64,000 nt of DNA from Sulfuricella sp. GTDB taxonomy: Bacteria > Pseudomonadota > Gammaproteobacteria > Burkholderiales > Sulfuricellaceae. Location: positions 45,995-109,994 of the forward strand of contig JAGXQV010000145.1 of assembly GCA_018336195.1 (NCBI GenBank). The letters run 5' to 3'. A model generated the notes under the pieces. That model made no database searches. It was not told the DNA's origin and saw only the letters and a list, made by a program, of their open reading frames with translations. Positions 1 through 64,000 of this stretch are shown in pieces; position 1 is the first letter of the stretch, and every line of letters begins with the position of its first letter. The position numbers and the translations under genes were made by a program.

Positions 1-860
1 TCAACCCGCTGTCGCTGTTCGACGTGCAGATCAAGCGCATCCACGAATACAAGCGGCAACTCCTCAACGTGGTGCACGTGGTGACCCGCTACAACCGCAT
101 CCGCGCCAACCCGGATACCGACTTCCTGCCGCGCACGGTGATTTTCGGCGGCAAGGCGGCGCCCGGCTACGCCACCGCCAAGCTCATCATCAAGCTGATC
201 AACAGCGTTGCCGAGGTGGTCAACAACGACCCGGCGGTGCGCGGCTTGCTGAAAGTGGTATTCCTCCCCAACTACGACGTGACATCGGCCACCGACCTGG
301 TTCCCGCCGCCGACCTCTCCGAGCAAATCTCCACCGCCGGCACCGAAGCCTCCGGCACCGGCAACATGAAGCTCGCGCTCAACGGCGCACTCACCATCGG
401 CACCCTGGACGGCGCCAACATCGAAATCCGCGAACACGTCGGGGCGGAAAATTTCTTCATCTTCGGCCTTACCGCCGAAGAGGCCGCCAACCTGGCGCGC
501 AACTACAATCCCTGGGACTGGTACCACGGCAACGGCGAGCTAAAACAGGCTCTCGACATGATCGGCGGCGGCTTTTTCTCGCCCGACAAACCAGAGCGCT
601 TCAGCCCGATTTTCGACACCCTTACCGCCAACGGCGACCACTACCTGCTGCTTGCCGACTATGCCGCCTACGTGGCCTGCCAGGAGCAGGTCGACGCACT
701 GTACCGCGACACCGAAAATTGGACGCGCAAGGCCATCCTCAACGTTGCCGGCATGGGCCACTTTTCCAGCGACCGCACCATCGGCGAATACGCGGAAAAA
801 ATCTGGAACGTGCAGGCGGTCAAGGTCGAAAGCAGCGCCAATCGCGGTAAAAAGAGTTGA
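1..860 (+). CDS. glgP: glycogen/maltodextrin phosphorylase, C-terminal part
   Basis: The reading frame is open from base 3, so the 5' part of the gene lies outside the window; about 285 codons are visible. GT35 phosphorylases release glucose-1-phosphate from alpha-1,4-glucans using pyridoxal phosphate. The visible part carries family signatures: [17 protein letters not shown] near its start, the PLP-lysine region [20 protein letters not shown] (around bases 346-405), and the [14 protein letters not shown] segment that follows. The end ([12 protein letters not shown]) is the usual family C-terminus, so the 3' end is intact. A hemerythrin gene follows about 100 bp later on the same strand. No terminator is visible between the two. 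Confidence 0.95.
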
Positions 861-957
861 ACCGAATCTTGCCCGGTAAACTTTTGCCCCCCTGGCAGGG
901 AAGCCACCTGATCGCCCGTCGGCAAGGTGACGCCGCCTTGCCCGGGAATCCCCGCCC

Positions 958-1374
958 ATGACCAGACGCATCCCCATCCGCCTGATCGAGAAACTTGAAG
1001 TCGGCCACCCGAGCATAGACGCCGAGCATCGCGACCTGCTCGCTTTGGTGGAAGGGTTCCGCAACCAACTCGAAGAAGACGCTGATAGCGAATCGCTGGT
1101 ACTGGCCATCGGCGAAATCATCGAATATACGCGGCGGCACTTTGCCAACGAAGAAGCGCTCATGGACGAATGCGGTTATCCCGAGATGGCGCGCCATGTA
1201 CGCATCCATCGGGAACTCCTGGAAAAGGCCGCCGCGCAGCAGGAAAAAGTTCGCCAGTCCCGCCTCATCAACATCGAACCGATCAAGCTGTATTCGTTCC
1301 TGGTGGACTGGTTCATCCGCCACGTTGTCGAAGAAGACCGGAAACTTGCGGATTACCTCAAAAACGCCAATTGA
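958..1374 (+). CDS. bacteriohemerythrin-like protein
   Basis: A 138-residue protein with the full hemerythrin ligand pattern: an H in the HPSIDAEH segment, HFANEE (HxxxE), HVRIH (HxxxH) and HVVEED (HxxxxD). These residues bind a non-haem di-iron centre that reversibly binds O2. The length matches single-domain cytosolic bacteriohemerythrins, which serve in O2 delivery or sensing. A second, related copy lies at 60430-60843. The start has no strong ribosome-binding site, but the ATG directly precedes the first helix as in the family. The gene stands between glgP and the lower-GC island. Confidence 0.9.
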   Translation: MTRRIPIRLIEKLEVGHPSIDAEHRDLLALVEGFRNQLEEDADSESLVLAIGEIIEYTRRHFANEEALMDECGYPEMARHVRIHRELLEKAAAQQEKVRQSRLINIEPIKLYSFLVDWFIRHVVEEDRKLADYLKNAN

Positions 1375-1448
1375 AAGAACGTCACCACGCCGCTTGTCGA
1401 GACAATCATGTCTCTCCTTTTCAACTTGAATGGTCGCCAATCAACCGA

Positions 1449-1476
1449 TTGACATGAAGGTCAGGTCTTTTAAAGT
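1449..1476 (+). promoter_or_regulatory. sigma-70-type promoter for the WYL regulator
   Basis: A consensus -35 box TTGACA (1449-1454) is followed by a 16-bp spacer and TAAAGT (1471-1476). This lies about 65 bp upstream of the ATG chosen for the WYL regulator. A second weaker -10-like TATAAG follows at about 1490. Read by eye; no transcript data. Confidence 0.5.
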
Positions 1477-1539
1477 TGCAATCCGACCTATAAGCTCGTC
1501 GAGTTGAGTCACCCCACAGAAAACCAACCTCATTTAACC

Positions 1540-2544
1540 ATGTCCTTCACTCCCGAAACGCTTCTCCGCCACTGGCAAACCCTGCGCCGGGTGCCGCGTT
1601 ATCCACAGAAAATCACTGCCGGCGACATTTGCCAGCATCTACAAAACGAAAACTTTAAGGTTGGCAAGCGCACTGTTGAACGGGATTTGCAGGCGCTGTC
1701 GCGCATCTTCCCGCTGCTGGTGGATGAACGGGCCAAGCCATACGGTTGGAGTTGGGATAGAGAAGCTGCTGCCTTTGACCTACCCGGCATGAGCATGAGC
1801 GAATGCCTGACCGTGATGATGGCAAAAAAGCATTTAAGCACAGTCATGCCAGCCAGTACGTTAACTCAGATGGCACCCTATTTCCGTCAGGCAGAGCAGA
1901 AACTGAATGCGCTTTCCGGGCATTCGTCGCTAGCCTCCTGGTTCGACAAGGTGCGCATCATTCCCCCTACTCAGCCATTACTGGCACCACAGGTGGATGA
2001 GACTGTTCTTTCAGTCTTGCAGGAAGGGCTGCTGCAAAATCACCAGTGCGTCATAACTTACCAGCGCCGAGGGACCGACGGAGAGGATGAATATCTCATC
2101 AATCCGCTCGGCTTGGTTCAACGGGGGGTGATGCTGTATCTGGTCTGCACGATCAAAACCTACAGCGATTTGAGAATTCTGGCTATTCATAGAGTGCAAT
2201 CTGCCATATTGCTCGACACGCCATCTAAACAGCCAGAGGGATTCAGCCTAGATGCTTATCTGGCAACTGGTGCTTTCGGCTGGATGAGTGATTTGACAGT
2301 GCCATTCGAGGCATTGTTTACACCCGAAGCGGGCAACCATCTCTACGAAACGCCTTTGTCGGAAGATCAGGCCATCACATTACAGGAGGATGGAAGGCTC
2401 AAGGTGACGGCAACGATTCAACAGAATCATCAACTCGTTTGGTGGCTGTTGGGGTTTGGCGACGACGTGGAAGTGGTCGCCCCGCTTGATCTGCGGGCAC
2501 GGATTGCGGAAAAACTTCGTTTGGCGGCGAGTAGATACGGGTAA
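1540..2544 (+). CDS. WYL-domain transcriptional regulator (YafY/CapW-like layout)
   Basis: A 334-residue protein. An upstream in-frame TTG at 1504 is possible, but ATG 1540 fits the promoter spacing better. Residues ~1-75 form a winged helix-turn-helix (KRTVERDLQALSRIFPL is typical of DeoR/YafY-like repressors). Residues ~135-220 form the WYL domain, with a degenerate WYL motif (GVMLYLV) and an arginine/histidine-rich ILAIHRV strand. The C-terminal ~80 residues look like the WCX extension. WYL proteins sense nucleic-acid-type ligands, and the CapW/BrxR branch represses phage-defence operons. It heads a run of unknown genes, and a 35-bp motif directly after its stop recurs once further on, which makes local regulation plausible but unproven. 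Confidence 0.85.
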   Translation: MSFTPETLLRHWQTLRRVPRYPQKITAGDICQHLQNENFKVGKRTVERDLQALSRIFPLLVDERAKPYGWSWDREAAAFDLPGMSMSECLTVMMAKKHLSTVMPASTLTQMAPYFRQAEQKLNALSGHSSLASWFDKVRIIPPTQPLLAPQVDETVLSVLQEGLLQNHQCVITYQRRGTDGEDEYLINPLGLVQRGVMLYLVCTIKTYSDLRILAIHRVQSAILLDTPSKQPEGFSLDAYLATGAFGWMSDLTVPFEALFTPEAGNHLYETPLSEDQAITLQEDGRLKVTATIQQNHQLVWWLLGFGDDVEVVAPLDLRARIAEKLRLAASRYG

Positions 2545-2550
2545 CTCGCC

Positions 2551-2585
2551 TTGCGTCTTGGTGTGTCGCATGGGTGTGAGACGAT
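2551..2585 (+). repeat. 35-bp dispersed motif, copy 1
   Basis: The 35-bp stretch is repeated at 6406-6440 with 31 identical positions. It begins TTGCGTCTTG and ends GGTGTGAGACGAT. It starts 7 bp after the WYL gene stop and ends 76 bp before the ATG of the gene at 2662, a position suited to an operator or upstream regulatory element. The core TCGCA-N2-GGTGTGA is partly palindromic. Confidence 0.6.
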
Positions 2586-2661
2586 AAACCTACGCTTCAC
2601 AAATATAAGCATAACTCGATGTGCCTGTGTGCTTCCAATAATGTAGCAAGAGGAAAATGAG

Positions 2662-4287
2662 ATGTTGAATACCCCCCAGGAAAACGACGTTCCACGTACA
2701 GCCATGGACTTAGAGAGTACCGGGCAAATTACATTCAGCACAAGTCAAGACAGCCGTGACGCTGAAATCGCTAAAGACATCGCAAATACCGGCATTGCGC
2801 TGGCTGCCAACGAAACCGTCAGTCGCTACGGTAGTGCCGGTGCAGAATTCATCAAAGGCTATCGTGGTATTGATAATGAAACGGGCCAGCGATTCGCAAA
2901 AGGGCAGGCTGACATCGCCAAGCACAAGGTCAACCCCGACCCGGCTCAAGCCGTCAAGAATATCAAGCAACAGGCAGGCTATGCTGCCGAGGTCGCCGCC
3001 ACCAGCCGCGACAACGCCGAATACATTATCCAGGGTTCCGAGGTACGCACTTCGCGTAGTGACGATCTGCCGCAATACGGTAGAAACCACACCGTAGTGG
3101 ATCGAGTTCAAGTCCTGAACGGTGAAATCATTGAAGGCTCGCAGGCGCAGATGAAATTCGTGGGCGACCGCGATGCGCTATTTCGAAAAATAGCGGAAGA
3201 AAATAAGAACGGTAAAAACGATCTGTCCCGCTACCGGGGTGTCAAACTTGACTTGTCCTCGGAGCAATTCGAGGGGGCAAAGCAATACTGCCGTGATAAG
3301 GCCAACGCGCGACGTCAGCAAGCTGATGCGGTGCGGCAAAAAGGCAAACCTGATCTGGCTGACAGATTCCTTCGTGAGGCTGACAATTACGACCAGTTGG
3401 CTGACAACGTAGCAGATAGCGGCCTCACCACCAAGGAAGCGATTTTTTACCGTGTATACCCCAAAGTCGCCACGGTGCTGGACATTGCGCGCACCAGCCA
3501 CCGTGCGGGGAAGGAAGGTGCCAAGTACGGTGCCATTATCGCCTGCTGCATATCACTCGTTCAAAATGGGTTTTCCGTCGCGCAAGGAAAGAAGGAAATG
3601 GGTGAGGCTGCCAAGGATTTGGCTCTTGATACCGCCAAGGCCGCTGCCCTCGGCTACGGCACAGCCTTTGCCGGGTCTGCTATCAAAGGGGGCATGCAGC
3701 AATCGGGTAGGCAAACGATCCGCACGTTGGCAAATACCAGCGCACCTACGTTGGTGGTAAATGTGTGCCTGTCACTGGGCAGTTCCGTAAAACGCTACGT
3801 CACGGGCGAAATCAGTGAGGTGGAACTGCTCACCGAAATGGGTGAAAAGGGGGCGGGTATGCTCTCGGCGGGCATGATGACCGCGCTAGGGCAACTGGCC
3901 ATACCGGTGCCTTTCGTGGGCGCAGCCATCGGTGGCATGATCGGCTACACCCTCTCTTCTCTTTTTTATCAGAGCGCGCTTGATGCTGCCAAGGGTGCTG
4001 AGCTTTCGCGCAAAATGCTCGAGCGCACGCGAGCCATCCAGGAAGCCGCCCGTGCCCGCATTGCTGAAGAGCAAACCGGACTTGATGCCTTCGTGCGCCG
4101 CGAAATCCCTCAACTGCACGAAGCAACGCAGCAACTCTTTGTCAGTCTGAGCACAGTGCATCAAAGCTCTGATGCTGTTTCCACCGCCATCAACCAGTTT
4201 GCCACCTTGCTAGGCAAGCAGTTGGAATTTCAGTCGATGGCGGATTTCGACGACTTCATGCGTTCCGACCGCCCGTTGACTTTGTAA
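2662..4287 (+). CDS. unknown protein with glycine-zipper-like hydrophobic C-terminal half
   Basis: A 541-residue protein that I cannot assign to a named family. Residues 1-130 are polar and Ala-rich. Residues ~130-270 form a soluble alpha/beta-looking part with charged helices (AKQYCRDKANARRQQADAV). Residues ~290-320 (GAKYGAIIACCISLVQNGF), ~340-360 and ~395-435 (VPFVGAAIGGMIGYTLSSL) are Gly/Ala-rich hydrophobic segments like glycine-zipper membrane inserts. The tail is a helical, coiled-coil-like stretch. There is no signal peptide. The start ATG has an AGAGGA ribosome-binding site. The gene opens a three-gene operon (54-bp gap to the next gene). A membrane-acting effector is a guess from composition only. 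Confidence 0.7.
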   Translation: MLNTPQENDVPRTAMDLESTGQITFSTSQDSRDAEIAKDIANTGIALAANETVSRYGSAGAEFIKGYRGIDNETGQRFAKGQADIAKHKVNPDPAQAVKNIKQQAGYAAEVAATSRDNAEYIIQGSEVRTSRSDDLPQYGRNHTVVDRVQVLNGEIIEGSQAQMKFVGDRDALFRKIAEENKNGKNDLSRYRGVKLDLSSEQFEGAKQYCRDKANARRQQADAVRQKGKPDLADRFLREADNYDQLADNVADSGLTTKEAIFYRVYPKVATVLDIARTSHRAGKEGAKYGAIIACCISLVQNGFSVAQGKKEMGEAAKDLALDTAKAAALGYGTAFAGSAIKGGMQQSGRQTIRTLANTSAPTLVVNVCLSLGSSVKRYVTGEISEVELLTEMGEKGAGMLSAGMMTALGQLAIPVPFVGAAIGGMIGYTLSSLFYQSALDAAKGAELSRKMLERTRAIQEAARARIAEEQTGLDAFVRREIPQLHEATQQLFVSLSTVHQSSDAVSTAINQFATLLGKQLEFQSMADFDDFMRSDRPLTL

Positions 4288-4341
4288 CCCCCCCTGTTTG
4301 CCTTGAATCTATAAACTCTCAAAGAAAGGACGATAGCCCTC

Positions 4342-4953
4342 ATGTTAATCAAACTTTTGTCTGCGGCGGATAAAGAACATCTGCTTGAACTTCTGGAGCT
4401 TCTAGCTCTTGCCGACAAACACCTGTTATGGGATGGCAAGAGAAAAGAAGAGATCACCTCAGAAACCGATCTCAATAAGCTTTCCATTCAGAACGGGGAA
4501 CAGGAAAGCGCGCTGCTCGCGGATATGAAATCCGAGGGTGCGCAATCTTCCAGTGTCCGCCCTCAGATTGCGGGTGTTGCGGTCCCAATTATTGCGGCGG
4601 CTCTTTTTTCTTTTACATCTGGCTCTGTCGAAACAAGTCTTATCGAAAAATTAAAGGCTTTTCCATTGCAAGAAGTCGAGGAACCTGCAACTCGAGCGCA
4701 GGCCGCTATGACGATCTTGAAGAAACTGCTTGAAGGAAAGGAATCCGAGATCCCTTCCGTACCCAAGCTCATGTTGTTCGAGTTAATGTTGATGGCTCTT
4801 TGTGGCGGCAGCATCTTCAGCATTGAATGGGCGCTTCTCAAGGAGTTTCAGCACCATCACCGACTGGAAGACTTTATTTTCGACGACCTTCTTGAGTGTG
4901 CAGAAACCATGAACCGGGAAGTCAGCAAAACCATTGCCATCATTCTTGAATAA
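4342..4953 (+). CDS. unknown protein, possible TerB-like helical repeats
   Basis: A 203-residue protein, second gene of the operon. The first 40 residues (LLSAADKEHLLELLELLALADKHLLWDG) and the last 70 (LMLFELMLMALCGGS followed by a long acidic helix) both have the Leu-rich helix-acidic turn-helix look of TerB-like domains. That is only a resemblance. One hydrophobic stretch (residues ~75-92, IAGVAVPIIAAALFSF) could be a membrane segment. Ribosome-binding site AAAGGA precedes the ATG. The next gene begins 10 bp after its stop, so translation is probably coupled. Base composition is lower in GC than the flanking core genes. Confidence 0.6.
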   Translation: MLIKLLSAADKEHLLELLELLALADKHLLWDGKRKEEITSETDLNKLSIQNGEQESALLADMKSEGAQSSSVRPQIAGVAVPIIAAALFSFTSGSVETSLIEKLKAFPLQEVEEPATRAQAAMTILKKLLEGKESEIPSVPKLMLFELMLMALCGGSIFSIEWALLKEFQHHHRLEDFIFDDLLECAETMNREVSKTIAIILE

Positions 4954-4963
4954 GGAGAAGACC

Positions 4964-5959
4964 GTGCCAGTTCCTATCATCCTCGGTGTCATCGCTGGCG
5001 GTGCCGCACTGTATGGCGCTGTAAAAGGCGTTAAAGGCGCCATTGATCACCGCGATGCCAAAGACATCAATGAAAACAGTCAATCCATGGTGGATACCGC
5101 CAACCGCAGGGTTGACGAGCAACGCAAGGCCACTAATGCCGTTTTGCAGGACTATGGTGGGCGAAAATTGCGCGCTTTCAATGGCATCATTGCCGATTTT
5201 ATTGACACTTTCGCTCGCCTGAAAAATGTGGACACCATTCATACACCAGAACTTGACAAACTCAGTCTTGGGGGTTTTTCCACGTTGTCCCTCGATGGAT
5301 TGAAGAGTGATTACGAATTGCTCAAGAGTTCCGGCCTGGGCTTGGGCGCAGGCTTAGGCGGCGGCGCTGCTCTGGCTTTTGGTGCCTACAACGGCACCAT
5401 GTTGCTGGCCGCAGCCAGTACAGGCACGGCTATCTCCACCTTGAGCGGCGCGGCGGCCACCAATGCTACGCTCGCCTGGTTGGGCGGTGGCTCCCTGGCG
5501 GTTGGTGGGGGTGGTATGGCGCTAGGCAGCATGGTACTGGGCGGTATCGTGGCGGGACCCGCTCTGGCGATTTTTGGTCACATCGTCGGCAACAAGGGGG
5601 AAGAAGCGTTAAACAACGCACGCAGCGATCAGGAGCTGGCCAGAACCATCCGCGATGAAGCCAAGCTGATGGTCGGCAAGCTGGAGGCAATTGAAACAAT
5701 CAGTTCCTTCGCCAACAGCACTTTTTCGAAAGTTAGTACACATTTGCGTCATGCCGTGTATGACCTCAAGAAGCTCATTGATGTCGAAGGTGAAAACTAC
5801 CAAGTATTGTCTTCCGAGGGTCGTGAAACAGTTTTCCGCTCGGTCAAATTTGCTCAACTCATCAAAGCCATGATCGACACACCAATCCTGGATCAAGACG
5901 GCAACCTGGTACTTTCTACCGAAAAACGGTTGCAGGAGATCAAAGCCTCGCTGGCATAA
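4964..5959 (+). CDS. unknown Gly/Ala-rich membrane-type protein
   Basis: A 331-residue protein starting at GTG 4964, directly behind an AAGGAG site that overlaps the previous stop. The in-frame ATG at 4934 lies inside the upstream gene and is less likely. It begins with a hydrophobic anchor (PIILGVIAGGAALYGAV). A helical region with RRVDEQRKATNAVL follows, then a very Gly-rich hydrophobic block (residues ~115-215, containing GLGAGLGGGAALAFGAYNG and AVGGGGMALGSMVLGGIVAG). The C-terminus is a charged helical domain. It shares the Gly-zipper theme with the first operon gene, suggesting that the two act together at a membrane. No known family recognised. A terminator follows 38 bp after the stop. 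Confidence 0.65.
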   Translation: MPVPIILGVIAGGAALYGAVKGVKGAIDHRDAKDINENSQSMVDTANRRVDEQRKATNAVLQDYGGRKLRAFNGIIADFIDTFARLKNVDTIHTPELDKLSLGGFSTLSLDGLKSDYELLKSSGLGLGAGLGGGAALAFGAYNGTMLLAAASTGTAISTLSGAAATNATLAWLGGGSLAVGGGGMALGSMVLGGIVAGPALAIFGHIVGNKGEEALNNARSDQELARTIRDEAKLMVGKLEAIETISSFANSTFSKVSTHLRHAVYDLKKLIDVEGENYQVLSSEGRETVFRSVKFAQLIKAMIDTPILDQDGNLVLSTEKRLQEIKASLA

Positions 5960-5997
5960 GAAGCTGCCTTTGCCAGCGCAGCCTATCGACATAAAGA

Positions 5998-6033
5998 AGC
6001 GGCCACAGCGTATCAATGCTGTGGCCGCTTTGC
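5998..6033 (+). terminator. rho-independent terminator of the three-gene operon
   Basis: A perfect 12-bp stem (AGCGGCCACAGC pairing with GCTGTGGCCGCT) with an 8-nt loop, followed by TTTG. It closes the operon at 2662-5959. Because the longest possible reading frame of the next gene begins inside this hairpin, its start must lie downstream. Confidence 0.8.
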
Positions 6034-6060
6034 CATTTAATAAGAATGCGGAATTTCGCT

Positions 6061-6336
6061 ATGTCCATGCCAATCTTCCCATGTCAACAGTGCGGGTTGT
6101 GCTGCCAGCATGTTCATCTCGTCGCTGAAACACAGTTTCTGAATCGTGGCGATGGCACGTGCAGGCACTATGATGCGGCCAGCAAACTTTGCTCGATTTA
6201 TGCTGAGCGCCCGGACATTTGTCGGGTGGGGCTGCAATACACAGTGCGTTATGCCCGCTTGTATACTTGGGATGAATATGTCGTGTTGAATCTCCAAGTT
6301 TGCGCAAGTTTGCAGAAGCAGGCCCGAATGGAATGA
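6061..6336 (+). CDS. YkgJ-type Cys-cluster (zinc/iron chelating) protein
   Basis: A 91-residue protein, ATG chosen at 6061 (alternatives 6046 and 6067) because earlier codons sit in the terminator hairpin. It shows the YkgJ pattern: PCQQCGLCCQHVHL near the N-terminus, then CRHYDAASKLCSIYAERPDIC, giving eight or so cysteines that bind a metal cluster. Family members bind Zn or Fe-S; their role is usually unknown. It is shorter than many family members but looks complete. It lies within the island. Confidence 0.75.
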   Translation: MSMPIFPCQQCGLCCQHVHLVAETQFLNRGDGTCRHYDAASKLCSIYAERPDICRVGLQYTVRYARLYTWDEYVVLNLQVCASLQKQARME

Positions 6337-6405
6337 AGTCCGGGGCTGCGTCTCGAAAGAGGCGTGAATCCTTGCCTTGTCAATTCGGATGAGCCATGTG
6401 GTTCT

Positions 6406-6440
6406 TTGCGTCTTGATTTGTCGCACCGGTGTGAGACGAT
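6406..6440 (+). repeat. 35-bp dispersed motif, copy 2
   Basis: Second copy of the motif at 2551-2585, 31 of 35 positions identical. It ends 90 bp before the ATG of the small membrane-protein gene at 6531. Both copies have the same orientation and a similar distance to the next gene. Confidence 0.6.
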
Positions 6441-6530
6441 GCTTTTGTGACTTGAGCAGTTCAGGCAGGAATGAGCATTGGTTGAATGCAGGCATGTAGC
6501 CTAACTGCCCTAAAACCAAGGGAGGTTATC

Positions 6531-6782
6531 ATGCCATTATTCATCGGATTATCGCTTTTGATGTTCGTATTTTTCGTCAAATATTTTTCTGAGACCCAGA
6601 AAAAAGACTTGGCCGGAAGGACGAATAAACACACCGTTTTTGTATTCTCGATGTTTACCTTTATCTGCACGGCACTATTCTTTTGCATCAAGTATGCCGC
6701 GAAAACATCGGCGGTAGCGCTTTTGAGCGTCGTCCTGTATTTCATACTGAAACATAAGAAAAACGAGACGGAAACGACATAA
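6531..6782 (+). CDS. small integral membrane protein, unknown
   Basis: An 83-residue protein with two or three hydrophobic segments (MPLFIGLSLLMFVFFVKYF; FVFSMFTFICTALFFCI; SAVALLSVVLYFIL) joined by short charged loops and ending in a Lys/Glu-rich tail. ATG 6531 is preceded by GGGAGGT at good spacing, better than the in-frame ATG at 6486. It lies between the 35-bp motif and its own terminator, so it is a single-gene unit. No family recognised. Confidence 0.7.
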   Translation: MPLFIGLSLLMFVFFVKYFSETQKKDLAGRTNKHTVFVFSMFTFICTALFFCIKYAAKTSAVALLSVVLYFILKHKKNETETT

Positions 6783-6808
6783 CGAACACAGTGCTGTGTT
6801 CGTTTTTT
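6782..6808 (+). terminator. rho-independent terminator
   Basis: ACGAACACAG and CTGTGTTCGT form a perfect 10-bp stem with a very short TG loop, followed by six T. It begins at the stop codon of the small membrane-protein gene. Confidence 0.85.
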
Positions 6809-6863
6809 AATAAGCATTTTCCGCAGCTTGTGTTTACCATCAACCATGACCAAGGAGTTAATG

Positions 6864-7619
6864 ATGATTAACTACGAATACCCATTAAATGAACGGATAC
6901 GCACGCTGCTCCAATTGGAAGACGCTTTCGCACGCGCCGCTTGTTCCATCACACAAGCCAGCCGTCAGGAACATCACGCGGCCTTGCTGGCGCTGTTTGA
7001 AATTGTCGAAATCGCGGGTCGCGCCGATCTGAAATCCGACCTGATTCAGGAACTGGAACGGCAAAAAAAAATTCTCGAATTGCTGCCCAAGAATCCCGCT
7101 ATCTCCGAAGATGCGCTAAACACCCTGCTTCAGGACATCGATAAAACCATCGCCGGCTTGAATGGCATGACGGGAAAAGTCGGCCAGCACATGCGCGACA
7201 ACGAATGGCTGATGCACATCAAGCAGCGCGCCGACACCACCGGAGGGGTGCGCGGATTCGATTTGCCCTCCTACCATTACTGGCTGAATCAGGATGCCGA
7301 ACTACGCAGCCGTGAACTGGCCTCTTGGCTGGAACCGATGCTGCCGATCAACGATGGTATCCGTATCGTCATGCGCGCGTTGCGCGACAGCGGCAAGGGG
7401 AGTCGTTATGTCGCTCCGCGCGGATCATTTCAGCAGATGCTGAGCGGGCAGGTGGTTCAAATGCTGCGAGTACGGCTCGCCGACAGCTTGCCTTGCTTCC
7501 CGGAAATCAGCGCCAACAAGTACGCCATCAACATTTCTTATGCCGCGCCGGGGCGCTCACAAAAGCCGCGTGCCTGCGAGCAGGATGTGGAATTCGAGAT
7601 GATGTTGTGTTCGTTGTAA
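6864..7619 (+). CDS. zapD: cell division protein ZapD (YacF), isolated copy
   Basis: A 251-residue protein that matches ZapD along its whole length: YEYPLNERIRTLLQLED at the N-terminus, RADLKSDLIQELERQK, NEWLMHIKQR, FDLPSYHYWLNQ, GSFQQMLSG, PEISANKYAINI and a VEFEMMLCSL end. ZapD is a cytosolic protein that cross-links FtsZ filaments at the division ring. Two adjacent ATGs (6861, 6864) follow an AAGGAG site; the second gives the family start. In most beta/gammaproteobacteria zapD lies with coaE and yacG. Here it sits alone in a lower-GC island, so it may be a displaced or second copy. A terminator separates it from the upstream gene. Confidence 0.9.
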   Translation: MINYEYPLNERIRTLLQLEDAFARAACSITQASRQEHHAALLALFEIVEIAGRADLKSDLIQELERQKKILELLPKNPAISEDALNTLLQDIDKTIAGLNGMTGKVGQHMRDNEWLMHIKQRADTTGGVRGFDLPSYHYWLNQDAELRSRELASWLEPMLPINDGIRIVMRALRDSGKGSRYVAPRGSFQQMLSGQVVQMLRVRLADSLPCFPEISANKYAINISYAAPGRSQKPRACEQDVEFEMMLCSL

Positions 7620-7791
7620 AGGCCAGGCTGCCTGGGTTGCATCAAATATTCGTCTTTTACCGCTTCGTTGCGCCGTAGTGTTTCAGGTTCGAAGCTGAAC
7701 CCGGTTTATTGCCATGGCATATCTCGTTGTCTTGGTGCACCTGTACCTGTGATTCTGACTGACACCGTGTGAAGCAAATCAATCCTGTTAA

Positions 7792-8064
7792 ATGTCGAGC
7801 GAATCGGTAGATCCCCCCCCCGCAGATTTACTGGAACATTCTCACGTGAATCCCATATGGAGCAACGGAGAACTCACGGTCGAGTCCATTTATCGCTTCA
7901 AGGGGCAAAGCGCGCCTGCCGTCATCCTGAGCGAAGTGGCCATTACGGAGCTGACAGAAAAGGAATGTCGTAAATTATTTGTCGGCATGACTCGCGCCCA
8001 ACTTAATTTGCAAGTTGTTCTTTCTGTGCAAGCAGGGGCGTGCATTGCGGCTGCGTTGGGTTAA
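7792..8064 (+). pseudogene. C-terminal remnant of a UvrD/Rep-type helicase
   Basis: The open frame retains the last helicase motifs: TVESIYRFKGQSAPAVIL (motif V-like, the strand before the gamma-phosphate sensor) and KLFVGMTRAQLNLQVVLS (motif VI, normally ALTRA). Everything upstream (Walker A/B and motifs I-IV) is missing; only 90 codons remain, with no ribosome-binding site, and the ATG is not a natural domain start. A run of nine C (about 7813-7821) lies near the frame start. This is a decayed superfamily-1 helicase, perhaps from a lost mobile or defence element. The 170 bp between zapD and this fragment hold no gene I can support. Confidence 0.65.
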
Positions 8065-8110
8065 AAAAACCGGCTGAATAAACCGCCGAAATTATTTGCC
8101 AAACCGGCAA

Positions 8111-8422
8111 TCAATATTCGCCAATCACTTTGTCTATGGCGGGTCTTATTTTTGCCCGATCTGCCTGGCTTAGCTTGGCAACAGGAGCTTTGAGTCTGGT
8201 GGTATCGATTGCGAATATTTCGTCTGTTGATAAAACAAACCGCCCTTTATCGGCAACATCAATCAGCGGAGCCATGATGTCCACGGGCTGAGCGTTGGCT
8301 CGGAGGGGGATGACAACAGTTGCCCCGGTTTTGCTGGTGATGTGGCCGTTCTGAACAGAGACAAGGTAGGGTATCTCCACCTTTCTCGTGCCGGGATTGG
8401 GATAAATGTCGAATTGCGCCAT
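8111..8422 (-). CDS. ccdB: CcdB-family toxin
   Basis: A 103-residue protein with CcdB features: an opening strand FDIYPNP, PYLVSVQNGHI, and the conserved VVIPLRA segment followed by later strands and a C-terminal helix. F-plasmid CcdB poisons DNA gyrase. It is preceded by the antitoxin gene with a 4-bp gap, so the pair is translationally linked. Odd point: the C-terminal Trp-Gly-Ile of F-plasmid CcdB that is needed for gyrase poisoning is absent (this protein ends VIGEY), so toxicity or target may differ. Confidence 0.85.
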   Translation of the reverse strand: MAQFDIYPNPGTRKVEIPYLVSVQNGHITSKTGATVVIPLRANAQPVDIMAPLIDVADKGRFVLSTDEIFAIDTTRLKAPVAKLSQADRAKIRPAIDKVIGEY

Positions 8423-8426
8423 GAGC

Positions 8427-8678
8427 TTAGATTCGGTCGAACTCGGCGCCGGCCAGTCCTGTCATGGAAATATCCTTTCCATGAGCCGCCAAGGCTTCGG
8501 CGTTACGTTCCACCCACGCGCGATTTTCCAGTTCTTCGAGCATTCGGGCGAGCAACTGCTCAGCATGTGCTGAAAAATTAATTTGTTGCTTGTATGGCTC
8601 AAGACGATCCAGCAGGTTTTGATTGATCGACAGCGATAAGCGCCCTTTTTTTGCCGTCGGATAATAGTTGGTTTGCAT
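8427..8678 (-). CDS. ccdA: CcdA-family antitoxin
   Basis: An 83-residue protein: a short ribbon-helix-helix N-terminus (GRLSLSINQNLLDRLEPY) for DNA binding and a charged C-terminal toxin-binding region with the NRAWVERNAEAL segment typical of CcdA. ATG 8678 is chosen because a GAGG site stands 9 bp upstream, inside the longer possible frame that begins at 8693. It is first in the operon with ccdB. CcdA-CcdB complexes usually repress their own promoter, and a palindromic site overlaps the -10 box upstream. Confidence 0.85.
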   Translation of the reverse strand: MQTNYYPTAKKGRLSLSINQNLLDRLEPYKQQINFSAHAEQLLARMLEELENRAWVERNAEALAAHGKDISMTGLAGAEFDRI

Positions 8679-8704
8679 GGTGCATCGCCTCATCCGAATT
8701 GAAT

Positions 8705-8739
8705 GCGTACGATCATACGCATTATTATGCTCGCGTCAA
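8705..8739 (-). promoter_or_regulatory. ccdAB promoter with palindromic operator
   Basis: On the minus strand TTGACG (8739-8734), a 16-bp spacer and TATGAT (8717-8712) form a good sigma-70 promoter. The -10 box lies inside a 16-bp inverted repeat, GCGTA-N6-TACGC (8705-8720), well placed for autorepression by the CcdA ribbon-helix-helix protein. Confidence 0.65.
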
Positions 8740-9088
8740 GCCAGGGATAGAACCTGCAACGTGGGTCGCCATTCGATATGTTCTTGCGCCTGAGCTGGAG
8801 ATGCGCCAAAGATATGCCGCGCTTCCTGACAAAAATCAAATCCAGCAGCAATGAAATGGGAGAGGTGATTGACCGCTGATCGGCTATTTTGTTACGGATG
8901 TTCCCGCTAAGTTAGTTTTGTCCCAGTTTGGCTGCCTCACTCAGCCCTTGTTTCTGATCTTTGTGCGACTTGTTACGTCGCTGTCCGGCTGCAAACTGGC
9001 ATCACCACTTTATGTCGGGAGATTAGAAATGTCGCAACAAACCCCATCCGCAGTTTTTTCATTGCTCATATCGAAAGGAAACCCTGCC
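8740..9088. other. intergenic region without a supported gene
   Basis: Divergent spacer between ccdAB and the secreted RCC1/Ig-like protein gene. Open frames here are short, without ribosome-binding sites or recognisable motifs. The upstream in-frame starts of the next gene (8918 and 9029) fall here but would put a non-signal-peptide leader before a good signal peptide. Confidence 0.5.
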
Positions 9089-11530
9089 GTGAAATCCTGG
9101 CCAAATCCGTTTGATGCACTCCGGCGTGCACTGGCTTTGCTGGCCGCCGTGTTCCTGCTTGCCGCCCCTCTGGCGCAAGCTTCCAATATTGTCACGTCAT
9201 TATCTGATCTTGCCGGTAATACAGTCTGTGCGGTGGTCAGTGGTGGAGTGCAATGCTGGGGCGATAACACCTACGGCGTGCTTCGGAACAACGGCACGAA
9301 AAACAGTGCGGTACCAGTTGCCACAATTGCGTCTGGCAGCGGTGTTACTTCTGTGTCGGTAGACAGCGCTCACGCTTGCATGGTGGTCAATGGCGGAGTG
9401 CAGTGCTGGGGAAGAAACGACCATGGTCAGCTTGGAAACAACAGCACAACGGATAGTTTGATCCCGGTCACTGCGATTGCGGCGGGCAGCGGTGCTACTG
9501 CCGTGTCGGTAGGAAGCTTCCATTCCTGTGCGGTAATCAATGGCGGGGTACAGTGCTGGGGATTTAACCAGAATGGCGAACTCGGCAACAACAGCACGAC
9601 AACCAGCCTGACCCCGGTCATAGCGATTGCACCCGGTAGCGGCGCCACGTCTGTGTCAGTGTCAAACTTCAAGACCTGCGCAGTGGTCAATGGTGGGGTG
9701 CAGTGCTGGGGCAGCAACCAGAACGGCGCCCTCGGTAATAACAGCACCACGGATAGCCTTGTTCCAGTCACCGCGATTGCGGCAGGCAGTGGTGCCACCT
9801 CGGTATCTGGAAATGGTGCGACCTGTGCAGTGGTCAACGGTGGGGTTAAGTGCTGGGGATATAACGGTTCCGGCCAGTTTGGCAATAACAGTACGACATC
9901 CAGCCTAGTTCCGGTCATAGCGATTGCAGCGGGCAGCGGTGCCACTTCCGTGACGACAGGACCGGCTAACACCTGCGCGGTGGTCAATGGCGGGGTGAAG
10001 TGCTGGGGGGATAACAACAGAGGCGATCTTGGCAACAACAGCACCACACCGAGTCTGATCCCGGTCACAGCGATTCCGCCCGGCAGCGGCGTCACTGCCG
10101 TTTCGTCGGGTGGATCTAACGCCTGCGCTCTGGTCAGTGGTGGGGTGCAGTGCTGGGGGATTAACTTCGCCGGCCAACTCGGCAACAGCAGCACCACGGA
10201 CAGCTTGATCCCGGTGGCCGTGACGTTTCCTGCTCCCGCCAGCCTTGCTACGATGAGCCTCAATTGCCCCACCACCCTCGCGGTAAGCGTCAGCGGCAAC
10301 TGTTCCAGCATCGCCAGCTACAGCGACGGCAGCAGCAAGACGGTATCGCCAATCTGGACTTCCTCCAATACCGCCGCGCTTATGGTAAGCAGCAGCGGTG
10401 CGCTGACTGGCGGAAATGTGATTGTCGATACGCCGGTTACAATCACCGCAAGCTATAGTGAGGGCGGAGTCACCCAAACCGCTACAGTTCAAGTTACCGT
10501 CAAGGCCGCTGTCGCCAAGCTGTCCGGCTTGACGATTTCCGGCGATGCCAGCGTCAAATCGGGCAGCAGCATGACGCTAACGGCGACCGGCAGCTACAGT
10601 GACGGCAGCAGTCACAACGTTTCTCCAACCTGGAGCGTCAACAGCGGCCAGCACTGTATTGTTGGGCCCTGCGGCAGCGTAGCGGACATCAATGCCAGCG
10701 GCGTACTCACCACCAACTTTGTTACGACAGACACGCCGCTTACCGTCACCGCCAGTTACACCGAGAACGGCATTACCAAGACCGCAACGGCAATGGTCAC
10801 TGTCAAGGCATCGGTAGTGCTCCCCGTCAGCATCGTCATCAGCGGAGCGAGCTTGATCAAGGCCGGGGATGGCGTCAGCTATGCCGTTACCGTGGTCTAT
10901 GGCGACGGCACCACAAAGAATCCGACCAATGTTACTTGGTCGGTTACAGGTTCAGGTGCAACCGTTGACAATACGGGGCTGTTGACAGCGTTGGGCGGCC
11001 TAACCAGCGATACAACGGTGATACTTGGCGCCAGCTACACCGAAAACGGCATCACCAAGAACGCTCAACAAAGCGTAGCCATCAAGGCGGTAACGAGAGC
11101 ATCTACAGCGTGTAGCGGAACGGGCAGCAACCTGAGCGGTATAACGATTGCCGGCAGCGCAATCAAGAAGTACGGTGACTCGCTTGATGTCAGCTACTGC
11201 TTGAAGAACTACAATTCCGTGACTAAATTTGACGTCTATATCGCGGTGATGTTGCCAGACAGCACGCTATTGTTCATGCAGTCTGCCGGGTTCTTCGGCA
11301 CACCGAGCTTCACGGCATATGACTCGAAGACCGCGCCCCAAGCCTATCTGAGCAATACCCTTGTTCCTGACAAATCCGGTTCTGTCTTGCAGATACCGGC
11401 TCTGCCGATGGAACTGCCGAGTGGTACCTACACTTTCTACGCGATTCCAATCCGGGCAGGAAAGGACGTGTTATCTGGTTTCAACTGGATTGGAACTCTG
11501 GCGCAAGCTAATGTGACAATAACCAAGTAG
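9089..11530 (+). CDS. secreted RCC1-repeat / Ig-like (BIG2-type) protein
   Basis: An 813-residue protein if started at GTG 9089, which has a GAAAGGA site and gives a clean signal peptide (positive MKSWPNPFDALRRAL, a hydrophobic core, then APLAQA before the cut). An ATG at 9029 is the alternative. Residues ~45-380 hold seven RCC1-like repeats of about 50 residues, each with a Cys-x2-4-NGGVQCWGxN strand pair and a GxLGNNSTT turn, predicted to close a seven-bladed propeller with a disulfide per blade. Three Ig-like (BIG2) domains follow (VTxSY...VTVKA units), then a unique C-terminal domain of ~135 residues. It is probably exported or surface-bound. Its ligand is unknown. It ends at a strong terminator. 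Confidence 0.8.
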   Translation: MKSWPNPFDALRRALALLAAVFLLAAPLAQASNIVTSLSDLAGNTVCAVVSGGVQCWGDNTYGVLRNNGTKNSAVPVATIASGSGVTSVSVDSAHACMVVNGGVQCWGRNDHGQLGNNSTTDSLIPVTAIAAGSGATAVSVGSFHSCAVINGGVQCWGFNQNGELGNNSTTTSLTPVIAIAPGSGATSVSVSNFKTCAVVNGGVQCWGSNQNGALGNNSTTDSLVPVTAIAAGSGATSVSGNGATCAVVNGGVKCWGYNGSGQFGNNSTTSSLVPVIAIAAGSGATSVTTGPANTCAVVNGGVKCWGDNNRGDLGNNSTTPSLIPVTAIPPGSGVTAVSSGGSNACALVSGGVQCWGINFAGQLGNSSTTDSLIPVAVTFPAPASLATMSLNCPTTLAVSVSGNCSSIASYSDGSSKTVSPIWTSSNTAALMVSSSGALTGGNVIVDTPVTITASYSEGGVTQTATVQVTVKAAVAKLSGLTISGDASVKSGSSMTLTATGSYSDGSSHNVSPTWSVNSGQHCIVGPCGSVADINASGVLTTNFVTTDTPLTVTASYTENGITKTATAMVTVKASVVLPVSIVISGASLIKAGDGVSYAVTVVYGDGTTKNPTNVTWSVTGSGATVDNTGLLTALGGLTSDTTVILGASYTENGITKNAQQSVAIKAVTRASTACSGTGSNLSGITIAGSAIKKYGDSLDVSYCLKNYNSVTKFDVYIAVMLPDSTLLFMQSAGFFGTPSFTAYDSKTAPQAYLSNTLVPDKSGSVLQIPALPMELPSGTYTFYAIPIRAGKDVLSGFNWIGTLAQANVTITK
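9222..10230 (+). repeat. seven tandem ~150-bp coding repeats (RCC1 blades)
   Basis: Within the secreted protein gene a unit of about 150 bp recurs seven times. It is recognisable at DNA level by near-identical GGTGGGGTGCAGTGCTGGGG and AACAACAGCACGAC segments. The units are similar enough for slippage or recombination to change copy number. The last unit is cut after its first strands. Confidence 0.8.
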
Positions 11531-11553
11531 CCCTTTGTTCGGTAGATTAACTG

Positions 11554-11588
11554 GGACAGGCAGATTCCATTCTGCCTGTCCTTTTTTT
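11554..11588 (+). terminator. rho-independent terminator
   Basis: GGACAGGCAGA and TCTGCCTGTCC form a perfect 11-bp stem with a 6-nt loop, followed by seven T. It ends the transcript of the RCC1/Ig-like gene. Confidence 0.9.
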
Positions 11589-11795
11589 CGTGTAACCGGT
11601 ACGAGCGCGCTCTTGTGGCTGAGAGTCCCATCGCAAGTTGATTGCAGGGAACTAACGAATCGAATGTCCCGAGACTTGGGAAGACAAAAGCCTCTTCTTT
11701 GTTTGGAAAGAACATGGCTCGATTCAGCTTTGAAGGGACTCAAAGGCACTAGGACGAACGGATTTTCTTAACTTAAATAACTCAGGTCAACGCAC
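11589..11795. other. intergenic region at the island's right edge
   Basis: No supported gene. Two short overlapping frames on each strand have no motif. Composition resembles the island more than the GC-rich operon that follows, so this may be the island boundary. Confidence 0.4.
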
Positions 11796-11838
11796 AAAAG
11801 CCCCTCCCGTGTGCGGACTACCGTATGCGGGAGAGGGG
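11796..11838 (-). terminator. likely terminator of the kinase/GGDEF operon
   Basis: CCCCTCCCG (11801-11809) pairs with CGGGAGAGGGG (11828-11838), with a 2-nt bulge. On the minus strand the stem is followed by CTTTTG. It lies 40-80 bp past the stop of the GGDEF gene. The T-run is short, so this is moderate evidence. Confidence 0.45.
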
Positions 11839-11879
11839 AGAAAGTCTGCTGAGTAGTTACTAGCTTAACAATATTGCGG

Positions 11880-12809
11880 TTAGCCGCGGAACACCGTTAC
11901 CCGGTTTCGCCCGGTGTTTTTCGAGGTGTAGAGTTGCGCGTCGGCGGCTTCCAGCAAGGACTGGGCGCTTTCGATGGGACCGCCGGATAGCGCCGTGGCG
12001 GTGCCGACGCTGATCGTGACGTGGGCGGCAGTCGGCGAAGCCGGGTGGGCAATCCGCTCCCCGGAAATTTCACGGCACATCAGTTCGGCGATCATCACCG
12101 CCCCGTCGCTGGAGGTTTCGGGAAGAATCACCACGATCTCCTCGCCGCCGTAACGCGCGATGAAATCGGTGGGGCGTTTCAGGCAGTTCTTCAGAATCGT
12201 CGCCACCTGCTTCAAACACTCGTCACCGCCGGCATGGCCGAAATGGTCGTTGTAGAGCTTGAAATGATCGATATCGATCATTATCAGGGACAGCGGGCTA
12301 CCGGTCCGTTGCGCGCGCGCCCATTCGATCTTGAGCATTTCGTCAAAACGGCGCCGGTTGTAGATATTGAGCAGCGCGTCGATGGAAGCGAATTGTTCCA
12401 GCATGTCGCTCTTGAGTTTGAGTTCGAGTTGGGTGCGCACCCGCGCCTTGACCACCGCCGGGTGAAACGGCTTGACGATGTAATCCACCGCCCCGAGTTC
12501 GAAGCCGCGGGTTTCGTCATTCACGTCGCTGGCGGCGGTAACGAAAATAACCGGAATATCGCGGGTACGGTCATCGGATTTGAGGCGTTCGCACACTTGG
12601 TAGCCATTCATGCCCTGCATCAGGATATCCAGCAGGATCAGGTCGGGAGGGCTACCACCGGCGACGCCGGCGGCCATCTCCAGCCCCTTGAGACCTTCAG
12701 TGGCGGCGATCACCTTGTAGTCGTGTTTCAGCAGGCTCATCAAATAGGTGATGCTGGAACGCTCATCGTCGATGATGAGAATTTTCTTTTCTTTGGGGAA
12801 TGGGGTCAT
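11880..12809 (-). CDS. response regulator diguanylate cyclase (REC-GGDEF)
   Basis: A 309-residue protein. Residues ~8-125 form a receiver domain (ILIIDDERSS, phosphoacceptor Asp ~61 in LILLDILMQG, T in FVTAAS, K in IVKPF). Residues ~140-305 form a GGDEF domain with an active-site GGEEI, expected to make cyclic-di-GMP from two GTP. An RPTD motif five residues before GGEEI matches the product-inhibition I-site. The start overlaps the stop of the upstream giant kinase by 4 bp (ATGA), so the two are translationally coupled. That suggests this is its output regulator. Confidence 0.9.
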   Translation of the reverse strand: MTPFPKEKKILIIDDERSSITYLMSLLKHDYKVIAATEGLKGLEMAAGVAGGSPPDLILLDILMQGMNGYQVCERLKSDDRTRDIPVIFVTAASDVNDETRGFELGAVDYIVKPFHPAVVKARVRTQLELKLKSDMLEQFASIDALLNIYNRRRFDEMLKIEWARAQRTGSPLSLIMIDIDHFKLYNDHFGHAGGDECLKQVATILKNCLKRPTDFIARYGGEEIVVILPETSSDGAVMIAELMCREISGERIAHPASPTAAHVTISVGTATALSGGPIESAQSLLEAADAQLYTSKNTGRNRVTVFRG

Positions 12810-15800
12810 TGTGTCAAGTATTCCAGGCGCCGCATCAAGCCGCGCAGGTGCTCCTGTGCGACCTCGGCATCGAAGTCCTGCAGTGCATCCCGGATCCGCA
12901 GCAACAGGCTGGAGACGGTAGCATCGTCGCTGGCATTGCCGATCGTCGCGATCAAGTCAATGGCGCTGGCGACGTCGTCCTCGATCAGAATCGCCAATTC
13001 GCGGCAGCGTTCGGCCAGTTGCGCGGGTTCCAGGGTCTTTCCCGCTTCAATAGCGGCCAGGTCGGCGTTGTTTATCGCCAAATGTGCTTCGAGCTTGCGC
13101 AAGGAGCCAACCAGTTCGGTGAGGCAGACTTCGAAATCGTTCATCAAGGGCAACAAGTCCAGTCCGGCATTTTTCATAATCGCATCTTCGAGCCGTTGCG
13201 CCGCGCCCGACAAGGGCAATGCGCCCATCTGACCGCAAGTCCCCTTCAGCGTGTGAGCGATACGCCGCGCCTCGTCGAGATTCCCGGCGGCAACGAAAGC
13301 ACGCAAGCGCACGGCGGCATCGGTATGGCTACGCAGGAACATCTCGGCCATCTGGTACAGCAGTTGTTCGTCATAACCCAGGTGGGTCAGGATGTCGTCG
13401 AGCCTTAATCCCGGCAAATCGGCAATCGCCGCATCCAACTGGATTCCATGGCGGCTTTCCTGACGGCTTTCCGAGGCTCCGGAAGATTTCGGAGCGATCC
13501 ACTCTCGCAGAACGGCAAATAGTTTGACCGGGTCGACCGGCTTGCTGAGGTGGTCGTTCATGCCGTTATCCAGGCAACGTTTGCGCTCCTCGGCGGTCGC
13601 ATGGGCCGTCATGGCGATAATCGGCAAGCCCGCGAAGCGCTCGTCGCGACGCACCGTCTGACAAGCTTCATAACCGTCCATAACCGGCATCTGGATATCC
13701 ATCAGCACCGCGTCGTAATGCGCCCCCGGCGCTTTGATTCGTTCAACCGCCTGGCGCCCGTTACCCGCCGTGACCACGGTCGCACCGGTTTTTTCCAGGA
13801 AACTCTTGGCTACCAGCAGGTTGAGTTCCTGATCGTCGACCAGGAGGATAACCGCGCCGTCAAGGCGTATTTCGTCGGCGTTGCCGTTGACCGGGGCAAG
13901 GCGTTCATCGCGAATGCCGCCCCGCTCGAAGATGTTGCGGATCGAATCGAGCAGCAAGGTGGGATAGAAAGGTTTGGCAAGAAATTCGTCGACCCCGGCT
14001 TCCCAGGCTTGGCGCATCACTTCCTCGCGGCTGTAGGCGCTAATCATCAGGATTGCCGGCATGACCGCCAAATGATCGTTCTCGCGGATGCGCCGGGTCG
14101 CTTCGATGCCGTCCATGCCGGGCATTTTCCAGTCCATCAGCACCAGATCGTAGGCCCGCCGCAGCGGTGCCGCCGCCAGTTCGCGCAAGGCGGCGATGCC
14201 TGAGTCGACGCTAGTGACGTCGAATCCGAATGAGCGCAAGGTATGTTCGAGGATCAGCCGCGCGGTATCGCTGTCGTCCACCACCAGCACCCGCAGAACG
14301 CCGTGCTGGCGGTTCTGCGGCACCAATTCGGCGAGGTTCGCCGCCGGCGCGCCCACGCCGAACACGGCGGTAAAGCTGAACATGCTGCCCTTGCCCGTCT
14401 CGCTTTGCACGGCGATCTCGCCGCCCATCATTTCGACGAGCTTCTTGGAAATAGTCAGCCCCAGGCCGGTACCGCCGTACTTGCGGGTGGTGGAACTGTC
14501 GGCTTGGCTGAAGGACTGAAAAATCCGCCCCATCTGTTCTTCGCTCATGCCGATACCGGTATCGCGCACACAAAAATTCAGTTTTACCCGTCCCTCGCTC
14601 GGCTCCCGGCAACCGACCGTCACCAGGATTTCGCCGGCATCGGTGAACTTGACGGCATTGTTGCTCAGATTGAGCAATATCTGGCCCAGCCGTAACGGGT
14701 CGCCGAGCAACCGGGTAGGCGTTTGCGGGGCGATGTCGAATAGCAGTTCGATGCCTTTCCGGGTCGCCGACATGCCGATCATGTCCGATACCCCGCTCAG
14801 TACCTCTTCGAGATCGAAATCGATCACTTCCAGATCCATCTTGCCGGCTTCGATTTTCGACACGTCGAGGATGTCGTTGATGATACCCAGCAGGGTATGG
14901 GAGGCCGTCTTGACCTTGCGCAGGTAATCGCGTTGCTTGGGGGTCAAATCCGTCGCCAGGGTCAATTCGGTAAGCCCGAGAATGGCATTCATCGGGGTGC
15001 GGATTTCATGGCTCATGCTGGAAAGAAATGCGCTTTTCGCCTGGTTGGCGATATCCGCTTCCTTGCGTTCGCGTTCCGCCCGCTCTTTTTCCTTGCGCTC
15101 GTTGATGTCGAGCAGCGAGCCGTCGATGTAGCGGATCCCCCCCGTTTCGTCGTGCACCACCCGCGCCGAAATCGAGACCCAGGTCTCGGACCCGCCCTTG
15201 CGCTTGAAGCGGGTTTCAAAATCGGAAACGCTGTCCTTTTCCTGCATCAGCCGGATGATCTCGCCACGCCGTTCCGGGTCGGCGTAAATCTGGGTGGCGA
15301 TGTCGGTCACCGTGGCCAGCAAATCAGCCGGCGAGTCATAGCCGAGGATGCGCGCCATGGCGGGATTGGCGGTGAGCAACCGGCCCGCGACCGAAGTACG
15401 GAAGATCCCCTCCACGGCATTTTCGTAGAGCGAACGGAACTTGTGTTCGGACTCTTCGAGGGTCGTGTAAAAACGTGCATTTTCCAGGGAAATCGCGGCC
15501 TGCGAGGCTATCGTCTTGAGCAAGGCGACCCGCCCCGCGGTAAACGCTGCGGTGGACTGGTTGTTTTCCAGATAGAGCAGGCCGATAAGTTGCCTGTGAT
15601 GAAGGATGGGGATGCACAACACCGATTTGAGTGCCTTGCGGCGGACGTACTCGTCCTGGGCAAAAAGAGCCTCGCGAGATGCATCGTCGAGCACTTGATC
15701 CTCGCGGGTGTGGGCAACGTAATTGACGATCGCCCCGGCAATGTTGTCGGCTTCTTCGAGAGGGGTGGACGGGTAAGTCATTTCGCACCCTGCCGCTGCA

Positions 15801-18800
15801 TCGACCTCGACTTCCAGGCGATCGCCCTTTTTCAGAATCAGGCTGCCTTTCTCGGCGCCAGCGCTCTCCATGACGATTTCCATCAGTTTGTTGAGCAAGC
15901 GCTCCAGCACGATTTCGCCGGAGATGGCTTGCGAAGCCTTGAGCACGGCATTCAAATCCAGTTCGTCGTGGGCGGTGGTGCGCCGCGACAGATTGGTGGT
16001 ACGCCGCAAGGTTTCATAGCGCCGGGGCGTTCCCAGCAGCAACGCGGGATAACGTGCCTTGAGACTTTCAACCTTGTGCTGGGCGCCCCACATCTGGTAG
16101 GCATCGAGCGCCTCGCGCAGATAAAGGCGGGCGAAACTATGCTTGCCCTCGATCAACAGGAAGCGCCCCGCCAACTCGTTGGCCAGCGCCTCGTCGTGGA
16201 TGAAAGCGCTGTTGCGGGCCGCTTCGATGGCTTCGTCGTACAACGCCAGGGCGCTGTCGCGACGCCCCTCCAGACGCGCCTGCTCGGCGCACACCAGCAG
16301 ATGTTGATGAGCGAAATTATGCGGTGCGGACACGGCCCAATGTTTCAGTCGTTCACGGCACACCACCAGTTCTTTGCGTCCCTCCTCGCGTTCGCTGGGC
16401 GAAAACTCCCGGTCACAGGCGGCGAGAATCAGCGCCAGGTAAAAGCACTGGTTGGATTGGGCGATCGTGCCATTCAGAAAAGAACTCTGCGCCGCCGCCG
16501 CGCGCGCGGCAACCAGTGCTTCGCGGGGGCGATCGAAAAGAAAATGGAGGTAGGCCGACAATACGTGACGGACGCCATTCACGGTCAGGCTGCCCGGCGC
16601 GTTCTCGTCCAACCCATCTTCCCGCCCGCCGCCCACTAGGACGTTGGCCGCCGGACCGACGGCGCCCATGATGTCGAGGGCGAGACGGTTGTTGGTTTTT
16701 TCAACGAAGGGCAGGCGCCGCTTGATCTCGCCCAATAAATCCAGGAGGTTGTGACCGCTGAAAAAGGCGTTGAGAACGTTGTTGAATGCGAGAATATAAC
16801 CGGCGTAAAGCAATTCGCCGGAATCCAGCCCGGCCTGGTAGCCTTGCTCGCCGAGCACGCGCCCTTCCTCGATCGGCTTGACCCAATGAACCAGAAAAGA
16901 GGTCAGCACGAAACAGCAGCGGCATACGTAGGTCTTGTGGCCGTCGCGCTGGCTCAGGTGCAGACCGAGCATTCCGAATTCGTATCCCTCGCGGAACGCT
17001 TCCGTTTCGTACGCCAGGACATTGCCGAAGCTGGTGTAGCCCTTTCCCGATTCCGGCACATGACCGTGGCGCAGGGAAAGATTGGTCATCTTGGCAAGTA
17101 TCCAGGAATAGAGCTCCGGCTGGTCGAAATACGCACCGGGAGTCAAATCGTTGAGCAGCCTCATCGCTGCCGCCATGCGTGGATCACTCATGGTGGGAGC
17201 ATCGATCAGCGTGTCGATTCGGCGTCCGCCCAGCGCTTCGTGGACGGAAGCGAGTTCATCGACAATCGCCTGTTTCAGGTTGGCGAACGGCATCGTGATG
17301 CCCAACCGTTCGAGTGCCAGCCGCCCGGTCGCTATCGCCTCGTCATGGCGGCCCAGCATGGTGTACTGGACGATCTGCAAATCGAAGACCTCGGCAATCT
17401 CGATATCGGTTGCCGCATTCCCCAGGGCAAGTCCGAAGTAACGTTCCGATTCCTGGTAGTTGCCGTTGAGATATTCGAGTTCGGCACGCTCGCGATAAAG
17501 ACGGAGCAACAACCCCTCAGGCAGGGAAATCCCCTCCGTCGGACCGCACAGGACCGTTTCGGCTTCCCGCAGAAAACGCAAGGCGGAATCGTAGGCGGTG
17601 GAGGCCTTGGCTTTGCGCACGGCAGCCAGATTGAGCATCCCGACCTTGATCCGTTCCTCGTCGCCGTCGAGCAACGGCGCCCCCTTGTTGAAGTGGTCGG
17701 CCAGTTCGAAGACATGCTCCAGGCTTTCTTCCTCGCTCAACTGAGCGGCCAGCAACCTTCCGATACGCAGGTGGACAGCCTGTTTCAGGCCATCGTCGAT
17801 CAAGGCATAGGCAGCTTGTTGAACACGGTCATGGAGGAAGCGACAACGCCGGCTGACGGGACGTTGATCGGTGCCATCCCCGCTGGAAAAAGCCAGTTCA
17901 GCGTCGGTCAGGATAAATCCCAGGCGCACCGCCGGCAGCAAATCCTCATAGGTGGCAACGTCGGCTTTTTCGTGGATGATCGCCAAGGTGTGCAAATCGA
18001 AACTGTTGCCGACGCAAGCGGCCAGGCGCAGAGCCTGCTGGGTTTGTTCGGGCAGACGCTGGAGCTTGCCGATCATCAGATCGACGACGTTATCGGTAAA
18101 ATCGAGGTGCTCGATCGCCTTCAGATCCCAGTGCCAACACACGCGCTTCTCGCCATTTTCATCATCACCGGACGAGAAGGAAATCAGCCGCTCCTGGTTG
18201 AGCGTCATCAGGAACTGGTTGACGAAGAAAGGGTTGCCGCCGGTCTTGCCAACCACTAGGTCGGACAGCGGGCGCACCGCGTTCTCGGTACGATGCAGCG
18301 TATCGGCGAGAAGCATCCGCACGTGGCGGCGTCCCAGCGGGAACAAAGCGATCCGTTCGATGTCCTCGCTGGTTTTTTCGAGCTTTTCGATGGTCAGGGA
18401 AAGTGGATGATCGGGGCCGGTTTCGTTGTCGCGATAGGCGCCGATAATGAACAGATGATGGATGTCCTCGTCCCCCATCAACAGTTCGATGAGGCGCAGG
18501 CTGGCGGAATCGGCCCATTGCAGATCGTCGAGAAACAGCACCAGGGGATGTTCGGGAGCCAGGAATAGCTGGATAAAGGCCAACAAGGTGCGGCGGAAAC
18601 GGTTTTCCGATTCGACTGCGGCCAGGGGCAACGGCTCCGCTTGCGGACCGACGATCAACTCCACCTCGGGAATCACCTCGGTAATGATGCGTCCGTTGGC
18701 ACCCAACGCCGAACGCAGCTTGTCGCGCCATTCGCCAAGCTGCTTCTCGGTGCCGGTGAGAAGCTGCCGGATCAGCCCCTGGAAGGCATTCACCACGGCG

Positions 18801-19918
18801 CTATAGGGAATGTTTTTCTTGAATTGGTCGAACTTGCCGCTGATGAAAAAGCCGCGCTGGCGGGCGATCGGCCAATACACCTCGCGTACCAGGCAACTCT
18901 TGCCCACCCCGGAATAGCCCCCTACCAGCAGCAAGGCCCGCCCGCCGCCCGCGGCACGCAGGAACGCATCCATCAGAACCTTGATTTCATTGTCCCGCCC
19001 GTAAAGTTTATCGGGAATGATGAAGCGCTCCGCCACATCTTCGCGCCCCAACGGGAACTCGGAAATATTTTCGCCTTCGCGCAACTGGCGCAGGCACTCC
19101 TCCAGGTCGGCACGAATGCCGCGGGTACTTTGGTAGCGGTCCTCGGCGTTCTTGGCGAGCAGCTTGCCGATGATCGCCGAAAGCTGGGCGGGAATCCCCC
19201 GCTTGGCTTCATGGAGCGGCGTCGGACGCAATGCCAGATGAGCATGCACGGTTTCCATGGAATCGCCCGACGCAAAAGGCAGGATGCCGGCGAACAATTC
19301 ATAGAGGGTGACGCCCAGCGAGTAGTAATCGCTGCGGTAATCCACCGCCCGGTTGGTGCGTCCGGTCTGTTCGGGAGAAATGTAGGCAAGCGTTCCTTCC
19401 AGCCCGCTCGGCCCGCCCATTACCGGGTTTTCCACGGAAAGCAAGGTGGAAATCCCGTAATCGATCAACTCGATGGCGTCGCTTTCCGGGTTGAAAATAA
19501 TATTGGAAGGATTGACGTCCCGATGAATGACGCCCGCGGAATGCACGGCACCAAGAATTTCGGTAATCCGCACGGCAATCCGCAGTTGTTCGAACAATGG
19601 CAGGGAACGCTTGCGCAGGATTTGGTAAAGCGAGTCGCCACCGCCGTCGCCCAACACGATCAGCAGGGAATTGCGGTTGTGTTGCAACGCCCTGGCCCGC
19701 GGCACCCCCTCGACCTCGTGCAAATGGCGCAAAATCTCGTATTCGCGCCGATAGCGCGCCTCTTCGGCAAAGGTATACGCCTCGGGCCGAAGCTCCTTGA
19801 CGATCACCTTCGCGCCATCCTCTTCCGCCTCGCCCCGGTAAATCCGCGAATGCGAACTTTCGTGGATCAGCGCCAGATTGCCAAATCCCGCGATGGCATT
19901 CATGGTCGGGAACGCCAT
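12806..19918 (-). CDS. giant hybrid: Ser/Thr kinase - AAA ATPase - GAF - PAS - histidine kinase - REC - REC - HPt
   Basis: A 2370-residue signalling protein. It begins with a eukaryotic-like kinase domain (1-~275; HRDVNPSN catalytic loop ~131, DYG for DFG, SPEQTGR). Next comes an AAA/MalT-like ATPase (P-loop GYSGVGKS ~336, LFLDDLQWAD), then a long helical TPR-like region (~600-1300). A GAF domain (~1340-1480) and a PAS domain (~1490-1620) precede HisKA (SMSHEIRTPMNAI ~1636) and HATPase (N box NLSNNAVKFTD ~1753). Two receivers (Asp in LMDWKMPG ~1926 and LMDIQMPV ~2071) and an HPt domain (AHTLKGT, His ~2223) end it. No transmembrane segment is obvious, so it is probably cytosolic. This architecture is a known rare bacterial class. 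The degenerate glycine loop leaves Ser/Thr kinase activity uncertain. Confidence 0.92.
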   Translation of the reverse strand: MAFPTMNAIAGFGNLALIHESSHSRIYRGEAEEDGAKVIVKELRPEAYTFAEEARYRREYEILRHLHEVEGVPRARALQHNRNSLLIVLGDGGGDSLYQILRKRSLPLFEQLRIAVRITEILGAVHSAGVIHRDVNPSNIIFNPESDAIELIDYGISTLLSVENPVMGGPSGLEGTLAYISPEQTGRTNRAVDYRSDYYSLGVTLYELFAGILPFASGDSMETVHAHLALRPTPLHEAKRGIPAQLSAIIGKLLAKNAEDRYQSTRGIRADLEECLRQLREGENISEFPLGREDVAERFIIPDKLYGRDNEIKVLMDAFLRAAGGGRALLLVGGYSGVGKSCLVREVYWPIARQRGFFISGKFDQFKKNIPYSAVVNAFQGLIRQLLTGTEKQLGEWRDKLRSALGANGRIITEVIPEVELIVGPQAEPLPLAAVESENRFRRTLLAFIQLFLAPEHPLVLFLDDLQWADSASLRLIELLMGDEDIHHLFIIGAYRDNETGPDHPLSLTIEKLEKTSEDIERIALFPLGRRHVRMLLADTLHRTENAVRPLSDLVVGKTGGNPFFVNQFLMTLNQERLISFSSGDDENGEKRVCWHWDLKAIEHLDFTDNVVDLMIGKLQRLPEQTQQALRLAACVGNSFDLHTLAIIHEKADVATYEDLLPAVRLGFILTDAELAFSSGDGTDQRPVSRRCRFLHDRVQQAAYALIDDGLKQAVHLRIGRLLAAQLSEEESLEHVFELADHFNKGAPLLDGDEERIKVGMLNLAAVRKAKASTAYDSALRFLREAETVLCGPTEGISLPEGLLLRLYRERAELEYLNGNYQESERYFGLALGNAATDIEIAEVFDLQIVQYTMLGRHDEAIATGRLALERLGITMPFANLKQAIVDELASVHEALGGRRIDTLIDAPTMSDPRMAAAMRLLNDLTPGAYFDQPELYSWILAKMTNLSLRHGHVPESGKGYTSFGNVLAYETEAFREGYEFGMLGLHLSQRDGHKTYVCRCCFVLTSFLVHWVKPIEEGRVLGEQGYQAGLDSGELLYAGYILAFNNVLNAFFSGHNLLDLLGEIKRRLPFVEKTNNRLALDIMGAVGPAANVLVGGGREDGLDENAPGSLTVNGVRHVLSAYLHFLFDRPREALVAARAAAAQSSFLNGTIAQSNQCFYLALILAACDREFSPSEREEGRKELVVCRERLKHWAVSAPHNFAHQHLLVCAEQARLEGRRDSALALYDEAIEAARNSAFIHDEALANELAGRFLLIEGKHSFARLYLREALDAYQMWGAQHKVESLKARYPALLLGTPRRYETLRRTTNLSRRTTAHDELDLNAVLKASQAISGEIVLERLLNKLMEIVMESAGAEKGSLILKKGDRLEVEVDAAAGCEMTYPSTPLEEADNIAGAIVNYVAHTREDQVLDDASREALFAQDEYVRRKALKSVLCIPILHHRQLIGLLYLENNQSTAAFTAGRVALLKTIASQAAISLENARFYTTLEESEHKFRSLYENAVEGIFRTSVAGRLLTANPAMARILGYDSPADLLATVTDIATQIYADPERRGEIIRLMQEKDSVSDFETRFKRKGGSETWVSISARVVHDETGGIRYIDGSLLDINERKEKERAERERKEADIANQAKSAFLSSMSHEIRTPMNAILGLTELTLATDLTPKQRDYLRKVKTASHTLLGIINDILDVSKIEAGKMDLEVIDFDLEEVLSGVSDMIGMSATRKGIELLFDIAPQTPTRLLGDPLRLGQILLNLSNNAVKFTDAGEILVTVGCREPSEGRVKLNFCVRDTGIGMSEEQMGRIFQSFSQADSSTTRKYGGTGLGLTISKKLVEMMGGEIAVQSETGKGSMFSFTAVFGVGAPAANLAELVPQNRQHGVLRVLVVDDSDTARLILEHTLRSFGFDVTSVDSGIAALRELAAAPLRRAYDLVLMDWKMPGMDGIEATRRIRENDHLAVMPAILMISAYSREEVMRQAWEAGVDEFLAKPFYPTLLLDSIRNIFERGGIRDERLAPVNGNADEIRLDGAVILLVDDQELNLLVAKSFLEKTGATVVTAGNGRQAVERIKAPGAHYDAVLMDIQMPVMDGYEACQTVRRDERFAGLPIIAMTAHATAEERKRCLDNGMNDHLSKPVDPVKLFAVLREWIAPKSSGASESRQESRHGIQLDAAIADLPGLRLDDILTHLGYDEQLLYQMAEMFLRSHTDAAVRLRAFVAAGNLDEARRIAHTLKGTCGQMGALPLSGAAQRLEDAIMKNAGLDLLPLMNDFEVCLTELVGSLRKLEAHLAINNADLAAIEAGKTLEPAQLAERCRELAILIEDDVASAIDLIATIGNASDDATVSSLLLRIRDALQDFDAEVAQEHLRGLMRRLEYLTQ

Positions 19919-20014
19919 GCGGCATTCCGCGCGACGGGCGAAACGCCGCGCCGGCGCGCATCAAGGCGAGAGGGAAAGGAAGAACGGATAGTCACGGCGC
20001 TCCAGGCGGGCATG

Positions 20015-21523
20015 CTACATCTTGATGCAGACAGACTTCACCTCGGTGTAGTGCTCAATCGCGCCTTTGCCCCACTCGCGGCCCCAGCCCGATTGCTTGT
20101 AGCCGCCGAACGGCTGGGTCACGTCGAAGATGTGGAAGCAGTTGATCCACACCGTGCCGGCCTGGAGACGCGCCGCGATCTGGTGGGCCTTGCTCACGTC
20201 GCGGGTCCAGATGCCGGCGGAGAGACCGTATTCGGTATCGTTGGCATCCTTGATGACCTCTTCCAGATCGTCGTAGGGCATTGCCGACAGCACCGGGCCA
20301 AAAATTTCCTCCTGCACCACTTTCATGGTCTTGTGGGTATTGGCGAGCACGGTGGGGGCGTAGAAATAGCCCTTGTCGCCAAGGCGGCTACCGCCGATCA
20401 GCACTTCCGCCCCTTCCTTGCGTCCGTGATCGACGTAACGGCACACCCGGTCGAGTTGCGCCTGATTGATGAGCGGCCCCATCTGCGCATCGGGATTGAG
20501 GCCGGGACCGACCTTGGTGTTGCGGGCGCGTTCCACCACGCCTTCGATGACCTTGTCGTAAATGCTCTTGTGCACGTAAAGGCGCGAACCGGCGCAGCAG
20601 ATCTCGCCCTGGTTGACGTAGATGGCAGTCGCCGCCCCTTCGATGGCCGCCTCGATGTCGGCATCGGGCAGGACGATGTTGGGCGCCTTGCCGCCCAACT
20701 CCAGGGAAAGGCGCTTCAAGTTGCCACTGGCGGCGTTGACGATGGACTTGCCGACCTCGGTGGAGCCGGTAAAGGCGCACTTGTCCACGCCGGGATGGGC
20801 GGCCAGCGCGGCGCCGGCGGTTGGGCCATAACCGGGCACGACGTTGATGACGCCGTCGGGAATCCCGGCTTCCTGGGCCAGTTCGGCCAAGCGCAAGGTG
20901 GTGAGCGGCGTATCCTCGGCAGGCTTGATGACGCAGGTGCACCCCACCGCCAAGGCCGGACCGAGCTTCATGGAAAGCAGCAGCAAGGGGAAATTCCACG
21001 GCACGATCATGCCCACCACGCCGACCGGTTCGCGCAGGGTATAGGCAAAGTAACGGTCGTTGGGGGTATAGGAACAGCCATGGGAGAGCACGTCGCCTTC
21101 CAGCTTGGTGGAAAAACCGGCGTAGTAGTACATGGTGTCGATGGTGAGCGGCAGATCGACATAGCGCGAAGCGCCGATCGGCTTGCCGCAATCGAGGGTT
21201 TCCAGTTCCGCCAGTTCGTCGATGTTGGCTTCCAGCAGGTCGATGAATTTGCGTACCATTCTCTCCCGGTCGGTGGGCATCATGCGCCGCCACTCGGGGT
21301 TCTCGAACGCCTTGCGCGCCGCCGCCACCGCCCGGTCGACATCTTCCTTGTCGCCCTCGGCCACCTCGGCGAGCAATTCGCCGGTCGCCGGGTTGATGGT
21401 CTTGAAACGCTTGCCCGAAGCCGCCTCGACCCATTGTCCGCCGATCAGCATCTTGCCCGCCCGACTCAGGAATGCGCCGGTACCGGGATGACGTTGGGAA
21501 GGTTCGATTTCGTGGTTGTTCAT
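20015..21523 (-). CDS. NAD(P)+-dependent aldehyde dehydrogenase
   Basis: A 502-residue ALDH-superfamily enzyme of usual length that oxidises an aldehyde to the acid with NAD(P)+. Visible: cofactor-binding FTGSTEVGKSIV, general-base glutamate in LELGGKAPN, catalytic cysteine in NQGEICCAG, and the C-terminal GWGREWG and HYTEVKSVC end. The style is class 1/2 (betaine/phenylacetaldehyde-like). The substrate cannot be read from the sequence. It lies just downstream of a secreted Cys-rich protein on the same strand and near a divergent GMC dehydrogenase pair, which suggests that it finishes an alcohol-to-acid oxidation. Confidence 0.93.
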   Translation of the reverse strand: MNNHEIEPSQRHPGTGAFLSRAGKMLIGGQWVEAASGKRFKTINPATGELLAEVAEGDKEDVDRAVAAARKAFENPEWRRMMPTDRERMVRKFIDLLEANIDELAELETLDCGKPIGASRYVDLPLTIDTMYYYAGFSTKLEGDVLSHGCSYTPNDRYFAYTLREPVGVVGMIVPWNFPLLLLSMKLGPALAVGCTCVIKPAEDTPLTTLRLAELAQEAGIPDGVINVVPGYGPTAGAALAAHPGVDKCAFTGSTEVGKSIVNAASGNLKRLSLELGGKAPNIVLPDADIEAAIEGAATAIYVNQGEICCAGSRLYVHKSIYDKVIEGVVERARNTKVGPGLNPDAQMGPLINQAQLDRVCRYVDHGRKEGAEVLIGGSRLGDKGYFYAPTVLANTHKTMKVVQEEIFGPVLSAMPYDDLEEVIKDANDTEYGLSAGIWTRDVSKAHQIAARLQAGTVWINCFHIFDVTQPFGGYKQSGWGREWGKGAIEHYTEVKSVCIKM

Positions 21524-21567
21524 GGTTTTACCTCGTTGTTATCGGAGTTTCGTAAAAATCGCGCCGC

Positions 21568-22917
21568 TTAGTTGGCGCAGCCGGGATATTGGTACTGGGG
21601 AGGCGTTCTCGCCGGGGTAGTGCCGTCGCAAAGGCTATCGTACGAAGAACAGCTTAGCGGCACGCCACTCGAACCGGTGGCGCAGGCGTTGTCGGCATTG
21701 GCACCGCAGAACTGATCGGCGGCATACTGGCATTTGCAGGGCATGCCCTTGGACATGAAATCGTAATCGAGGCGCGCCTGGATGCACACGTTGTGCTGTT
21801 GCGCCGCGCTGTTCCACAGGCTGGAACAAGTGGCTTGAGCGACTCCCGGATCGGCAGCGGGGTTTTCCGCCAGGGCTTTGATGGTACAGGCCACGCCGAG
21901 GTCGATGATCTCATCCTGAACCAGGCTGTAGGAACCTTTGCAGGAACTGGTGGGGTCGCCTGGACAGCACTGGTAAGTGGTAACGTCCGGGTGATTGCCG
22001 GCAATCCATTTGGTCGGTTTGCTCTGTCCCGGCAACGTCGCCGTACCGGCGCCGCTCACCGGTACCGGCTGCCCGATCAACTGGCTCCACGAAGTGCGCG
22101 CCGGAGTGCCGAGCACCAGCACCGGCAGCGTGCTTTTCGACGCGGCATTACCCGGCGGATTGACCAGCACCCCGAGCATGGTGTTGTCGTACCCCTGGTT
22201 GCCGGCAAAATAAGGCGAGGTGGCATCGACGTAAGTCCCCTGCCCGGAACCCGGCGCGGCAATCGGATGGGCATCGACGATGGCCTCGTATAACACCGGA
22301 TTGGTCACGCCGGCCATCTGCATCACGGCGTTCCAGCGCGCGGTGGTGAAATTGGACAAATAGTTGGAGGTGCACAACGAAGCATTAGGCGGGTAGTCGA
22401 GGAACGTCACCGCCACCTGGTTCACCGTCGGCAACCCGAGCGGCAGGAAGAAGGCCCACGGCTGGCCGCCCTTGATCGGATTGCCCCAGCACGCGGGCGA
22501 CGCCTGACTCTGCTGGCATTGCAGCGCGCCGCTCCAGCCTATGGCCCCGCCACTCACGAACCCCGCCATCATCGCGCCATACGACGCGGCTTTGGGATCG
22601 GCGCTGGTAATGGTCACCGTGGCCGCGCTCCCATTGACCGTCACGGCGACATTGCCTTGGATGCCGTCGTTGACCAGGGATTGCTGGGTGTAAAGCTGGA
22701 TCGACTGGGCTAGCGTCTGAGGAAAACTTTTCTGGTTGGCATAGAACGACGGCATCGTGGTATCCGCCGCATTGGGATAAAGGTGCTGCAATTGCGGGTT
22801 ACTCAACGTATAGCTGTACGCCGAACCCGCCGCGAAAACGCTTCCCTGCAACAACAGAACGCCACAGCAAGCTGCTGCCGTTTTCAGAAAATTGCCTAAC
22901 CTCCGATTCATTGCCAT
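21568..22917 (-). CDS. secreted Cys-rich protein of unknown function
   Basis: A 449-residue protein. ATG 22917 is chosen because GGGAGG stands 6 bp upstream; the longer frame from 22956 is less likely. The N-terminus is a signal peptide (MAMNRRLGNFL, a hydrophobic CCGVLLLQG core, then SVFAAG). The mature part is rich in Ser, Ala, Pro and aromatic residues. The last ~120 residues hold about 17 cysteines (including YQCCPG, MPCKCQY and FCGANADNAC) without CxxCH, so it is not a c-type cytochrome. Probably a disulfide-bonded periplasmic or outer protein. No family recognised. It is cotranscribable with the ALDH (44-bp gap) and divergent from the Tat/GMC pair. Confidence 0.7.
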   Translation of the reverse strand: MAMNRRLGNFLKTAAACCGVLLLQGSVFAAGSAYSYTLSNPQLQHLYPNAADTTMPSFYANQKSFPQTLAQSIQLYTQQSLVNDGIQGNVAVTVNGSAATVTITSADPKAASYGAMMAGFVSGGAIGWSGALQCQQSQASPACWGNPIKGGQPWAFFLPLGLPTVNQVAVTFLDYPPNASLCTSNYLSNFTTARWNAVMQMAGVTNPVLYEAIVDAHPIAAPGSGQGTYVDATSPYFAGNQGYDNTMLGVLVNPPGNAASKSTLPVLVLGTPARTSWSQLIGQPVPVSGAGTATLPGQSKPTKWIAGNHPDVTTYQCCPGDPTSSCKGSYSLVQDEIIDLGVACTIKALAENPAADPGVAQATCSSLWNSAAQQHNVCIQARLDYDFMSKGMPCKCQYAADQFCGANADNACATGSSGVPLSCSSYDSLCDGTTPARTPPQYQYPGCAN

Positions 22918-23275
22918 GCTTGCCTCCCAAATAATTCGAGTTATCTTTCGCCTCATCCGCTCAGTTCAACGCAAGTAGAATCGACCGTCTCGGCGCCCAC
23001 CACGGTTTTTTCGAGCGGGCCGGAAATTGTAACCTCTAATTCGATTTTCAGGATAGCTGCCAAAAAACATCAGAAACCTCTAATATTCAACAATAACCAT
23101 ATAAATAACAACAACGTATAGATAATCATGGAACATTGCAGCAAACAACCGTGAGAATTTGTGAGAGTCCTCACCACAGCGACCTCCGCCCGGCAAGCCA
23201 CCCGAATTGTCATGTAATCACATAATTAATAAACACAATACATCGACAAACCCCAACCTCCACAAGCAGGTCTGG
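22918..23275. other. AT-rich divergent intergenic region
   Basis: About 360 bp between the secreted-protein gene and the Tat/GMC pair, markedly AT-rich between about 23030 and 23300. It contains a small hairpin (GTGAG-N4-CTCAC near 23160-23175) but no gene. It likely holds both divergent promoters and possible regulator sites. Confidence 0.5.
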
Positions 23276-23304
23276 TTGTATTGAAAAATCCCTTTCGCTA
23301 TTAT
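23276..23304 (+). promoter_or_regulatory. sigma-70-type promoter for the Tat/GMC operon
   Basis: TTGTAT (23276-23281), a 17-bp spacer and TATTAT (23299-23304) stand about 90 bp upstream of the first gene of the pair. Confidence 0.45.
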
Positions 23305-23392
23305 TGACCTTTTGATATTTTCCCGCCGAGTCCGTCACGGACGCCTGTGCAAACAAAAAAGGCCCCAAAGCCAAACCATCTTGGAGGTAAAC

Positions 23393-23986
23393 ATGTCATC
23401 ACTCAATCCATCGGAGCAAATCGAACTGGCCGTCGACGCCGTCCAGCGATTCAGCCGGCGCGATTTTCTCAAGCTGGCGGTTGGCAGCGCCGGCTTGGCG
23501 GCAACCGGTTTTCTTCCGGCCAGCGCCGCAGCAGGCATACCGAAAGACATCCGTTTCATGGGGGATGCCGAATTCAAGGTATTCCAACGCCTGGCTCAGG
23601 TAACGCTGCCCGTCAACGGCACCAAATTCGCGCCCCTCAGCGCCATTCCGGTAATGCAAACCCTCGACGCGGCACTCCTCGGCGGCATGGCACCCCATGA
23701 ACTGCAAGGCCTCAAGGCCGGCGTCAAGCTTTTCGAGGACGCTCCCCTTAAAACCTACGGCAAGCCTTTCAGCAAACTCGGCGACAAGCAGGCCGCCGCT
23801 TTCTGCGATGCTTGGGGCAACTCCGCCGATGCCCTGGAACGTGGGCTGGTAACCGCGCTCAAGAAACTGGTCACGCTCTCCTACTGGGCGAATCCGCCGA
23901 CCTGGGCCGCTTTGGGATATGACGGCCCGGTCAGCAAGAAGTGGGGGCTGCCCCCTCTCGGCAATGCCCCGATGCCCAGCGAATAA
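23393..23986 (+). CDS. Tat-signal small subunit of a GMC dehydrogenase (gluconate-2-DH subunit-3-like)
   Basis: A 197-residue protein. ATG 23393 follows GGAGGT. A twin-arginine signal (SRRDFLKLAVGSAGLAATGF) lies at residues ~20-50, so the protein is exported folded. The rest is small and helical, with FKVFQRLAQVTLP, which resembles the gamma/small subunit of membrane-bound gluconate or fructose dehydrogenases. That comparison is based on size, signal and gene order. The flavoprotein that follows 23 bp later has no Tat signal of its own, as expected if it rides through Tat on this subunit. A cytochrome c partner is not visible nearby. Confidence 0.7.
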   Translation: MSSLNPSEQIELAVDAVQRFSRRDFLKLAVGSAGLAATGFLPASAAAGIPKDIRFMGDAEFKVFQRLAQVTLPVNGTKFAPLSAIPVMQTLDAALLGGMAPHELQGLKAGVKLFEDAPLKTYGKPFSKLGDKQAAAFCDAWGNSADALERGLVTALKKLVTLSYWANPPTWAALGYDGPVSKKWGLPPLGNAPMPSE

Positions 23987-24009
23987 CTAAAATCAGGAGA
24001 ACCGGAAAA

Positions 24010-25572
24010 ATGGAAAAAAACAATGCACATGGGTCAGTAACGCACGGCCTGAAAGTCACCCAGGCGGCGGACATCACGATGGAACACATCATATTGAAAG
24101 TCGACGCGGTGGTGGTCGGTTCCGGCGCCGGCGGCGCGGTAGCCGCCTACGAACTGGCGAAAACCGGCAAGAAGGTGATCGTCCTGGAAGCCGGGCGCTA
24201 CCTGCCCTCGGAAAAATTCCCCGAAATGATGGCGATGAGCATGGGGCTGCTCTACCAGGATCATGGGATGCAGGCCAACGCCGATGGCGACATCGCCATG
24301 CTGCAAGGCGCCTGCGTGGGCGGCTCGACGGTGGTCAACGCTTCGGTGTGCTTTCGCATTCCCGACCATTACCTGGAACAGTGGGGGCGCGATTTCGGCC
24401 TGACTAACCTCTCGCCGGCCGCCATGCTTCCCTATTTCGAACGGGTCGAGCGCAACCTCCACATCACCGCCTGCACCGCCCGGGAAACCAGTCCCGGCGC
24501 CGAACTCATCAAGAAGGGCTTCGCCAAGGAAGGCCTGCCGGAGGGCATCGCCAAGCGCAACATGCGCGATTGCGCCCTCACCGGCTTCTGTTTCGCCGGT
24601 TGCAAGACCGACCGCAAACAATCGATGCTGGTAACTTACCTCCCCTGGGCGGTGGAAAAGGGCGCGACGATTTACGCCGACACCCACGTCACCCAGGTAC
24701 TGGCGGAAAACGGCAAGGCCAAAGGCGTATTGGCCGAAGTCATCGACCCGGATACCGGCAAGAAGAAGGCGGATCTACGGGTCGAAGCGCCCATCGTGGT
24801 ACTCGCCGCCGGCGCCATGCAGACGCCGATCCTGCTGCAACGCAGCAAGCTCGCCAATTCCAGTGGTCAAGTCGGCAAGAATTTCGCCTGCCACCCGACC
24901 TTGTCGCTGGTCGCTGAATATCCCTTCAATGTCGACGACTTCCACGGCGCCACCCATTCGCTGTTCATGGATCGCGACATCCTGCCGCCCAAACCCGGCT
25001 ACCTGCTGCTCAACGCCATCCAGGATCCGGTGGAAGCCAGCATCCAGGTCGGTCCCGCCACCGGCAAACCGTTCCTCGATTACATGAGCAGCTATCGCAA
25101 TACCGTGCGCCTGATCTGCCTGGTGCACGACAAGAACAAGGGCGAGATACGCTGGGAAAACGGCACCAAGGTCATCGACTACGCGGTGGACGACGAAGAT
25201 TTCGAAATCATGAAGGTGGGTTTGAAAACCACCGCACGGGTGCTGTTCGGAGGCGGCGCGAAAAAAATCCGCATCCCCGCCACCAACGACTTGTCGATCG
25301 ATTCCCCGAACGACGTGGACAAGGTCGTCGATGCCTTGAAAAACCAGCGCAAACGCTACCGTTACGTGTCGTTCCACCCGCAAGGCACCTGCCGGATGGG
25401 CGCCGATCCCAAAAACTCCGTCGCCAACCCGCACGGCGAAACCCACGACGTGAAAAATCTGTACATCGCCGACGCCAGCCTGATGCCGACCTCGACCGGT
25501 TATAACACTCAGGAAAGCGTCTACGTACTGGCCAGCTACGTAGCCGACCAGATCAATAAGGCACACCGCTAA
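24010..25572 (+). CDS. GMC-family FAD oxidoreductase (alcohol/sugar dehydrogenase type)
   Basis: A 520-residue flavoprotein. ATG 24010 follows AGGAGA. FAD-binding VVVGSGAGGAVAAYEL is at ~32, followed by VIVLEAGRYLP. The GMC signature is around GACVGGSTVVNASVCFR, and the C-terminal active-site block is FHPQGTCRMG (His) with TGYNTQES (Asn). Such enzymes oxidise alcohols, sugars or polyols and pass electrons to quinone or cytochrome c. There is no signal peptide, so export is probably by hitchhiking on the upstream Tat subunit. The substrate is unknown; the nearby ALDH suggests a primary alcohol. Confidence 0.88.
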   Translation: MEKNNAHGSVTHGLKVTQAADITMEHIILKVDAVVVGSGAGGAVAAYELAKTGKKVIVLEAGRYLPSEKFPEMMAMSMGLLYQDHGMQANADGDIAMLQGACVGGSTVVNASVCFRIPDHYLEQWGRDFGLTNLSPAAMLPYFERVERNLHITACTARETSPGAELIKKGFAKEGLPEGIAKRNMRDCALTGFCFAGCKTDRKQSMLVTYLPWAVEKGATIYADTHVTQVLAENGKAKGVLAEVIDPDTGKKKADLRVEAPIVVLAAGAMQTPILLQRSKLANSSGQVGKNFACHPTLSLVAEYPFNVDDFHGATHSLFMDRDILPPKPGYLLLNAIQDPVEASIQVGPATGKPFLDYMSSYRNTVRLICLVHDKNKGEIRWENGTKVIDYAVDDEDFEIMKVGLKTTARVLFGGGAKKIRIPATNDLSIDSPNDVDKVVDALKNQRKRYRYVSFHPQGTCRMGADPKNSVANPHGETHDVKNLYIADASLMPTSTGYNTQESVYVLASYVADQINKAHR

Positions 25573-25772
25573 TGGGTGATGGGTGATGGGCGACGAAAGC
25601 CGCCCGCCCCATTATCCTCATCTCGAACGCCCCCAGCGACACGGGGAGAGAAATAGCCCACACGAACGATGCGCCGGTTGACGTCGGGGTTTTGAACTGA
25701 GGGAAGATTGCAGCGTTTGCGATGTCGTTCCGCGCTGTCTTTAAGAAAAGAGACAATCCTGCGCTTGATTTT

Positions 25773-25860
25773 TGGCGGAAGCGGTGAGATTCGAACTCAC
25801 GAAGGGTTGCCCCTTGCCGGTTTTCAAGACCGGTGCAATCGACCACTCTGCCACGCTTCC
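25773..25860 (-). tRNA. tRNA-Ser (anticodon UGA)
   Basis: 88 nt read on the minus strand: acceptor GGAAGCG pairs with CGCTTCC, discriminator G and encoded CCA. The anticodon stem-loop ACCGGT-CTTGAAA-ACCGGC has anticodon TGA (reads UCA). The long variable arm (about CAAGGGGCAACCCTTC) is typical of class II tRNA-Ser, and the T arm GTGAGTTCGAATCTCAC is intact. Confidence 0.95.
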
Positions 25861-25955
25861 CATACCTACCTACAACCGTTTGCGAGACCGCCGCATGACG
25901 GCGCTGTCCACGACTGCGGAAGGGGTGCCATCATACAGCCAGCCATTTGATTTGG

Positions 25956-26124
25956 CTAGGAGGCTGTCGGACTTGAAGAATCGAAGCGAAAATTCGGCTG
26001 GGCGAGGACAGATTTTGCCGGTTTTGCAGGTCAATAGTCATTCTATTGACCTGCAAAACCGGCAAAATATGGACCGCACAGACGGATTTGCAGCCGATTT
26101 CCTTTAAGTCCGACAGCCTCCTAG
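25956..26124. mobile_element. 169-bp MITE-like inverted-repeat element, copy A
   Basis: The ends CTAGGAGGCTGTCGGACTT and AAGTCCGACAGCCTCCTAG are perfect inverted repeats. Inside is a second perfect inverted repeat with 26-bp arms (26012-26037 and 26043-26068) around a 5-nt loop. There is no coding capacity. A related element with the same ends and shared internal blocks (GAATCGAAGCGAAAA, AATATGGACCG, GCAGCCGATTT) lies at 45658-45824. CTAG at both ends may be a target duplication, as made by some IS5-group elements (inference). It lies about 95 bp from the tRNA gene. Confidence 0.75.
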
Positions 26125-26204
26125 GGTTGCAACTTTGAAATGCGGCAGGTAGTCTTAGTGACGTTAGCTATTTGATAGATGAACACTAAATAAGGAGGAA
26201 ATCC

Positions 26205-26915
26205 ATGCAACCCGAATTGCACACCGTCAATCAAAACGAATCGCTTTCCGGTTATCCGGTCGATTTAGCCGCCTCCACCGCCAAGGTATTACGCAATACC
26301 TACATGATGCTCAGCCTGACCATGATCCCCACGGTGATCGGCGCATTCATCGGCATGAGCATGAACTTCGCGCTCCTCGCCCAACATCCGGTACTCGGGT
26401 TTGTCGGGATGCTGGCGGTCATGTTCGGCTTGTTCTGGGGGGTTGCGGCCAATCGAAACAGCGGCATAGGCGTCGCCCTGTTGTTGGTCCTGACCTTATT
26501 CCTGGGGGTGATGCTCGGACCGATCCTGCAAGTCGCGCTGCACCTGAAAAACGGCGCGCAACTGGTGGGGTTGGCGGCGGGCGGTACCGGGGTGATCTTT
26601 TTCGGTTTGGCCGGTTTCGCGACCGTCTCCAAGAAGGATTTCAGCTTTCTCGGGAAATTCCTGTTCATCGGTCTGGCACTGCTGATTCTGGCGTCCTTCG
26701 CCAACCTGTTCTTCCAGGTTCCGGCGATGGCGTTGACCATTTCGGCCATCGCGGTGCTGATCTTCTCCGGTTACATCCTGTATGACGTCAGCCAGATCGT
26801 GCATGGTGGGGAAACCAACTACGTCATGGCAACGCTGGCCTTGTACCTCGACATCTACAACCTGTTCGTCAACCTGTTGCAACTTCTGATGGCCTTGTCG
26901 GGCGAACGCGACTGA
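26205..26915 (+). CDS. Bax inhibitor-1 / YccA-family membrane protein
   Basis: A 236-residue protein with seven hydrophobic segments between residues ~25 and 235 (for example MLSLTMIPTVIGAFIGM, FVGMLAVMFGLFWGV, AISAIAVLIFSGYILYDVSQI). A conserved C-terminal YLDIYNLFVNLLQLL is diagnostic of the BI-1/YccA/YbhL family, with the paired Asp residues of the family's pH-gated calcium leak (YDVSQI, YLDIYN). It sits in the inner membrane. YccA modulates FtsH. A strong AAGGAGG site precedes the ATG. It ends just before a bidirectional terminator shared with rlmD. Confidence 0.9.
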   Translation: MQPELHTVNQNESLSGYPVDLAASTAKVLRNTYMMLSLTMIPTVIGAFIGMSMNFALLAQHPVLGFVGMLAVMFGLFWGVAANRNSGIGVALLLVLTLFLGVMLGPILQVALHLKNGAQLVGLAAGGTGVIFFGLAGFATVSKKDFSFLGKFLFIGLALLILASFANLFFQVPAMALTISAIAVLIFSGYILYDVSQIVHGGETNYVMATLALYLDIYNLFVNLLQLLMALSGERD

Positions 26916-26933
26916 AGCACTGCTCGGCACGAG

Positions 26934-26960
26934 AAAAAGGCGGCCGAGGCCGCCTTTTTT
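26934..26960. terminator. bidirectional rho-independent terminator
   Basis: GGCGGC and GCCGCC form a stem flanked by A5 on one side and T6 on the other, so it works on both strands. It lies between the convergent BI-1-family gene and rlmD and overlaps the rlmD stop codon. Confidence 0.85.
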
Positions 26961-28254
26961 ATTTCTCGAAAAACGCGATGGATTCGACGTGCGCGGTATG
27001 GGGGAACATGTTCACCACGCCCGCCGCCTTCAACTGGTAGCCTTGGGTAAACACCAGTACCGAGGCGTCCCGCGCCAGGGTGGAGGGGTTGCATGACACG
27101 TAGACGATGCGCCGCGGGGCGTTTTCCCCCAGGGATTTCACCACTTCGATGGCGCCGTCGCGCGGCGGGTCGATCAACATCTTGTCGAAGCGCCCCAGTT
27201 CGGCCAAAGAGGCTTCGGTAGTCTCGAAAAGATTGGCAACCTGAAAACTGGCGCGGTCCGCCAAACCATTCCCTTCGGCATTGGAACGGGCGCGCCGCAC
27301 CAGCATTTCGCTGCCCTCCACCCCCAGCACCTGTGCGCCTTGACGAGCGATCGGCAGGGTAAAGTTGCCCAGCCCGCAAAATAGGTCGGCAACTCGTTCT
27401 CCGGGTTGCGGGTCGAGCAGGGCCAGCGCGCGCCTTACCAACATGCGGTTGATGGCCGGGTTGACCTGGGTGAATTCGGTGGGATGAAACGGCATGACCA
27501 CGTCGAATTCCGGGAGGGTGTAAGTCAGTTCCGGCGCATCCAGCGGGTGAAACGGATGAACGGTTTCCGGCCCCTTGGGCTGCAGGAAAAACTGGATGGC
27601 GTGGCGTTCCGCGAAGGTTTTTAGGAGCTTTTCGTCCTCCGCGGTGAGGGCGTCGAGGTTGCGGATCACCATCACGTCGACGTTCTGCCCCATGGCGATT
27701 TCGAATTGCGGCAGCCGTTCGCGGATCGACAAGGCGCCGACCAACTCACGCAACGGATCGATCAGCGCGGAGATGCGGGCCGGCAGGATTTCGCACGACG
27801 ACATGTCGACGACGAAGCTGCTGCGTTTTTCGTGAAAGCCAATCAGCACCCCGCCCTTTTTATGCACATAACGCACCGAAAGGCGCGCCCGATGCCGGTA
27901 TTCCCAGGCCTGGCCGTAGATGGCGGGAAGGATGGCCTGCGGTTTGACCTTGCCGATATGCCACAGGTTATCTTCCAGCACGCGCTGCTTGGCCGCCACT
28001 TGGGCATCGGCTTCCAGGTGCTGCATCGAACATCCGCCGCATACCCCGAAATAGCGGCATTTCGGCGAGGTGCGCAGGAAGCTCGGCTTGACGATGCGGG
28101 TCGCGTTGGCTTGGTCGTAGCTATCCTTCTTCTTAAAAATAACATACTCCACCACTTCCCCAGGCAGCGCCCCCTCGATGAACACGGCTTTGCCGTCGAC
28201 ATGCGCGACGCCGCGCCCTTCGTGATCCAATGATTCGATATTAGCGATTTTCAT
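26959..28254 (-). CDS. rlmD: 23S rRNA (uracil-1939-C5)-methyltransferase RlmD
   Basis: A 431-residue protein. An N-terminal TRAM RNA-binding domain ([20 protein letters not shown]) leads to the Cys cluster [15 protein letters not shown] that with a further Cys holds a 4Fe-4S centre. SAM-binding [16 protein letters not shown] follows, with catalytic cysteine in [14 protein letters not shown]. It methylates U1939 in 23S rRNA with S-adenosylmethionine (family knowledge). Length and order of domains fit RumA/RlmD. The exonuclease gene lies just upstream (15-bp gap), so the two are probably cotranscribed. Confidence 0.93.
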
Positions 28255-28269
28255 ACAGCAACCGTTCCA

Positions 28270-29067
28270 TTACGCGGCAGGAGACGCAGGCTCCGGCCAG
28301 TTATCGAGAAATTCCCGCCAATGGGCCTCGTCGGAGGACGCCAGCGTGCGACGCACCAGATCGATTTCGGCCTGATAGGCGTCGCGGGAAAGCGCCCCGC
28401 GCATCAACTGGAAGCGCAGGAAAACCAGGTAGGTATTGGCAACGTCGGTTTCGCAGTAGTTGCGGATACCTGCAATCTCGCCGTTCTGAAATGCCTCCCA
28501 CACCTTCGAGCCGTCCATTCCCAGCTTGCCGGGAAAACCGCATAGTTGCGCCATCTGGTCGAGCGGCGCGACGGCGCGCGGCTGGTACATCGCCAGCAAA
28601 TCCATCAAATCGAGATGGCGGGTATGGTAGCGGCTGATGTAATTGTTCCACTTGAATTCCTTGTCATCCTCGCCCATGTCCCAGTAACGCGGCGCCTGGA
28701 TGCCGTGAACCATGGCGCGGTAATGCAGGACCGGCAGGTCGAAGCCCCCGCCGTTCCAGGAAACCAGTTGCGGCGTGAATTTTTCGATACCTTCGAAAAA
28801 ACGCCGGATCAACGCGCCCTCCTCGTCCTGCGGTGTTCCCAGGGTCCACACGCGGAAGCTGTCGCGATCCCGCAAGGCGCAGGAGATCGCCACCACGCGG
28901 TGCAGATGATGTTGCAGGAAATCCCCACCGGTCGCCTGACGGCGCCGTTGAAAGGCCATTTCGGCAATCTGGGCCGCGGCGATGTCGTCGCCCAGATCGT
29001 AGAGCTTGCGCAAGCCTTCGGTGTCGGGAACGGTTTCGATATCGAATACAAGTGTAGGTAGGGTCAT
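28270..29067 (-). CDS. 3'-5' exonuclease related to PolB exonuclease domain
   Basis: A 265-residue protein of the predicted PolB-like exonuclease family. The DEDD metal-site residues are visible as FDIETVPD (~9-14), SWNGGGFDLPVL (~105) and YCETDVANTYLVF (~210). It is expected to remove nucleotides from DNA or RNA 3' ends with two Mg ions; its biological substrate is not known. It stands directly upstream of rlmD on the same strand. About 270 bp of spacer separate it from the divergent histidine-kinase gene; I see nothing convincing there beyond weak promoter-like sequence. Confidence 0.85.
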   Translation of the reverse strand: MTLPTLVFDIETVPDTEGLRKLYDLGDDIAAAQIAEMAFQRRRQATGGDFLQHHLHRVVAISCALRDRDSFRVWTLGTPQDEEGALIRRFFEGIEKFTPQLVSWNGGGFDLPVLHYRAMVHGIQAPRYWDMGEDDKEFKWNNYISRYHTRHLDLMDLLAMYQPRAVAPLDQMAQLCGFPGKLGMDGSKVWEAFQNGEIAGIRNYCETDVANTYLVFLRFQLMRGALSRDAYQAEIDLVRRTLASSDEAHWREFLDNWPEPASPAA

Positions 29068-29341
29068 GTTTGCCGCGGGGGCGGTTAAGCGAAGGGGGCG
29101 ATTTTACCTGAAAACCCCTTTCCCCTGCACCGAACACCTCGGCCCGCCGCTGGCCGTTAACGTTAGCCTTGGCAGGAAAGCGCGGGTGGGCCGGTAAAAG
29201 CACACCTTACCCTGCCGTCCAGGGGGCATTCAGCTTTTTCAGTCCTCCGGCGACAAGACATTCTCTGCGCTTCCTTTTCCATACGATGGACAGGCAACGC
29301 TATTTGGTCTTAAATTGAAAGCGGGAGATAGGGAAAACGAT

Positions 29342-30838
29342 ATGAACGATCCGCAAAACAAAGAGATTCAGCCGTCAGCCCCGATACTGTTTCGACGCAC
29401 GCCCAAAATCGACCAGATGCGGGATCCCTTGTTTGCCGACTGGAATCGTTCCCTCATCAAAAATCTTTCCGCCCATGAGCTGGCCGAGTTGATCGATTTC
29501 AGCCAGATGACCACGGTTTTCGAAAACTTTCTCGAAGTGGTCGGGCTTCCCGTCGCCATCATCGATTTCGACGGCAGGGTGCTAGCCTCCTCCAATTGGC
29601 AGCGCTTGTGCATGGAATTCCATCGCATCAACAAGAATACCCTGGTTCGCTGCCTGGAAAGCGATACCCGCTTGTCGCGCGAGATGCTGGAAGGCAAGCC
29701 CTACGCCATCTATCGCTGCCTCAACGGCCTTACCGATTGTGCCTCGCCGATCATCATCGAAGGCAAACACATCGCCAACCTGTTTATCGGCCAATTCTTT
29801 CTGCAGCCGCCGGACATGGACTATTTCCGGCGGCAGCAAGAAGAATTTAGCTTCGACAAGGACGCTTATTTCAAGGCACTCGCTGAGGTTCCCATCGTGG
29901 CGGAAGAAAAACTTCCCGCCATCCTCAATCTGCTGACCGGGTTGGCGCACCAAATTGCCCAACAGAGCCTGGCCGAAAAAAGAGCGCTAGCGGCTTACGA
30001 CTCCGTCGAGCAACAAGTGGTCGAGCGCACCCAGGAGCTGAGTGTCAGCCACGAACAGCTGAAAAAAGCCTCTGCGCAGTTGCAGGAACTCAACGCCACG
30101 CTGGACCATCGAGTGCAAGAGGAGGTCGGCAAAAATCTGGAGCAGGAACGCCTGCTGATCCAGCAATCGCGCTTGGCCGCCATGGGCGAAATGATCGGCA
30201 ACATCGCCCACCAGTGGCGCCAACCGCTGAACACCCTGGGGCTGCTGCTGGCCAACATCAGAGATGCCTACGAATTCAACGAACTGAATCAGGAGTTTCT
30301 CAATAAAGCGGTGGACGACGGGCTGCGGACGCTGGAGAAAATGTCCACCACCATCGATGATTTCCGCAACTTCTTCAAGCCGAACAAGGCGAAGGAGAAT
30401 TTCGGCTTGGGAAAAGCCGTGGAAAGCACCCTGAGTTTGATTACTTCCAGCCTGCACAATCACGGCATCGCCGTCAGCGTGGAAAAAGACCAGGGCATTC
30501 AGGCACAAGGCTTCCCCAACGAGTTTTCCCAGGTATTGCTCAACATCCTTAACAACGCCAAGGACGCTATTTTGGAAAGAAAGATCGGCGGCGGGGAAAT
30601 CCAGGTTTTGACCGGCAGTGACCAAGGAAAGGCATGGGTCCTCATCAAGGACAACGCGGGAGGAATTCCCGACGACATCCTGCCGATGATCTTCGAACCC
30701 TATTTCACCACCAAGGAAAAAGGCACGGGAATTGGCCTGTACATGTCGAAGATGATCATGGATCACATGGGCGGAACCATAGTGGCGGGCAATGTTGGAG
30801 AAGGAGCCGAGTTCAGGCTGACCTTGCCCAGCACGTAG
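29342..30838 (+). CDS. PocR-domain sensor histidine kinase
   Basis: A 498-residue protein; ATG 29342 is preferred over 29315. Residues ~45-215 form a PocR sensor domain (FSQMTTVFENFLEVVGLPV, IIDFDGRVLASSNW, CLESD, YRCLNGLTDCASPIII, with cysteines that may hold a ligand or metal). A coiled coil (~225-275) leads to the kinase core: H box IGNIAHQWRQPLNTLG (His ~290), N box LLNILNNAKDAI, G boxes DNAGGIPDDI and KEKGTGIGLYMSKMI. There is no transmembrane segment, so it is a cytosolic sensor. No response regulator is adjacent, so it is an orphan kinase. Confidence 0.88.
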   Translation: MNDPQNKEIQPSAPILFRRTPKIDQMRDPLFADWNRSLIKNLSAHELAELIDFSQMTTVFENFLEVVGLPVAIIDFDGRVLASSNWQRLCMEFHRINKNTLVRCLESDTRLSREMLEGKPYAIYRCLNGLTDCASPIIIEGKHIANLFIGQFFLQPPDMDYFRRQQEEFSFDKDAYFKALAEVPIVAEEKLPAILNLLTGLAHQIAQQSLAEKRALAAYDSVEQQVVERTQELSVSHEQLKKASAQLQELNATLDHRVQEEVGKNLEQERLLIQQSRLAAMGEMIGNIAHQWRQPLNTLGLLLANIRDAYEFNELNQEFLNKAVDDGLRTLEKMSTTIDDFRNFFKPNKAKENFGLGKAVESTLSLITSSLHNHGIAVSVEKDQGIQAQGFPNEFSQVLLNILNNAKDAILERKIGGGEIQVLTGSDQGKAWVLIKDNAGGIPDDILPMIFEPYFTTKEKGTGIGLYMSKMIMDHMGGTIVAGNVGEGAEFRLTLPST

Positions 30839-30849
30839 ATTGAAGCAGC

Positions 30850-31458
30850 TTAAAGCCGGCCCATCGACCGGTCATGCCAGCGCACCAGGCACAGCAAAGA
30901 AAACAGCGCGCCGCACAGTGCCAGGAACATGTCCCACTGGGTATCCCAGACGTCGCCCTGGGTGGCGAGAAAAGCCACCGCACCACTATCGGAAGCGACG
31001 GCCACCCACCACTCGATCAGTTCATAGAAGGCGCTGATCGCCAGACATACGCACAGCACCAGAAAAAACAACCATCCTCCGCGTCGCAACGGCGAGCGGC
31101 GCAGCAGAATTTCGCGCGCCACGATGGCCGGCACCGCGCCTTGAGCGAAGTGCCCAAGCCGGTCGTAGTGGTTGCGGGAAAGGTCGAACACATCGCGCAG
31201 CCAGTCGAACAGCGGCATTTCCGCGTAGGTGTAGTGCGCCCCAATGAGCAGAATCGCGGCGTGCAGCCACATCATCGCGTAAGCGAAACGGGAAAAGGGA
31301 AAGCGCCGGTACGTCAGTGCCAGCAGCGGCAAGGCGATCAGCACCGGCACCGCTTCCAGGAACCAGGTGAAACCGTCTTTCGGCTGATGCGCCGACCAGC
31401 CCAGCAGCGCAGCCAGGCCGGCCAGCAAACCCCACAGGAATTTGGCGTCGTCCTTCAT
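30850..31458 (-). CDS. DUF2238/YjdF-like integral membrane protein
   Basis: A 202-residue protein starting at ATG 31458; the longer frame to 31659 overlaps the divergent gene and is rejected. About six hydrophobic segments are seen (FLWGLLAGLAALLGW; FLEAVPVLIALPLLAL; WLHAAILLIGAHYTY; LFFLVLCVCLAISAFYEL; FLALCGALFSLLCLV). The family-like motif RNHYDRLGHFAQGAVPA and the FYELIEWW and DVWDTQWDM segments carry conserved acidic and His residues. Function unknown. It converges with the PocR kinase (11-bp gap) and diverges from the AF1514-like gene. Confidence 0.8.
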   Translation of the reverse strand: MKDDAKFLWGLLAGLAALLGWSAHQPKDGFTWFLEAVPVLIALPLLALTYRRFPFSRFAYAMMWLHAAILLIGAHYTYAEMPLFDWLRDVFDLSRNHYDRLGHFAQGAVPAIVAREILLRRSPLRRGGWLFFLVLCVCLAISAFYELIEWWVAVASDSGAVAFLATQGDVWDTQWDMFLALCGALFSLLCLVRWHDRSMGRL

Positions 31459-31500
31459 GGAAGGTAGTATAGCCGCCTCACGATCAACCGGAAAACCGCC

Positions 31501-31779
31501 ATGAAGACCTTGCCCCTCGCAGCCGCCGACCTCGACTTCAACGCCGCCCTGAAACTCGCCCAGGCCAGCGCCGACCAGGAACTGGGCGACAACATGCTGC
31601 TCTCCTGGTACGACCGCGAACGCGACCTGGAATCGCCGCGCGGTGCCAGCGAATGCCACGAAGGCTGCCCGACCAAGGGCTACTGGGATTACGCTTTGAA
31701 TCGCGGCGGCAAGCTGGCGGTGAATTTCGACCAGGGGCGCTTCGTATTCTGCTTTCAGCCGCTCGACGAGTTTATCTAG
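31501..31779 (+). CDS. small AF1514-like conserved protein
   Basis: A 92-residue soluble protein with the block LSWYDRERDLESP followed by SECHEGCPTKGYWDYALNRGG and a VNFDQGRFVFCF strand, as I recall for the AF1514/DUF5619 family found in archaea and proteobacteria. Function unknown; two cysteines in ECHEGC could bind metal. The start lies 42 bp from the divergent membrane-protein gene, so both promoters must be very compact. It converges with the alcohol dehydrogenase (9 bp between stops). Confidence 0.65.
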   Translation: MKTLPLAAADLDFNAALKLAQASADQELGDNMLLSWYDRERDLESPRGASECHEGCPTKGYWDYALNRGGKLAVNFDQGRFVFCFQPLDEFI

Positions 31780-31788
31780 CCTGCCGCA

Positions 31789-32976
31789 TTACAAACAGCG
31801 CGCCAACATTTCCCCCACTTCCTCGTCATTCAATATCAGCGGGTTGGTTTTCATGCTGTTGCCCCGGCAGCGGGCGATCAGGTCGGGGAAGTCGCGCTCC
31901 TGCACGCCGTAGGCGGCAAGGCGGGGAATGGCGAGGCGCTTGGTCCATTCTTCCAGCACCATCACCAGGAAGCGCCGCGATTCGCCGTTGTCCATGCGCC
32001 CCGAGCCGCGCATCAGGCGGCCGACTTCGGCGTATTTCAAGAGGGCCGGACTGTCCGGCTGGCGCTGTTCCAGGGCACGGATGTTGATGTCGGTGGCGAC
32101 CGCCACGGTGGCGCCGCAGGCGACGCCATGGGGAATCGGAAAAAAGGCGCCGAGCGGCGCGGCCAAGCCATGCACCACGCCCAGGCCAACTTGCGCGAGG
32201 GTGATGCCGGACAGCAAGGCGGCATAGGCCATAGCGGCGCGACCTTCGGCGGCCTTGGCGGTGGCACCGTGCCAATCGAGCAGTCCGTCGCGCACGTAGT
32301 TCAGGCCGCTCAGGGCAAGTGCATCGGTAAACGGATTGGCGCGGCTGGAAACGTAGGATTCGAGCAACTGGGTGAGCGCGTCCATGCCGTTGGCGGCGAT
32401 CAGGTCGGGCGGGCAAGCGGCAAGCAGGTCGGGATCGATCAGCGCGTATTTCGCCACCAGCAGGTCGTGGCGAAAGGATTTCTTGAAGCCGTCCGGTCCG
32501 TGGATACTGAGGACCGCGTTCTTGGTGGCTTCCGAGCCGGTTCCGGCGGTGGTCGGCACCGCGATGAAGGGCAGCGAAGGGCCATGGTAAGGCTTTTCCG
32601 GGCCGACGCCTTCGAGGTGTTCCATCACCGAATTGCCGTGGGGAAGCAGCCCGGCAATGGCCTTGGCGGCATCCAGCGCGCTGCCGCCGCCGATCCCCAC
32701 CACCATCTCGATGCCGGCATGACGGTACATGCGCACCGCTTGATCGACCATCTGCGGCGAGGGTTCGCCCTGCACCACCATGTCTTCCCAAGTGATTCCC
32801 CGCCCTTTCATGGCGTCGAGCAGCCCTTGCCAATGTAGCGAGGCGCGGAAGGAGCGGGCACCGGTGACGATCAACACGCGCTTGCCGAAAGACTGCATCA
32901 ATTCGGGAAGTTGCCTGAAGCACCCCGCGCCGAACAGAATACGCGGCAGGGCGGAAATGGCGAAGGGGGCGATCAT
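31789..32976 (-). CDS. iron-containing alcohol dehydrogenase
   Basis: A 395-residue type III ADH. ATG 32976 is chosen (TTG 32991 upstream is possible). N-terminal Rossmann-like GKRVLIVTGARS; NAD-contacting GIGGGSALDAAKAIA; metal-ligand residues in ANGMDALTQLLESYVS, with His residues in VVHGLAAPLGAFFPIPHG. It interconverts an alcohol and aldehyde with NAD(H) using Fe2+ or Zn2+. The start lies 4 bp before the end of yjbQ, so the two form an operon. Substrate unknown. Confidence 0.9.
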   Translation of the reverse strand: MIAPFAISALPRILFGAGCFRQLPELMQSFGKRVLIVTGARSFRASLHWQGLLDAMKGRGITWEDMVVQGEPSPQMVDQAVRMYRHAGIEMVVGIGGGSALDAAKAIAGLLPHGNSVMEHLEGVGPEKPYHGPSLPFIAVPTTAGTGSEATKNAVLSIHGPDGFKKSFRHDLLVAKYALIDPDLLAACPPDLIAANGMDALTQLLESYVSSRANPFTDALALSGLNYVRDGLLDWHGATAKAAEGRAAMAYAALLSGITLAQVGLGVVHGLAAPLGAFFPIPHGVACGATVAVATDINIRALEQRQPDSPALLKYAEVGRLMRGSGRMDNGESRRFLVMVLEEWTKRLAIPRLAAYGVQERDFPDLIARCRGNSMKTNPLILNDEEVGEMLARCL

Positions 32977-32980
32977 CGGG

Positions 32981-33400
32981 TCATTCTCCAATCAGGTGCA
33001 GCAGGACGGTGCGGTGTCCGGGACGCTGCTTGTATTCGTAAAGGTAGATGCCTTGCCAGTGGCCGAGGGCCGGCACCCCGTTGCGCACCGGGATGCCCAG
33101 CGAGGTAGGGGTCAGCGCGGCGCGGACATGGGCAGGCATGTCGTCGGCGCCTTCCTGGTCATGCTGGAACAGCGGCGAACCGTCCGGCACCAGCCGGGAA
33201 AAAAAGCGCTCCAAGTCGTGCTGCACGGTGGGGTCGGCATTTTCCTGGATGAGCAACCCCGCCGAAGTATGCTGGATGAAGAGGGTCAGCAATCCGTCCT
33301 GGATGCCGCTCTTGCCCACCCACAGTCGCACCTGGTCGGTGATGTCGTGCATCCCCCGCCCGTGGGTGGCGATATGCAGGGAGTGGTGGTATTGGCGCAT
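32981..33400 (-). CDS. yjbQ: YjbQ/UPF0047 family protein
   Basis: A 139-residue protein that is nearly all one domain: GRGMHDITDQVRLWV, GLLTLFIQHTSAGLLIQENADP (the family signature), the HxxEGADDMPAH-like DQEGADDMPAHVRAAL, and GTWQGIYLYE-like HWQGIYLYEYKQRPG near the end. The family is annotated as secondary thiamine-phosphate synthase from complementation tests. The physiological role is unclear. First gene of a pair with the Fe-ADH. Confidence 0.9.
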   Translation of the reverse strand: MRQYHHSLHIATHGRGMHDITDQVRLWVGKSGIQDGLLTLFIQHTSAGLLIQENADPTVQHDLERFFSRLVPDGSPLFQHDQEGADDMPAHVRAALTPTSLGIPVRNGVPALGHWQGIYLYEYKQRPGHRTVLLHLIGE

Positions 33401-33471
33401 GGCATGTCCTCACCGGGTTTTACGACGTTGCGATTTCCTCGCCGGCATAACCTGATTGCAAATGCGGCGAC

Positions 33472-35112
33472 TCAAAACTCGGCGTTCTTGTTGAAGAAAT
33501 CAAAACAGGTTTTCAGGTAACGACGTTGAGTCTCGTCGAGACCGACGAACTCCACGCCGCACAGGGTCGTGCCGTCTTCGTTGCGCTGCCAGGCCACTTT
33601 GCCGGACAGATTGACCGGGCTTTGATTGCGGTATTGTTCGACGTCCTCCTGGGGCAGGAAAATCCCTAGATTGAGGCTCTGCCCCGCCGCCAGCGGCGTG
33701 CTGACCGTCACCCGCATGCCGGTCATGCTGAAATCCTTGGTCACCCCTTCCATCTGGCGCTCGCCCTGCCCGATCTTGACCAGCAGGTTGCTCTGGGCGC
33801 GCGGATAGCGGCGCTTCTCGTGCTGGGCCGGCTCGATGGTCATGGCGTTGTCAAAGGAGAAGCCGGCCATCAACTCAGTCATCTTGCGCGTCACGTAATA
33901 CAGGCTATCGCCAATGGCGGCAGTGGTTTCGACCTTGGCGGAGCTTTCGTTGAGCGTGGCGAAGAGCTTTTCCAGGGTATCGCCAAGCATTTCCAGGTTG
34001 TCCAGTTGCAGCTTGCTGGCCTGGGAAATTTCCCGGCTGGCTTCGGCGGTTTCAGCGACTTGCGACACCATGGACTGGATGACCTTGGCGGTTTCTCCCG
34101 CCACTTCCTGGTTGGCATGCACTTTTTCCACCACAACGTTCATGGCGTCCGTCACCTGGGTCACCTTGCCGGTGAGTTGCTCGATAATCGCCGAGACTTC
34201 CGTGGCCGAACTATTGGTTTTTTCCGCCAGTTTGCGGACTTCGTCCGCCACCACCGCGAAACCGCGCCCCGCCTCGCCGGCGCGCGCCGCTTCGATGGCC
34301 GCGTTGAGGGCAAGCAGGTTGGTCTGCCCGGCAATGGTCTTGATGGTATCGATGATGTTGTGGATCTGGTCGGCAGCCTGCGCCAACTCGGAGATTTCCT
34401 CGGCAGCGCGATTCACTTCATGCGCGGTCTGCTCCATCTCGTCAATGTTGCGGTTCACCGTCTTGATGCCTTCGCCCGCGTGTTCCTCGGTCTGGCGGGC
34501 GCGCTCGGTGGCGGCCAGCGCCGACTCCTGCACCGTGCTGGAAATCTTGTGCAGTTCCAGGGTGGCTTGGTTCACCGCTTCGGAGCGGCTTTCCTCCTTC
34601 TTGCTCACCTCGGCGATTTCGTGGGAAATTTTGGAAATCTGGTAGGCAGATTGGCCCATGTGCTTTCCGCTTTCATCGATCTCTCGCATGATCTGGTTGA
34701 GCTTGGCCAGCACGTCGTTGAAGCTTTTCTCAAGGATGCCGATTTCATCGCGCGACTTGTTTTCCACGCCCTTGGTCAAATCGCCGGCCTCGACCGCCTT
34801 CAACGATTGGCACAACGACTGGATGGGCCTGACGAAGGTGTTCGCCAGCACCCCGATAATCATGAACTGGACGACGAATTCGATACCGGATTCCCAGAAT
34901 GAATTGAAGATATAGGCCGAATGGTTGGCGGCAAGCTGATCGACCACCTGTTTCGCCACCCCGTTGGCGCGGCTGATTTCGACCATCTGGTTGAGTTCAT
35001 GGGAGGCCAGCATCCGGTTGTAGATGGTGGTAATCATGGTGACCATGAAGAAGCCCAATTGCAGCTTCCAGCGGATGCTCAGCGATGACAATTTTTCAGA
35101 GAAAGAGGACAT
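33472..35112 (-). CDS. methyl-accepting chemotaxis protein with C-terminal PilZ domain
   Basis: A 546-residue protein (ATG 35112). An N-terminal hydrophobic segment ([19 protein letters not shown]), a short ~45-residue periplasmic loop, a second segment ([15 protein letters not shown]) and a HAMP domain are followed by a coiled-coil signalling domain with the hairpin tip [20 protein letters not shown]-type sequence (ending [16 protein letters not shown]). After ~residue 430 comes a PilZ domain: EKRRYPRAQ (RxxxR) and [10 protein letters not shown] (D/NxSxxG), which bind cyclic-di-GMP. So chemotaxis signalling here probably also reads c-di-GMP. It stands alone, far from the fli genes, without che genes in the window. 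Confidence 0.92.
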
Positions 35113-35269
35113 GGTAGTTCCCGGTTCGAGAAGCGGACTTGCCGATTCAGCAAGAAATTTGAGAGGCGCCAAGACGCGCCCGCCAAGGATTTTACCTTAT
35201 CCAGGCAAAAGATTGTCCGCTCGACATGAATGCGATATCTTGGCATTGCGGCATACAAAAAAATCGTCG

Positions 35270-35297
35270 TTGACTAATTAGGATATTAGGATATATT
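35270..35297 (+). promoter_or_regulatory. sigma-70-type promoter of the DUF302/octaheme operon
   Basis: TTGACT (35270-35275), a 16-bp spacer and TATATT (35292-35297) lie in an AT-rich patch. They leave a ~120-bp leader before the DUF302 gene at 35424. TTAGGATA occurs twice in tandem in the spacer. The rest of the 310-bp intergenic stretch holds no gene. Confidence 0.55.
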
Positions 35298-35423
35298 AAT
35301 ATTATAAAAGTCATGATTCATTCGCCGGTGACAAGGTCAACCTTTAAATCCGGATTTGCGGTTGCGACACTTTCACGCTCCAACCAACTTCCAAAGATCC
35401 AACCAAACATGCGGAGGTAAAAA

Positions 35424-35969
35424 ATGTTAAAGCTCGTAGGCGGTTTCGTAGGCGGAATGGTCTTTGTCGGCATTCTGGCGTACAACATGATGAGCGGTCT
35501 GATGTTCCGGGAAATCCCCAGCCCCTTCGGCGTCGAGGAAACCGTGGCCCGCATCCAGCAAAACATTCAAAACGTCGGCAACGGCTGGAGCTTGTCCGGC
35601 CTGCGCAATCCGGCCAAAGCGGTCGAGGCCGACGGCGGCAACGTACTGCCGGTGATGATGGTCGAGGCGTGCAGCACCAAGTATTCCGGCCCGATCCTCA
35701 AGGACGACACGGTACGTTTCCTCTCCATCCTGATGCCCTGCAAGGTGACCGTGTACAAGAAGAACGACGGCAAAACCTACATCGGCATGATGAACGCCGG
35801 CCTGATGGGCAAGATGTTCGGCCCGCTGGTCGGTGAAATCATGGGGCACGTCGCCGAGGATCAAGCCAAATTCGTGATCTTCGACCCAACCAAACCGGCA
35901 CCTCCGCTAATCAAACCGGCACCTCCGGGCGCCGGCGGGGCCGGCGGTGCGGCAGCAGGTGGTTGCTAG
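35424..35969 (+). CDS. DUF302 domain protein, membrane anchored
   Basis: A 181-residue protein. Residues 1-25 (VGGFVGGMVFVGILAYNMM) form an uncleaved membrane anchor or signal. Residues ~30-155 form a DUF302-type domain (PFGVEETVARIQQNI, MVEACSTKYSGPIL, FLSILMPCKVTVYKKNDGKTYIGMM). The tail is a Pro/Ala/Gly repeat (KPAPPLIKPAPPG) that ends in a terminal Cys. An AGGAGG-type site (GCGGAGGT) precedes the ATG. It leads directly to the octaheme cytochrome gene (91-bp gap), and DUF302 proteins often sit beside sulfur or electron-transfer genes. The function itself is unknown. Confidence 0.8.
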   Translation: MLKLVGGFVGGMVFVGILAYNMMSGLMFREIPSPFGVEETVARIQQNIQNVGNGWSLSGLRNPAKAVEADGGNVLPVMMVEACSTKYSGPILKDDTVRFLSILMPCKVTVYKKNDGKTYIGMMNAGLMGKMFGPLVGEIMGHVAEDQAKFVIFDPTKPAPPLIKPAPPGAGGAGGAAAGGC

Positions 35970-36060
35970 TCCACGATTCAGGCAGGGACAGGCAAACGCT
36001 TCCCTGTCGAAAATTTAACGAAATACCTGACAACCAGGCCAAATAACATTGGGGGTCGAC

Positions 36061-37713
36061 ATGTTTACCAAACCACGAAGAATGCTCTGGGCACTCCTGC
36101 TCGGCGGCGTGATGACGGCGGCAACAGCAGTCGCCAACACGTCGCCCGCAGCACCGCAGGCAAGCACGCCGCAAGCGGCTCCGCTTGCCGCGCCCAAGCC
36201 GAAAACCAACAGCACCGCGGATCACTCGAAATTCAAGGAGCTTGAACGCGCTTTCAAAACCGGGCCGGAAGTCACCGAAGCCTGCCTGGTTTGCCACAAC
36301 GAAGCCGCCAAGCAGGTGCAACATACCAAGCACTGGACCTGGGAGTCGGTCGACCCCAAGAGCGGGCAGAAACGCGGCAAGAAAAACATCATCAACAACT
36401 ACTGCACCAACCCCACCTCGAACGAGAAGGACTGCATGGCCTGCCATGCCGGGTACGGATGGAAAGACAGCAGCTTCGACTTCTCGGTCGAGAAGAACGT
36501 AGACTGCCTGATCTGCCACGACACCACCGGCACCTACCGCAAACTGCCTGGCTATGCCGGCCATCCGGTTTATGAGCGTACCGAGTTTCCGCCCAAATCC
36601 GGAAAAATCGTCGAAGCGGTCGATCTGAAGAAAGTCGCGCAGAGCATCGGCAAGCCCAGTCGCACCAACTGCGGCTCCTGCCATTTCTTCGGCGGCGGCG
36701 CCAACGGGGCGAAGCACGGCGACCTCGACAGTTCGTTGCAACATCCCAACAAATACCTGGATGTGCACATGGACGAGAAAGGCCTCAACTTCAGTTGCGC
36801 GACCTGCCACTCCACCTCCAGCCATCAGGTATCTGGCAGTCGCTACAATCTGGCGGCGGCGCCCAAAGGACCGGCGCACGTGCGCGGCAAGGAAGACACG
36901 GCCAATCCCGCCTCCTGCCAATCCTGCCACGGCAACAAGCCGCATCCGGAAAAAATGGCGAAGCTCAACGAGCACACCGAGAAGATTGCCTGCCAGACCT
37001 GCCACATCCCGGAATTCGCCCGCAACGACATCGGTACCGAGTTGAGCTGGGATTGGTCGACCGCCACAGTGATGGGGGCGGACGGCAAGCCGTTCGTAAC
37101 CAAGGACAGTGCCGGACGGCGCGCTTTCGACTCCAAAAAGGGCACCTGGGTCTGGAGTTCCCATATCATTCCCGAGTATCGCTGGTTCAATGGCGTCTCC
37201 ACCTACAAGGTGATCGGCGACAAGATCGACCCGAGCAAGACCGTGCAGATCAACGAAATGGGCGGTGGCCCCAACGATCCCGAATCGCGCATCTGGCCGA
37301 CCAATGTTCACCGCGGTAAACAGCCCTATGACAAGGTGAACAACTATCTCACCGTGCAACACACCGGCGGCGAAGATGATACCGCGCTGTGGCACAACTA
37401 CGATTGGCAGAAGGCAATTGTCACCGGGATGAAGGCCAGCGGGCTGCCTTACAGCGGCCAGTACGGCTTCGTCAGCACCGAGCAAGCCTGGCCGATTACC
37501 CACATGGTCGCCCCCAAGGCCGATGCACTAAGCTGTGCCCAGTGCCACAGCAAGGACGGACGCCTGAAAGACATCAAGGGCATCTACATGCCGAGCCGCG
37601 GCGATCAGAACAAACTGCTCGACCTGGGCGGCTGGGTACTCGCCCTCCTCACCCTACTCGGCGTGCTCGCCCATGGCGCTGGCCGAATCTACATGAGCAA
37701 GAGGAAAGGATAG
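36061..37713 (+). CDS. otr: octaheme c-type cytochrome, tetrathionate reductase (Otr) family
   Basis: A 550-residue exported multihaem protein. ATG 36061 follows GGGGGT. The N-terminal signal peptide is MFTKPRRMLWALLLGGVMTAATAVA. There are eight CxxCH haem sites: CLVCH, CMACH, CLICH, CGSCH, CATCH, CQSCH, CQTCH and CAQCH. Spacing and the conserved HTKHWTWES and HTGGEDDTALWHNYDWQKA segments fit Shewanella-type octaheme tetrathionate reductase. Members of this family reduce tetrathionate, nitrite or hydroxylamine in vitro. A C-terminal hydrophobic helix (LGGWVLALLTLLGVLAHGAG) tethers it to the inner membrane beside the cytochrome b encoded 4 bp later. Confidence 0.92.
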   Translation: MFTKPRRMLWALLLGGVMTAATAVANTSPAAPQASTPQAAPLAAPKPKTNSTADHSKFKELERAFKTGPEVTEACLVCHNEAAKQVQHTKHWTWESVDPKSGQKRGKKNIINNYCTNPTSNEKDCMACHAGYGWKDSSFDFSVEKNVDCLICHDTTGTYRKLPGYAGHPVYERTEFPPKSGKIVEAVDLKKVAQSIGKPSRTNCGSCHFFGGGANGAKHGDLDSSLQHPNKYLDVHMDEKGLNFSCATCHSTSSHQVSGSRYNLAAAPKGPAHVRGKEDTANPASCQSCHGNKPHPEKMAKLNEHTEKIACQTCHIPEFARNDIGTELSWDWSTATVMGADGKPFVTKDSAGRRAFDSKKGTWVWSSHIIPEYRWFNGVSTYKVIGDKIDPSKTVQINEMGGGPNDPESRIWPTNVHRGKQPYDKVNNYLTVQHTGGEDDTALWHNYDWQKAIVTGMKASGLPYSGQYGFVSTEQAWPITHMVAPKADALSCAQCHSKDGRLKDIKGIYMPSRGDQNKLLDLGGWVLALLTLLGVLAHGAGRIYMSKRKG

Positions 37714-37717
37714 GATC

Positions 37718-38317
37718 ATGTCCGAAAAAATCTATGTCTTCAAAAAGTTCGAGCGGTTCTGGCACTGGTCGCAGGCCTCGCTGATCATCTTCATGCTGTT
37801 CACCGGCTTCGAAGTGCATGGCTCGTACAAATGGTTCGGCTTCGAAAAGGCCGTCTCCTACCACACCACCGCCGCCTGGACGCTGATCGGCCTATGGGTG
37901 TTTGCGATCTTCTGGCACTTCACCACCGGCGAATGGAAGCAGTACATCCCAACCACCGATAAAGTGGTAGCGATGGTCAAGTTCTATTCGGTTGGCATCT
38001 TCGTCAACGCCCCCCACCCGTTCCGCGCCACCACCCTGCGCAAGCACAATCCGCTGCAGCGCCTCGCCTACCTCGGCGTGCTGCTGTTCATCGGGCCGCT
38101 GCTGTGGTTCTCCGGGTGGTTCTACCTGTTCTTCGGCAACTGGACCGCGTGGGGCCTGGACAAATACCTGTCCCTGGAATGGGTGGCGTTCTTTCACACC
38201 GCAGGCGCCTTCATGATGCTGATGTTCCTGATCGCCCACGTGTACCTCACCACCGCCGGTCACACCCCGACCTCGCACATCAAGGCCATGATTACCGGCT
38301 GGGAAGAAGTGGACTGA
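37718..38317 (+). CDS. membrane cytochrome b561 (quinol-oxidising partner of the octaheme cytochrome)
   Basis: A 199-residue protein with four to five membrane helices (WSQASLIIFMLFTGFEVHG; TTAAWTLIGLWVFAIFWHF; LAYLGVLLFIGPLLWFSGWF; TAGAFMMLMFLIAHVYL). Helix-borne histidines suitable for two haem b are present (FWHWSQ, SYHTTAAW, FFHTAG, IAHVYL). This is the small NrfD/PhsC/b561-like cytochrome that moves electrons from quinol to a periplasmic cytochrome, or the reverse. It is separated from the octaheme gene by 4 bp, so the two form a respiratory module. A terminator follows. Confidence 0.88.
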   Translation: MSEKIYVFKKFERFWHWSQASLIIFMLFTGFEVHGSYKWFGFEKAVSYHTTAAWTLIGLWVFAIFWHFTTGEWKQYIPTTDKVVAMVKFYSVGIFVNAPHPFRATTLRKHNPLQRLAYLGVLLFIGPLLWFSGWFYLFFGNWTAWGLDKYLSLEWVAFFHTAGAFMMLMFLIAHVYLTTAGHTPTSHIKAMITGWEEVD

Positions 38318-38345
38318 ATTTTCTCCGCGTAAGGCAACAAATTCG

Positions 38346-38370
38346 GCCGGGCGATTGCCCGGCTTTTTTT
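38346..38370 (+). terminator. rho-independent terminator
   Basis: GCCGGGC and GCCCGGC form a 7-bp stem with loop GATT and a T7 tail, 28 bp after the cytochrome b stop. Confidence 0.9.
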
Positions 38371-38395
38371 GGACTATCAACCTCAAAACCTCAGT

Positions 38396-38541
38396 TGCAA
38401 ACCACAAAGGCGCTAAGGTTACGCAAAGGAAAACAGCGGGTTGCAACGGTGGCGGGGAGGATTAACTTCTCACCCCTTAGGTGCCTGGCTCGTTACGCCA
38501 TCTTTCTGATTTCTTTGCGCCTTTGCGGTTTATGAATTGCA
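38396..38541. repeat. ~146-bp imperfect inverted-repeat element
   Basis: Left end TGCAAACCACAAAGGCGCTAAGG, right end CTTTGCGCCTTTGCGGTTT then TATGAATTGCA, pair as imperfect inverted repeats in a gene-free 330-bp stretch between the cytochrome operon terminator and the hybrid kinase stop. No coding capacity. The AACCGCAAAGGCGCAAAG type of end is distinctive and could be one member of a dispersed family. The other ~160 bp (38542-38704) hold nothing I can support. Confidence 0.45.
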
Positions 38542-38704
38542 TTTTTCAGGATTAATGAACGTAAGGACAGAGGCCATGCGCAAGACGAGAAAATCGAGAA
38601 TGCGGCCCTGGAACGCCGGGGCTTCTTCCAACTTGGCGTGCGCCGCGGTTCTGGAATAGCCTCGGAAGCGCCACTGCGCAAGCAACCGCTACCGACTTCC
38701 CGCC

Positions 38705-41144
<2,440 letters not shown>

Positions 41145-41152
<8 letters not shown>

Positions 41153-41684
41153 GGATACGACGCGCCAGGCGCAATAGATTGGCGGAAAAATAAAATCCGG
41201 CGCGGCGGCCCTCCACCATGTTGATGTCGAAGCGGGTGCCGCTCTCCTGTACGGCGATTTCGATCATCCCGCCGTCCCGCACGAAGCCCGGATAGGCACT
41301 GATGGTGAGCGTACGGCGCAAGGTGCGTTGCTCTTCCACCGCATTCCAGCGCTGCCGCGTATCGACATAGAGCGCGTGACAGTCGTCGTCCCGTCCGGTG
41401 AGGCGGACAACCACCAGTTCGCGGCCGGCCACTTTGCGACCAGCCAGTGCCGCCAGCGCTTCCGCCTGTTGTGGATCGCCGACGGCGGTACACAAGCGTA
41501 TCCGCTGAACATTGGCAATCGTTTCAGGAGGGAACTCGATGAATTTGAGGAAATTGAAAACCATTGCCGCACGCACCGCCTGCTCGTCCGGCACGTCCTG
41601 GGCGATAGCCGGCCCGCCATGACAAACCAGCGCAGCCAGCAGGAAGAAGAGTTGGGCAAAGCAGAGTTTGCCGATCATAGTCAT
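41145..41684 (-). CDS. YfiR/DUF4154 periplasmic protein
   Basis: A 179-residue protein with a signal peptide (LCFAQLFFLLAALVCHGGPAIA). The mature part has DUF4154 family marks: VRAAMVFNFLKFIEFPPE, RIRLCTAVGDPQQAEALAALAGRKVAGRE, an FVRDGGMIEIAVQ strand and INMVEGRRAGFYFSANLLRL at the C-terminus. In Pseudomonas YfiR is a periplasmic inhibitor of the diguanylate cyclase YfiN. Here the likely partner is the CHASE-type kinase encoded in overlap downstream. The TonB receptor gene lies upstream on the same strand (145-bp gap). Confidence 0.87.
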
Positions 41685-41829
41685 CAGAAAGGGATCACCG
41701 ACTGGGCGGGAGCGGTTGCGGGCCGGAGGGAAAAGGGCGCGAAGCCCCTCCCCCGTTCCGGCAGCGTTTCCCGTTTGTACTCACAAGATGTATTGGTCGT
41801 TTCCATCAGGCACTACTTGTTCAAACCCG

Positions 41830-43881
41830 CTAAAATTTGTAGCGAACCTCTGCATAGGCACTACGCCCAGGCAGCGGGAGGTTGTTGGGAATCGCGCTAC
41901 TGCTGTATTCGCGAGCATCCGCGTTGAACAGATTGCGGATGGAAACGGCATACTGCCATTCTTTCCGAGGAGAGTAGCGAAGCGTGGTATCCACCAGGGT
42001 ATACGCATTCAATGGCGCACGGGGATCCCCGGCTAGAAGCGTGCGCTTGTCGATCCAGTTGGCCTGTACATTCCAGTTCCAGTTGGGCATGAACCCCCAA
42101 TCCGCGCGCAGATAGGCTTTGCGCTTGGGCACGGAGTTGAAGGCGATGGTATCGTCGCGACTGGTCAGATTGCCGGAAACCCTCAACGCCCTGGTTGCCT
42201 GCCACTGCGCATCCAGTTCGACACCCAGGGCCGTGTTGCTCCCCATGTTCTGGTATTGGTTCGTCGCATCGCCGGCGATCAGGTTGTCTTGTACGAATCG
42301 GTAAAAATCGACGCCCAGCTTTAAGTCCTTCGAGGCCAGGTAGGAAAAGGCCAGATCCCAGGTTCGCGAACGTTCCGGAGAGAGATTGGAGTTGGGCTTG
42401 GTGGCTGCGGTCAGGGCATACAACTCCAGGTAGGAAGGCGCCCGGAATGCCTGACCGTACATCAGCTTGGTGATGAGCCGCTCGGTGCTCTGCCAGACCA
42501 GGGCGGCGCGCGGATTCAACGTGCCGCCAAAGTCGGAGTAATGGTCATAACGCGCCCCGGCGGTCAGTTCCCAGTCATTGGAGAGGGTCCATACGTCCTG
42601 AATGTATACGTAGCTGATGCGCCGGGTTTTTTCCGGCGCGAAAGCATACGGCGTATCCGAGACATCCACCAACGGCCCACCCGCCGGCAGGGGGTTTCCG
42701 TCCGGCCCGGTTCCCTTGTTGATGAACTGTTCCACGTAATACAAATTATCCGATTTGTATCCCCCACCGACGCGGATGGCGTGGGTCTTCAGACCGTTAT
42801 ACAGGCCGCTTCCTTCCAGGGTAAGCCCGCGCTGAGCCGATCTCATCAGGTTCATGAAGCCGCTTGGATAGGCACCGGTCGCGTCCTTGAAGTCCCGGGG
42901 ATTTTCCTGAAACCCGTCCCCCGAGGTGTAGTCGAGATCGTAATAACGGAGTTCCGCATTCACGCCCCAATCCCTGGAAAACGCCTCGTTGTTGTACAGC
43001 AGGCCGATGTCGGACCGGCTGTTCTCCCCGCGGGTCAGCGGATCCAGAATGGCCGCACCGGTCAAGCCGATGCCCACGTTGCTTTGGCGCATGTGTTCGG
43101 CGAGCAAGCGCCAGTTGCCCTTGCCTACCGAGAGGCGGATGTCCTCATTGTCATAGCCGTAGTAAGCATAGCCAGGGGCGGAAGAAACGCGGGTACCGAA
43201 TTTTTTGTCCAGGGAAGTTTGTCCATCCACGGCAATGAACGGGTTATGCCCATCGGTATGGGACACCTCCGCCGTGAAGTTGATATCGAAACCGTTCCAC
43301 TCCCCGCCGTGCTGCATCCAACCGGCTTGCGTGTCGAAACTGCCGGCCCTTGCACCGACTTCGGATTGCGCGATTTTCCCGGCACTTTTGGTGATGATGT
43401 TGATCACCCCCGCGGAGGCATCCGAACCGAACAAGGCGGAACCGGGACCGCGAATGATCTCGATCCGTTCGACCATGTTCGCCGTCAGTCCTCGCCAGAA
43501 AATGCCGGTCGACCACACCAGATCCCTTTCGGGCACGCCATTTACCATCAGCAGCGTGTGGGGGTTGGCAGCGCCGCGAAAGGTGATCTGCGGTCGGAAT
43601 CCGAACAGGTTGGTCCGTATGTAAATGCCCGGCACGCTTTGCAGGATCTCCGCAATATTGGTCGTGCCGCTGGCCTTGATGTCTTCCGCCGTAATGACTG
43701 AAACCGCGGAGGGCGCCTTGGATAGCGTTTGTTTGGTATTGGTGGAAATCATGACTTTGGTCGCCATCACTTCTTCCAGACTCAATGACAGCAACTGATC
43801 CATGTTCGAGTCGCCGTCCGCAGCAGCGGACAGCGCTTGGAACAAACCAAGAAACGGTATGACTAATACACTTTTTCGCAC
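41830..43881 (-). CDS. TonB-dependent outer-membrane receptor
   Basis: A 683-residue protein. GTG 43881 is preferred because GGAGG stands 4 bp upstream and it gives a clean signal peptide (MRKSVLVIPFLGLFQALSAAA); the track start at ATG 43929 is possible. The N-terminal plug domain shows VSVITAEDIKASGTTNIAEIL and VNGVPERDL; the C-terminal ~500 residues form a 22-strand-type barrel (GYKSDNLYYVEQF, AFRAPSYLELYALTA, SPERSRTWDLAFSY), ending in an aromatic residue (AEVRYKF). It imports a scarce ligand such as a siderophore or cobalamin using TonB. Ligand unknown. Linkage with YfiR and a hybrid kinase suggests receptor-coupled signalling. Confidence 0.9.
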   Translation of the reverse strand: MRKSVLVIPFLGLFQALSAAADGDSNMDQLLSLSLEEVMATKVMISTNTKQTLSKAPSAVSVITAEDIKASGTTNIAEILQSVPGIYIRTNLFGFRPQITFRGAANPHTLLMVNGVPERDLVWSTGIFWRGLTANMVERIEIIRGPGSALFGSDASAGVINIITKSAGKIAQSEVGARAGSFDTQAGWMQHGGEWNGFDINFTAEVSHTDGHNPFIAVDGQTSLDKKFGTRVSSAPGYAYYGYDNEDIRLSVGKGNWRLLAEHMRQSNVGIGLTGAAILDPLTRGENSRSDIGLLYNNEAFSRDWGVNAELRYYDLDYTSGDGFQENPRDFKDATGAYPSGFMNLMRSAQRGLTLEGSGLYNGLKTHAIRVGGGYKSDNLYYVEQFINKGTGPDGNPLPAGGPLVDVSDTPYAFAPEKTRRISYVYIQDVWTLSNDWELTAGARYDHYSDFGGTLNPRAALVWQSTERLITKLMYGQAFRAPSYLELYALTAATKPNSNLSPERSRTWDLAFSYLASKDLKLGVDFYRFVQDNLIAGDATNQYQNMGSNTALGVELDAQWQATRALRVSGNLTSRDDTIAFNSVPKRKAYLRADWGFMPNWNWNVQANWIDKRTLLAGDPRAPLNAYTLVDTTLRYSPRKEWQYAVSIRNLFNADAREYSSSAIPNNLPLPGRSAYAEVRYKF

Positions 43882-44275
43882 ACTACCTCCCCCGCTTGCG
43901 AGTTTCCCTCGATCTATATTGTCGTTCAAACAAACATCAGTATAGCTCCGGATTCCGTTCCCATGGAGACCTGGTGCGTCCCCGGAACTTCACCGGCGCG
44001 GCAAGGCTGAACATGGGGTTGCCGGTATTTGCCGGACTGTTTCAGTGATAGCCACCACCGCCAATAGCTGCGGTGGGTGGAGACCAGACCGCAAACATCG
44101 CAGCGGGTCGTAAATAGCCATCCGGCTGTAGCACCTTACCCAAGGGAATCTCCAGTTTTTCACCCATATCGACGACAGGCGATGAAAGCCCGCCGGATAA
44201 TCATTTGCGGGCATCTACCAGGAACATATCTTGCGTGATTCGATAAACATCGCAACCCAGGATGAGTTTACTCCA
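43882..44275. other. divergent intergenic region, receptor/fliD-like
   Basis: About 390 bp with no supported gene. A TATACT hexamer on the minus strand (near 43945) is a possible -10 for the receptor. I looked for a cobalamin riboswitch because of the TonB receptor; fragments such as GGGAACGGAATCCGGAGCT resemble one block but the required order of conserved blocks is absent. Confidence 0.4.
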
Positions 44276-45652
44276 ATGAACATTTCGTCGTATTTCACCC
44301 AGAATTCCACCACCCCAGGAAATATCCCCACCGACGTCTATAACAAGGTCAGCAATATCATGCAGGGGCAGAGTAGCGCCGCCCCCAAATTGAATGCTGC
44401 ATTGAGCGCCGACAAGACCACGCTCTCCGGCCTGGGCCAGTTGCGGAGTGCGCTGACGACTTTCCAGGGAGTGGCGCAGGCGCTTCGCGACAAGAACCTT
44501 AATCTGTCGGCGACCTCATCCGCTCCCGGCGTGTTGACGGCAACCACGTCGAGTCGCTCGGCTGCCGGCGCATACGACATCCAGGTAACGCAACTCGCAC
44601 AAAGCCAAGTGTTGACTTCGAAGCCCCAGGCAAGCGCGGAGACGGCCATCGGCAACGGGACGGCGACGACCCTGAGCTTCGATTTCGGCAAGGCTTCCGG
44701 GAGCGCCTTCACCACCAGCACTTCCGCCAAAACCCGCACGGTAGATATTCCGGCGGGCAGCAACTCCCTGCAAGGGATTGCCGCCGCCATCAACGGGGCG
44801 AATATCGGGGTGACGGCCAAGGTGACTTCCAGCGGTGCCGGTTATGTGCTGGAACTACAATCGCCCAGCGGCGCGGCCAACAGCATGCGCATCGGCGTCA
44901 GCGGCGACGCGGCACTGCAGGGACTCCTGGCTTTCAACCCGGTTGGCGAGCAGAACCTGACGCAAACGGTCGCTGCGCAAAACGCCGCTTTGACGGTCAA
45001 TGGCGTGGCGGTGGAAAGTGCCGCCAATACCGTAGCCGATGCCTTGCCGGGCACCACCCTGAGCCTCGCCGCCAAAGGCGGCAGCAGGCTGACGGTGACG
45101 CAGGGTTCCGCCCAATTCGTCCAGAACGTCACCAATCTGGTGAGCAGCTTCAACGCCTTGAACGCCAAGCTGAGCGCCCTTAAACAGGGCGACCTGAAGG
45201 GTGACGGCGCGGCGACGCGGGTCCAGAATCAACTGACGCAGACCATCGCAGCACCGCTCACCTTGGCGAAGATGGGGATTACCGTGCAAAAGAATGGCGA
45301 CCTGGCTATCGATTCGGCCAAGCTGCAAGCCGCCATCGCCTCGGCGCCGCTGGGAGTAGCCAAAGCTTTCAGCGATAGCGGCAGCGGCATTGCGGACAAG
45401 TTGGTCAGCCAGATTCAGGGACTGGTCGGCGCAGCGGGAAGCCTGCCCAAAAAGACGGCGGCCATCAATCAGGAGATCACGGCGCTGAATACCAAGAAAA
45501 ACAGCCTGGAAAAAGCGCTGACCGCCCAGGCCAACGCCCTGGTCAAATATTTCTCGCAGCAAAGCACCCAAGGAAGTTTCGCCGATACGACGTCGACATC
45601 GACATCGAACCAGACCAATCAGGGACGCTCGCTTTTCGACTTTTTGACGTAA
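44276..45652 (+). CDS. fliD: FliD-like flagellar filament cap protein, divergent
   Basis: A 458-residue protein (ATG 44276; the ORF could begin at 44231). Order of segments fits FliD: helical N-terminus, SAAGAYDIQVTQLAQSQVL (FliD_N strand), a variable outer region with ALTVNGVAV and SLAAKGGSRLTVTQGS, and a C-terminal coiled coil (LPKKTAAINQEITALNTKKN, then LVKYFSQQS). FliD caps the growing flagellar filament. Odd points: it lacks the common GLxSGLDVxxIV start, has no ribosome-binding site of note, and is separated from the main fli operon by repeat elements and lies on the other strand. It could be a paralogue. Confidence 0.7.
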   Translation: MNISSYFTQNSTTPGNIPTDVYNKVSNIMQGQSSAAPKLNAALSADKTTLSGLGQLRSALTTFQGVAQALRDKNLNLSATSSAPGVLTATTSSRSAAGAYDIQVTQLAQSQVLTSKPQASAETAIGNGTATTLSFDFGKASGSAFTTSTSAKTRTVDIPAGSNSLQGIAAAINGANIGVTAKVTSSGAGYVLELQSPSGAANSMRIGVSGDAALQGLLAFNPVGEQNLTQTVAAQNAALTVNGVAVESAANTVADALPGTTLSLAAKGGSRLTVTQGSAQFVQNVTNLVSSFNALNAKLSALKQGDLKGDGAATRVQNQLTQTIAAPLTLAKMGITVQKNGDLAIDSAKLQAAIASAPLGVAKAFSDSGSGIADKLVSQIQGLVGAAGSLPKKTAAINQEITALNTKKNSLEKALTAQANALVKYFSQQSTQGSFADTTSTSTSNQTNQGRSLFDFLT

Positions 45653-45657
45653 TCAGG

Positions 45658-45824
45658 CTAGGAGCCTGTCGGACTTAATGAATCGAAGCGAAAAATGAGT
45701 GGATCGAAGACGGATTTGCACGGATTTTAAGCGAACAGTCGTTCTATTCGCGCAGAAAGCCGGGGAAATATGGACCGACCCACTCATTTTGCAGCCGATT
45801 TGGTTAACTCCGACAGGCTCCTAG
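45658..45824. mobile_element. 167-bp MITE-like inverted-repeat element, copy B
   Basis: The same family as 25956-26124. The ends CTAGGAGCCTGTCGGA and TCCGACAGGCTCCTAG are inverted repeats; internal blocks GAATCGAAGCGAAAA, AATATGGACCG and GCAGCCGATTT recur. The central hairpin differs (CGAACAGTCGTTCTATTCG-type arms), as if the two copies have evolved by compensatory change. It starts 6 bp after the fliD-like stop and shares its right-hand CTAG with the next element. Confidence 0.75.
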
Positions 45825-45975
45825 TAGTCAGTCAACATGAAACGAAGGGTTGTAGGAGCGGGCAGAACCCGCGATGCGCTATCGCAATTTGTCGCAGTGT
45901 TCCTGCCGACGACACAGGTCGCCTGCATGGCAGGCTCCTACCGATAACCGCCGTTTCAAAGTGACTGACTACTAG
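45821..45975. mobile_element. 155-bp inverted-repeat element with REP-like core
   Basis: The ends CTAGTAGTCAGTCA and TGACTGACTACTAG are perfect 14-bp inverted repeats that extend imperfectly to GAAACG/CGTTTC. The core holds GTAGGAGCGGGCAGAACCCGC and, inverted, GCCTGCATGGCAGGCTCCTAC, the look of a REP/REPIN doublet such as those mobilised by RAYT transposases. There is no coding frame. The left CTAG is the same bases as the right end of the preceding element. Confidence 0.7.
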
Positions 45976-46081
45976 CTTTCCCGCCCGATTGTTACCGGGC
46001 TTGGCCGGCACGGCGGCAAAGCCCGGCGCATTCACCGGCATAAACTGCCGTTTGCCGATCGCCCCGCCCTGAACTATCCGG

Positions 46082-46930
46082 CTATTTCCCCGACTTGCCA
46101 ACCACGTCGTGCAGGAACGGTGCGTATTGCAGCCAGTTTTCCAGGGGACCGGCGTGGGAAAACACCACCATGCCATGCTTGTCGAGAACGTAGGTGGTGG
46201 GAAAGACCATGGCGATATCCCGATCACGGATTTTGCCTCCGCCGGCGAGTTTCAGATATTCGTCCTCGGAACCTTTCAGGCCACTATCGTAGAGCGGCAA
46301 GTCGAGCTGTTGGGCCGCCAGCCAGCGGCGCGCAGCGGCGGTGCTTTCGCGTACCGGTAGGAGGATGAAAGCGATATCCTGGCTGCCCTTGAGTTGGGCG
46401 ACCAGTTTTTGCAGGTCCGGCAACTCGCGTTTGCACGGATTGCACCACGAACCCCAGAAGTGCACGACGACGGCCTTGCCGCGCAGAGCCGCGAGTTTAA
46501 AGGGCTTCCCGTTGGCGTCGGCAAATGCCAGGTCGGGAAAGCGCATACCGCGCTTTTTCCCGGTGGGCGCCTGGGCGGCTTGGCTGCGGTTTTTATATGG
46601 TCCCCACAGGGTCGCCCAGGACACCGCGTCGAAAACCCGTTGCTCATCGACCGCGTAAGGGACGCAGGGAATTTCACTATGTTTCCCGCAGGCATCCAGG
46701 GCTACGGCGAGGGCCGTATCCGCTGAAACCTGCTCGGCAGCCCAACCCCATGCCCCCCCCGGTGCGATGGCGAAGGCGCGGTGCAGGTCGGCCTGCAAAA
46801 ATCCCCCGACGTAAGTTTCGCGCGCCGCTTCCCCGACATGGGGAATGGCTTGGGCATCGGTCAAGCTGGGCGAGGCGGCCTGCGCCGAAGTACTGGCGAG
46901 CAGTGCCGCCAGGAGGATATTAATCCACAT
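46082..46930 (-). CDS. TlpA/ResA-like thioredoxin with extra N-terminal domain
   Basis: A 282-residue exported protein: signal peptide MWINILLAALLASTSAQA, an N-terminal domain of ~90 residues with AFAIAPGGAWGWAAEQ and ACGKHSEIPCVPYAVD (two cysteines; like small DUF4189-type domains), then a TlpA-like thioredoxin fold from ~135 (FPDLAFADANGKPFKLAAL, VVHFWGSWCNPCKRELPDL with catalytic CNPC). It likely reduces or makes disulfides in the periplasm. Its ATG directly abuts the fliJ stop (TGA then ATG), so it is translationally coupled to fliJ, in the slot where fliK often lies. Confidence 0.85.
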   Translation of the reverse strand: MWINILLAALLASTSAQAASPSLTDAQAIPHVGEAARETYVGGFLQADLHRAFAIAPGGAWGWAAEQVSADTALAVALDACGKHSEIPCVPYAVDEQRVFDAVSWATLWGPYKNRSQAAQAPTGKKRGMRFPDLAFADANGKPFKLAALRGKAVVVHFWGSWCNPCKRELPDLQKLVAQLKGSQDIAFILLPVRESTAAARRWLAAQQLDLPLYDSGLKGSEDEYLKLAGGGKIRDRDIAMVFPTTYVLDKHGMVVFSHAGPLENWLQYAPFLHDVVGKSGK

Positions 46931-47383
46931 TCATGTTTCTCCGGTCTTACGTGAGTTGACGGACTTGCCGGCGAATTCATCCTGTTCCTTTTGCTCGACC
47001 TTGGCCTCGCGCACCGCTTCCTTGGCATGGTGGCGTTGCGAGAGCGTATCGAAGGCCTTGAGCTTGCGCTGCTGTTCCAGCCACTCGCGTTGGCCGCCTT
47101 CCCAGCGCAACTTGCATTTCGCCACCTCGTCCCCCTGCAACTCGATGGCCTTGTCGAGTTTCAACATGAACGACTGGAATTCGCGCCATGCCGACATCGC
47201 AATCCCGGTCTGGGTATTGAGATGGAGGCGGTTGCGGTACTCCTCGCGGAAAGCGATGAGTTGGTGCATTTTTTCCTCGGCCTCATGCCATTTTATTTTG
47301 AGCTGGGCGAGCTTGCGCCCCGCCTCGTCGCTATGATCGCGGGCCAGGTCGAGGAGGGTTTTAAGGGGAAACGGACGTGCCAC
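46931..47383 (-). CDS. fliJ: flagellar export chaperone FliJ
   Basis: A 150-residue, almost wholly helical coiled-coil protein (FPLKTLLDLARDHSDEAGRKL, QLIAFREEYRNRL, LEQQRKLKAFDTLSQRHH). FliJ is the stalk of the flagellar type III export ATPase and contacts FlhA. Length and opening residues fit. It follows fliI with a 13-bp gap on the minus strand. Confidence 0.88.
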   Translation of the reverse strand: MARPFPLKTLLDLARDHSDEAGRKLAQLKIKWHEAEEKMHQLIAFREEYRNRLHLNTQTGIAMSAWREFQSFMLKLDKAIELQGDEVAKCKLRWEGGQREWLEQQRKLKAFDTLSQRHHAKEAVREAKVEQKEQDEFAGKSVNSRKTGET

Positions 47384-47396
47384 GACCTAAGCCAGC

Positions 47397-48830
47397 TCAG
47401 GAAAACAATTCGGCCAACTGGCGGCGACAACCTTCGTAGCCTTCCTGCTGGTGAATAGCCTGTTGGAGAAAGGCTTCCAGGCGCGGATACATGGCGATGG
47501 CTTCGTCCAGCAAGGGATCGCTACCCTTAATGTAGGCACCGACGTTGATGAGGTCGCGGTTACGCTGGTAGCGCGAGTAGAGCATCTTGAAACGGCGCAC
47601 CATGTCGAGTTCGGCCTGCGGGATCAATTCGGTGATGGCGCGGCTGATCGAGGCTTCGATGTCGATGGCCGGGTAGTGCCCCTGGTCGGAGAGCGCGCGG
47701 GTCAGTACCACGTGACCGTCGAGGATGGCGCGGGCACTGTCGGCGATGGGATCCTGCTGATCGTCGCCTTCGGTCAGCACCGTGTAGAAAGCGGTGATCG
47801 AGCCGCCGCCGTCGCGCCCGTTGCCGGCGCGTTCCACCAGTTGCGGCAGCTTGGCGAACACCGACGGCGGGTAACCCTTGGTGGCCGGCGGTTCGCCGAT
47901 GGCCAGGGCGATTTCCCGCTGCGCCATGGCGTAACGGGTCAACGAATCCATGATGAGCAATACGTTCATGCCTTCATCGCGGAAAAATTCGGCGATGGCG
48001 GTGGCGTAAGCCGCACCGTGCAAACGCTGGAGAGGCGGGGTGTCGGCAGGAGCGGCAACCACCACGGAGCGCGCCAGCCCTTCCTCGCCGAGGATGTTTT
48101 CGATGAATTCCTTGACCTCGCGGCCCCGTTCGCCGATCAGCCCGACCACAATCACGTCGGCGCTGGTGTAGCGCGCCATCATGCCCAGCAAAATACTCTT
48201 GCCCACCCCGCTGCCGGCGAACAACCCCATGCGCTGGCCGCGCCCGACGGTCAACAGGGCGTTGATGGCGCGCACCCCGACATCCAGGACGTCGCGGATC
48301 GGCGCGCGGTTGAGCGGGTTGAAGGGACGGCTTTGCAGAGGCACCCGGCGCTCCACGGCAAGCGGCCCGAAACGGTCGAGGGGCCGCCCGGTGCCGTCGA
48401 GGATGCGTCCCAATAATTCGTGCCCCACCGGCACCTGGCGACCGCGATCCTCGGAACGGCGATGAGGGATGTAGGTTTGCCCGAAGACCGGGAGATGCAG
48501 GCTTTCCGGCTCGGCGGGAACCACCCGCGCGCCGGGAGCCAGGCCGTACACGTCGGTGGACGGCATGAGATACAGCTTGTCGCCGGAAAAGCCCACCACT
48601 TCCGCATCGACCTCGTGCCCGTCGGGCAGGTAAACCACGCAACTGCTGCCCACCGCGAGCCGCAACCCCACCGCTTCCATGACCAGGCCTGCCACCCGCG
48701 TCAGGCGCCCGGTGACGATCCACGAACGCGCGGTTTCGACGGCCTCCGCGCAGCCGCGCAGATAATCGCGCCAGCGCGTGATGGGCGTATCCTGGAGGAG
48801 CGTTTCAGCAGGTGGCGATGCGGCTTCCAA
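47397..48830 (-). CDS. fliI: flagellum-specific type III export ATPase FliI
   Basis: A 477-residue F1-beta-like ATPase. N-terminal region [19 protein letters not shown], Walker [17 protein letters not shown] (~165-180), [15 protein letters not shown], Walker [20 protein letters not shown], and [19 protein letters not shown]. It is hexameric at the cytosolic face of the export gate and powers export together with the proton motive force. It follows fliH with a 64-bp gap. Confidence 0.95.
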
Positions 48831-48894
48831 GTTCAGTTTCCCGACAAAAACGGTTTAATTTTACAACGCGGCGACAAAAGGACGGATCGATTGC

Positions 48895-49632
48895 CTACAC
48901 CAGCCAGGCATCGTCGCGCCCCAGCGCCACCATTGCCCTGCCCCAGCGACTTTCGAGGGTGGCGTCGACTTCGCTGGAGTCGGTGCGGATGCGGCAGCCG
49001 CCGCGTTCCAGGTGGCGATCCTCGACAATCCGGCAATGAAATTGTGCCAACTCTTCTTCCATCAGGGAACGCACTAACGTGGCATCCTCGGGGTGCAACA
49101 CCAGTTGCGGATGCTGGCCGGATTGGGGCAGGCTGGCGATGGCATCGCGCACCACCACCAGAAGCGCTTCGGGGCGAAAGTGCAAGGCATTGCGGATCAA
49201 CTGACGGGCAACCGCCAACGACAGTTTGAGCACATCCTCACCCAACTGACTTTCAAATTCGACCAGGGCGGCATCGAGCGAGTTCGCCAGTTGCTTGATT
49301 TTTTCCAGTTCAGCTTGGGATTGCTCATGGCCTTGGGCATAGCCGCCGGCATACCCCTCTTCGCGCCCGGCCGCGAGCCCTTCCTGATACCCTGCTTCAC
49401 GGCCCTCCTGATGGCCGGCCTGCATCCCCTGCTCATGGGCGCGCTGCTGGATCTGTTCGATTTCGTCGGCGGTCGGCCAGTTGAGGTGGGTGATCTGCTC
49501 ATCCACCATGGTGGCCTGAGACTCCGGCTCGGGTTCCGGCGCGGCCGGGGGAGGTTCAAGGTCTTCCAGGGAATCGAGTTGCCAGCGCTGGATTTCGCCG
49601 AGCTGGTCGCGCGGGATGATGCGGTTAGACAA
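48895..49632 (-). CDS. fliH: flagellar assembly protein FliH
   Basis: A 245-residue regulator of FliI. Signature features: an acidic Pro-rich N-terminus (LEPPPAAPEPEPES), GxxxG-rich helix repeats (AHEQGMQAGHQEGREAGYQEGLAAGREEGYAGGYAQG, visible from ~85 as regularly spaced Gly), then the C-terminal V-ATPase-E-like domain (LSLAVARQLIRNALHF; VLHPEDATLVRSLM). The GxxxG repeat is a hallmark of FliH dimers. The start overlaps the fliG stop by 8 bp. Confidence 0.93.
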   Translation of the reverse strand: MSNRIIPRDQLGEIQRWQLDSLEDLEPPPAAPEPEPESQATMVDEQITHLNWPTADEIEQIQQRAHEQGMQAGHQEGREAGYQEGLAAGREEGYAGGYAQGHEQSQAELEKIKQLANSLDAALVEFESQLGEDVLKLSLAVARQLIRNALHFRPEALLVVVRDAIASLPQSGQHPQLVLHPEDATLVRSLMEEELAQFHCRIVEDRHLERGGCRIRTDSSEVDATLESRWGRAMVALGRDDAWLV

Positions 49633-50626
49633 AAGAATCGTCTCCCTTGCCGCCCAAGACGATCTGGCCTTCGTCGGCTAGACGGCGGACTACCTGCAGA
49701 ATGCTCTTCTGCTCCCCTTCCACTTCGGAAAGGCGCACTGGCCCTTTCGATTCGAGATCGTCGCGGAGCATTTCGGCGGCGCGGGACGACATGTTCTTGA
49801 AGATTTTCTCGCGCAATTCCTGGTTGGCGCCCTTCAGCGCGACCACCAGCGATTCGGACTGCACTTCGCGCAACAGGAGTTGGATGCCCCGGTCGTCGAT
49901 GTCCATGAGGTTCTCGAAAACGAACATTTCATCCTGGATTTTCTGGGCCAGTTCCGGGTCGTAATCGCGCACGCTGGCAATCACCGAGGATTCGAGTTGG
50001 GTTCCCAGATAATTGAGCACTTCGGCAGCGGTCTTGACGCCCCCCATGATGGTCTTCTGGATGTTCTTGGAACCGGCCAGCAGCTTGGTAAGTACGTCGT
50101 TGAGTTCGGCCAGCGCCGCCGGCTGCACGCCGTCCAGCGTGGCAATCCGCAGCATCACGTCGTTGCGCAGACGCTCCGGGAAAAACTTGATGATGTCGCT
50201 AACCAGATCCGGTTCCAGATGCACCAGGATGGTGGCAATGATCTGGGGATGCTCGTTCTTGATGAGCTCGGAAATCGCGCTGCCTTCCATGAACTTGAGC
50301 GCTTCGATGCCGCTGGTGTCGCCGCCTTTCAGGATGCGGTCGAGCAGGCCGGCGGCCTTGTCGCCGCCGAGCGCCTTGGTCAGCACGGAACGGATGTAGT
50401 CGTCGGACGCCATGCCCAATGAAGTGCGTTCGCGGGTTGTTTCACAGAATTCATTGAGGACTCCGGCGATCATCTCCTTGGTCGTCCCGCCCAGCGTCGC
50501 CATCGCGGTTCCGAGCTTCTGAACCTCCTTGGGATTAAGGTATTTGAATACCTCCGCCGCCTCCTCTTCACCCAGGGTAAGCAACAGGATCGCGCTTTTT
50601 TTCAGTCCTTCTTCCGCATCAGCCAC
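49625..50626 (-). CDS. fliG: flagellar motor switch protein FliG
   Basis: A 333-residue protein of usual length with the three armadillo-like domains: N-terminal FliF-binding (AILLLTLGEEEAAEVFKYLNPKEVQKL), the middle domain with EHPQIIATILVHLEP (binds FliM), and the C-terminal torque domain with ENLMDIDDRGIQLLLREVQ and MSSRAAEMLRDDLESKGPVRLSEVE (stator-facing charged helix). It forms the rotor ring on the MS ring. Start overlaps the fliF stop by 8 bp. Confidence 0.96.
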   Translation of the reverse strand: MADAEEGLKKSAILLLTLGEEEAAEVFKYLNPKEVQKLGTAMATLGGTTKEMIAGVLNEFCETTRERTSLGMASDDYIRSVLTKALGGDKAAGLLDRILKGGDTSGIEALKFMEGSAISELIKNEHPQIIATILVHLEPDLVSDIIKFFPERLRNDVMLRIATLDGVQPAALAELNDVLTKLLAGSKNIQKTIMGGVKTAAEVLNYLGTQLESSVIASVRDYDPELAQKIQDEMFVFENLMDIDDRGIQLLLREVQSESLVVALKGANQELREKIFKNMSSRAAEMLRDDLESKGPVRLSEVEGEQKSILQVVRRLADEGQIVLGGKGDDSFV

Positions 50627-52247
50627 CGAGCCACTCCCTCACCACGCTTGCCACGATACGCGGCTCTGTCTTGGCCAATTCCTTGGCCATCCGCAGGTTT
50701 TCATCATAGCTGTTCTGCGCCGTCTGCGCCGCTTGTTCTTCAGACGAAAGCTCCCCGACCTCTTCCTCGGTCGGTTCAGGCTCGGGCGGCGGAGGCGGCG
50801 CGAAAATCTCCCGCAGCGGCGGCAGGAACACTTTAAAGAACAGCAGCATCACCAGCAGGACAATCAACAGGTAACGCCCATATTCCTTGGCCAGCGCCAG
50901 CATTTCCGGATCTTTCCAGAGCGGCGGAGTCACATCCTCCGGCACATTGAAGGCGGCATTCATGACATTCACCGAATCGCCGCGCTGGGCGTTATACCCC
51001 ACCGCATCGCGGATCAGGTTGTTGATCTGAGTCATTTCCTGGGCAGTCAGGGGTTTCATGGAAACCTTGCCTTCCTTGTCGGTCACCTTGCGATGATTGA
51101 CCACTACGGCCGCCGACAGGCGCCTGATTCCACCCACCTGTTGGCGAACCACCTTGACGGTCTTGCCCACCTCGTAATTGATGGTCGATTCCTTGTGGCT
51201 GGTGCCGCTCGCCCCACCTACCGGCGCCGCAGCCGGCACACCCGCCGCAGTCGTGACCGGAGCACTGGCCGCGCCCGGCGGCTGATTGGAAAGCGCCCCC
51301 GGCACACCTGCGGCGGCTTGCCCGCCCGCACCGGTGGTTTCCGCGCTTTGCTGGCTACGAATAGCCGCCTCCTCGGGCGTCGCGTTCGGCTTGAAGGCTT
51401 CTTCGGTCTGTTCCGCCTGGGAGAAGTCGATATCCGCCGTCACCCGCGCCCGCACGTTGTCCGCGCCGACGATGGGCGCCAAAATTTCTTCGATGCGTTT
51501 GACCAGCCCCTGCTCAACCTGGCGCAGGTATTCAAGCTGGGTGGGGTTGAGTCCAGTCTGGGCAGTTCCTTCCTGCGGGCCACTGAGGAGATTGCCGTTC
51601 TGATCGACGATCGTGACGTTCTTGACCGGCAGATCCGGGACGCTGCTGGAAATCAGGTAAACCATGCCGTTCACCTGGGCGTTATCGAGCGCCCGCCCTT
51701 GATGCAGGGTAAGCAGCACCGAGGCTGTGGGCTTCAGTTGCTCGCGCACGAAAACGCTGGGTTTGGGAAAAGCCAGATGGACCCGTGCCGCCTGGATCGA
51801 GGAAATCGTCTGAATGGTGCGCGTCAACTCGCCTTCCAGCGCACGGTGGTAGTTCGCCTGCTCACCGAACTGGCTGATCCCGAGCTTCTGGTTATCCATC
51901 AACTCGTAACCGACCACGCTACCCTTGGGCAGCCCCTGTGCAGCCAGGCGCAAACGCAATTCGTAAACCTGGGCGGCCGGCACCAGGATGGCTCCGCCCC
52001 CTTCCGCCATCTTGTAGGGGACGTTCATCTGCTGCAGCGAGGCAATGATCGGCCCGCCGTCGCGGTCCGAAATATTGGAGTAAAGCACCCGGTATTCCGG
52101 AGGCTGAGTCCACCAGATTGAGGCACCGATTACCAGGGCGATAAATGCCGCCACCCCGAACATGATGCCCAGCTTCTGGTTATTGGAAAGCTGGGAAAAC
52201 CTCTCTTGCAACCGGGCAATCCATTCTTGCTGAGGTGCCAATGCCAT
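50619..52247 (-). CDS. fliF: flagellar MS-ring protein FliF
   Basis: A 542-residue protein. TM1 (~23-45; KLGIMFGVAAFIALVIGASIW), ring-building motifs (EYRVLYSNISDRDGGPIIA, GSVVGYELMDNQKLGISQF, RVHLAFPKPSVFVREQ), a variable Ala/Pro-rich loop (~295-345), TM2 (~440-462; YLLIVLLVMLLFFKVFL) and a cytosolic C-terminus (YDENLRMAKELAKTEPRIVASVVREW) that binds FliG. Forms the MS ring in the inner membrane. Unlike most fliEFGHIJ operons, a 335-bp gap separates fliE and fliF. Confidence 0.96.
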   Translation of the reverse strand: MALAPQQEWIARLQERFSQLSNNQKLGIMFGVAAFIALVIGASIWWTQPPEYRVLYSNISDRDGGPIIASLQQMNVPYKMAEGGGAILVPAAQVYELRLRLAAQGLPKGSVVGYELMDNQKLGISQFGEQANYHRALEGELTRTIQTISSIQAARVHLAFPKPSVFVREQLKPTASVLLTLHQGRALDNAQVNGMVYLISSSVPDLPVKNVTIVDQNGNLLSGPQEGTAQTGLNPTQLEYLRQVEQGLVKRIEEILAPIVGADNVRARVTADIDFSQAEQTEEAFKPNATPEEAAIRSQQSAETTGAGGQAAAGVPGALSNQPPGAASAPVTTAAGVPAAAPVGGASGTSHKESTINYEVGKTVKVVRQQVGGIRRLSAAVVVNHRKVTDKEGKVSMKPLTAQEMTQINNLIRDAVGYNAQRGDSVNVMNAAFNVPEDVTPPLWKDPEMLALAKEYGRYLLIVLLVMLLFFKVFLPPLREIFAPPPPPEPEPTEEEVGELSSEEQAAQTAQNSYDENLRMAKELAKTEPRIVASVVREWLGG

Positions 52248-52582
52248 AAAAGCGCCTTGTTCCCGGAAATTAGAGTGATTGTGATAGTTTTAAACGATGG
52301 CGAATGATACCTGAGAAGGGGTTATTTTCCCAAACGGGAGGCACCCCGAATGCTTCAGAAATTTATACGGGAATTGCACAGAACTTTGATTGACCTGAAA
52401 TTTTATGGAGAAACGGCGTTATGACGAATACATTCGAGTATCTCGCCGAGTCGCCGCCAGGCGGCAAAATCACCGATTGCAGGTGAACCGAAGCCGGTCG
52501 GTTCTGGCACCAGAGCAGACAAGGGGACGAAACACATCAGCCCCCTTCAGAACGTTTAATGAAGAGCGGGGACTTTCGAGGA
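52248..52582. other. 335-bp gene-free gap between fliE and fliF
   Basis: In this operon fliE and fliF usually almost touch. Here 335 bp intervene. The gap holds two small hairpins (AACCGA-N6-TCGGTT and GCCGCC-AG-GCGGC) and no frame with a ribosome-binding site. I see no clear sigma-54 or sigma-28 promoter, but a separate fliF promoter or an RNA element is possible. Confidence 0.45.
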
Positions 52583-52903
52583 TCAGACCTGCATGTTCAT
52601 GATTTCCTGATAAGCGGAAACCAACTTGTTGCGCACCTGCACCATGGTCTGGAAAGAAACGTTGGCTTTTTGCAGGGACAGCATCACGTCCTGGATATTG
52701 GCGTTGGAGTCCCCCATTTCAAAGGCTTTCGCCAGATCGCTGGCTTGTTGCTGGGCATTGTTCACATTATCGAGGGACGACTTCAACGCCGACGCGAAAT
52801 CCTGCCCTTCCGGCAAGGCCGCCGCTTCACCCGCACCGCCGCCTGCGTTCATCGACGCCGCACGCAGCTGGCCAAGCAGTTGATCTATCCCTTGTGTGTT
52901 CAT
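52583..52903 (-). CDS. fliE: flagellar hook-basal body protein FliE
   Basis: A 106-residue protein. The C-terminal half is the FliE signature: FASALKSSLDNVNNAQQQAS, AFEMGDSNANIQDVMLSLQKANVSFQTMVQVRNKLVSAYQEIMNMQV (seen as MLSLQKANVSFQTMVQVRNK and the end QEIMNMQV). FliE joins the MS ring to the rod. A candidate sigma-54 promoter lies about 80 bp upstream. Together with the sigma-54 regulator upstream this fits class II flagellar control. Confidence 0.93.
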   Translation of the reverse strand: MNTQGIDQLLGQLRAASMNAGGGAGEAAALPEGQDFASALKSSLDNVNNAQQQASDLAKAFEMGDSNANIQDVMLSLQKANVSFQTMVQVRNKLVSAYQEIMNMQV

Positions 52904-52952
52904 AACCCTGACTCCACTGCAAAAAACCTATTTCCGACTTTCACTTTAGCAC

Positions 52953-52970
52953 AACACCCGTACGGGTGTT
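52953..52970. promoter_or_regulatory. 18-bp perfect palindrome in the fliE leader
   Basis: AACACCCGTACGGGTGTT is a perfect palindrome between the sigma-54-like promoter and fliE. It could be an operator or a weak terminator for the regulator gene. No T-run follows on either strand, so an operator or leader hairpin is equally likely. Confidence 0.45.
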
Positions 52971-52983
52971 TGGGGGAAGTACA

Positions 52984-52999
52984 AGCACCATTCATGCCC
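52984..52999 (-). promoter_or_regulatory. candidate sigma-54 promoter for fliE
   Basis: On the minus strand GGGCATGAATGGTGCT matches the -24/-12 pattern (GG-N10-GC and 13 of 16 consensus-compatible positions, counting N as free). It lies between the stop of the sigma-54 regulator gene and fliE, 80 bp from the fliE start. Class II flagellar genes in this type of bacterium are usually sigma-54 dependent. Confidence 0.45.
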
Positions 53000-53008
53000 A
53001 CCAGCATT

Positions 53009-54361
53009 TCAGGGAATCTCTTCCCCGTCTTCTTCCCGGTATTGCGCCAATTTGTAGCGCAAGGTGCGCTCGCTCATGCCCAGCCTCTCAGCAGCAAGTT
53101 TGCGCGATCCTTTAACGGCGGCAAGGGTTTCCAGGATATGCGCCTTCTCCAGGGAACGCATGTCGATATTCCCCCCCGCCTCGGGAGAAACCGGCAGAGG
53201 TGGATTTCCCCGTGCGGCAATAACTTCCGCTTCACGCGGCAAAAGCAGGTGTTCGACTTCGATGCGCTCGCCGGGAGCAAGGATCATGGCCCGTTGCACG
53301 ACGTTCTCCAGTTCGCGGATATTGCCGGGCCAAGCATAGCCGATCAGGCGCTGTTCGGCTTCCGGCGCCAGCCCCACCAAGCCATGCCGCCCCATCCGCG
53401 GCGCCAGGCGGACCATGAAACTGCGAACCAGGGGCAGAATATCCCCCGCCCGCTCGCGCAACGGCGGCAATTCGAGGGGAAACACGTTGAGCCGGTAATA
53501 CAGATCCTCGCGGAACTCGCCTTTTGCCACCGTCTCCGCCATATCCCGGTTGGAGGTAGCCACCACCCGGATATCCAGGGAAATCGCCTTGTGGCCGCCA
53601 ACGCGCTCCACCTCGCGCTCCTGCAAGACCCGCAGGAACTTGGCCTGGAGCGGCAAGGGCATTTCGGTGACTTCATCGAGCAGCAAGGTTCCGTTCTGCG
53701 CCTGCTCGAATTTGCCGGCCTGCGCCTGGCTTGCACCAGTGAACGCGCCTTTTTCGAAGCCGAACAGGGTGGATTCGAGGAGATTTTCCGGGATCGCCGC
53801 GCAATTGATCGCCACGAAAGGCTTGGCGGCGCGTGCCGAATGGCGGTGAATATAGCGCGCCAGGACTTCCTTGCCGGTGCCGCTTTCACCGGTCAGCAAA
53901 ACGGTGGCGTCGGTGGCCGCCACCCGCTTGGCGAGGCTCAGCACATCCAGCATCCGCGCATCCTGAGCCACCACTTCACCGGCTTCATCGGTCAGCGACG
54001 GCAACAGGTAACGCGCCACCTCGCCCAGCAGGCGATCCGGCTCGAAAGGCTTGGTAATATAGTTGCAGGCTCCGGAACGCATCGCCTCCACCGCCTTGTC
54101 GATCATCCCGTAAGCGGTCATCAGCAGGACCGGGACATAGGGATAAGCAGTCTTGATTTCGCGCAGCAGGGTGTGACCGTCCATCGGCTGCATCTGCACG
54201 TCGCTCACCACCAGCCCGAAGCGGCCCTGCTGCAGCGCTTTCAGTGCGTCCTGCCCGTCGCTCGCGCCAACCGCTTGGTAACCGGCTAGGGCCAGGGTAT
54301 CGCAGAGCGCCTCGCGCAAATCGCCATCGTCTTCAACTATCAGTATCGGCAGTGCTTTCAT
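53009..54361 (-). CDS. fleR: sigma-54-dependent response regulator (FleR/FlrC type)
   Basis: A 450-residue NtrC-family activator. Receiver domain 1-120 (ILIVEDDGDLR, phospho-Asp ~54 in LVVSDVQMQPMDG, K in ITKPFEPD). AAA+ domain 135-370 (Walker A GESGTGKEVLARYIH, the sigma-54 contact loop GAFTGA at ~215, Walker B GTLLLDEVTEMP). Fis-type HTH at the C-terminus (SRKLAAERLGMSERTLRYKL). It resembles FleR/FlrC, the class III flagellar activator. The partner kinase gene (fleS/flrB) that usually sits upstream is absent here. Confidence 0.9.
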   Translation of the reverse strand: MKALPILIVEDDGDLREALCDTLALAGYQAVGASDGQDALKALQQGRFGLVVSDVQMQPMDGHTLLREIKTAYPYVPVLLMTAYGMIDKAVEAMRSGACNYITKPFEPDRLLGEVARYLLPSLTDEAGEVVAQDARMLDVLSLAKRVAATDATVLLTGESGTGKEVLARYIHRHSARAAKPFVAINCAAIPENLLESTLFGFEKGAFTGASQAQAGKFEQAQNGTLLLDEVTEMPLPLQAKFLRVLQEREVERVGGHKAISLDIRVVATSNRDMAETVAKGEFREDLYYRLNVFPLELPPLRERAGDILPLVRSFMVRLAPRMGRHGLVGLAPEAEQRLIGYAWPGNIRELENVVQRAMILAPGERIEVEHLLLPREAEVIAARGNPPLPVSPEAGGNIDMRSLEKAHILETLAAVKGSRKLAAERLGMSERTLRYKLAQYREEDGEEIP

Positions 54362-54783
54362 TGATTCACAGGGCTAATTCAATCCTCCTATCCTAACATA
54401 AGGCCGCCCAAAATTCGTTCAGCAGCCAACACCCGGCACTTTTCACATTTTCTGTGGATAACTATGTGCATATCCTGATGAAAGCACACCTAACCCTCCC
54501 TGACATAAGGGAATCAGCGCCCCCGCCGCTTTTTTAGGCACAAACAACATCCTTTATATTCAACGCGTTACAAAATACCCTGTTGCTATCATAAGGTTAC
54601 CGAGGCTTTCATACCCAATTCCGGGAATTGTGAGTTAACCCATGGCAAAACCAATGACATCCGCATAAACACTGCCGTTCGCGAAACACTGACGAGATAT
54701 CGGCGGCGCAATTTAACCCGCGGAAAACAAGGTTATTGGATGCCGTCGATATGCCGACAATTGAAGAATCTCGGCCCCAGCCA
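54362..54783. other. intergenic region between fleR and the EAL/HDOD gene
   Basis: More than 400 bp of spacer without a supported gene, in which the divergent promoters of the two genes must lie. A palindromic AATTCCGGGAATT is near 54618. Short frames (54609-54797) show no motif. Confidence 0.4.
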
Positions 54784-54792
54784 TGATAGAAT
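54784..54792 (+). promoter_or_regulatory. extended -10 promoter of the EAL/HDOD gene
   Basis: TGATAGAAT (54784-54792) is an extended -10 (TG-n-TAGAAT) with a weak TTGAAG (54761-54766) upstream. A start near 54799 would place the ATG at 54824 downstream and exclude the earlier in-frame ATGs at 54740 and 54791 as initiators. Confidence 0.4.
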
Positions 54793-54823
54793 GGCAACTC
54801 ACCATTGGAAGTGCAACCCGATC

Positions 54824-56254
54824 ATGCTGGGAAAAATATTCAAATCTCTGATCGGCGGGAACAAGATGGCCGACAACGGGGTGCCTGCCGTTTCCGTCCT
54901 TGTCCCTGACGACAAGCCCCCCCATCCGTCGTCCAACACCAACGCCATCGACACTACCCACATTCCCAGCGGGGACGTGGTGACATCCATTCTCCCGGTG
55001 GAAACCAGCGGCACGCCCAACGATTCGGAAACACTGGGACAGCGCTTTCTCGGTCGACAGCCGCTACTCGACCGCACCCAGCATGTCGTCGGCTATGAAT
55101 TGATGCTGCGCCGCACCCCCATCAAGGGTGACGGCGACCTCAACGAACTGCGCCTAGTCCACAGCCAGACCCTGGTGAGATGCCTGCTCGACCTCGATAT
55201 CGGCCGGCTGGTCGGTGGAAAACAGGCGCTGATCGAGCTCGCCCCGGAAATGCTCGACAATCCGCTCCTTAATCTCCTGCCGCAAAAAGGCATCACGCTG
55301 TGCATCGACTTTAAGTCCCGCCTCGATCACGAAACCATCAACCGTTGCAAAAGCCTCAAAGTGCTGGGCTACCAGTTCGCCCTGGACAATTTGGAGCCCG
55401 CCCCCGCAGTCGAACCCCTGCTCGAACTGGCGCATTTCGTGCGCATCGACGTGACCCGTTACAACGCCATCGAGTTGGCCCGCCTGGTCGACAAACTTCT
55501 CGACAAATCGCCGCAGCTTCAGTTGATTGCCCACAACGTCCATAGCGAAACCGAGTTCGAGGCCTGCCACCGCCTGTTCTTCCATTATTTCCAGGGCTAT
55601 TACTTCGCCAAGCGGCAGCCCGCCGCGCCGTCGCGCATCGACAGCGACCGGGTGCGGGTGATGGAACTGCTCAACATGGTGAAGAATCGCGCCGAGGTGC
55701 CGGCTCTCGAAGAAGTCTTCAAACACGACGCCATGCTGTCGTACAAACTGCTGCTGTACATGAACGCTCCGATCAACGGCCTGGCGCAACAAATTCGTTC
55801 GATCGCCCACGCCATCATGATCCTCGGCTACGAGCAACTGTATCGCTGGTTGACCCTGCTGCTCTTCACCAGCGGCAGCCTCGGCCCACGCAGCAAGGCC
55901 CTGCTCAAGAGTGCGCTGATTCGCGCCAGGATGATGGAACTGCTGGGCAGCGAAAAAATGACTGGGCAGGAAAAGGACGGACTGTTCATCGTCGGGGTTT
56001 TCTCCCTGCTCGACGTGCTCCTCAACGTACCCATGGCGCAGGCGGTCGACCGACTGCACCTACCCGCCCCGATCATCGACGGACTGGTACATCACAGCGG
56101 CACCTACGCGCCTTACCTCAACCTGGTACTGGCCTGCGAGGAAGCCGACGAAAGCAGCATATCCCGCATTGCAGAGAAATGCGGACTGGACGCCAAATCG
56201 GTGAATCAGGCGCATATCCAGGCATTGATCTGGGCGGAAGGCATCGACCTGTAG
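54824..56254 (+). CDS. EAL/HDOD domain protein (YuxH type), degenerate EAL
   Basis: A 476-residue protein; start at 54824 chosen from promoter position and the natural-looking MLGKIFKSLIGG. Residues ~75-265 form an EAL-like fold in which the catalytic EAL becomes GYELMLRR and other metal-binding residues are not all kept, so it is likely a c-di-GMP-binding or inert scaffold, not a phosphodiesterase. Residues ~275-450 form an HDOD domain (LSYKLLLYMNAPINGLAQQ, IRSIAHAIMILGYEQLYRWL). EAL-HDOD proteins often link c-di-GMP signalling with motility or stress. It stands alone between fleR and sucC. Confidence 0.85.
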   Translation: MLGKIFKSLIGGNKMADNGVPAVSVLVPDDKPPHPSSNTNAIDTTHIPSGDVVTSILPVETSGTPNDSETLGQRFLGRQPLLDRTQHVVGYELMLRRTPIKGDGDLNELRLVHSQTLVRCLLDLDIGRLVGGKQALIELAPEMLDNPLLNLLPQKGITLCIDFKSRLDHETINRCKSLKVLGYQFALDNLEPAPAVEPLLELAHFVRIDVTRYNAIELARLVDKLLDKSPQLQLIAHNVHSETEFEACHRLFFHYFQGYYFAKRQPAAPSRIDSDRVRVMELLNMVKNRAEVPALEEVFKHDAMLSYKLLLYMNAPINGLAQQIRSIAHAIMILGYEQLYRWLTLLLFTSGSLGPRSKALLKSALIRARMMELLGSEKMTGQEKDGLFIVGVFSLLDVLLNVPMAQAVDRLHLPAPIIDGLVHHSGTYAPYLNLVLACEEADESSISRIAEKCGLDAKSVNQAHIQALIWAEGIDL

Positions 56255-56344
56255 TTGACAAGCCGCGCATAGGATGGTTTTATGCGGGCATAATAATATC
56301 TTATATAAGACATCTTAACCGACTTTCATGAGAGACCATCGCAC

Positions 56345-57508
56345 ATGAATCTTCACGAATATCAAGCCAAACAACTCTTGAAGGAATTCGGCATCGCCAC
56401 CCCGCGCGGCGCGGTGCTCGAAAATGCAGCGCAAGGCACAGCCATCGCCACCGAACTGGGCGGCAACGCCTGGGTGGTGAAAGCGCAAATCCATGCCGGC
56501 GGGCGCGGCAAGGCCGGCGGCGTCAAGCTGGTCAAATCCCACGCCGCCCTCGACGAAGCCGTCACCGCGCTGCTCGGCAAAAACCTGGTCACTTACCAGA
56601 ACGCCCCGGATGGTCAGACGGTGGGACGCCTGCTCATCGAAGAAACCCTGCCAATCGTCCGCGAGCTGTATCTGAGCCTCACCGTGGACCGCGAATCGGA
56701 GCGCATCGTGGTGGTCGCTTCGGGGAGCGGCGGCATGGAAATCGAGGAAATCGCCAAGACCGCGCCGGAAAAAATCCTCCGCGAAACCTGCGACCTGGTA
56801 TGGGGCCTGCGCAACTTCCAGTGCCGCAACCTGGCTTTCGGCCTGGAACTGGAAGGCCCGCAGATCGGCGAGTTCGTCAAACTGGCGAAGGGCTTGTACC
56901 AGATGTTCCTGAAAATGGACCTGTCCATGGTCGAAATCAACCCGCTGATCGTCACCAGCGACGGCAAATTGGTTGCCCTGGACTGCAAGATCGGGGTGGA
57001 CGACAACGCCCTGTACCGCCAGAAAGCCCTGGCGGAAATCCACGACACCACCCAGGTGGATGCCAAGGAAGTGGCGGCGCACGAATACGACCTCAATTAC
57101 ATCGCACTGAACGGCAGCATCGGCTGCATGGTCAACGGCGCCGGGCTGGCGATGGCCACCATGGATCTCATCAAGCTGCACGGCGGCCAACCCGCCAACT
57201 TCCTCGACGTGGGCGGCGGCGCCACCGCCGAGACGGTCGCCAAGGCGTTCCAGATCATCCTCTCGGACACCAACGTCAAGGCCATCCTGGTCAACATTTT
57301 CGGCGGCATCATGCGTTGCGACATCATTGCCGAAGGCATCATCACGGCGGTCAAGGAAGTCGGCGTGAAGGTTCCGGTGATCGTGCGCCTGGAAGGCACC
57401 AACGTCGAACTGGGCCAGAAGATGCTGGCCGAATCCGGCCTCGCCATCATTTCCGCCAACGACCTCACCGACGCCGCCAAGCGCGCGGTCGCCGCAGTGA
57501 ATGGATAA
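56345..57508 (+). CDS. sucC: succinyl-CoA synthetase beta subunit (ADP-forming)
   Basis: A 387-residue ATP-grasp protein of usual length. [16 protein letters not shown] start, [16 protein letters not shown] (nucleotide binding), [31 protein letters not shown] and [18 protein letters not shown]. Works with SucD to turn succinyl-CoA into succinate with formation of ATP in the TCA cycle. sucD begins 9 bp after its stop, so the two are an operon. Confidence 0.97.
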
Positions 57509-57517
57509 GGATCGAAC

Positions 57518-58399
57518 ATGAGCATACTCGTCAACCAGGACACCAAAGTCATTTGCCAGGGCTTCACCGGCAAGCAGGGCACATTCCACTCCGAACAGGC
57601 CATCGCCTACGGCACCAAGATGGTCGGCGGCGTCACGCCCGGCAAGGGCGGCCAGACCCACATCAATCTGCCGGTGTTCAACACCGTCCGCGATGCGGTA
57701 AAACAAACCGGCGCCAATGCCACCATGATCTACGTGCCGCCGGCTTTTGCGGCGGACTCCATCATGGAAGCGGCGGATGCCGGCATCGAAGTGATCGTGT
57801 GCATCACCGAGGGCATCCCGGTGCTCGACATGATGCGCGTCAAGGCCGCCCTCAAGGACAGCCGGTCGGTGCTGATCGGGCCGAACTGCCCCGGCATTAT
57901 CACCCCCGGCGCCTGCAAGATCGGCATCATGCCCGGCTTCATCCACCAGCAGGGCAAGGTCGGCATCGTCTCGCGCTCCGGCACCCTGACCTACGAAGCG
58001 GTCTACCAGACCACCAAGGCCGGGCTGGGACAAAGCACCTGCGTGGGCATCGGCGGCGACCCCATCAAGGGTCTGGATTTCATCGACTGCCTGCAGCTAT
58101 TCCAGGACGACCCGCAGACCGAAGCGATCATCATGGTCGGCGAAATCGGCGGCACCCGCGAGGAAGCGGCGGCGGAATTCATCAAGGCCTACGTCACCAA
58201 GCCGGTGGCCGCCTACATCGCCGGCCAGACCGCGCCGAAAGGCAAGCGCATGGGCCATGCCGGGGCGATCATTGCCGGCGGCAGCGGCCTGGCGTCCGAC
58301 AAGATCACGGCACTGGAAGGCGCCGGAGTAGTCGTCGCCAAGTCACCGGCGGAACTCGGCCTCGCCGTCACCCAGGCGATTGCCGCACATAAAGGTTGA
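57518..58399 (+). CDS. sucD: succinyl-CoA synthetase alpha subunit
   Basis: A 293-residue protein. Opening [27 protein letters not shown], CoA-binding Rossmann fold, [15 protein letters not shown], and the phospho-histidine loop [16 protein letters not shown] (His ~246 carries phosphate). Usual length and complete. NAD synthetase follows within 60 bp. Confidence 0.97.
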
Positions 58400-58455
58400 T
58401 TTATCCGGGGCGGGACGTGCATAGTCACGAATCCGCCCCATCGACTTCGACCCGC

Positions 58456-60427
<1,972 letters not shown>

Positions 60428-60429
60428 TC

Positions 60430-60843
60430 ATGGCCTACATCAACTGGGAAGCACGATTTTCAGTGGGCAATCCAACCATCGACGAGCAACACCAGGAACT
60501 GTTTGCCCTCATCAACCGCGCCTATGAAACCATCGGCGGCGACCCGCTCAACGAGTACGAAGCGCTCTGGGTGATCCTCTCCAAGCTGATCGACTACACC
60601 CGTTTTCACTTCGCCGAGGAAGAAGGAATGATGGAGCGCGCCGGCTATCCGGAGCTCGCCGAACACCGCGTGCTGCACCGCGCCCTGATCCAGAAAACCG
60701 AACAGATGCTCGACACGCTGGAAAGCGGCGAAGCGGCCATCGGCGCGGAAAAGCTCTGCCAGTTCATCAAGGACTGGATCGAGCAGCACGTTCTCACGGT
60801 TGACCGCCGCTATATGGCCTACCTCGCCAAAAGCACGGCGTAA
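60430..60843 (+). CDS. bacteriohemerythrin
   Basis: A 137-residue hemerythrin with ligand pattern IDEQHQELF, HFAEEE, HRVLH and HVLTVD. It is clearly related in sequence to the first hemerythrin at 958-1374 (GYPE-x-A-x-H-x-x-x-H is shared). Its ATG begins 2 bp after the PII stop, so it is cotranscribed and possibly coupled with glnB. It likely binds O2. A terminator follows. Confidence 0.9.
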   Translation: MAYINWEARFSVGNPTIDEQHQELFALINRAYETIGGDPLNEYEALWVILSKLIDYTRFHFAEEEGMMERAGYPELAEHRVLHRALIQKTEQMLDTLESGEAAIGAEKLCQFIKDWIEQHVLTVDRRYMAYLAKSTA

Positions 60844-60848
60844 TATAG

Positions 60849-60879
60849 AAAAACGGCGGCAAATTGCCGCCGTTCTTTT
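60849..60879. terminator. rho-independent terminator
   Basis: AACGGCGGC and GCCGCCGTT form a 9-bp stem with loop AAATT, with CTTTTG to the right and GAAAAA to the left. It lies between the hemerythrin and the convergent bamD gene and may serve both strands. Confidence 0.85.
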
Positions 60880-60895
60880 GCTGCCCTATCGCTCT

Positions 60896-61678
60896 CTACC
60901 AGAGCTTCCACCACGGCGAACTATCCTTGTCCTTCCCGGCTTTCCGGCTTTCCGGGAAATTCTTTTGCAATACCCGCAACGTATCGTCGCGCAAATCTTT
61001 CATGCCTAGCGTATCGTAAGCTTTCGCCATCAACGTCAGCGCCTCCTCGGTCGTCGGCGCTTGCGGATAGCGCTTGATCGCTTCTTGGCAGCGGTTCACT
61101 GCAGCCACATAAGCCCCCCGTTTGAAATAATACCGAGCCACATGCAATTCGTGGGACGCCAGCGCATTGACCAGGTACTTCATGCGCGCCACCGCATCCG
61201 GGGCATATTTGCTCTCCGGAAAACGGGTCGCCAACTCTTTGAATGAGTCGAAGGAATCGCGCGCCGCCTTGGGATCGCGCTCGGACATATCCTGATTCGC
61301 GATGGCGCCCAACAAGCCCTGATCCTCGTTAAAATTCACCAACCCCTTCAGGTAATACGCGTAATCGACGCTGGGGTGATTGGGGTGCAATTTGATGAAG
61401 CGCTCGCATGCTGCGATCGAGGATGCCTGATCGCTGTTCTTGAAATGGGCATACGCCACTTCGAGTTGCGCCTGCTGGGCATAGCGCCCATAGGGATAGC
61501 GCGCCTCGAGGATCTCGAAATACTTGATGGCTTTTTCATAGCCGCCGTCGTTCATTTCCGATTTGGCCTCGGAATAGAGTTTCTGCGCCGACCACCCGCG
61601 GGTCTCGTCATTCATATCCGGGATCAGGCTGCATCCGGCTAGCAGGAAAACGAGAAAAACGACTAAACTATGTTTCAT
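60896..61678 (-). CDS. bamD: outer-membrane assembly lipoprotein BamD (ComL)
   Basis: A 260-residue lipoprotein: signal with lipobox (LVVFLVFLLAGCS), then five TPR-like repeats (AQKLYSEAKSEMNDGGYEKAIKYFEILEARYPYGRYAQQAQLEVAYAHFK seen in parts as EAKSEMNDGGYEKAIKYF and YGRYAQQAQLEVAYAHF). PEVDYAYYLKG-like SVDYAYYLKGLVNF and FPESKYAPDA follow. It anchors to the outer membrane and helps BamA insert barrel proteins. The start codon overlaps the divergent rluD start by 2 bp. Confidence 0.95.
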   Translation of the reverse strand: MKHSLVVFLVFLLAGCSLIPDMNDETRGWSAQKLYSEAKSEMNDGGYEKAIKYFEILEARYPYGRYAQQAQLEVAYAHFKNSDQASSIAACERFIKLHPNHPSVDYAYYLKGLVNFNEDQGLLGAIANQDMSERDPKAARDSFDSFKELATRFPESKYAPDAVARMKYLVNALASHELHVARYYFKRGAYVAAVNRCQEAIKRYPQAPTTEEALTLMAKAYDTLGMKDLRDDTLRVLQKNFPESRKAGKDKDSSPWWKLW

Positions 61679-62654
61679 GAGCGCGTCCGATTCGAATAAT
61701 CCTAGCGATTATAACCCAACCCCCCCGCAAATCCACCTGACCATTCCCCCGGAACTGGCCGGCTTGCGCTTTGACCAGGCTCTGCAAAAACTGCTGCCGG
61801 AATATTCGCGCAGCCGTTTGCAGGAATGGATCAAACACGAATACGCCATTCTCTCCGGCCAGCCCGCCACGCCGAAGCAGACGGTATGGGGCGGAGAACG
61901 GGTCAGCGTCGCACCGCAAGCGGCGCCCGAGGAAAACGCCTACGTCGCGGAAGAAATCGCCCTCGCCATCGTCCATGAAGACGATGGCCTGATCGTGATC
62001 GACAAGCCCGCCGGCCTGGTGGTCCATCCCGGCAGCGGCAACTGGCAGGGCACCCTGCTCAATGCCCTTCTCCACCATGCCCCCCAGTTGGCCGGCATTC
62101 CCCGTGCCGGTATCGTCCATCGCCTCGACAAGGACACCAGCGGCTTGTTGGTGGTCGCCAAGACGCTCACCGCACAAACCGACCTGGTGCGCCAGTTGCA
62201 GGCGCGTAGCGTGAAGCGCGAATACCTGGCGCTGGTGCAGGGCGACCTGGCCCACGACGGCTCGGTCGAAGCACCGCTGGGACGTCACCCGATCCACCGC
62301 ACCAAAATGGCGATCGTCTCCGACGGCAAGCCGGCAACCACCCATTACCGGGTTCTTGAACACTACCCCCAACACACCCTGGTGGAATGTCGCCTGGAAA
62401 CCGGACGCACCCACCAGATCCGCGTCCACATGCTGTCCATCGGTCACCCCCTGGCCGGCGATCCGGTGTATGGCGGCAAGCCGGCCAACCTGCCGCCCGC
62501 CGTCCGCGAGGCGACCAAGGCGCTCGGCAGGCAAGCGCTGCACGCCCGCCGCCTCGGCCTGATCCACCCGCTCAGCCATGAATTCATGGAATGGCATTCA
62601 GCCATCCCGGCGGACCTGGCAACCTTGCTCGAAGTCTTGCACGGTGCCGCCTGA
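61677..62654 (+). CDS. rluD: 23S rRNA pseudouridine synthase RluD
   Basis: A 325-residue protein: an S4 RNA-binding domain (FDQALQKLLPEYSRSRLQEWIKHEYAILSG region) and the RluA/RluD catalytic domain with IDKPAGLVVHPGSGNWQGTL, the catalytic Asp in GIVHRLDKDTSGLLVVA, and GRTHQIRVHMLSIGHPLAGDP. It isomerises U1911, U1915 and U1917 of 23S rRNA in family members. ATG 61677 shares bases with the bamD start. There is no Shine-Dalgarno sequence before it. A TAAACT (61664-61669) could drive a leaderless transcript. Confidence 0.94.
   Translation: MSASDSNNPSDYNPTPPQIHLTIPPELAGLRFDQALQKLLPEYSRSRLQEWIKHEYAILSGQPATPKQTVWGGERVSVAPQAAPEENAYVAEEIALAIVHEDDGLIVIDKPAGLVVHPGSGNWQGTLLNALLHHAPQLAGIPRAGIVHRLDKDTSGLLVVAKTLTAQTDLVRQLQARSVKREYLALVQGDLAHDGSVEAPLGRHPIHRTKMAIVSDGKPATTHYRVLEHYPQHTLVECRLETGRTHQIRVHMLSIGHPLAGDPVYGGKPANLPPAVREATKALGRQALHARRLGLIHPLSHEFMEWHSAIPADLATLLEVLHGAA
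61708..61713 (-). promoter_or_regulatory. bamD -10 box inside the rluD coding region
   Basis: A perfect TATAAT on the minus strand lies 30 bp upstream of the bamD ATG, within codons 11-13 of rluD. No good -35 is visible; the preceding GGG run spacer is unusual. Confidence 0.5.
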
Positions 62655-63375
62655 CGACTGGATCACCCCGGACTGGCCGGTGCCCGCCAACGTGCGCGCG
62701 CTGGTCACCACGCGCAATGGCGGCGTCTCCGCTGCCCCTTATGCCAGCCTCAACCTCGGCGATCACGTCGGCGACGATCCGCAAACGGTGTTGCGCAACC
62801 GCGCCATCCTGCGTGAATCACTGCCTGCCGAACCGTTGTGGCTGAAGCAGGTGCATTCCACCGCCGTCGCGGAGGCGGGCACGGCGTGCGGCGTTCCCGA
62901 GGCCGACGCCAGCATCGCCCGCCAGGCCCATCAAGTATGTGCCGTGCTCACCGCCGATTGCCTGCCGGTATTGCTGTGCGACCGTACCGGATGCGTGGCG
63001 GCGGCGGTTCACGCCGGCTGGCGCGGCTTGGCGGCGGGAGTCATCGAGCAGACCGTGGCGAACATGGGTACTCCCCCGGAAAAACTGCTGGCCTGGCTCG
63101 GCCCGGCGATCGGTCCGCAGGCTTTCGAAGTCGGCGCGGAAGTCCGGCAAATTTTCCTCGCCGGCAATCCGGCGTGTGCCGGCGCCTTTGTGCCGCACGG
63201 GACGGGGAAATACCTTGCCGACATCTACCAACTGGCGCGTCTGAGCCTGGCGGGTTGCGGGGTCACCGCGGTGTACGGCGGGGAATACTGCACCTTTCGC
63301 GACCGCGAACGCTTCTTTTCCTACCGCCGCGACCCCACCACCGGACGCATGGCTTCTCTCATCTGGCTCACCTGA
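62644..63375 (+). CDS. pgeF: PgeF/YfiH-family protein (multicopper polyphenol oxidase-type fold)
   Basis: A 243-residue protein. GTG 62644 overlaps the rluD end by 11 bp and gives the usual start (DDWITPDWPVPANVRALVTTRNGGVS). Family marks: NLGDHVGDDPQTVLRNR, LWLKQVHST, VLTADCLPVLLCD, VHAGWRGLAAGVIE and GPAIGPQAFEVGAEV. Zinc-binding His and Cys residues sit in these blocks. The family repairs mis-added L-Ser in peptidoglycan (PgeF) or acts as a purine nucleoside enzyme (LACC1 homologues). Conserved next to rluD in many proteobacteria. Confidence 0.9.
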   Translation: MPPDDWITPDWPVPANVRALVTTRNGGVSAAPYASLNLGDHVGDDPQTVLRNRAILRESLPAEPLWLKQVHSTAVAEAGTACGVPEADASIARQAHQVCAVLTADCLPVLLCDRTGCVAAAVHAGWRGLAAGVIEQTVANMGTPPEKLLAWLGPAIGPQAFEVGAEVRQIFLAGNPACAGAFVPHGTGKYLADIYQLARLSLAGCGVTAVYGGEYCTFRDRERFFSYRRDPTTGRMASLIWLT

Positions 63376-63420
63376 CCCATTGCGCTTATAATGCGCCTAA
63401 CCTCTTCACCGCATTAGCGT

Positions 63421-64000
63421 ATGCCGCCGAACGACCTTAAATCCCTACTCCTGATCGAACTGCTCGAAACCGAGCAGACCTATAGCGCGGCCACGATGCT
63501 CGCGAACTTCGAATGGATTATCGATGCGCAGGGCGGCAAGCTGGTCAACGCGGTGGGCAAGAAAATCGTATGTTCCCTCAACGATCCGAATCTCGCCGCC
63601 GAAACCGCCTGTCAACTAATCAGCAGCGATTATCCCGGCAAGACCACGGATCAGCCGGTGATCCGCATCTGCGTATGCCTGCTCCCCACCGGCGCGGACA
63701 GCAAGGAAGCGCAGTCCCAAGCCATCGCCGCCGCAGTGCGCGAACTGGCGAAAGCCAATCCCGGTCAGATCGTCGCCACCCAGGATACCGCCGAATTGCT
63801 CTCGGCCCAATTCGAAATCAAATACGGCTCCCCTACCGGCAAAACCGGGGTGCGGGTATTTGAAATCCTGCTGCCGGCACGCTTCCGCCAGAACGAAACC
63901 ACCCGCTTGGCCAGCGTGGCGGACCGCACCGGCAAGAAGCTGCGCTTGCGCTGGCGCCTCAAGGATCAGACCAACAAGGAAATGGTGCTGTACAGCGGCC
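63421..64000 (+). CDS. partial unknown protein (N-terminal 193 residues)
   Basis: An open frame from ATG 63421 to the window edge (no stop), 45 bp after pgeF on the same strand. The visible part begins MPPNDLKSLLLIELLETEQTYSAAT. The pattern around FEWIIDAQGGKLVNAVGKK, then VRELAKANPGQIVATQDTAELL-like repeats (AANPGQIVATQDTAELLS region) and FEIKYGSPTGKTGVRVFEIL, suggests an adenylate/guanylate cyclase-like fold that lacks clear catalytic residues. I do not recognise the full protein. It may continue with a C-terminal domain outside the window. Confidence 0.6.
   Translation, partial: MPPNDLKSLLLIELLETEQTYSAATMLANFEWIIDAQGGKLVNAVGKKIVCSLNDPNLAAETACQLISSDYPGKTTDQPVIRICVCLLPTGADSKEAQSQAIAAAVRELAKANPGQIVATQDTAELLSAQFEIKYGSPTGKTGVRVFEILLPARFRQNETTRLASVADRTGKKLRLRWRLKDQTNKEMVLYSG

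Follow-up and report, generated by a model that had tools for sequence, protein, structure and literature searches.

Two MITEs with ends of different transposon families adjoin through a common CTAG in a Sulfuricella genome

In the window, a 64,000-nucleotide stretch of a Sulfuricella sp. draft genome, two MITEs of unrelated families lie end to end and have one CTAG in common. We put the probability at about 0.88 that they adjoin through a common CTAG target, the second insertion having reused the CTAG of the first. The two elements, designated A and B, and their surroundings are arranged as follows (coordinates are those of the window).

45658..45824, + strand: element A, predicted IS1182-type MITE, 167 bp with both CTAGs; ends as in IS1182 elements L336, L341, L360-L363 and L365
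45658..45678, + strand: left terminal inverted repeat of A with flanking CTAG
45804..45824, - strand: right terminal inverted repeat of A with CTAG
45821..45824, strand not applicable: CTAG common to both elements, closing A on the right and opening B on the left
45821..45975, + strand: element B, predicted IS630-type MITE, 155 bp with both CTAGs; its ends bracket IS630 transposases (L175, L249, L313)
45821..45844, + strand: left terminal inverted repeat of B
45952..45975, - strand: right terminal inverted repeat of B with CTAG
45852..45941, + strand: core of B, a REPIN-like REP doublet with GTAGGAGC...GCTCCTAC, resembling the REP array around the RAYT gene in L308
25956..26124, + strand: further member of the A family within the window, 75% identical and bounded by CTAG on each side
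44291..45652, + strand: left neighbour, fliD-like gene (part used as query; the listed frame begins at 44231), with its stop codon shortly 5' of A
46082..46930, - strand: right neighbour, thioredoxin-like (redoxin) gene, convergent

The arms of A are 21 nt long and 95% complementary, and those of B are 24 nt long and 88% complementary. Within the pair CTAG starts at 45658, 45821 and 45972, the middle one belonging to both elements, while GTAGGAGC and GCTCCTAC of the core lie at 45852 and 45934, respectively. The original prediction had described a 167-bp and a 155-bp element abutting on one CTAG, and both the coordinates and the arms were confirmed. CTAG is rare in the window, with 33 occurrences against 84 expected from dinucleotide shuffles. 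Viral contigs scanned with the fliD protein contained no relative, and Rfam gave no match above the gathering score.

Other copies of each element, which the original prediction had proposed to look for, are present in the genome of origin (G000; a 4.77 Mb draft in 211 contigs with 7% contamination) in numbers above chance: A has 16 matches and B has 18, counting fragments and both strands of some copies. A is thus a multicopy element, short and non-coding. Copies without CTAG ends, named beforehand as the outcome that would speak against CTAG targeting, did not prevail in either family, as most full-length copies of A and B in this genome end in CTAG on both sides. At their four terminal positions, the 94 ends of 47 A pairs have C in 88, T in 84, A in 88 and G in 93 cases; these counts do not separate TA from CTAG as the duplicated unit, because the target is invariant. 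Five A copies (L006, L008, L010, L011 and L013) have small hairpin inserts of at least two kinds inside them, and A relatives of 55-58 bp, scarcely more than the two ends, occur in L012 (1501-1558) and L275 (542-596). When IMG/VR was scanned with the end patterns, that of B gave 26 stretches, mostly chance matches, with a B-like continuation in one (L133), and that of A gave four A-type ends, each about 250 bases or less from an end of its stretch. Flanks were also joined at 130 A/B sites in a search for MITEs that interrupt genes; 15 long frames resulted, none of them convincing by eye.

Ends of the A type were found beside IS1182 transposase genes. At one locus (L341) some 80 bases separate the left end of A from the IS1182 N-terminus that follows it (NF033551, E = 8.5e-21). 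At another (L336) a transposase gene is followed by the right end of A, matched exactly; this transposase scores 268 bits, just short of the cut-off of 270, and, lying near the contig start, is without its N-terminal part. Six IS1182 copies on plasmids were examined, and in five of them A-type ends are bordered by CTAG left and right, namely in ISAzo1 and the copies from P. putida, Persicobacter, Polaromonas and Methylobacter; the sixth, from Simplicispira, has no A-type ends at CTAG. By these similarities, A is a predicted MITE with IS1182-family ends of the ISAzo1 group. An earlier assignment of A as an IS630-type MITE, suggested by the resemblance of its ends to those of B, was dropped when IS1182 genes were found beside A-type ends. 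The genome of origin contains IS1182 genes, and none of its IS1182 loci that were fetched has A-type ends nearby. Such genes occur in L330, L346, L354 and L358, with a B-like end near those of L346 and L358. A search by end pattern for an autonomous A element in 11 relatives gave just MITE-sized pairs and single ends.

The insertion rule was read from empty sites. For two IS1182 copies on Pseudomonas plasmids, the flanks were joined over one CTAG (query of 504 bases) and matching empty sites were found: at least 80% of the query was covered in 112 of the 114 records hit for one copy and in 103 of the 106 for the other, and the best match was 100% across its whole length. These matches show that there is one CTAG before insertion and one on each side afterwards. 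The rule is shown for A-type IS1182 elements at two empty sites, the single-CTAG site being that of two related IS1182 elements rather than of A itself. The expectation of empty sites in relatives was borne out by these two plasmid sites and not by two further joined queries, from P. putida (IS1182) and Polaromonas (IS630), which gave no empty site. The accessible part of PMC3281130 gives a 4-bp duplication for ISPse1, an IS1182 element of Paracoccus.

The outer ends of B, in turn, enclose IS630 genes. In L175 and L249 roughly 1.2 kb containing broken IS630 genes lies between them, that of L249 matching DDE_3 (E = 5.5e-27) and NF033545 (131 bits, cut-off 100), and the complete genome G221 holds near-identical IS630 copies with ends CTAGTAGCCAGTCAC, 1209 bp long in the copy that was measured. 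When named genomes were scanned, CTAGTAGTCAGTCANNNTGAA occurred in at least 116 stretches, and the matches listed are mostly from Betaproteobacteria and Methylobacter. The L175 element is inserted in a DUF1016/YhcG gene. Rejoining its flanks over one CTAG yields a single 370-aa frame in which PF17761 and PF06250 are both complete, and this one interrupted gene supports the same insertion rule for B-type IS630 elements. CTAG is likewise the site of related IS630 elements whose ends are different. According to the accessible part of PMC2170065, members of the IS630 family insert at TA with duplication of TA and about 30 bp per end is sufficient; transposition of IS630 to the TA of CTAG appears in its reference list. 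B is, to judge from its sequence, a MITE with IS630-family ends. A PF13358 search of the draft assembly found no IS630 transposase. Another candidate, L325, was considered as an IS630 element with a B end and was discarded, as there is really half a MITE at that place.

Taken together, the CTAG-ended copies and the IS1182 and IS630 parents uphold the proposal that these are different families that both target CTAG. We propose that the DDE transposases of two unrelated families, IS1182 in the case of A and IS630 in that of B, would both insert at CTAG, and that each insertion would leave CTAG on both sides. The later insertion could then have used the CTAG that flanked the earlier one, leaving a single CTAG to serve A and B. 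There would be one common CTAG because one element inserted in the other's flanking CTAG, which agrees with the earlier idea that one lies exactly in the other's end. Such a transposase may have mobilised each MITE in trans; we infer the movers from relatives because no transposase with matching ends was found in the draft genome. The REP doublet would ride as cargo between the IS630 ends of B. This account pins down the insertion rule of two common types of MITE, and the shared CTAG follows plainly from it.

Junctions of this kind recur. The genome of origin has a further A/B pair on one CTAG (C60:18670-18962), in which A is reversed and of a different subtype, and an A-B junction is also present in the related genome G006 (contig C9, L063). 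One locus at which L063 and L176 have a common flank suggests that G006 is probably the MAG FK3.bin53. Elsewhere, single CTAGs join A to A in G009 and B to B at several further loci. If CTAGs were chosen at random, 20-30 elements in the genome of origin would be expected to form 0.2-0.4 junctions, against 2 observed (P for at least 2, 0.01-0.06), and 60-110 elements in a G006-like genome would form about 3-9; these expectations are rough, using the CTAG density of the window and assumed element numbers. The slight excess over chance makes a mild extra preference for the A/B junction in the genome of origin possible. Since CTAG is scarce, recurrent junctions need no special rule.

That A and B abut twice in one genome, and that B-type elements of 123 bp and 145 bp adjoin at several loci in G006, might also be expected if A and B were a single composite element moved together via its outer ends. 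Such an origin is highly improbable and largely refuted, in that the two A/B junctions involve different A subtypes in opposite orientations, A and B copies in the genome of origin are mostly solitary, and the G006 pair occurs in more than one relative orientation. Separate insertion of A and B at a common CTAG is thus the preferred reading. As to their order, A diverges from its consensus by 3.6% (five copies aligned) and B by 7.1% (nine aligned), which hints that B may be the older here, the families being small; the hope that the junction would date the insertions was not realized.

A REP doublet had been predicted in the second element, and the core of B is indeed an inverted pair of GTAGGAGC hairpins tagged with GTAG. 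The genome of origin encodes a RAYT of 153 aa (NF047646, 149.5 bits, cut-off 80), located at L308 380-1720 among tandemly arrayed REP doublets that are similar and not identical to the core of B. A second RAYT-like gene scores more weakly (81.5 bits). The original prediction had pointed to RAYT or IS5-type transposases with matching ends: the RAYT is present, whereas the outer ends proved to be of IS630 type in B and of IS1182 type in A. Copies of the core without the outer repeats occur in L028 and L029, where they match B for some six to eight bases past the core; because these bases are common with B, they are possibly decayed B copies. Bare cores of this kind, together with REP core, RAYT and REP array in one genome, would also fit a plain RAYT-mobilised REPIN/BIME whose outer repeats belong to the REP unit itself. 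We regard this as extremely unlikely, as the outer repeats of B enclose IS630 transposase genes and, in other genomes, about 15 unrelated interiors, and as the REP array of the RAYT is without these repeats, which give B its CTAGTAGTCAGTCA ends. The RAYT was accordingly rejected as the mover of B's outer ends. The core of B is better read, by sequence comparison, as a RAYT-type REP doublet carried as cargo between IS630 ends.

The interiors of B-ended elements are diverse. When 93 such elements with paired ends were compared, duplicates having been removed by their flanks, the interiors formed 18 clusters, of which blastn links three pairs, leaving the roughly 15 unrelated interiors; hosts include Betaproteobacteria and others. 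Most representatives (15 of 19) fold better than shuffles (z <= -2.8) and four do not, and many interiors match sequences elsewhere that are without B ends, as in L188 and L242. Each of the first 14 end bases is conserved in 36-38 of 38 B ends, a figure biased by the many loci found with the same pattern; B copies found by BLAST are free of that selection.

Cores also occur between other ends. The 145-bp B-type element of G006 has a core that is also found in that genome between very different ends, CTAGGGAAGCGCTGATTA (L216; also L292 in another genome). These ends constitute a third CTAG-bounded type, seen on elements of about 1.2 kb (L351 1388-2585 and L352 829-2050), and a 329-aa frame in L351 is taken for a putative IS5-like transposase. 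MITEs of 117-118 bp with CTAGGGAAGCGCTGATTA ends lie at L216 6661-6778, L292 565-682 and L238 3754-3870, and two of the three share their core with a B-type MITE. At L242 931-1103 ends of a fourth type, AGGGCAATCGCACTA, surround a CCCCCTTTG core that elsewhere lies inside B-type ends.

In three B copies of the genome of origin (L017, L019 and L022) the first 13 bases of A, CTAGGAGCCTGTC, replace those of B, and the switch point is exactly the GTC common to A and B. At its opposite side L022 additionally has a left half of A, which places B cargo between A-type ends. These copies show blocks that have moved between the A and B families. A's terminal bases on B copies, and the CTAG-N6-GTC with which both elements begin, could alternatively mean that a single transposase serves A and B, their ends being variants of one type. 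This is very unlikely, given that the parents come from different families, IS1182 versus IS630, and that the swap stops exactly at the common GTC, as expected from recombination.

We tentatively suggest, at somewhat less than even odds, a modular make-up in which the shells of these MITEs would be interchangeable ends of unrelated CTAG-targeting DDE transposons (IS630, IS1182 and IS5-like) that repeatedly capture host hairpin repeats, REPINs among them; shells brought together by abutting insertions at CTAG would exchange cargo and terminal blocks via short identities such as GTC/GAC, and small repeats would be spread by several transposase families, not only by RAYTs. If this is true, REP-type repeats have a route to new places and genomes, and annotation of repeat families by end or core alone is misleading. 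Among open-access papers we found no description of these chimeric elements. The common CTAG is ordinary; the chimeric, modular make-up of the MITEs is the less ordinary part.

Several known systems invite comparison. In IS1182 elements of the ISAzo1 group (Aromatoleum aromaticum EbN1) the ends are of the A type and each carries CTAG, and ISAzo1 is the nearest annotated relative (73%) of the transposase beside A ends; unlike them, A is 167 bp long and codes for nothing. IS630/Tc1-mariner elements (IS630, ISY100 and ISPna1), with a TA target in the accessible part of PMC2170065, resemble B in that B ends bracket NF033545 transposases and in CTAG insertion, whereas in B, at 155 bp, a REP core replaces the transposase gene. 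MITEPsy1 of Pseudomonas syringae is likewise a MITE, with CTAG or YTAA and a 4-nt duplication; it differs from A and B in its IS5-type ends (ISPsy2) and its length of 100 nt, and the accessible part of PMC3189936 mentions no REP core. Correia/NEMIS and RUP elements are, like A and B, short with inverted-repeat ends. The accessible text of PMC3049150 describes RUP ends like those of IS630-Spn1 and Correia internal sequences between 26-bp repeats; in contrast, the interiors between B-type ends are unrelated between families, and some are repeats themselves. Finally, REPINs and BIMEs with RAYTs share with the core of B the GTAGGAGC hairpin doublet and a RAYT plus REP array in the genome. The part of PMC3733652 available describes some RAYTs with REPs adjoined to unrelated stem-loops, and RAYTs with unrelated TIRs, which is not the arrangement of B. 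Unlike REPINs and BIMEs, the core of B lies inside DDE-transposon ends and CTAG.
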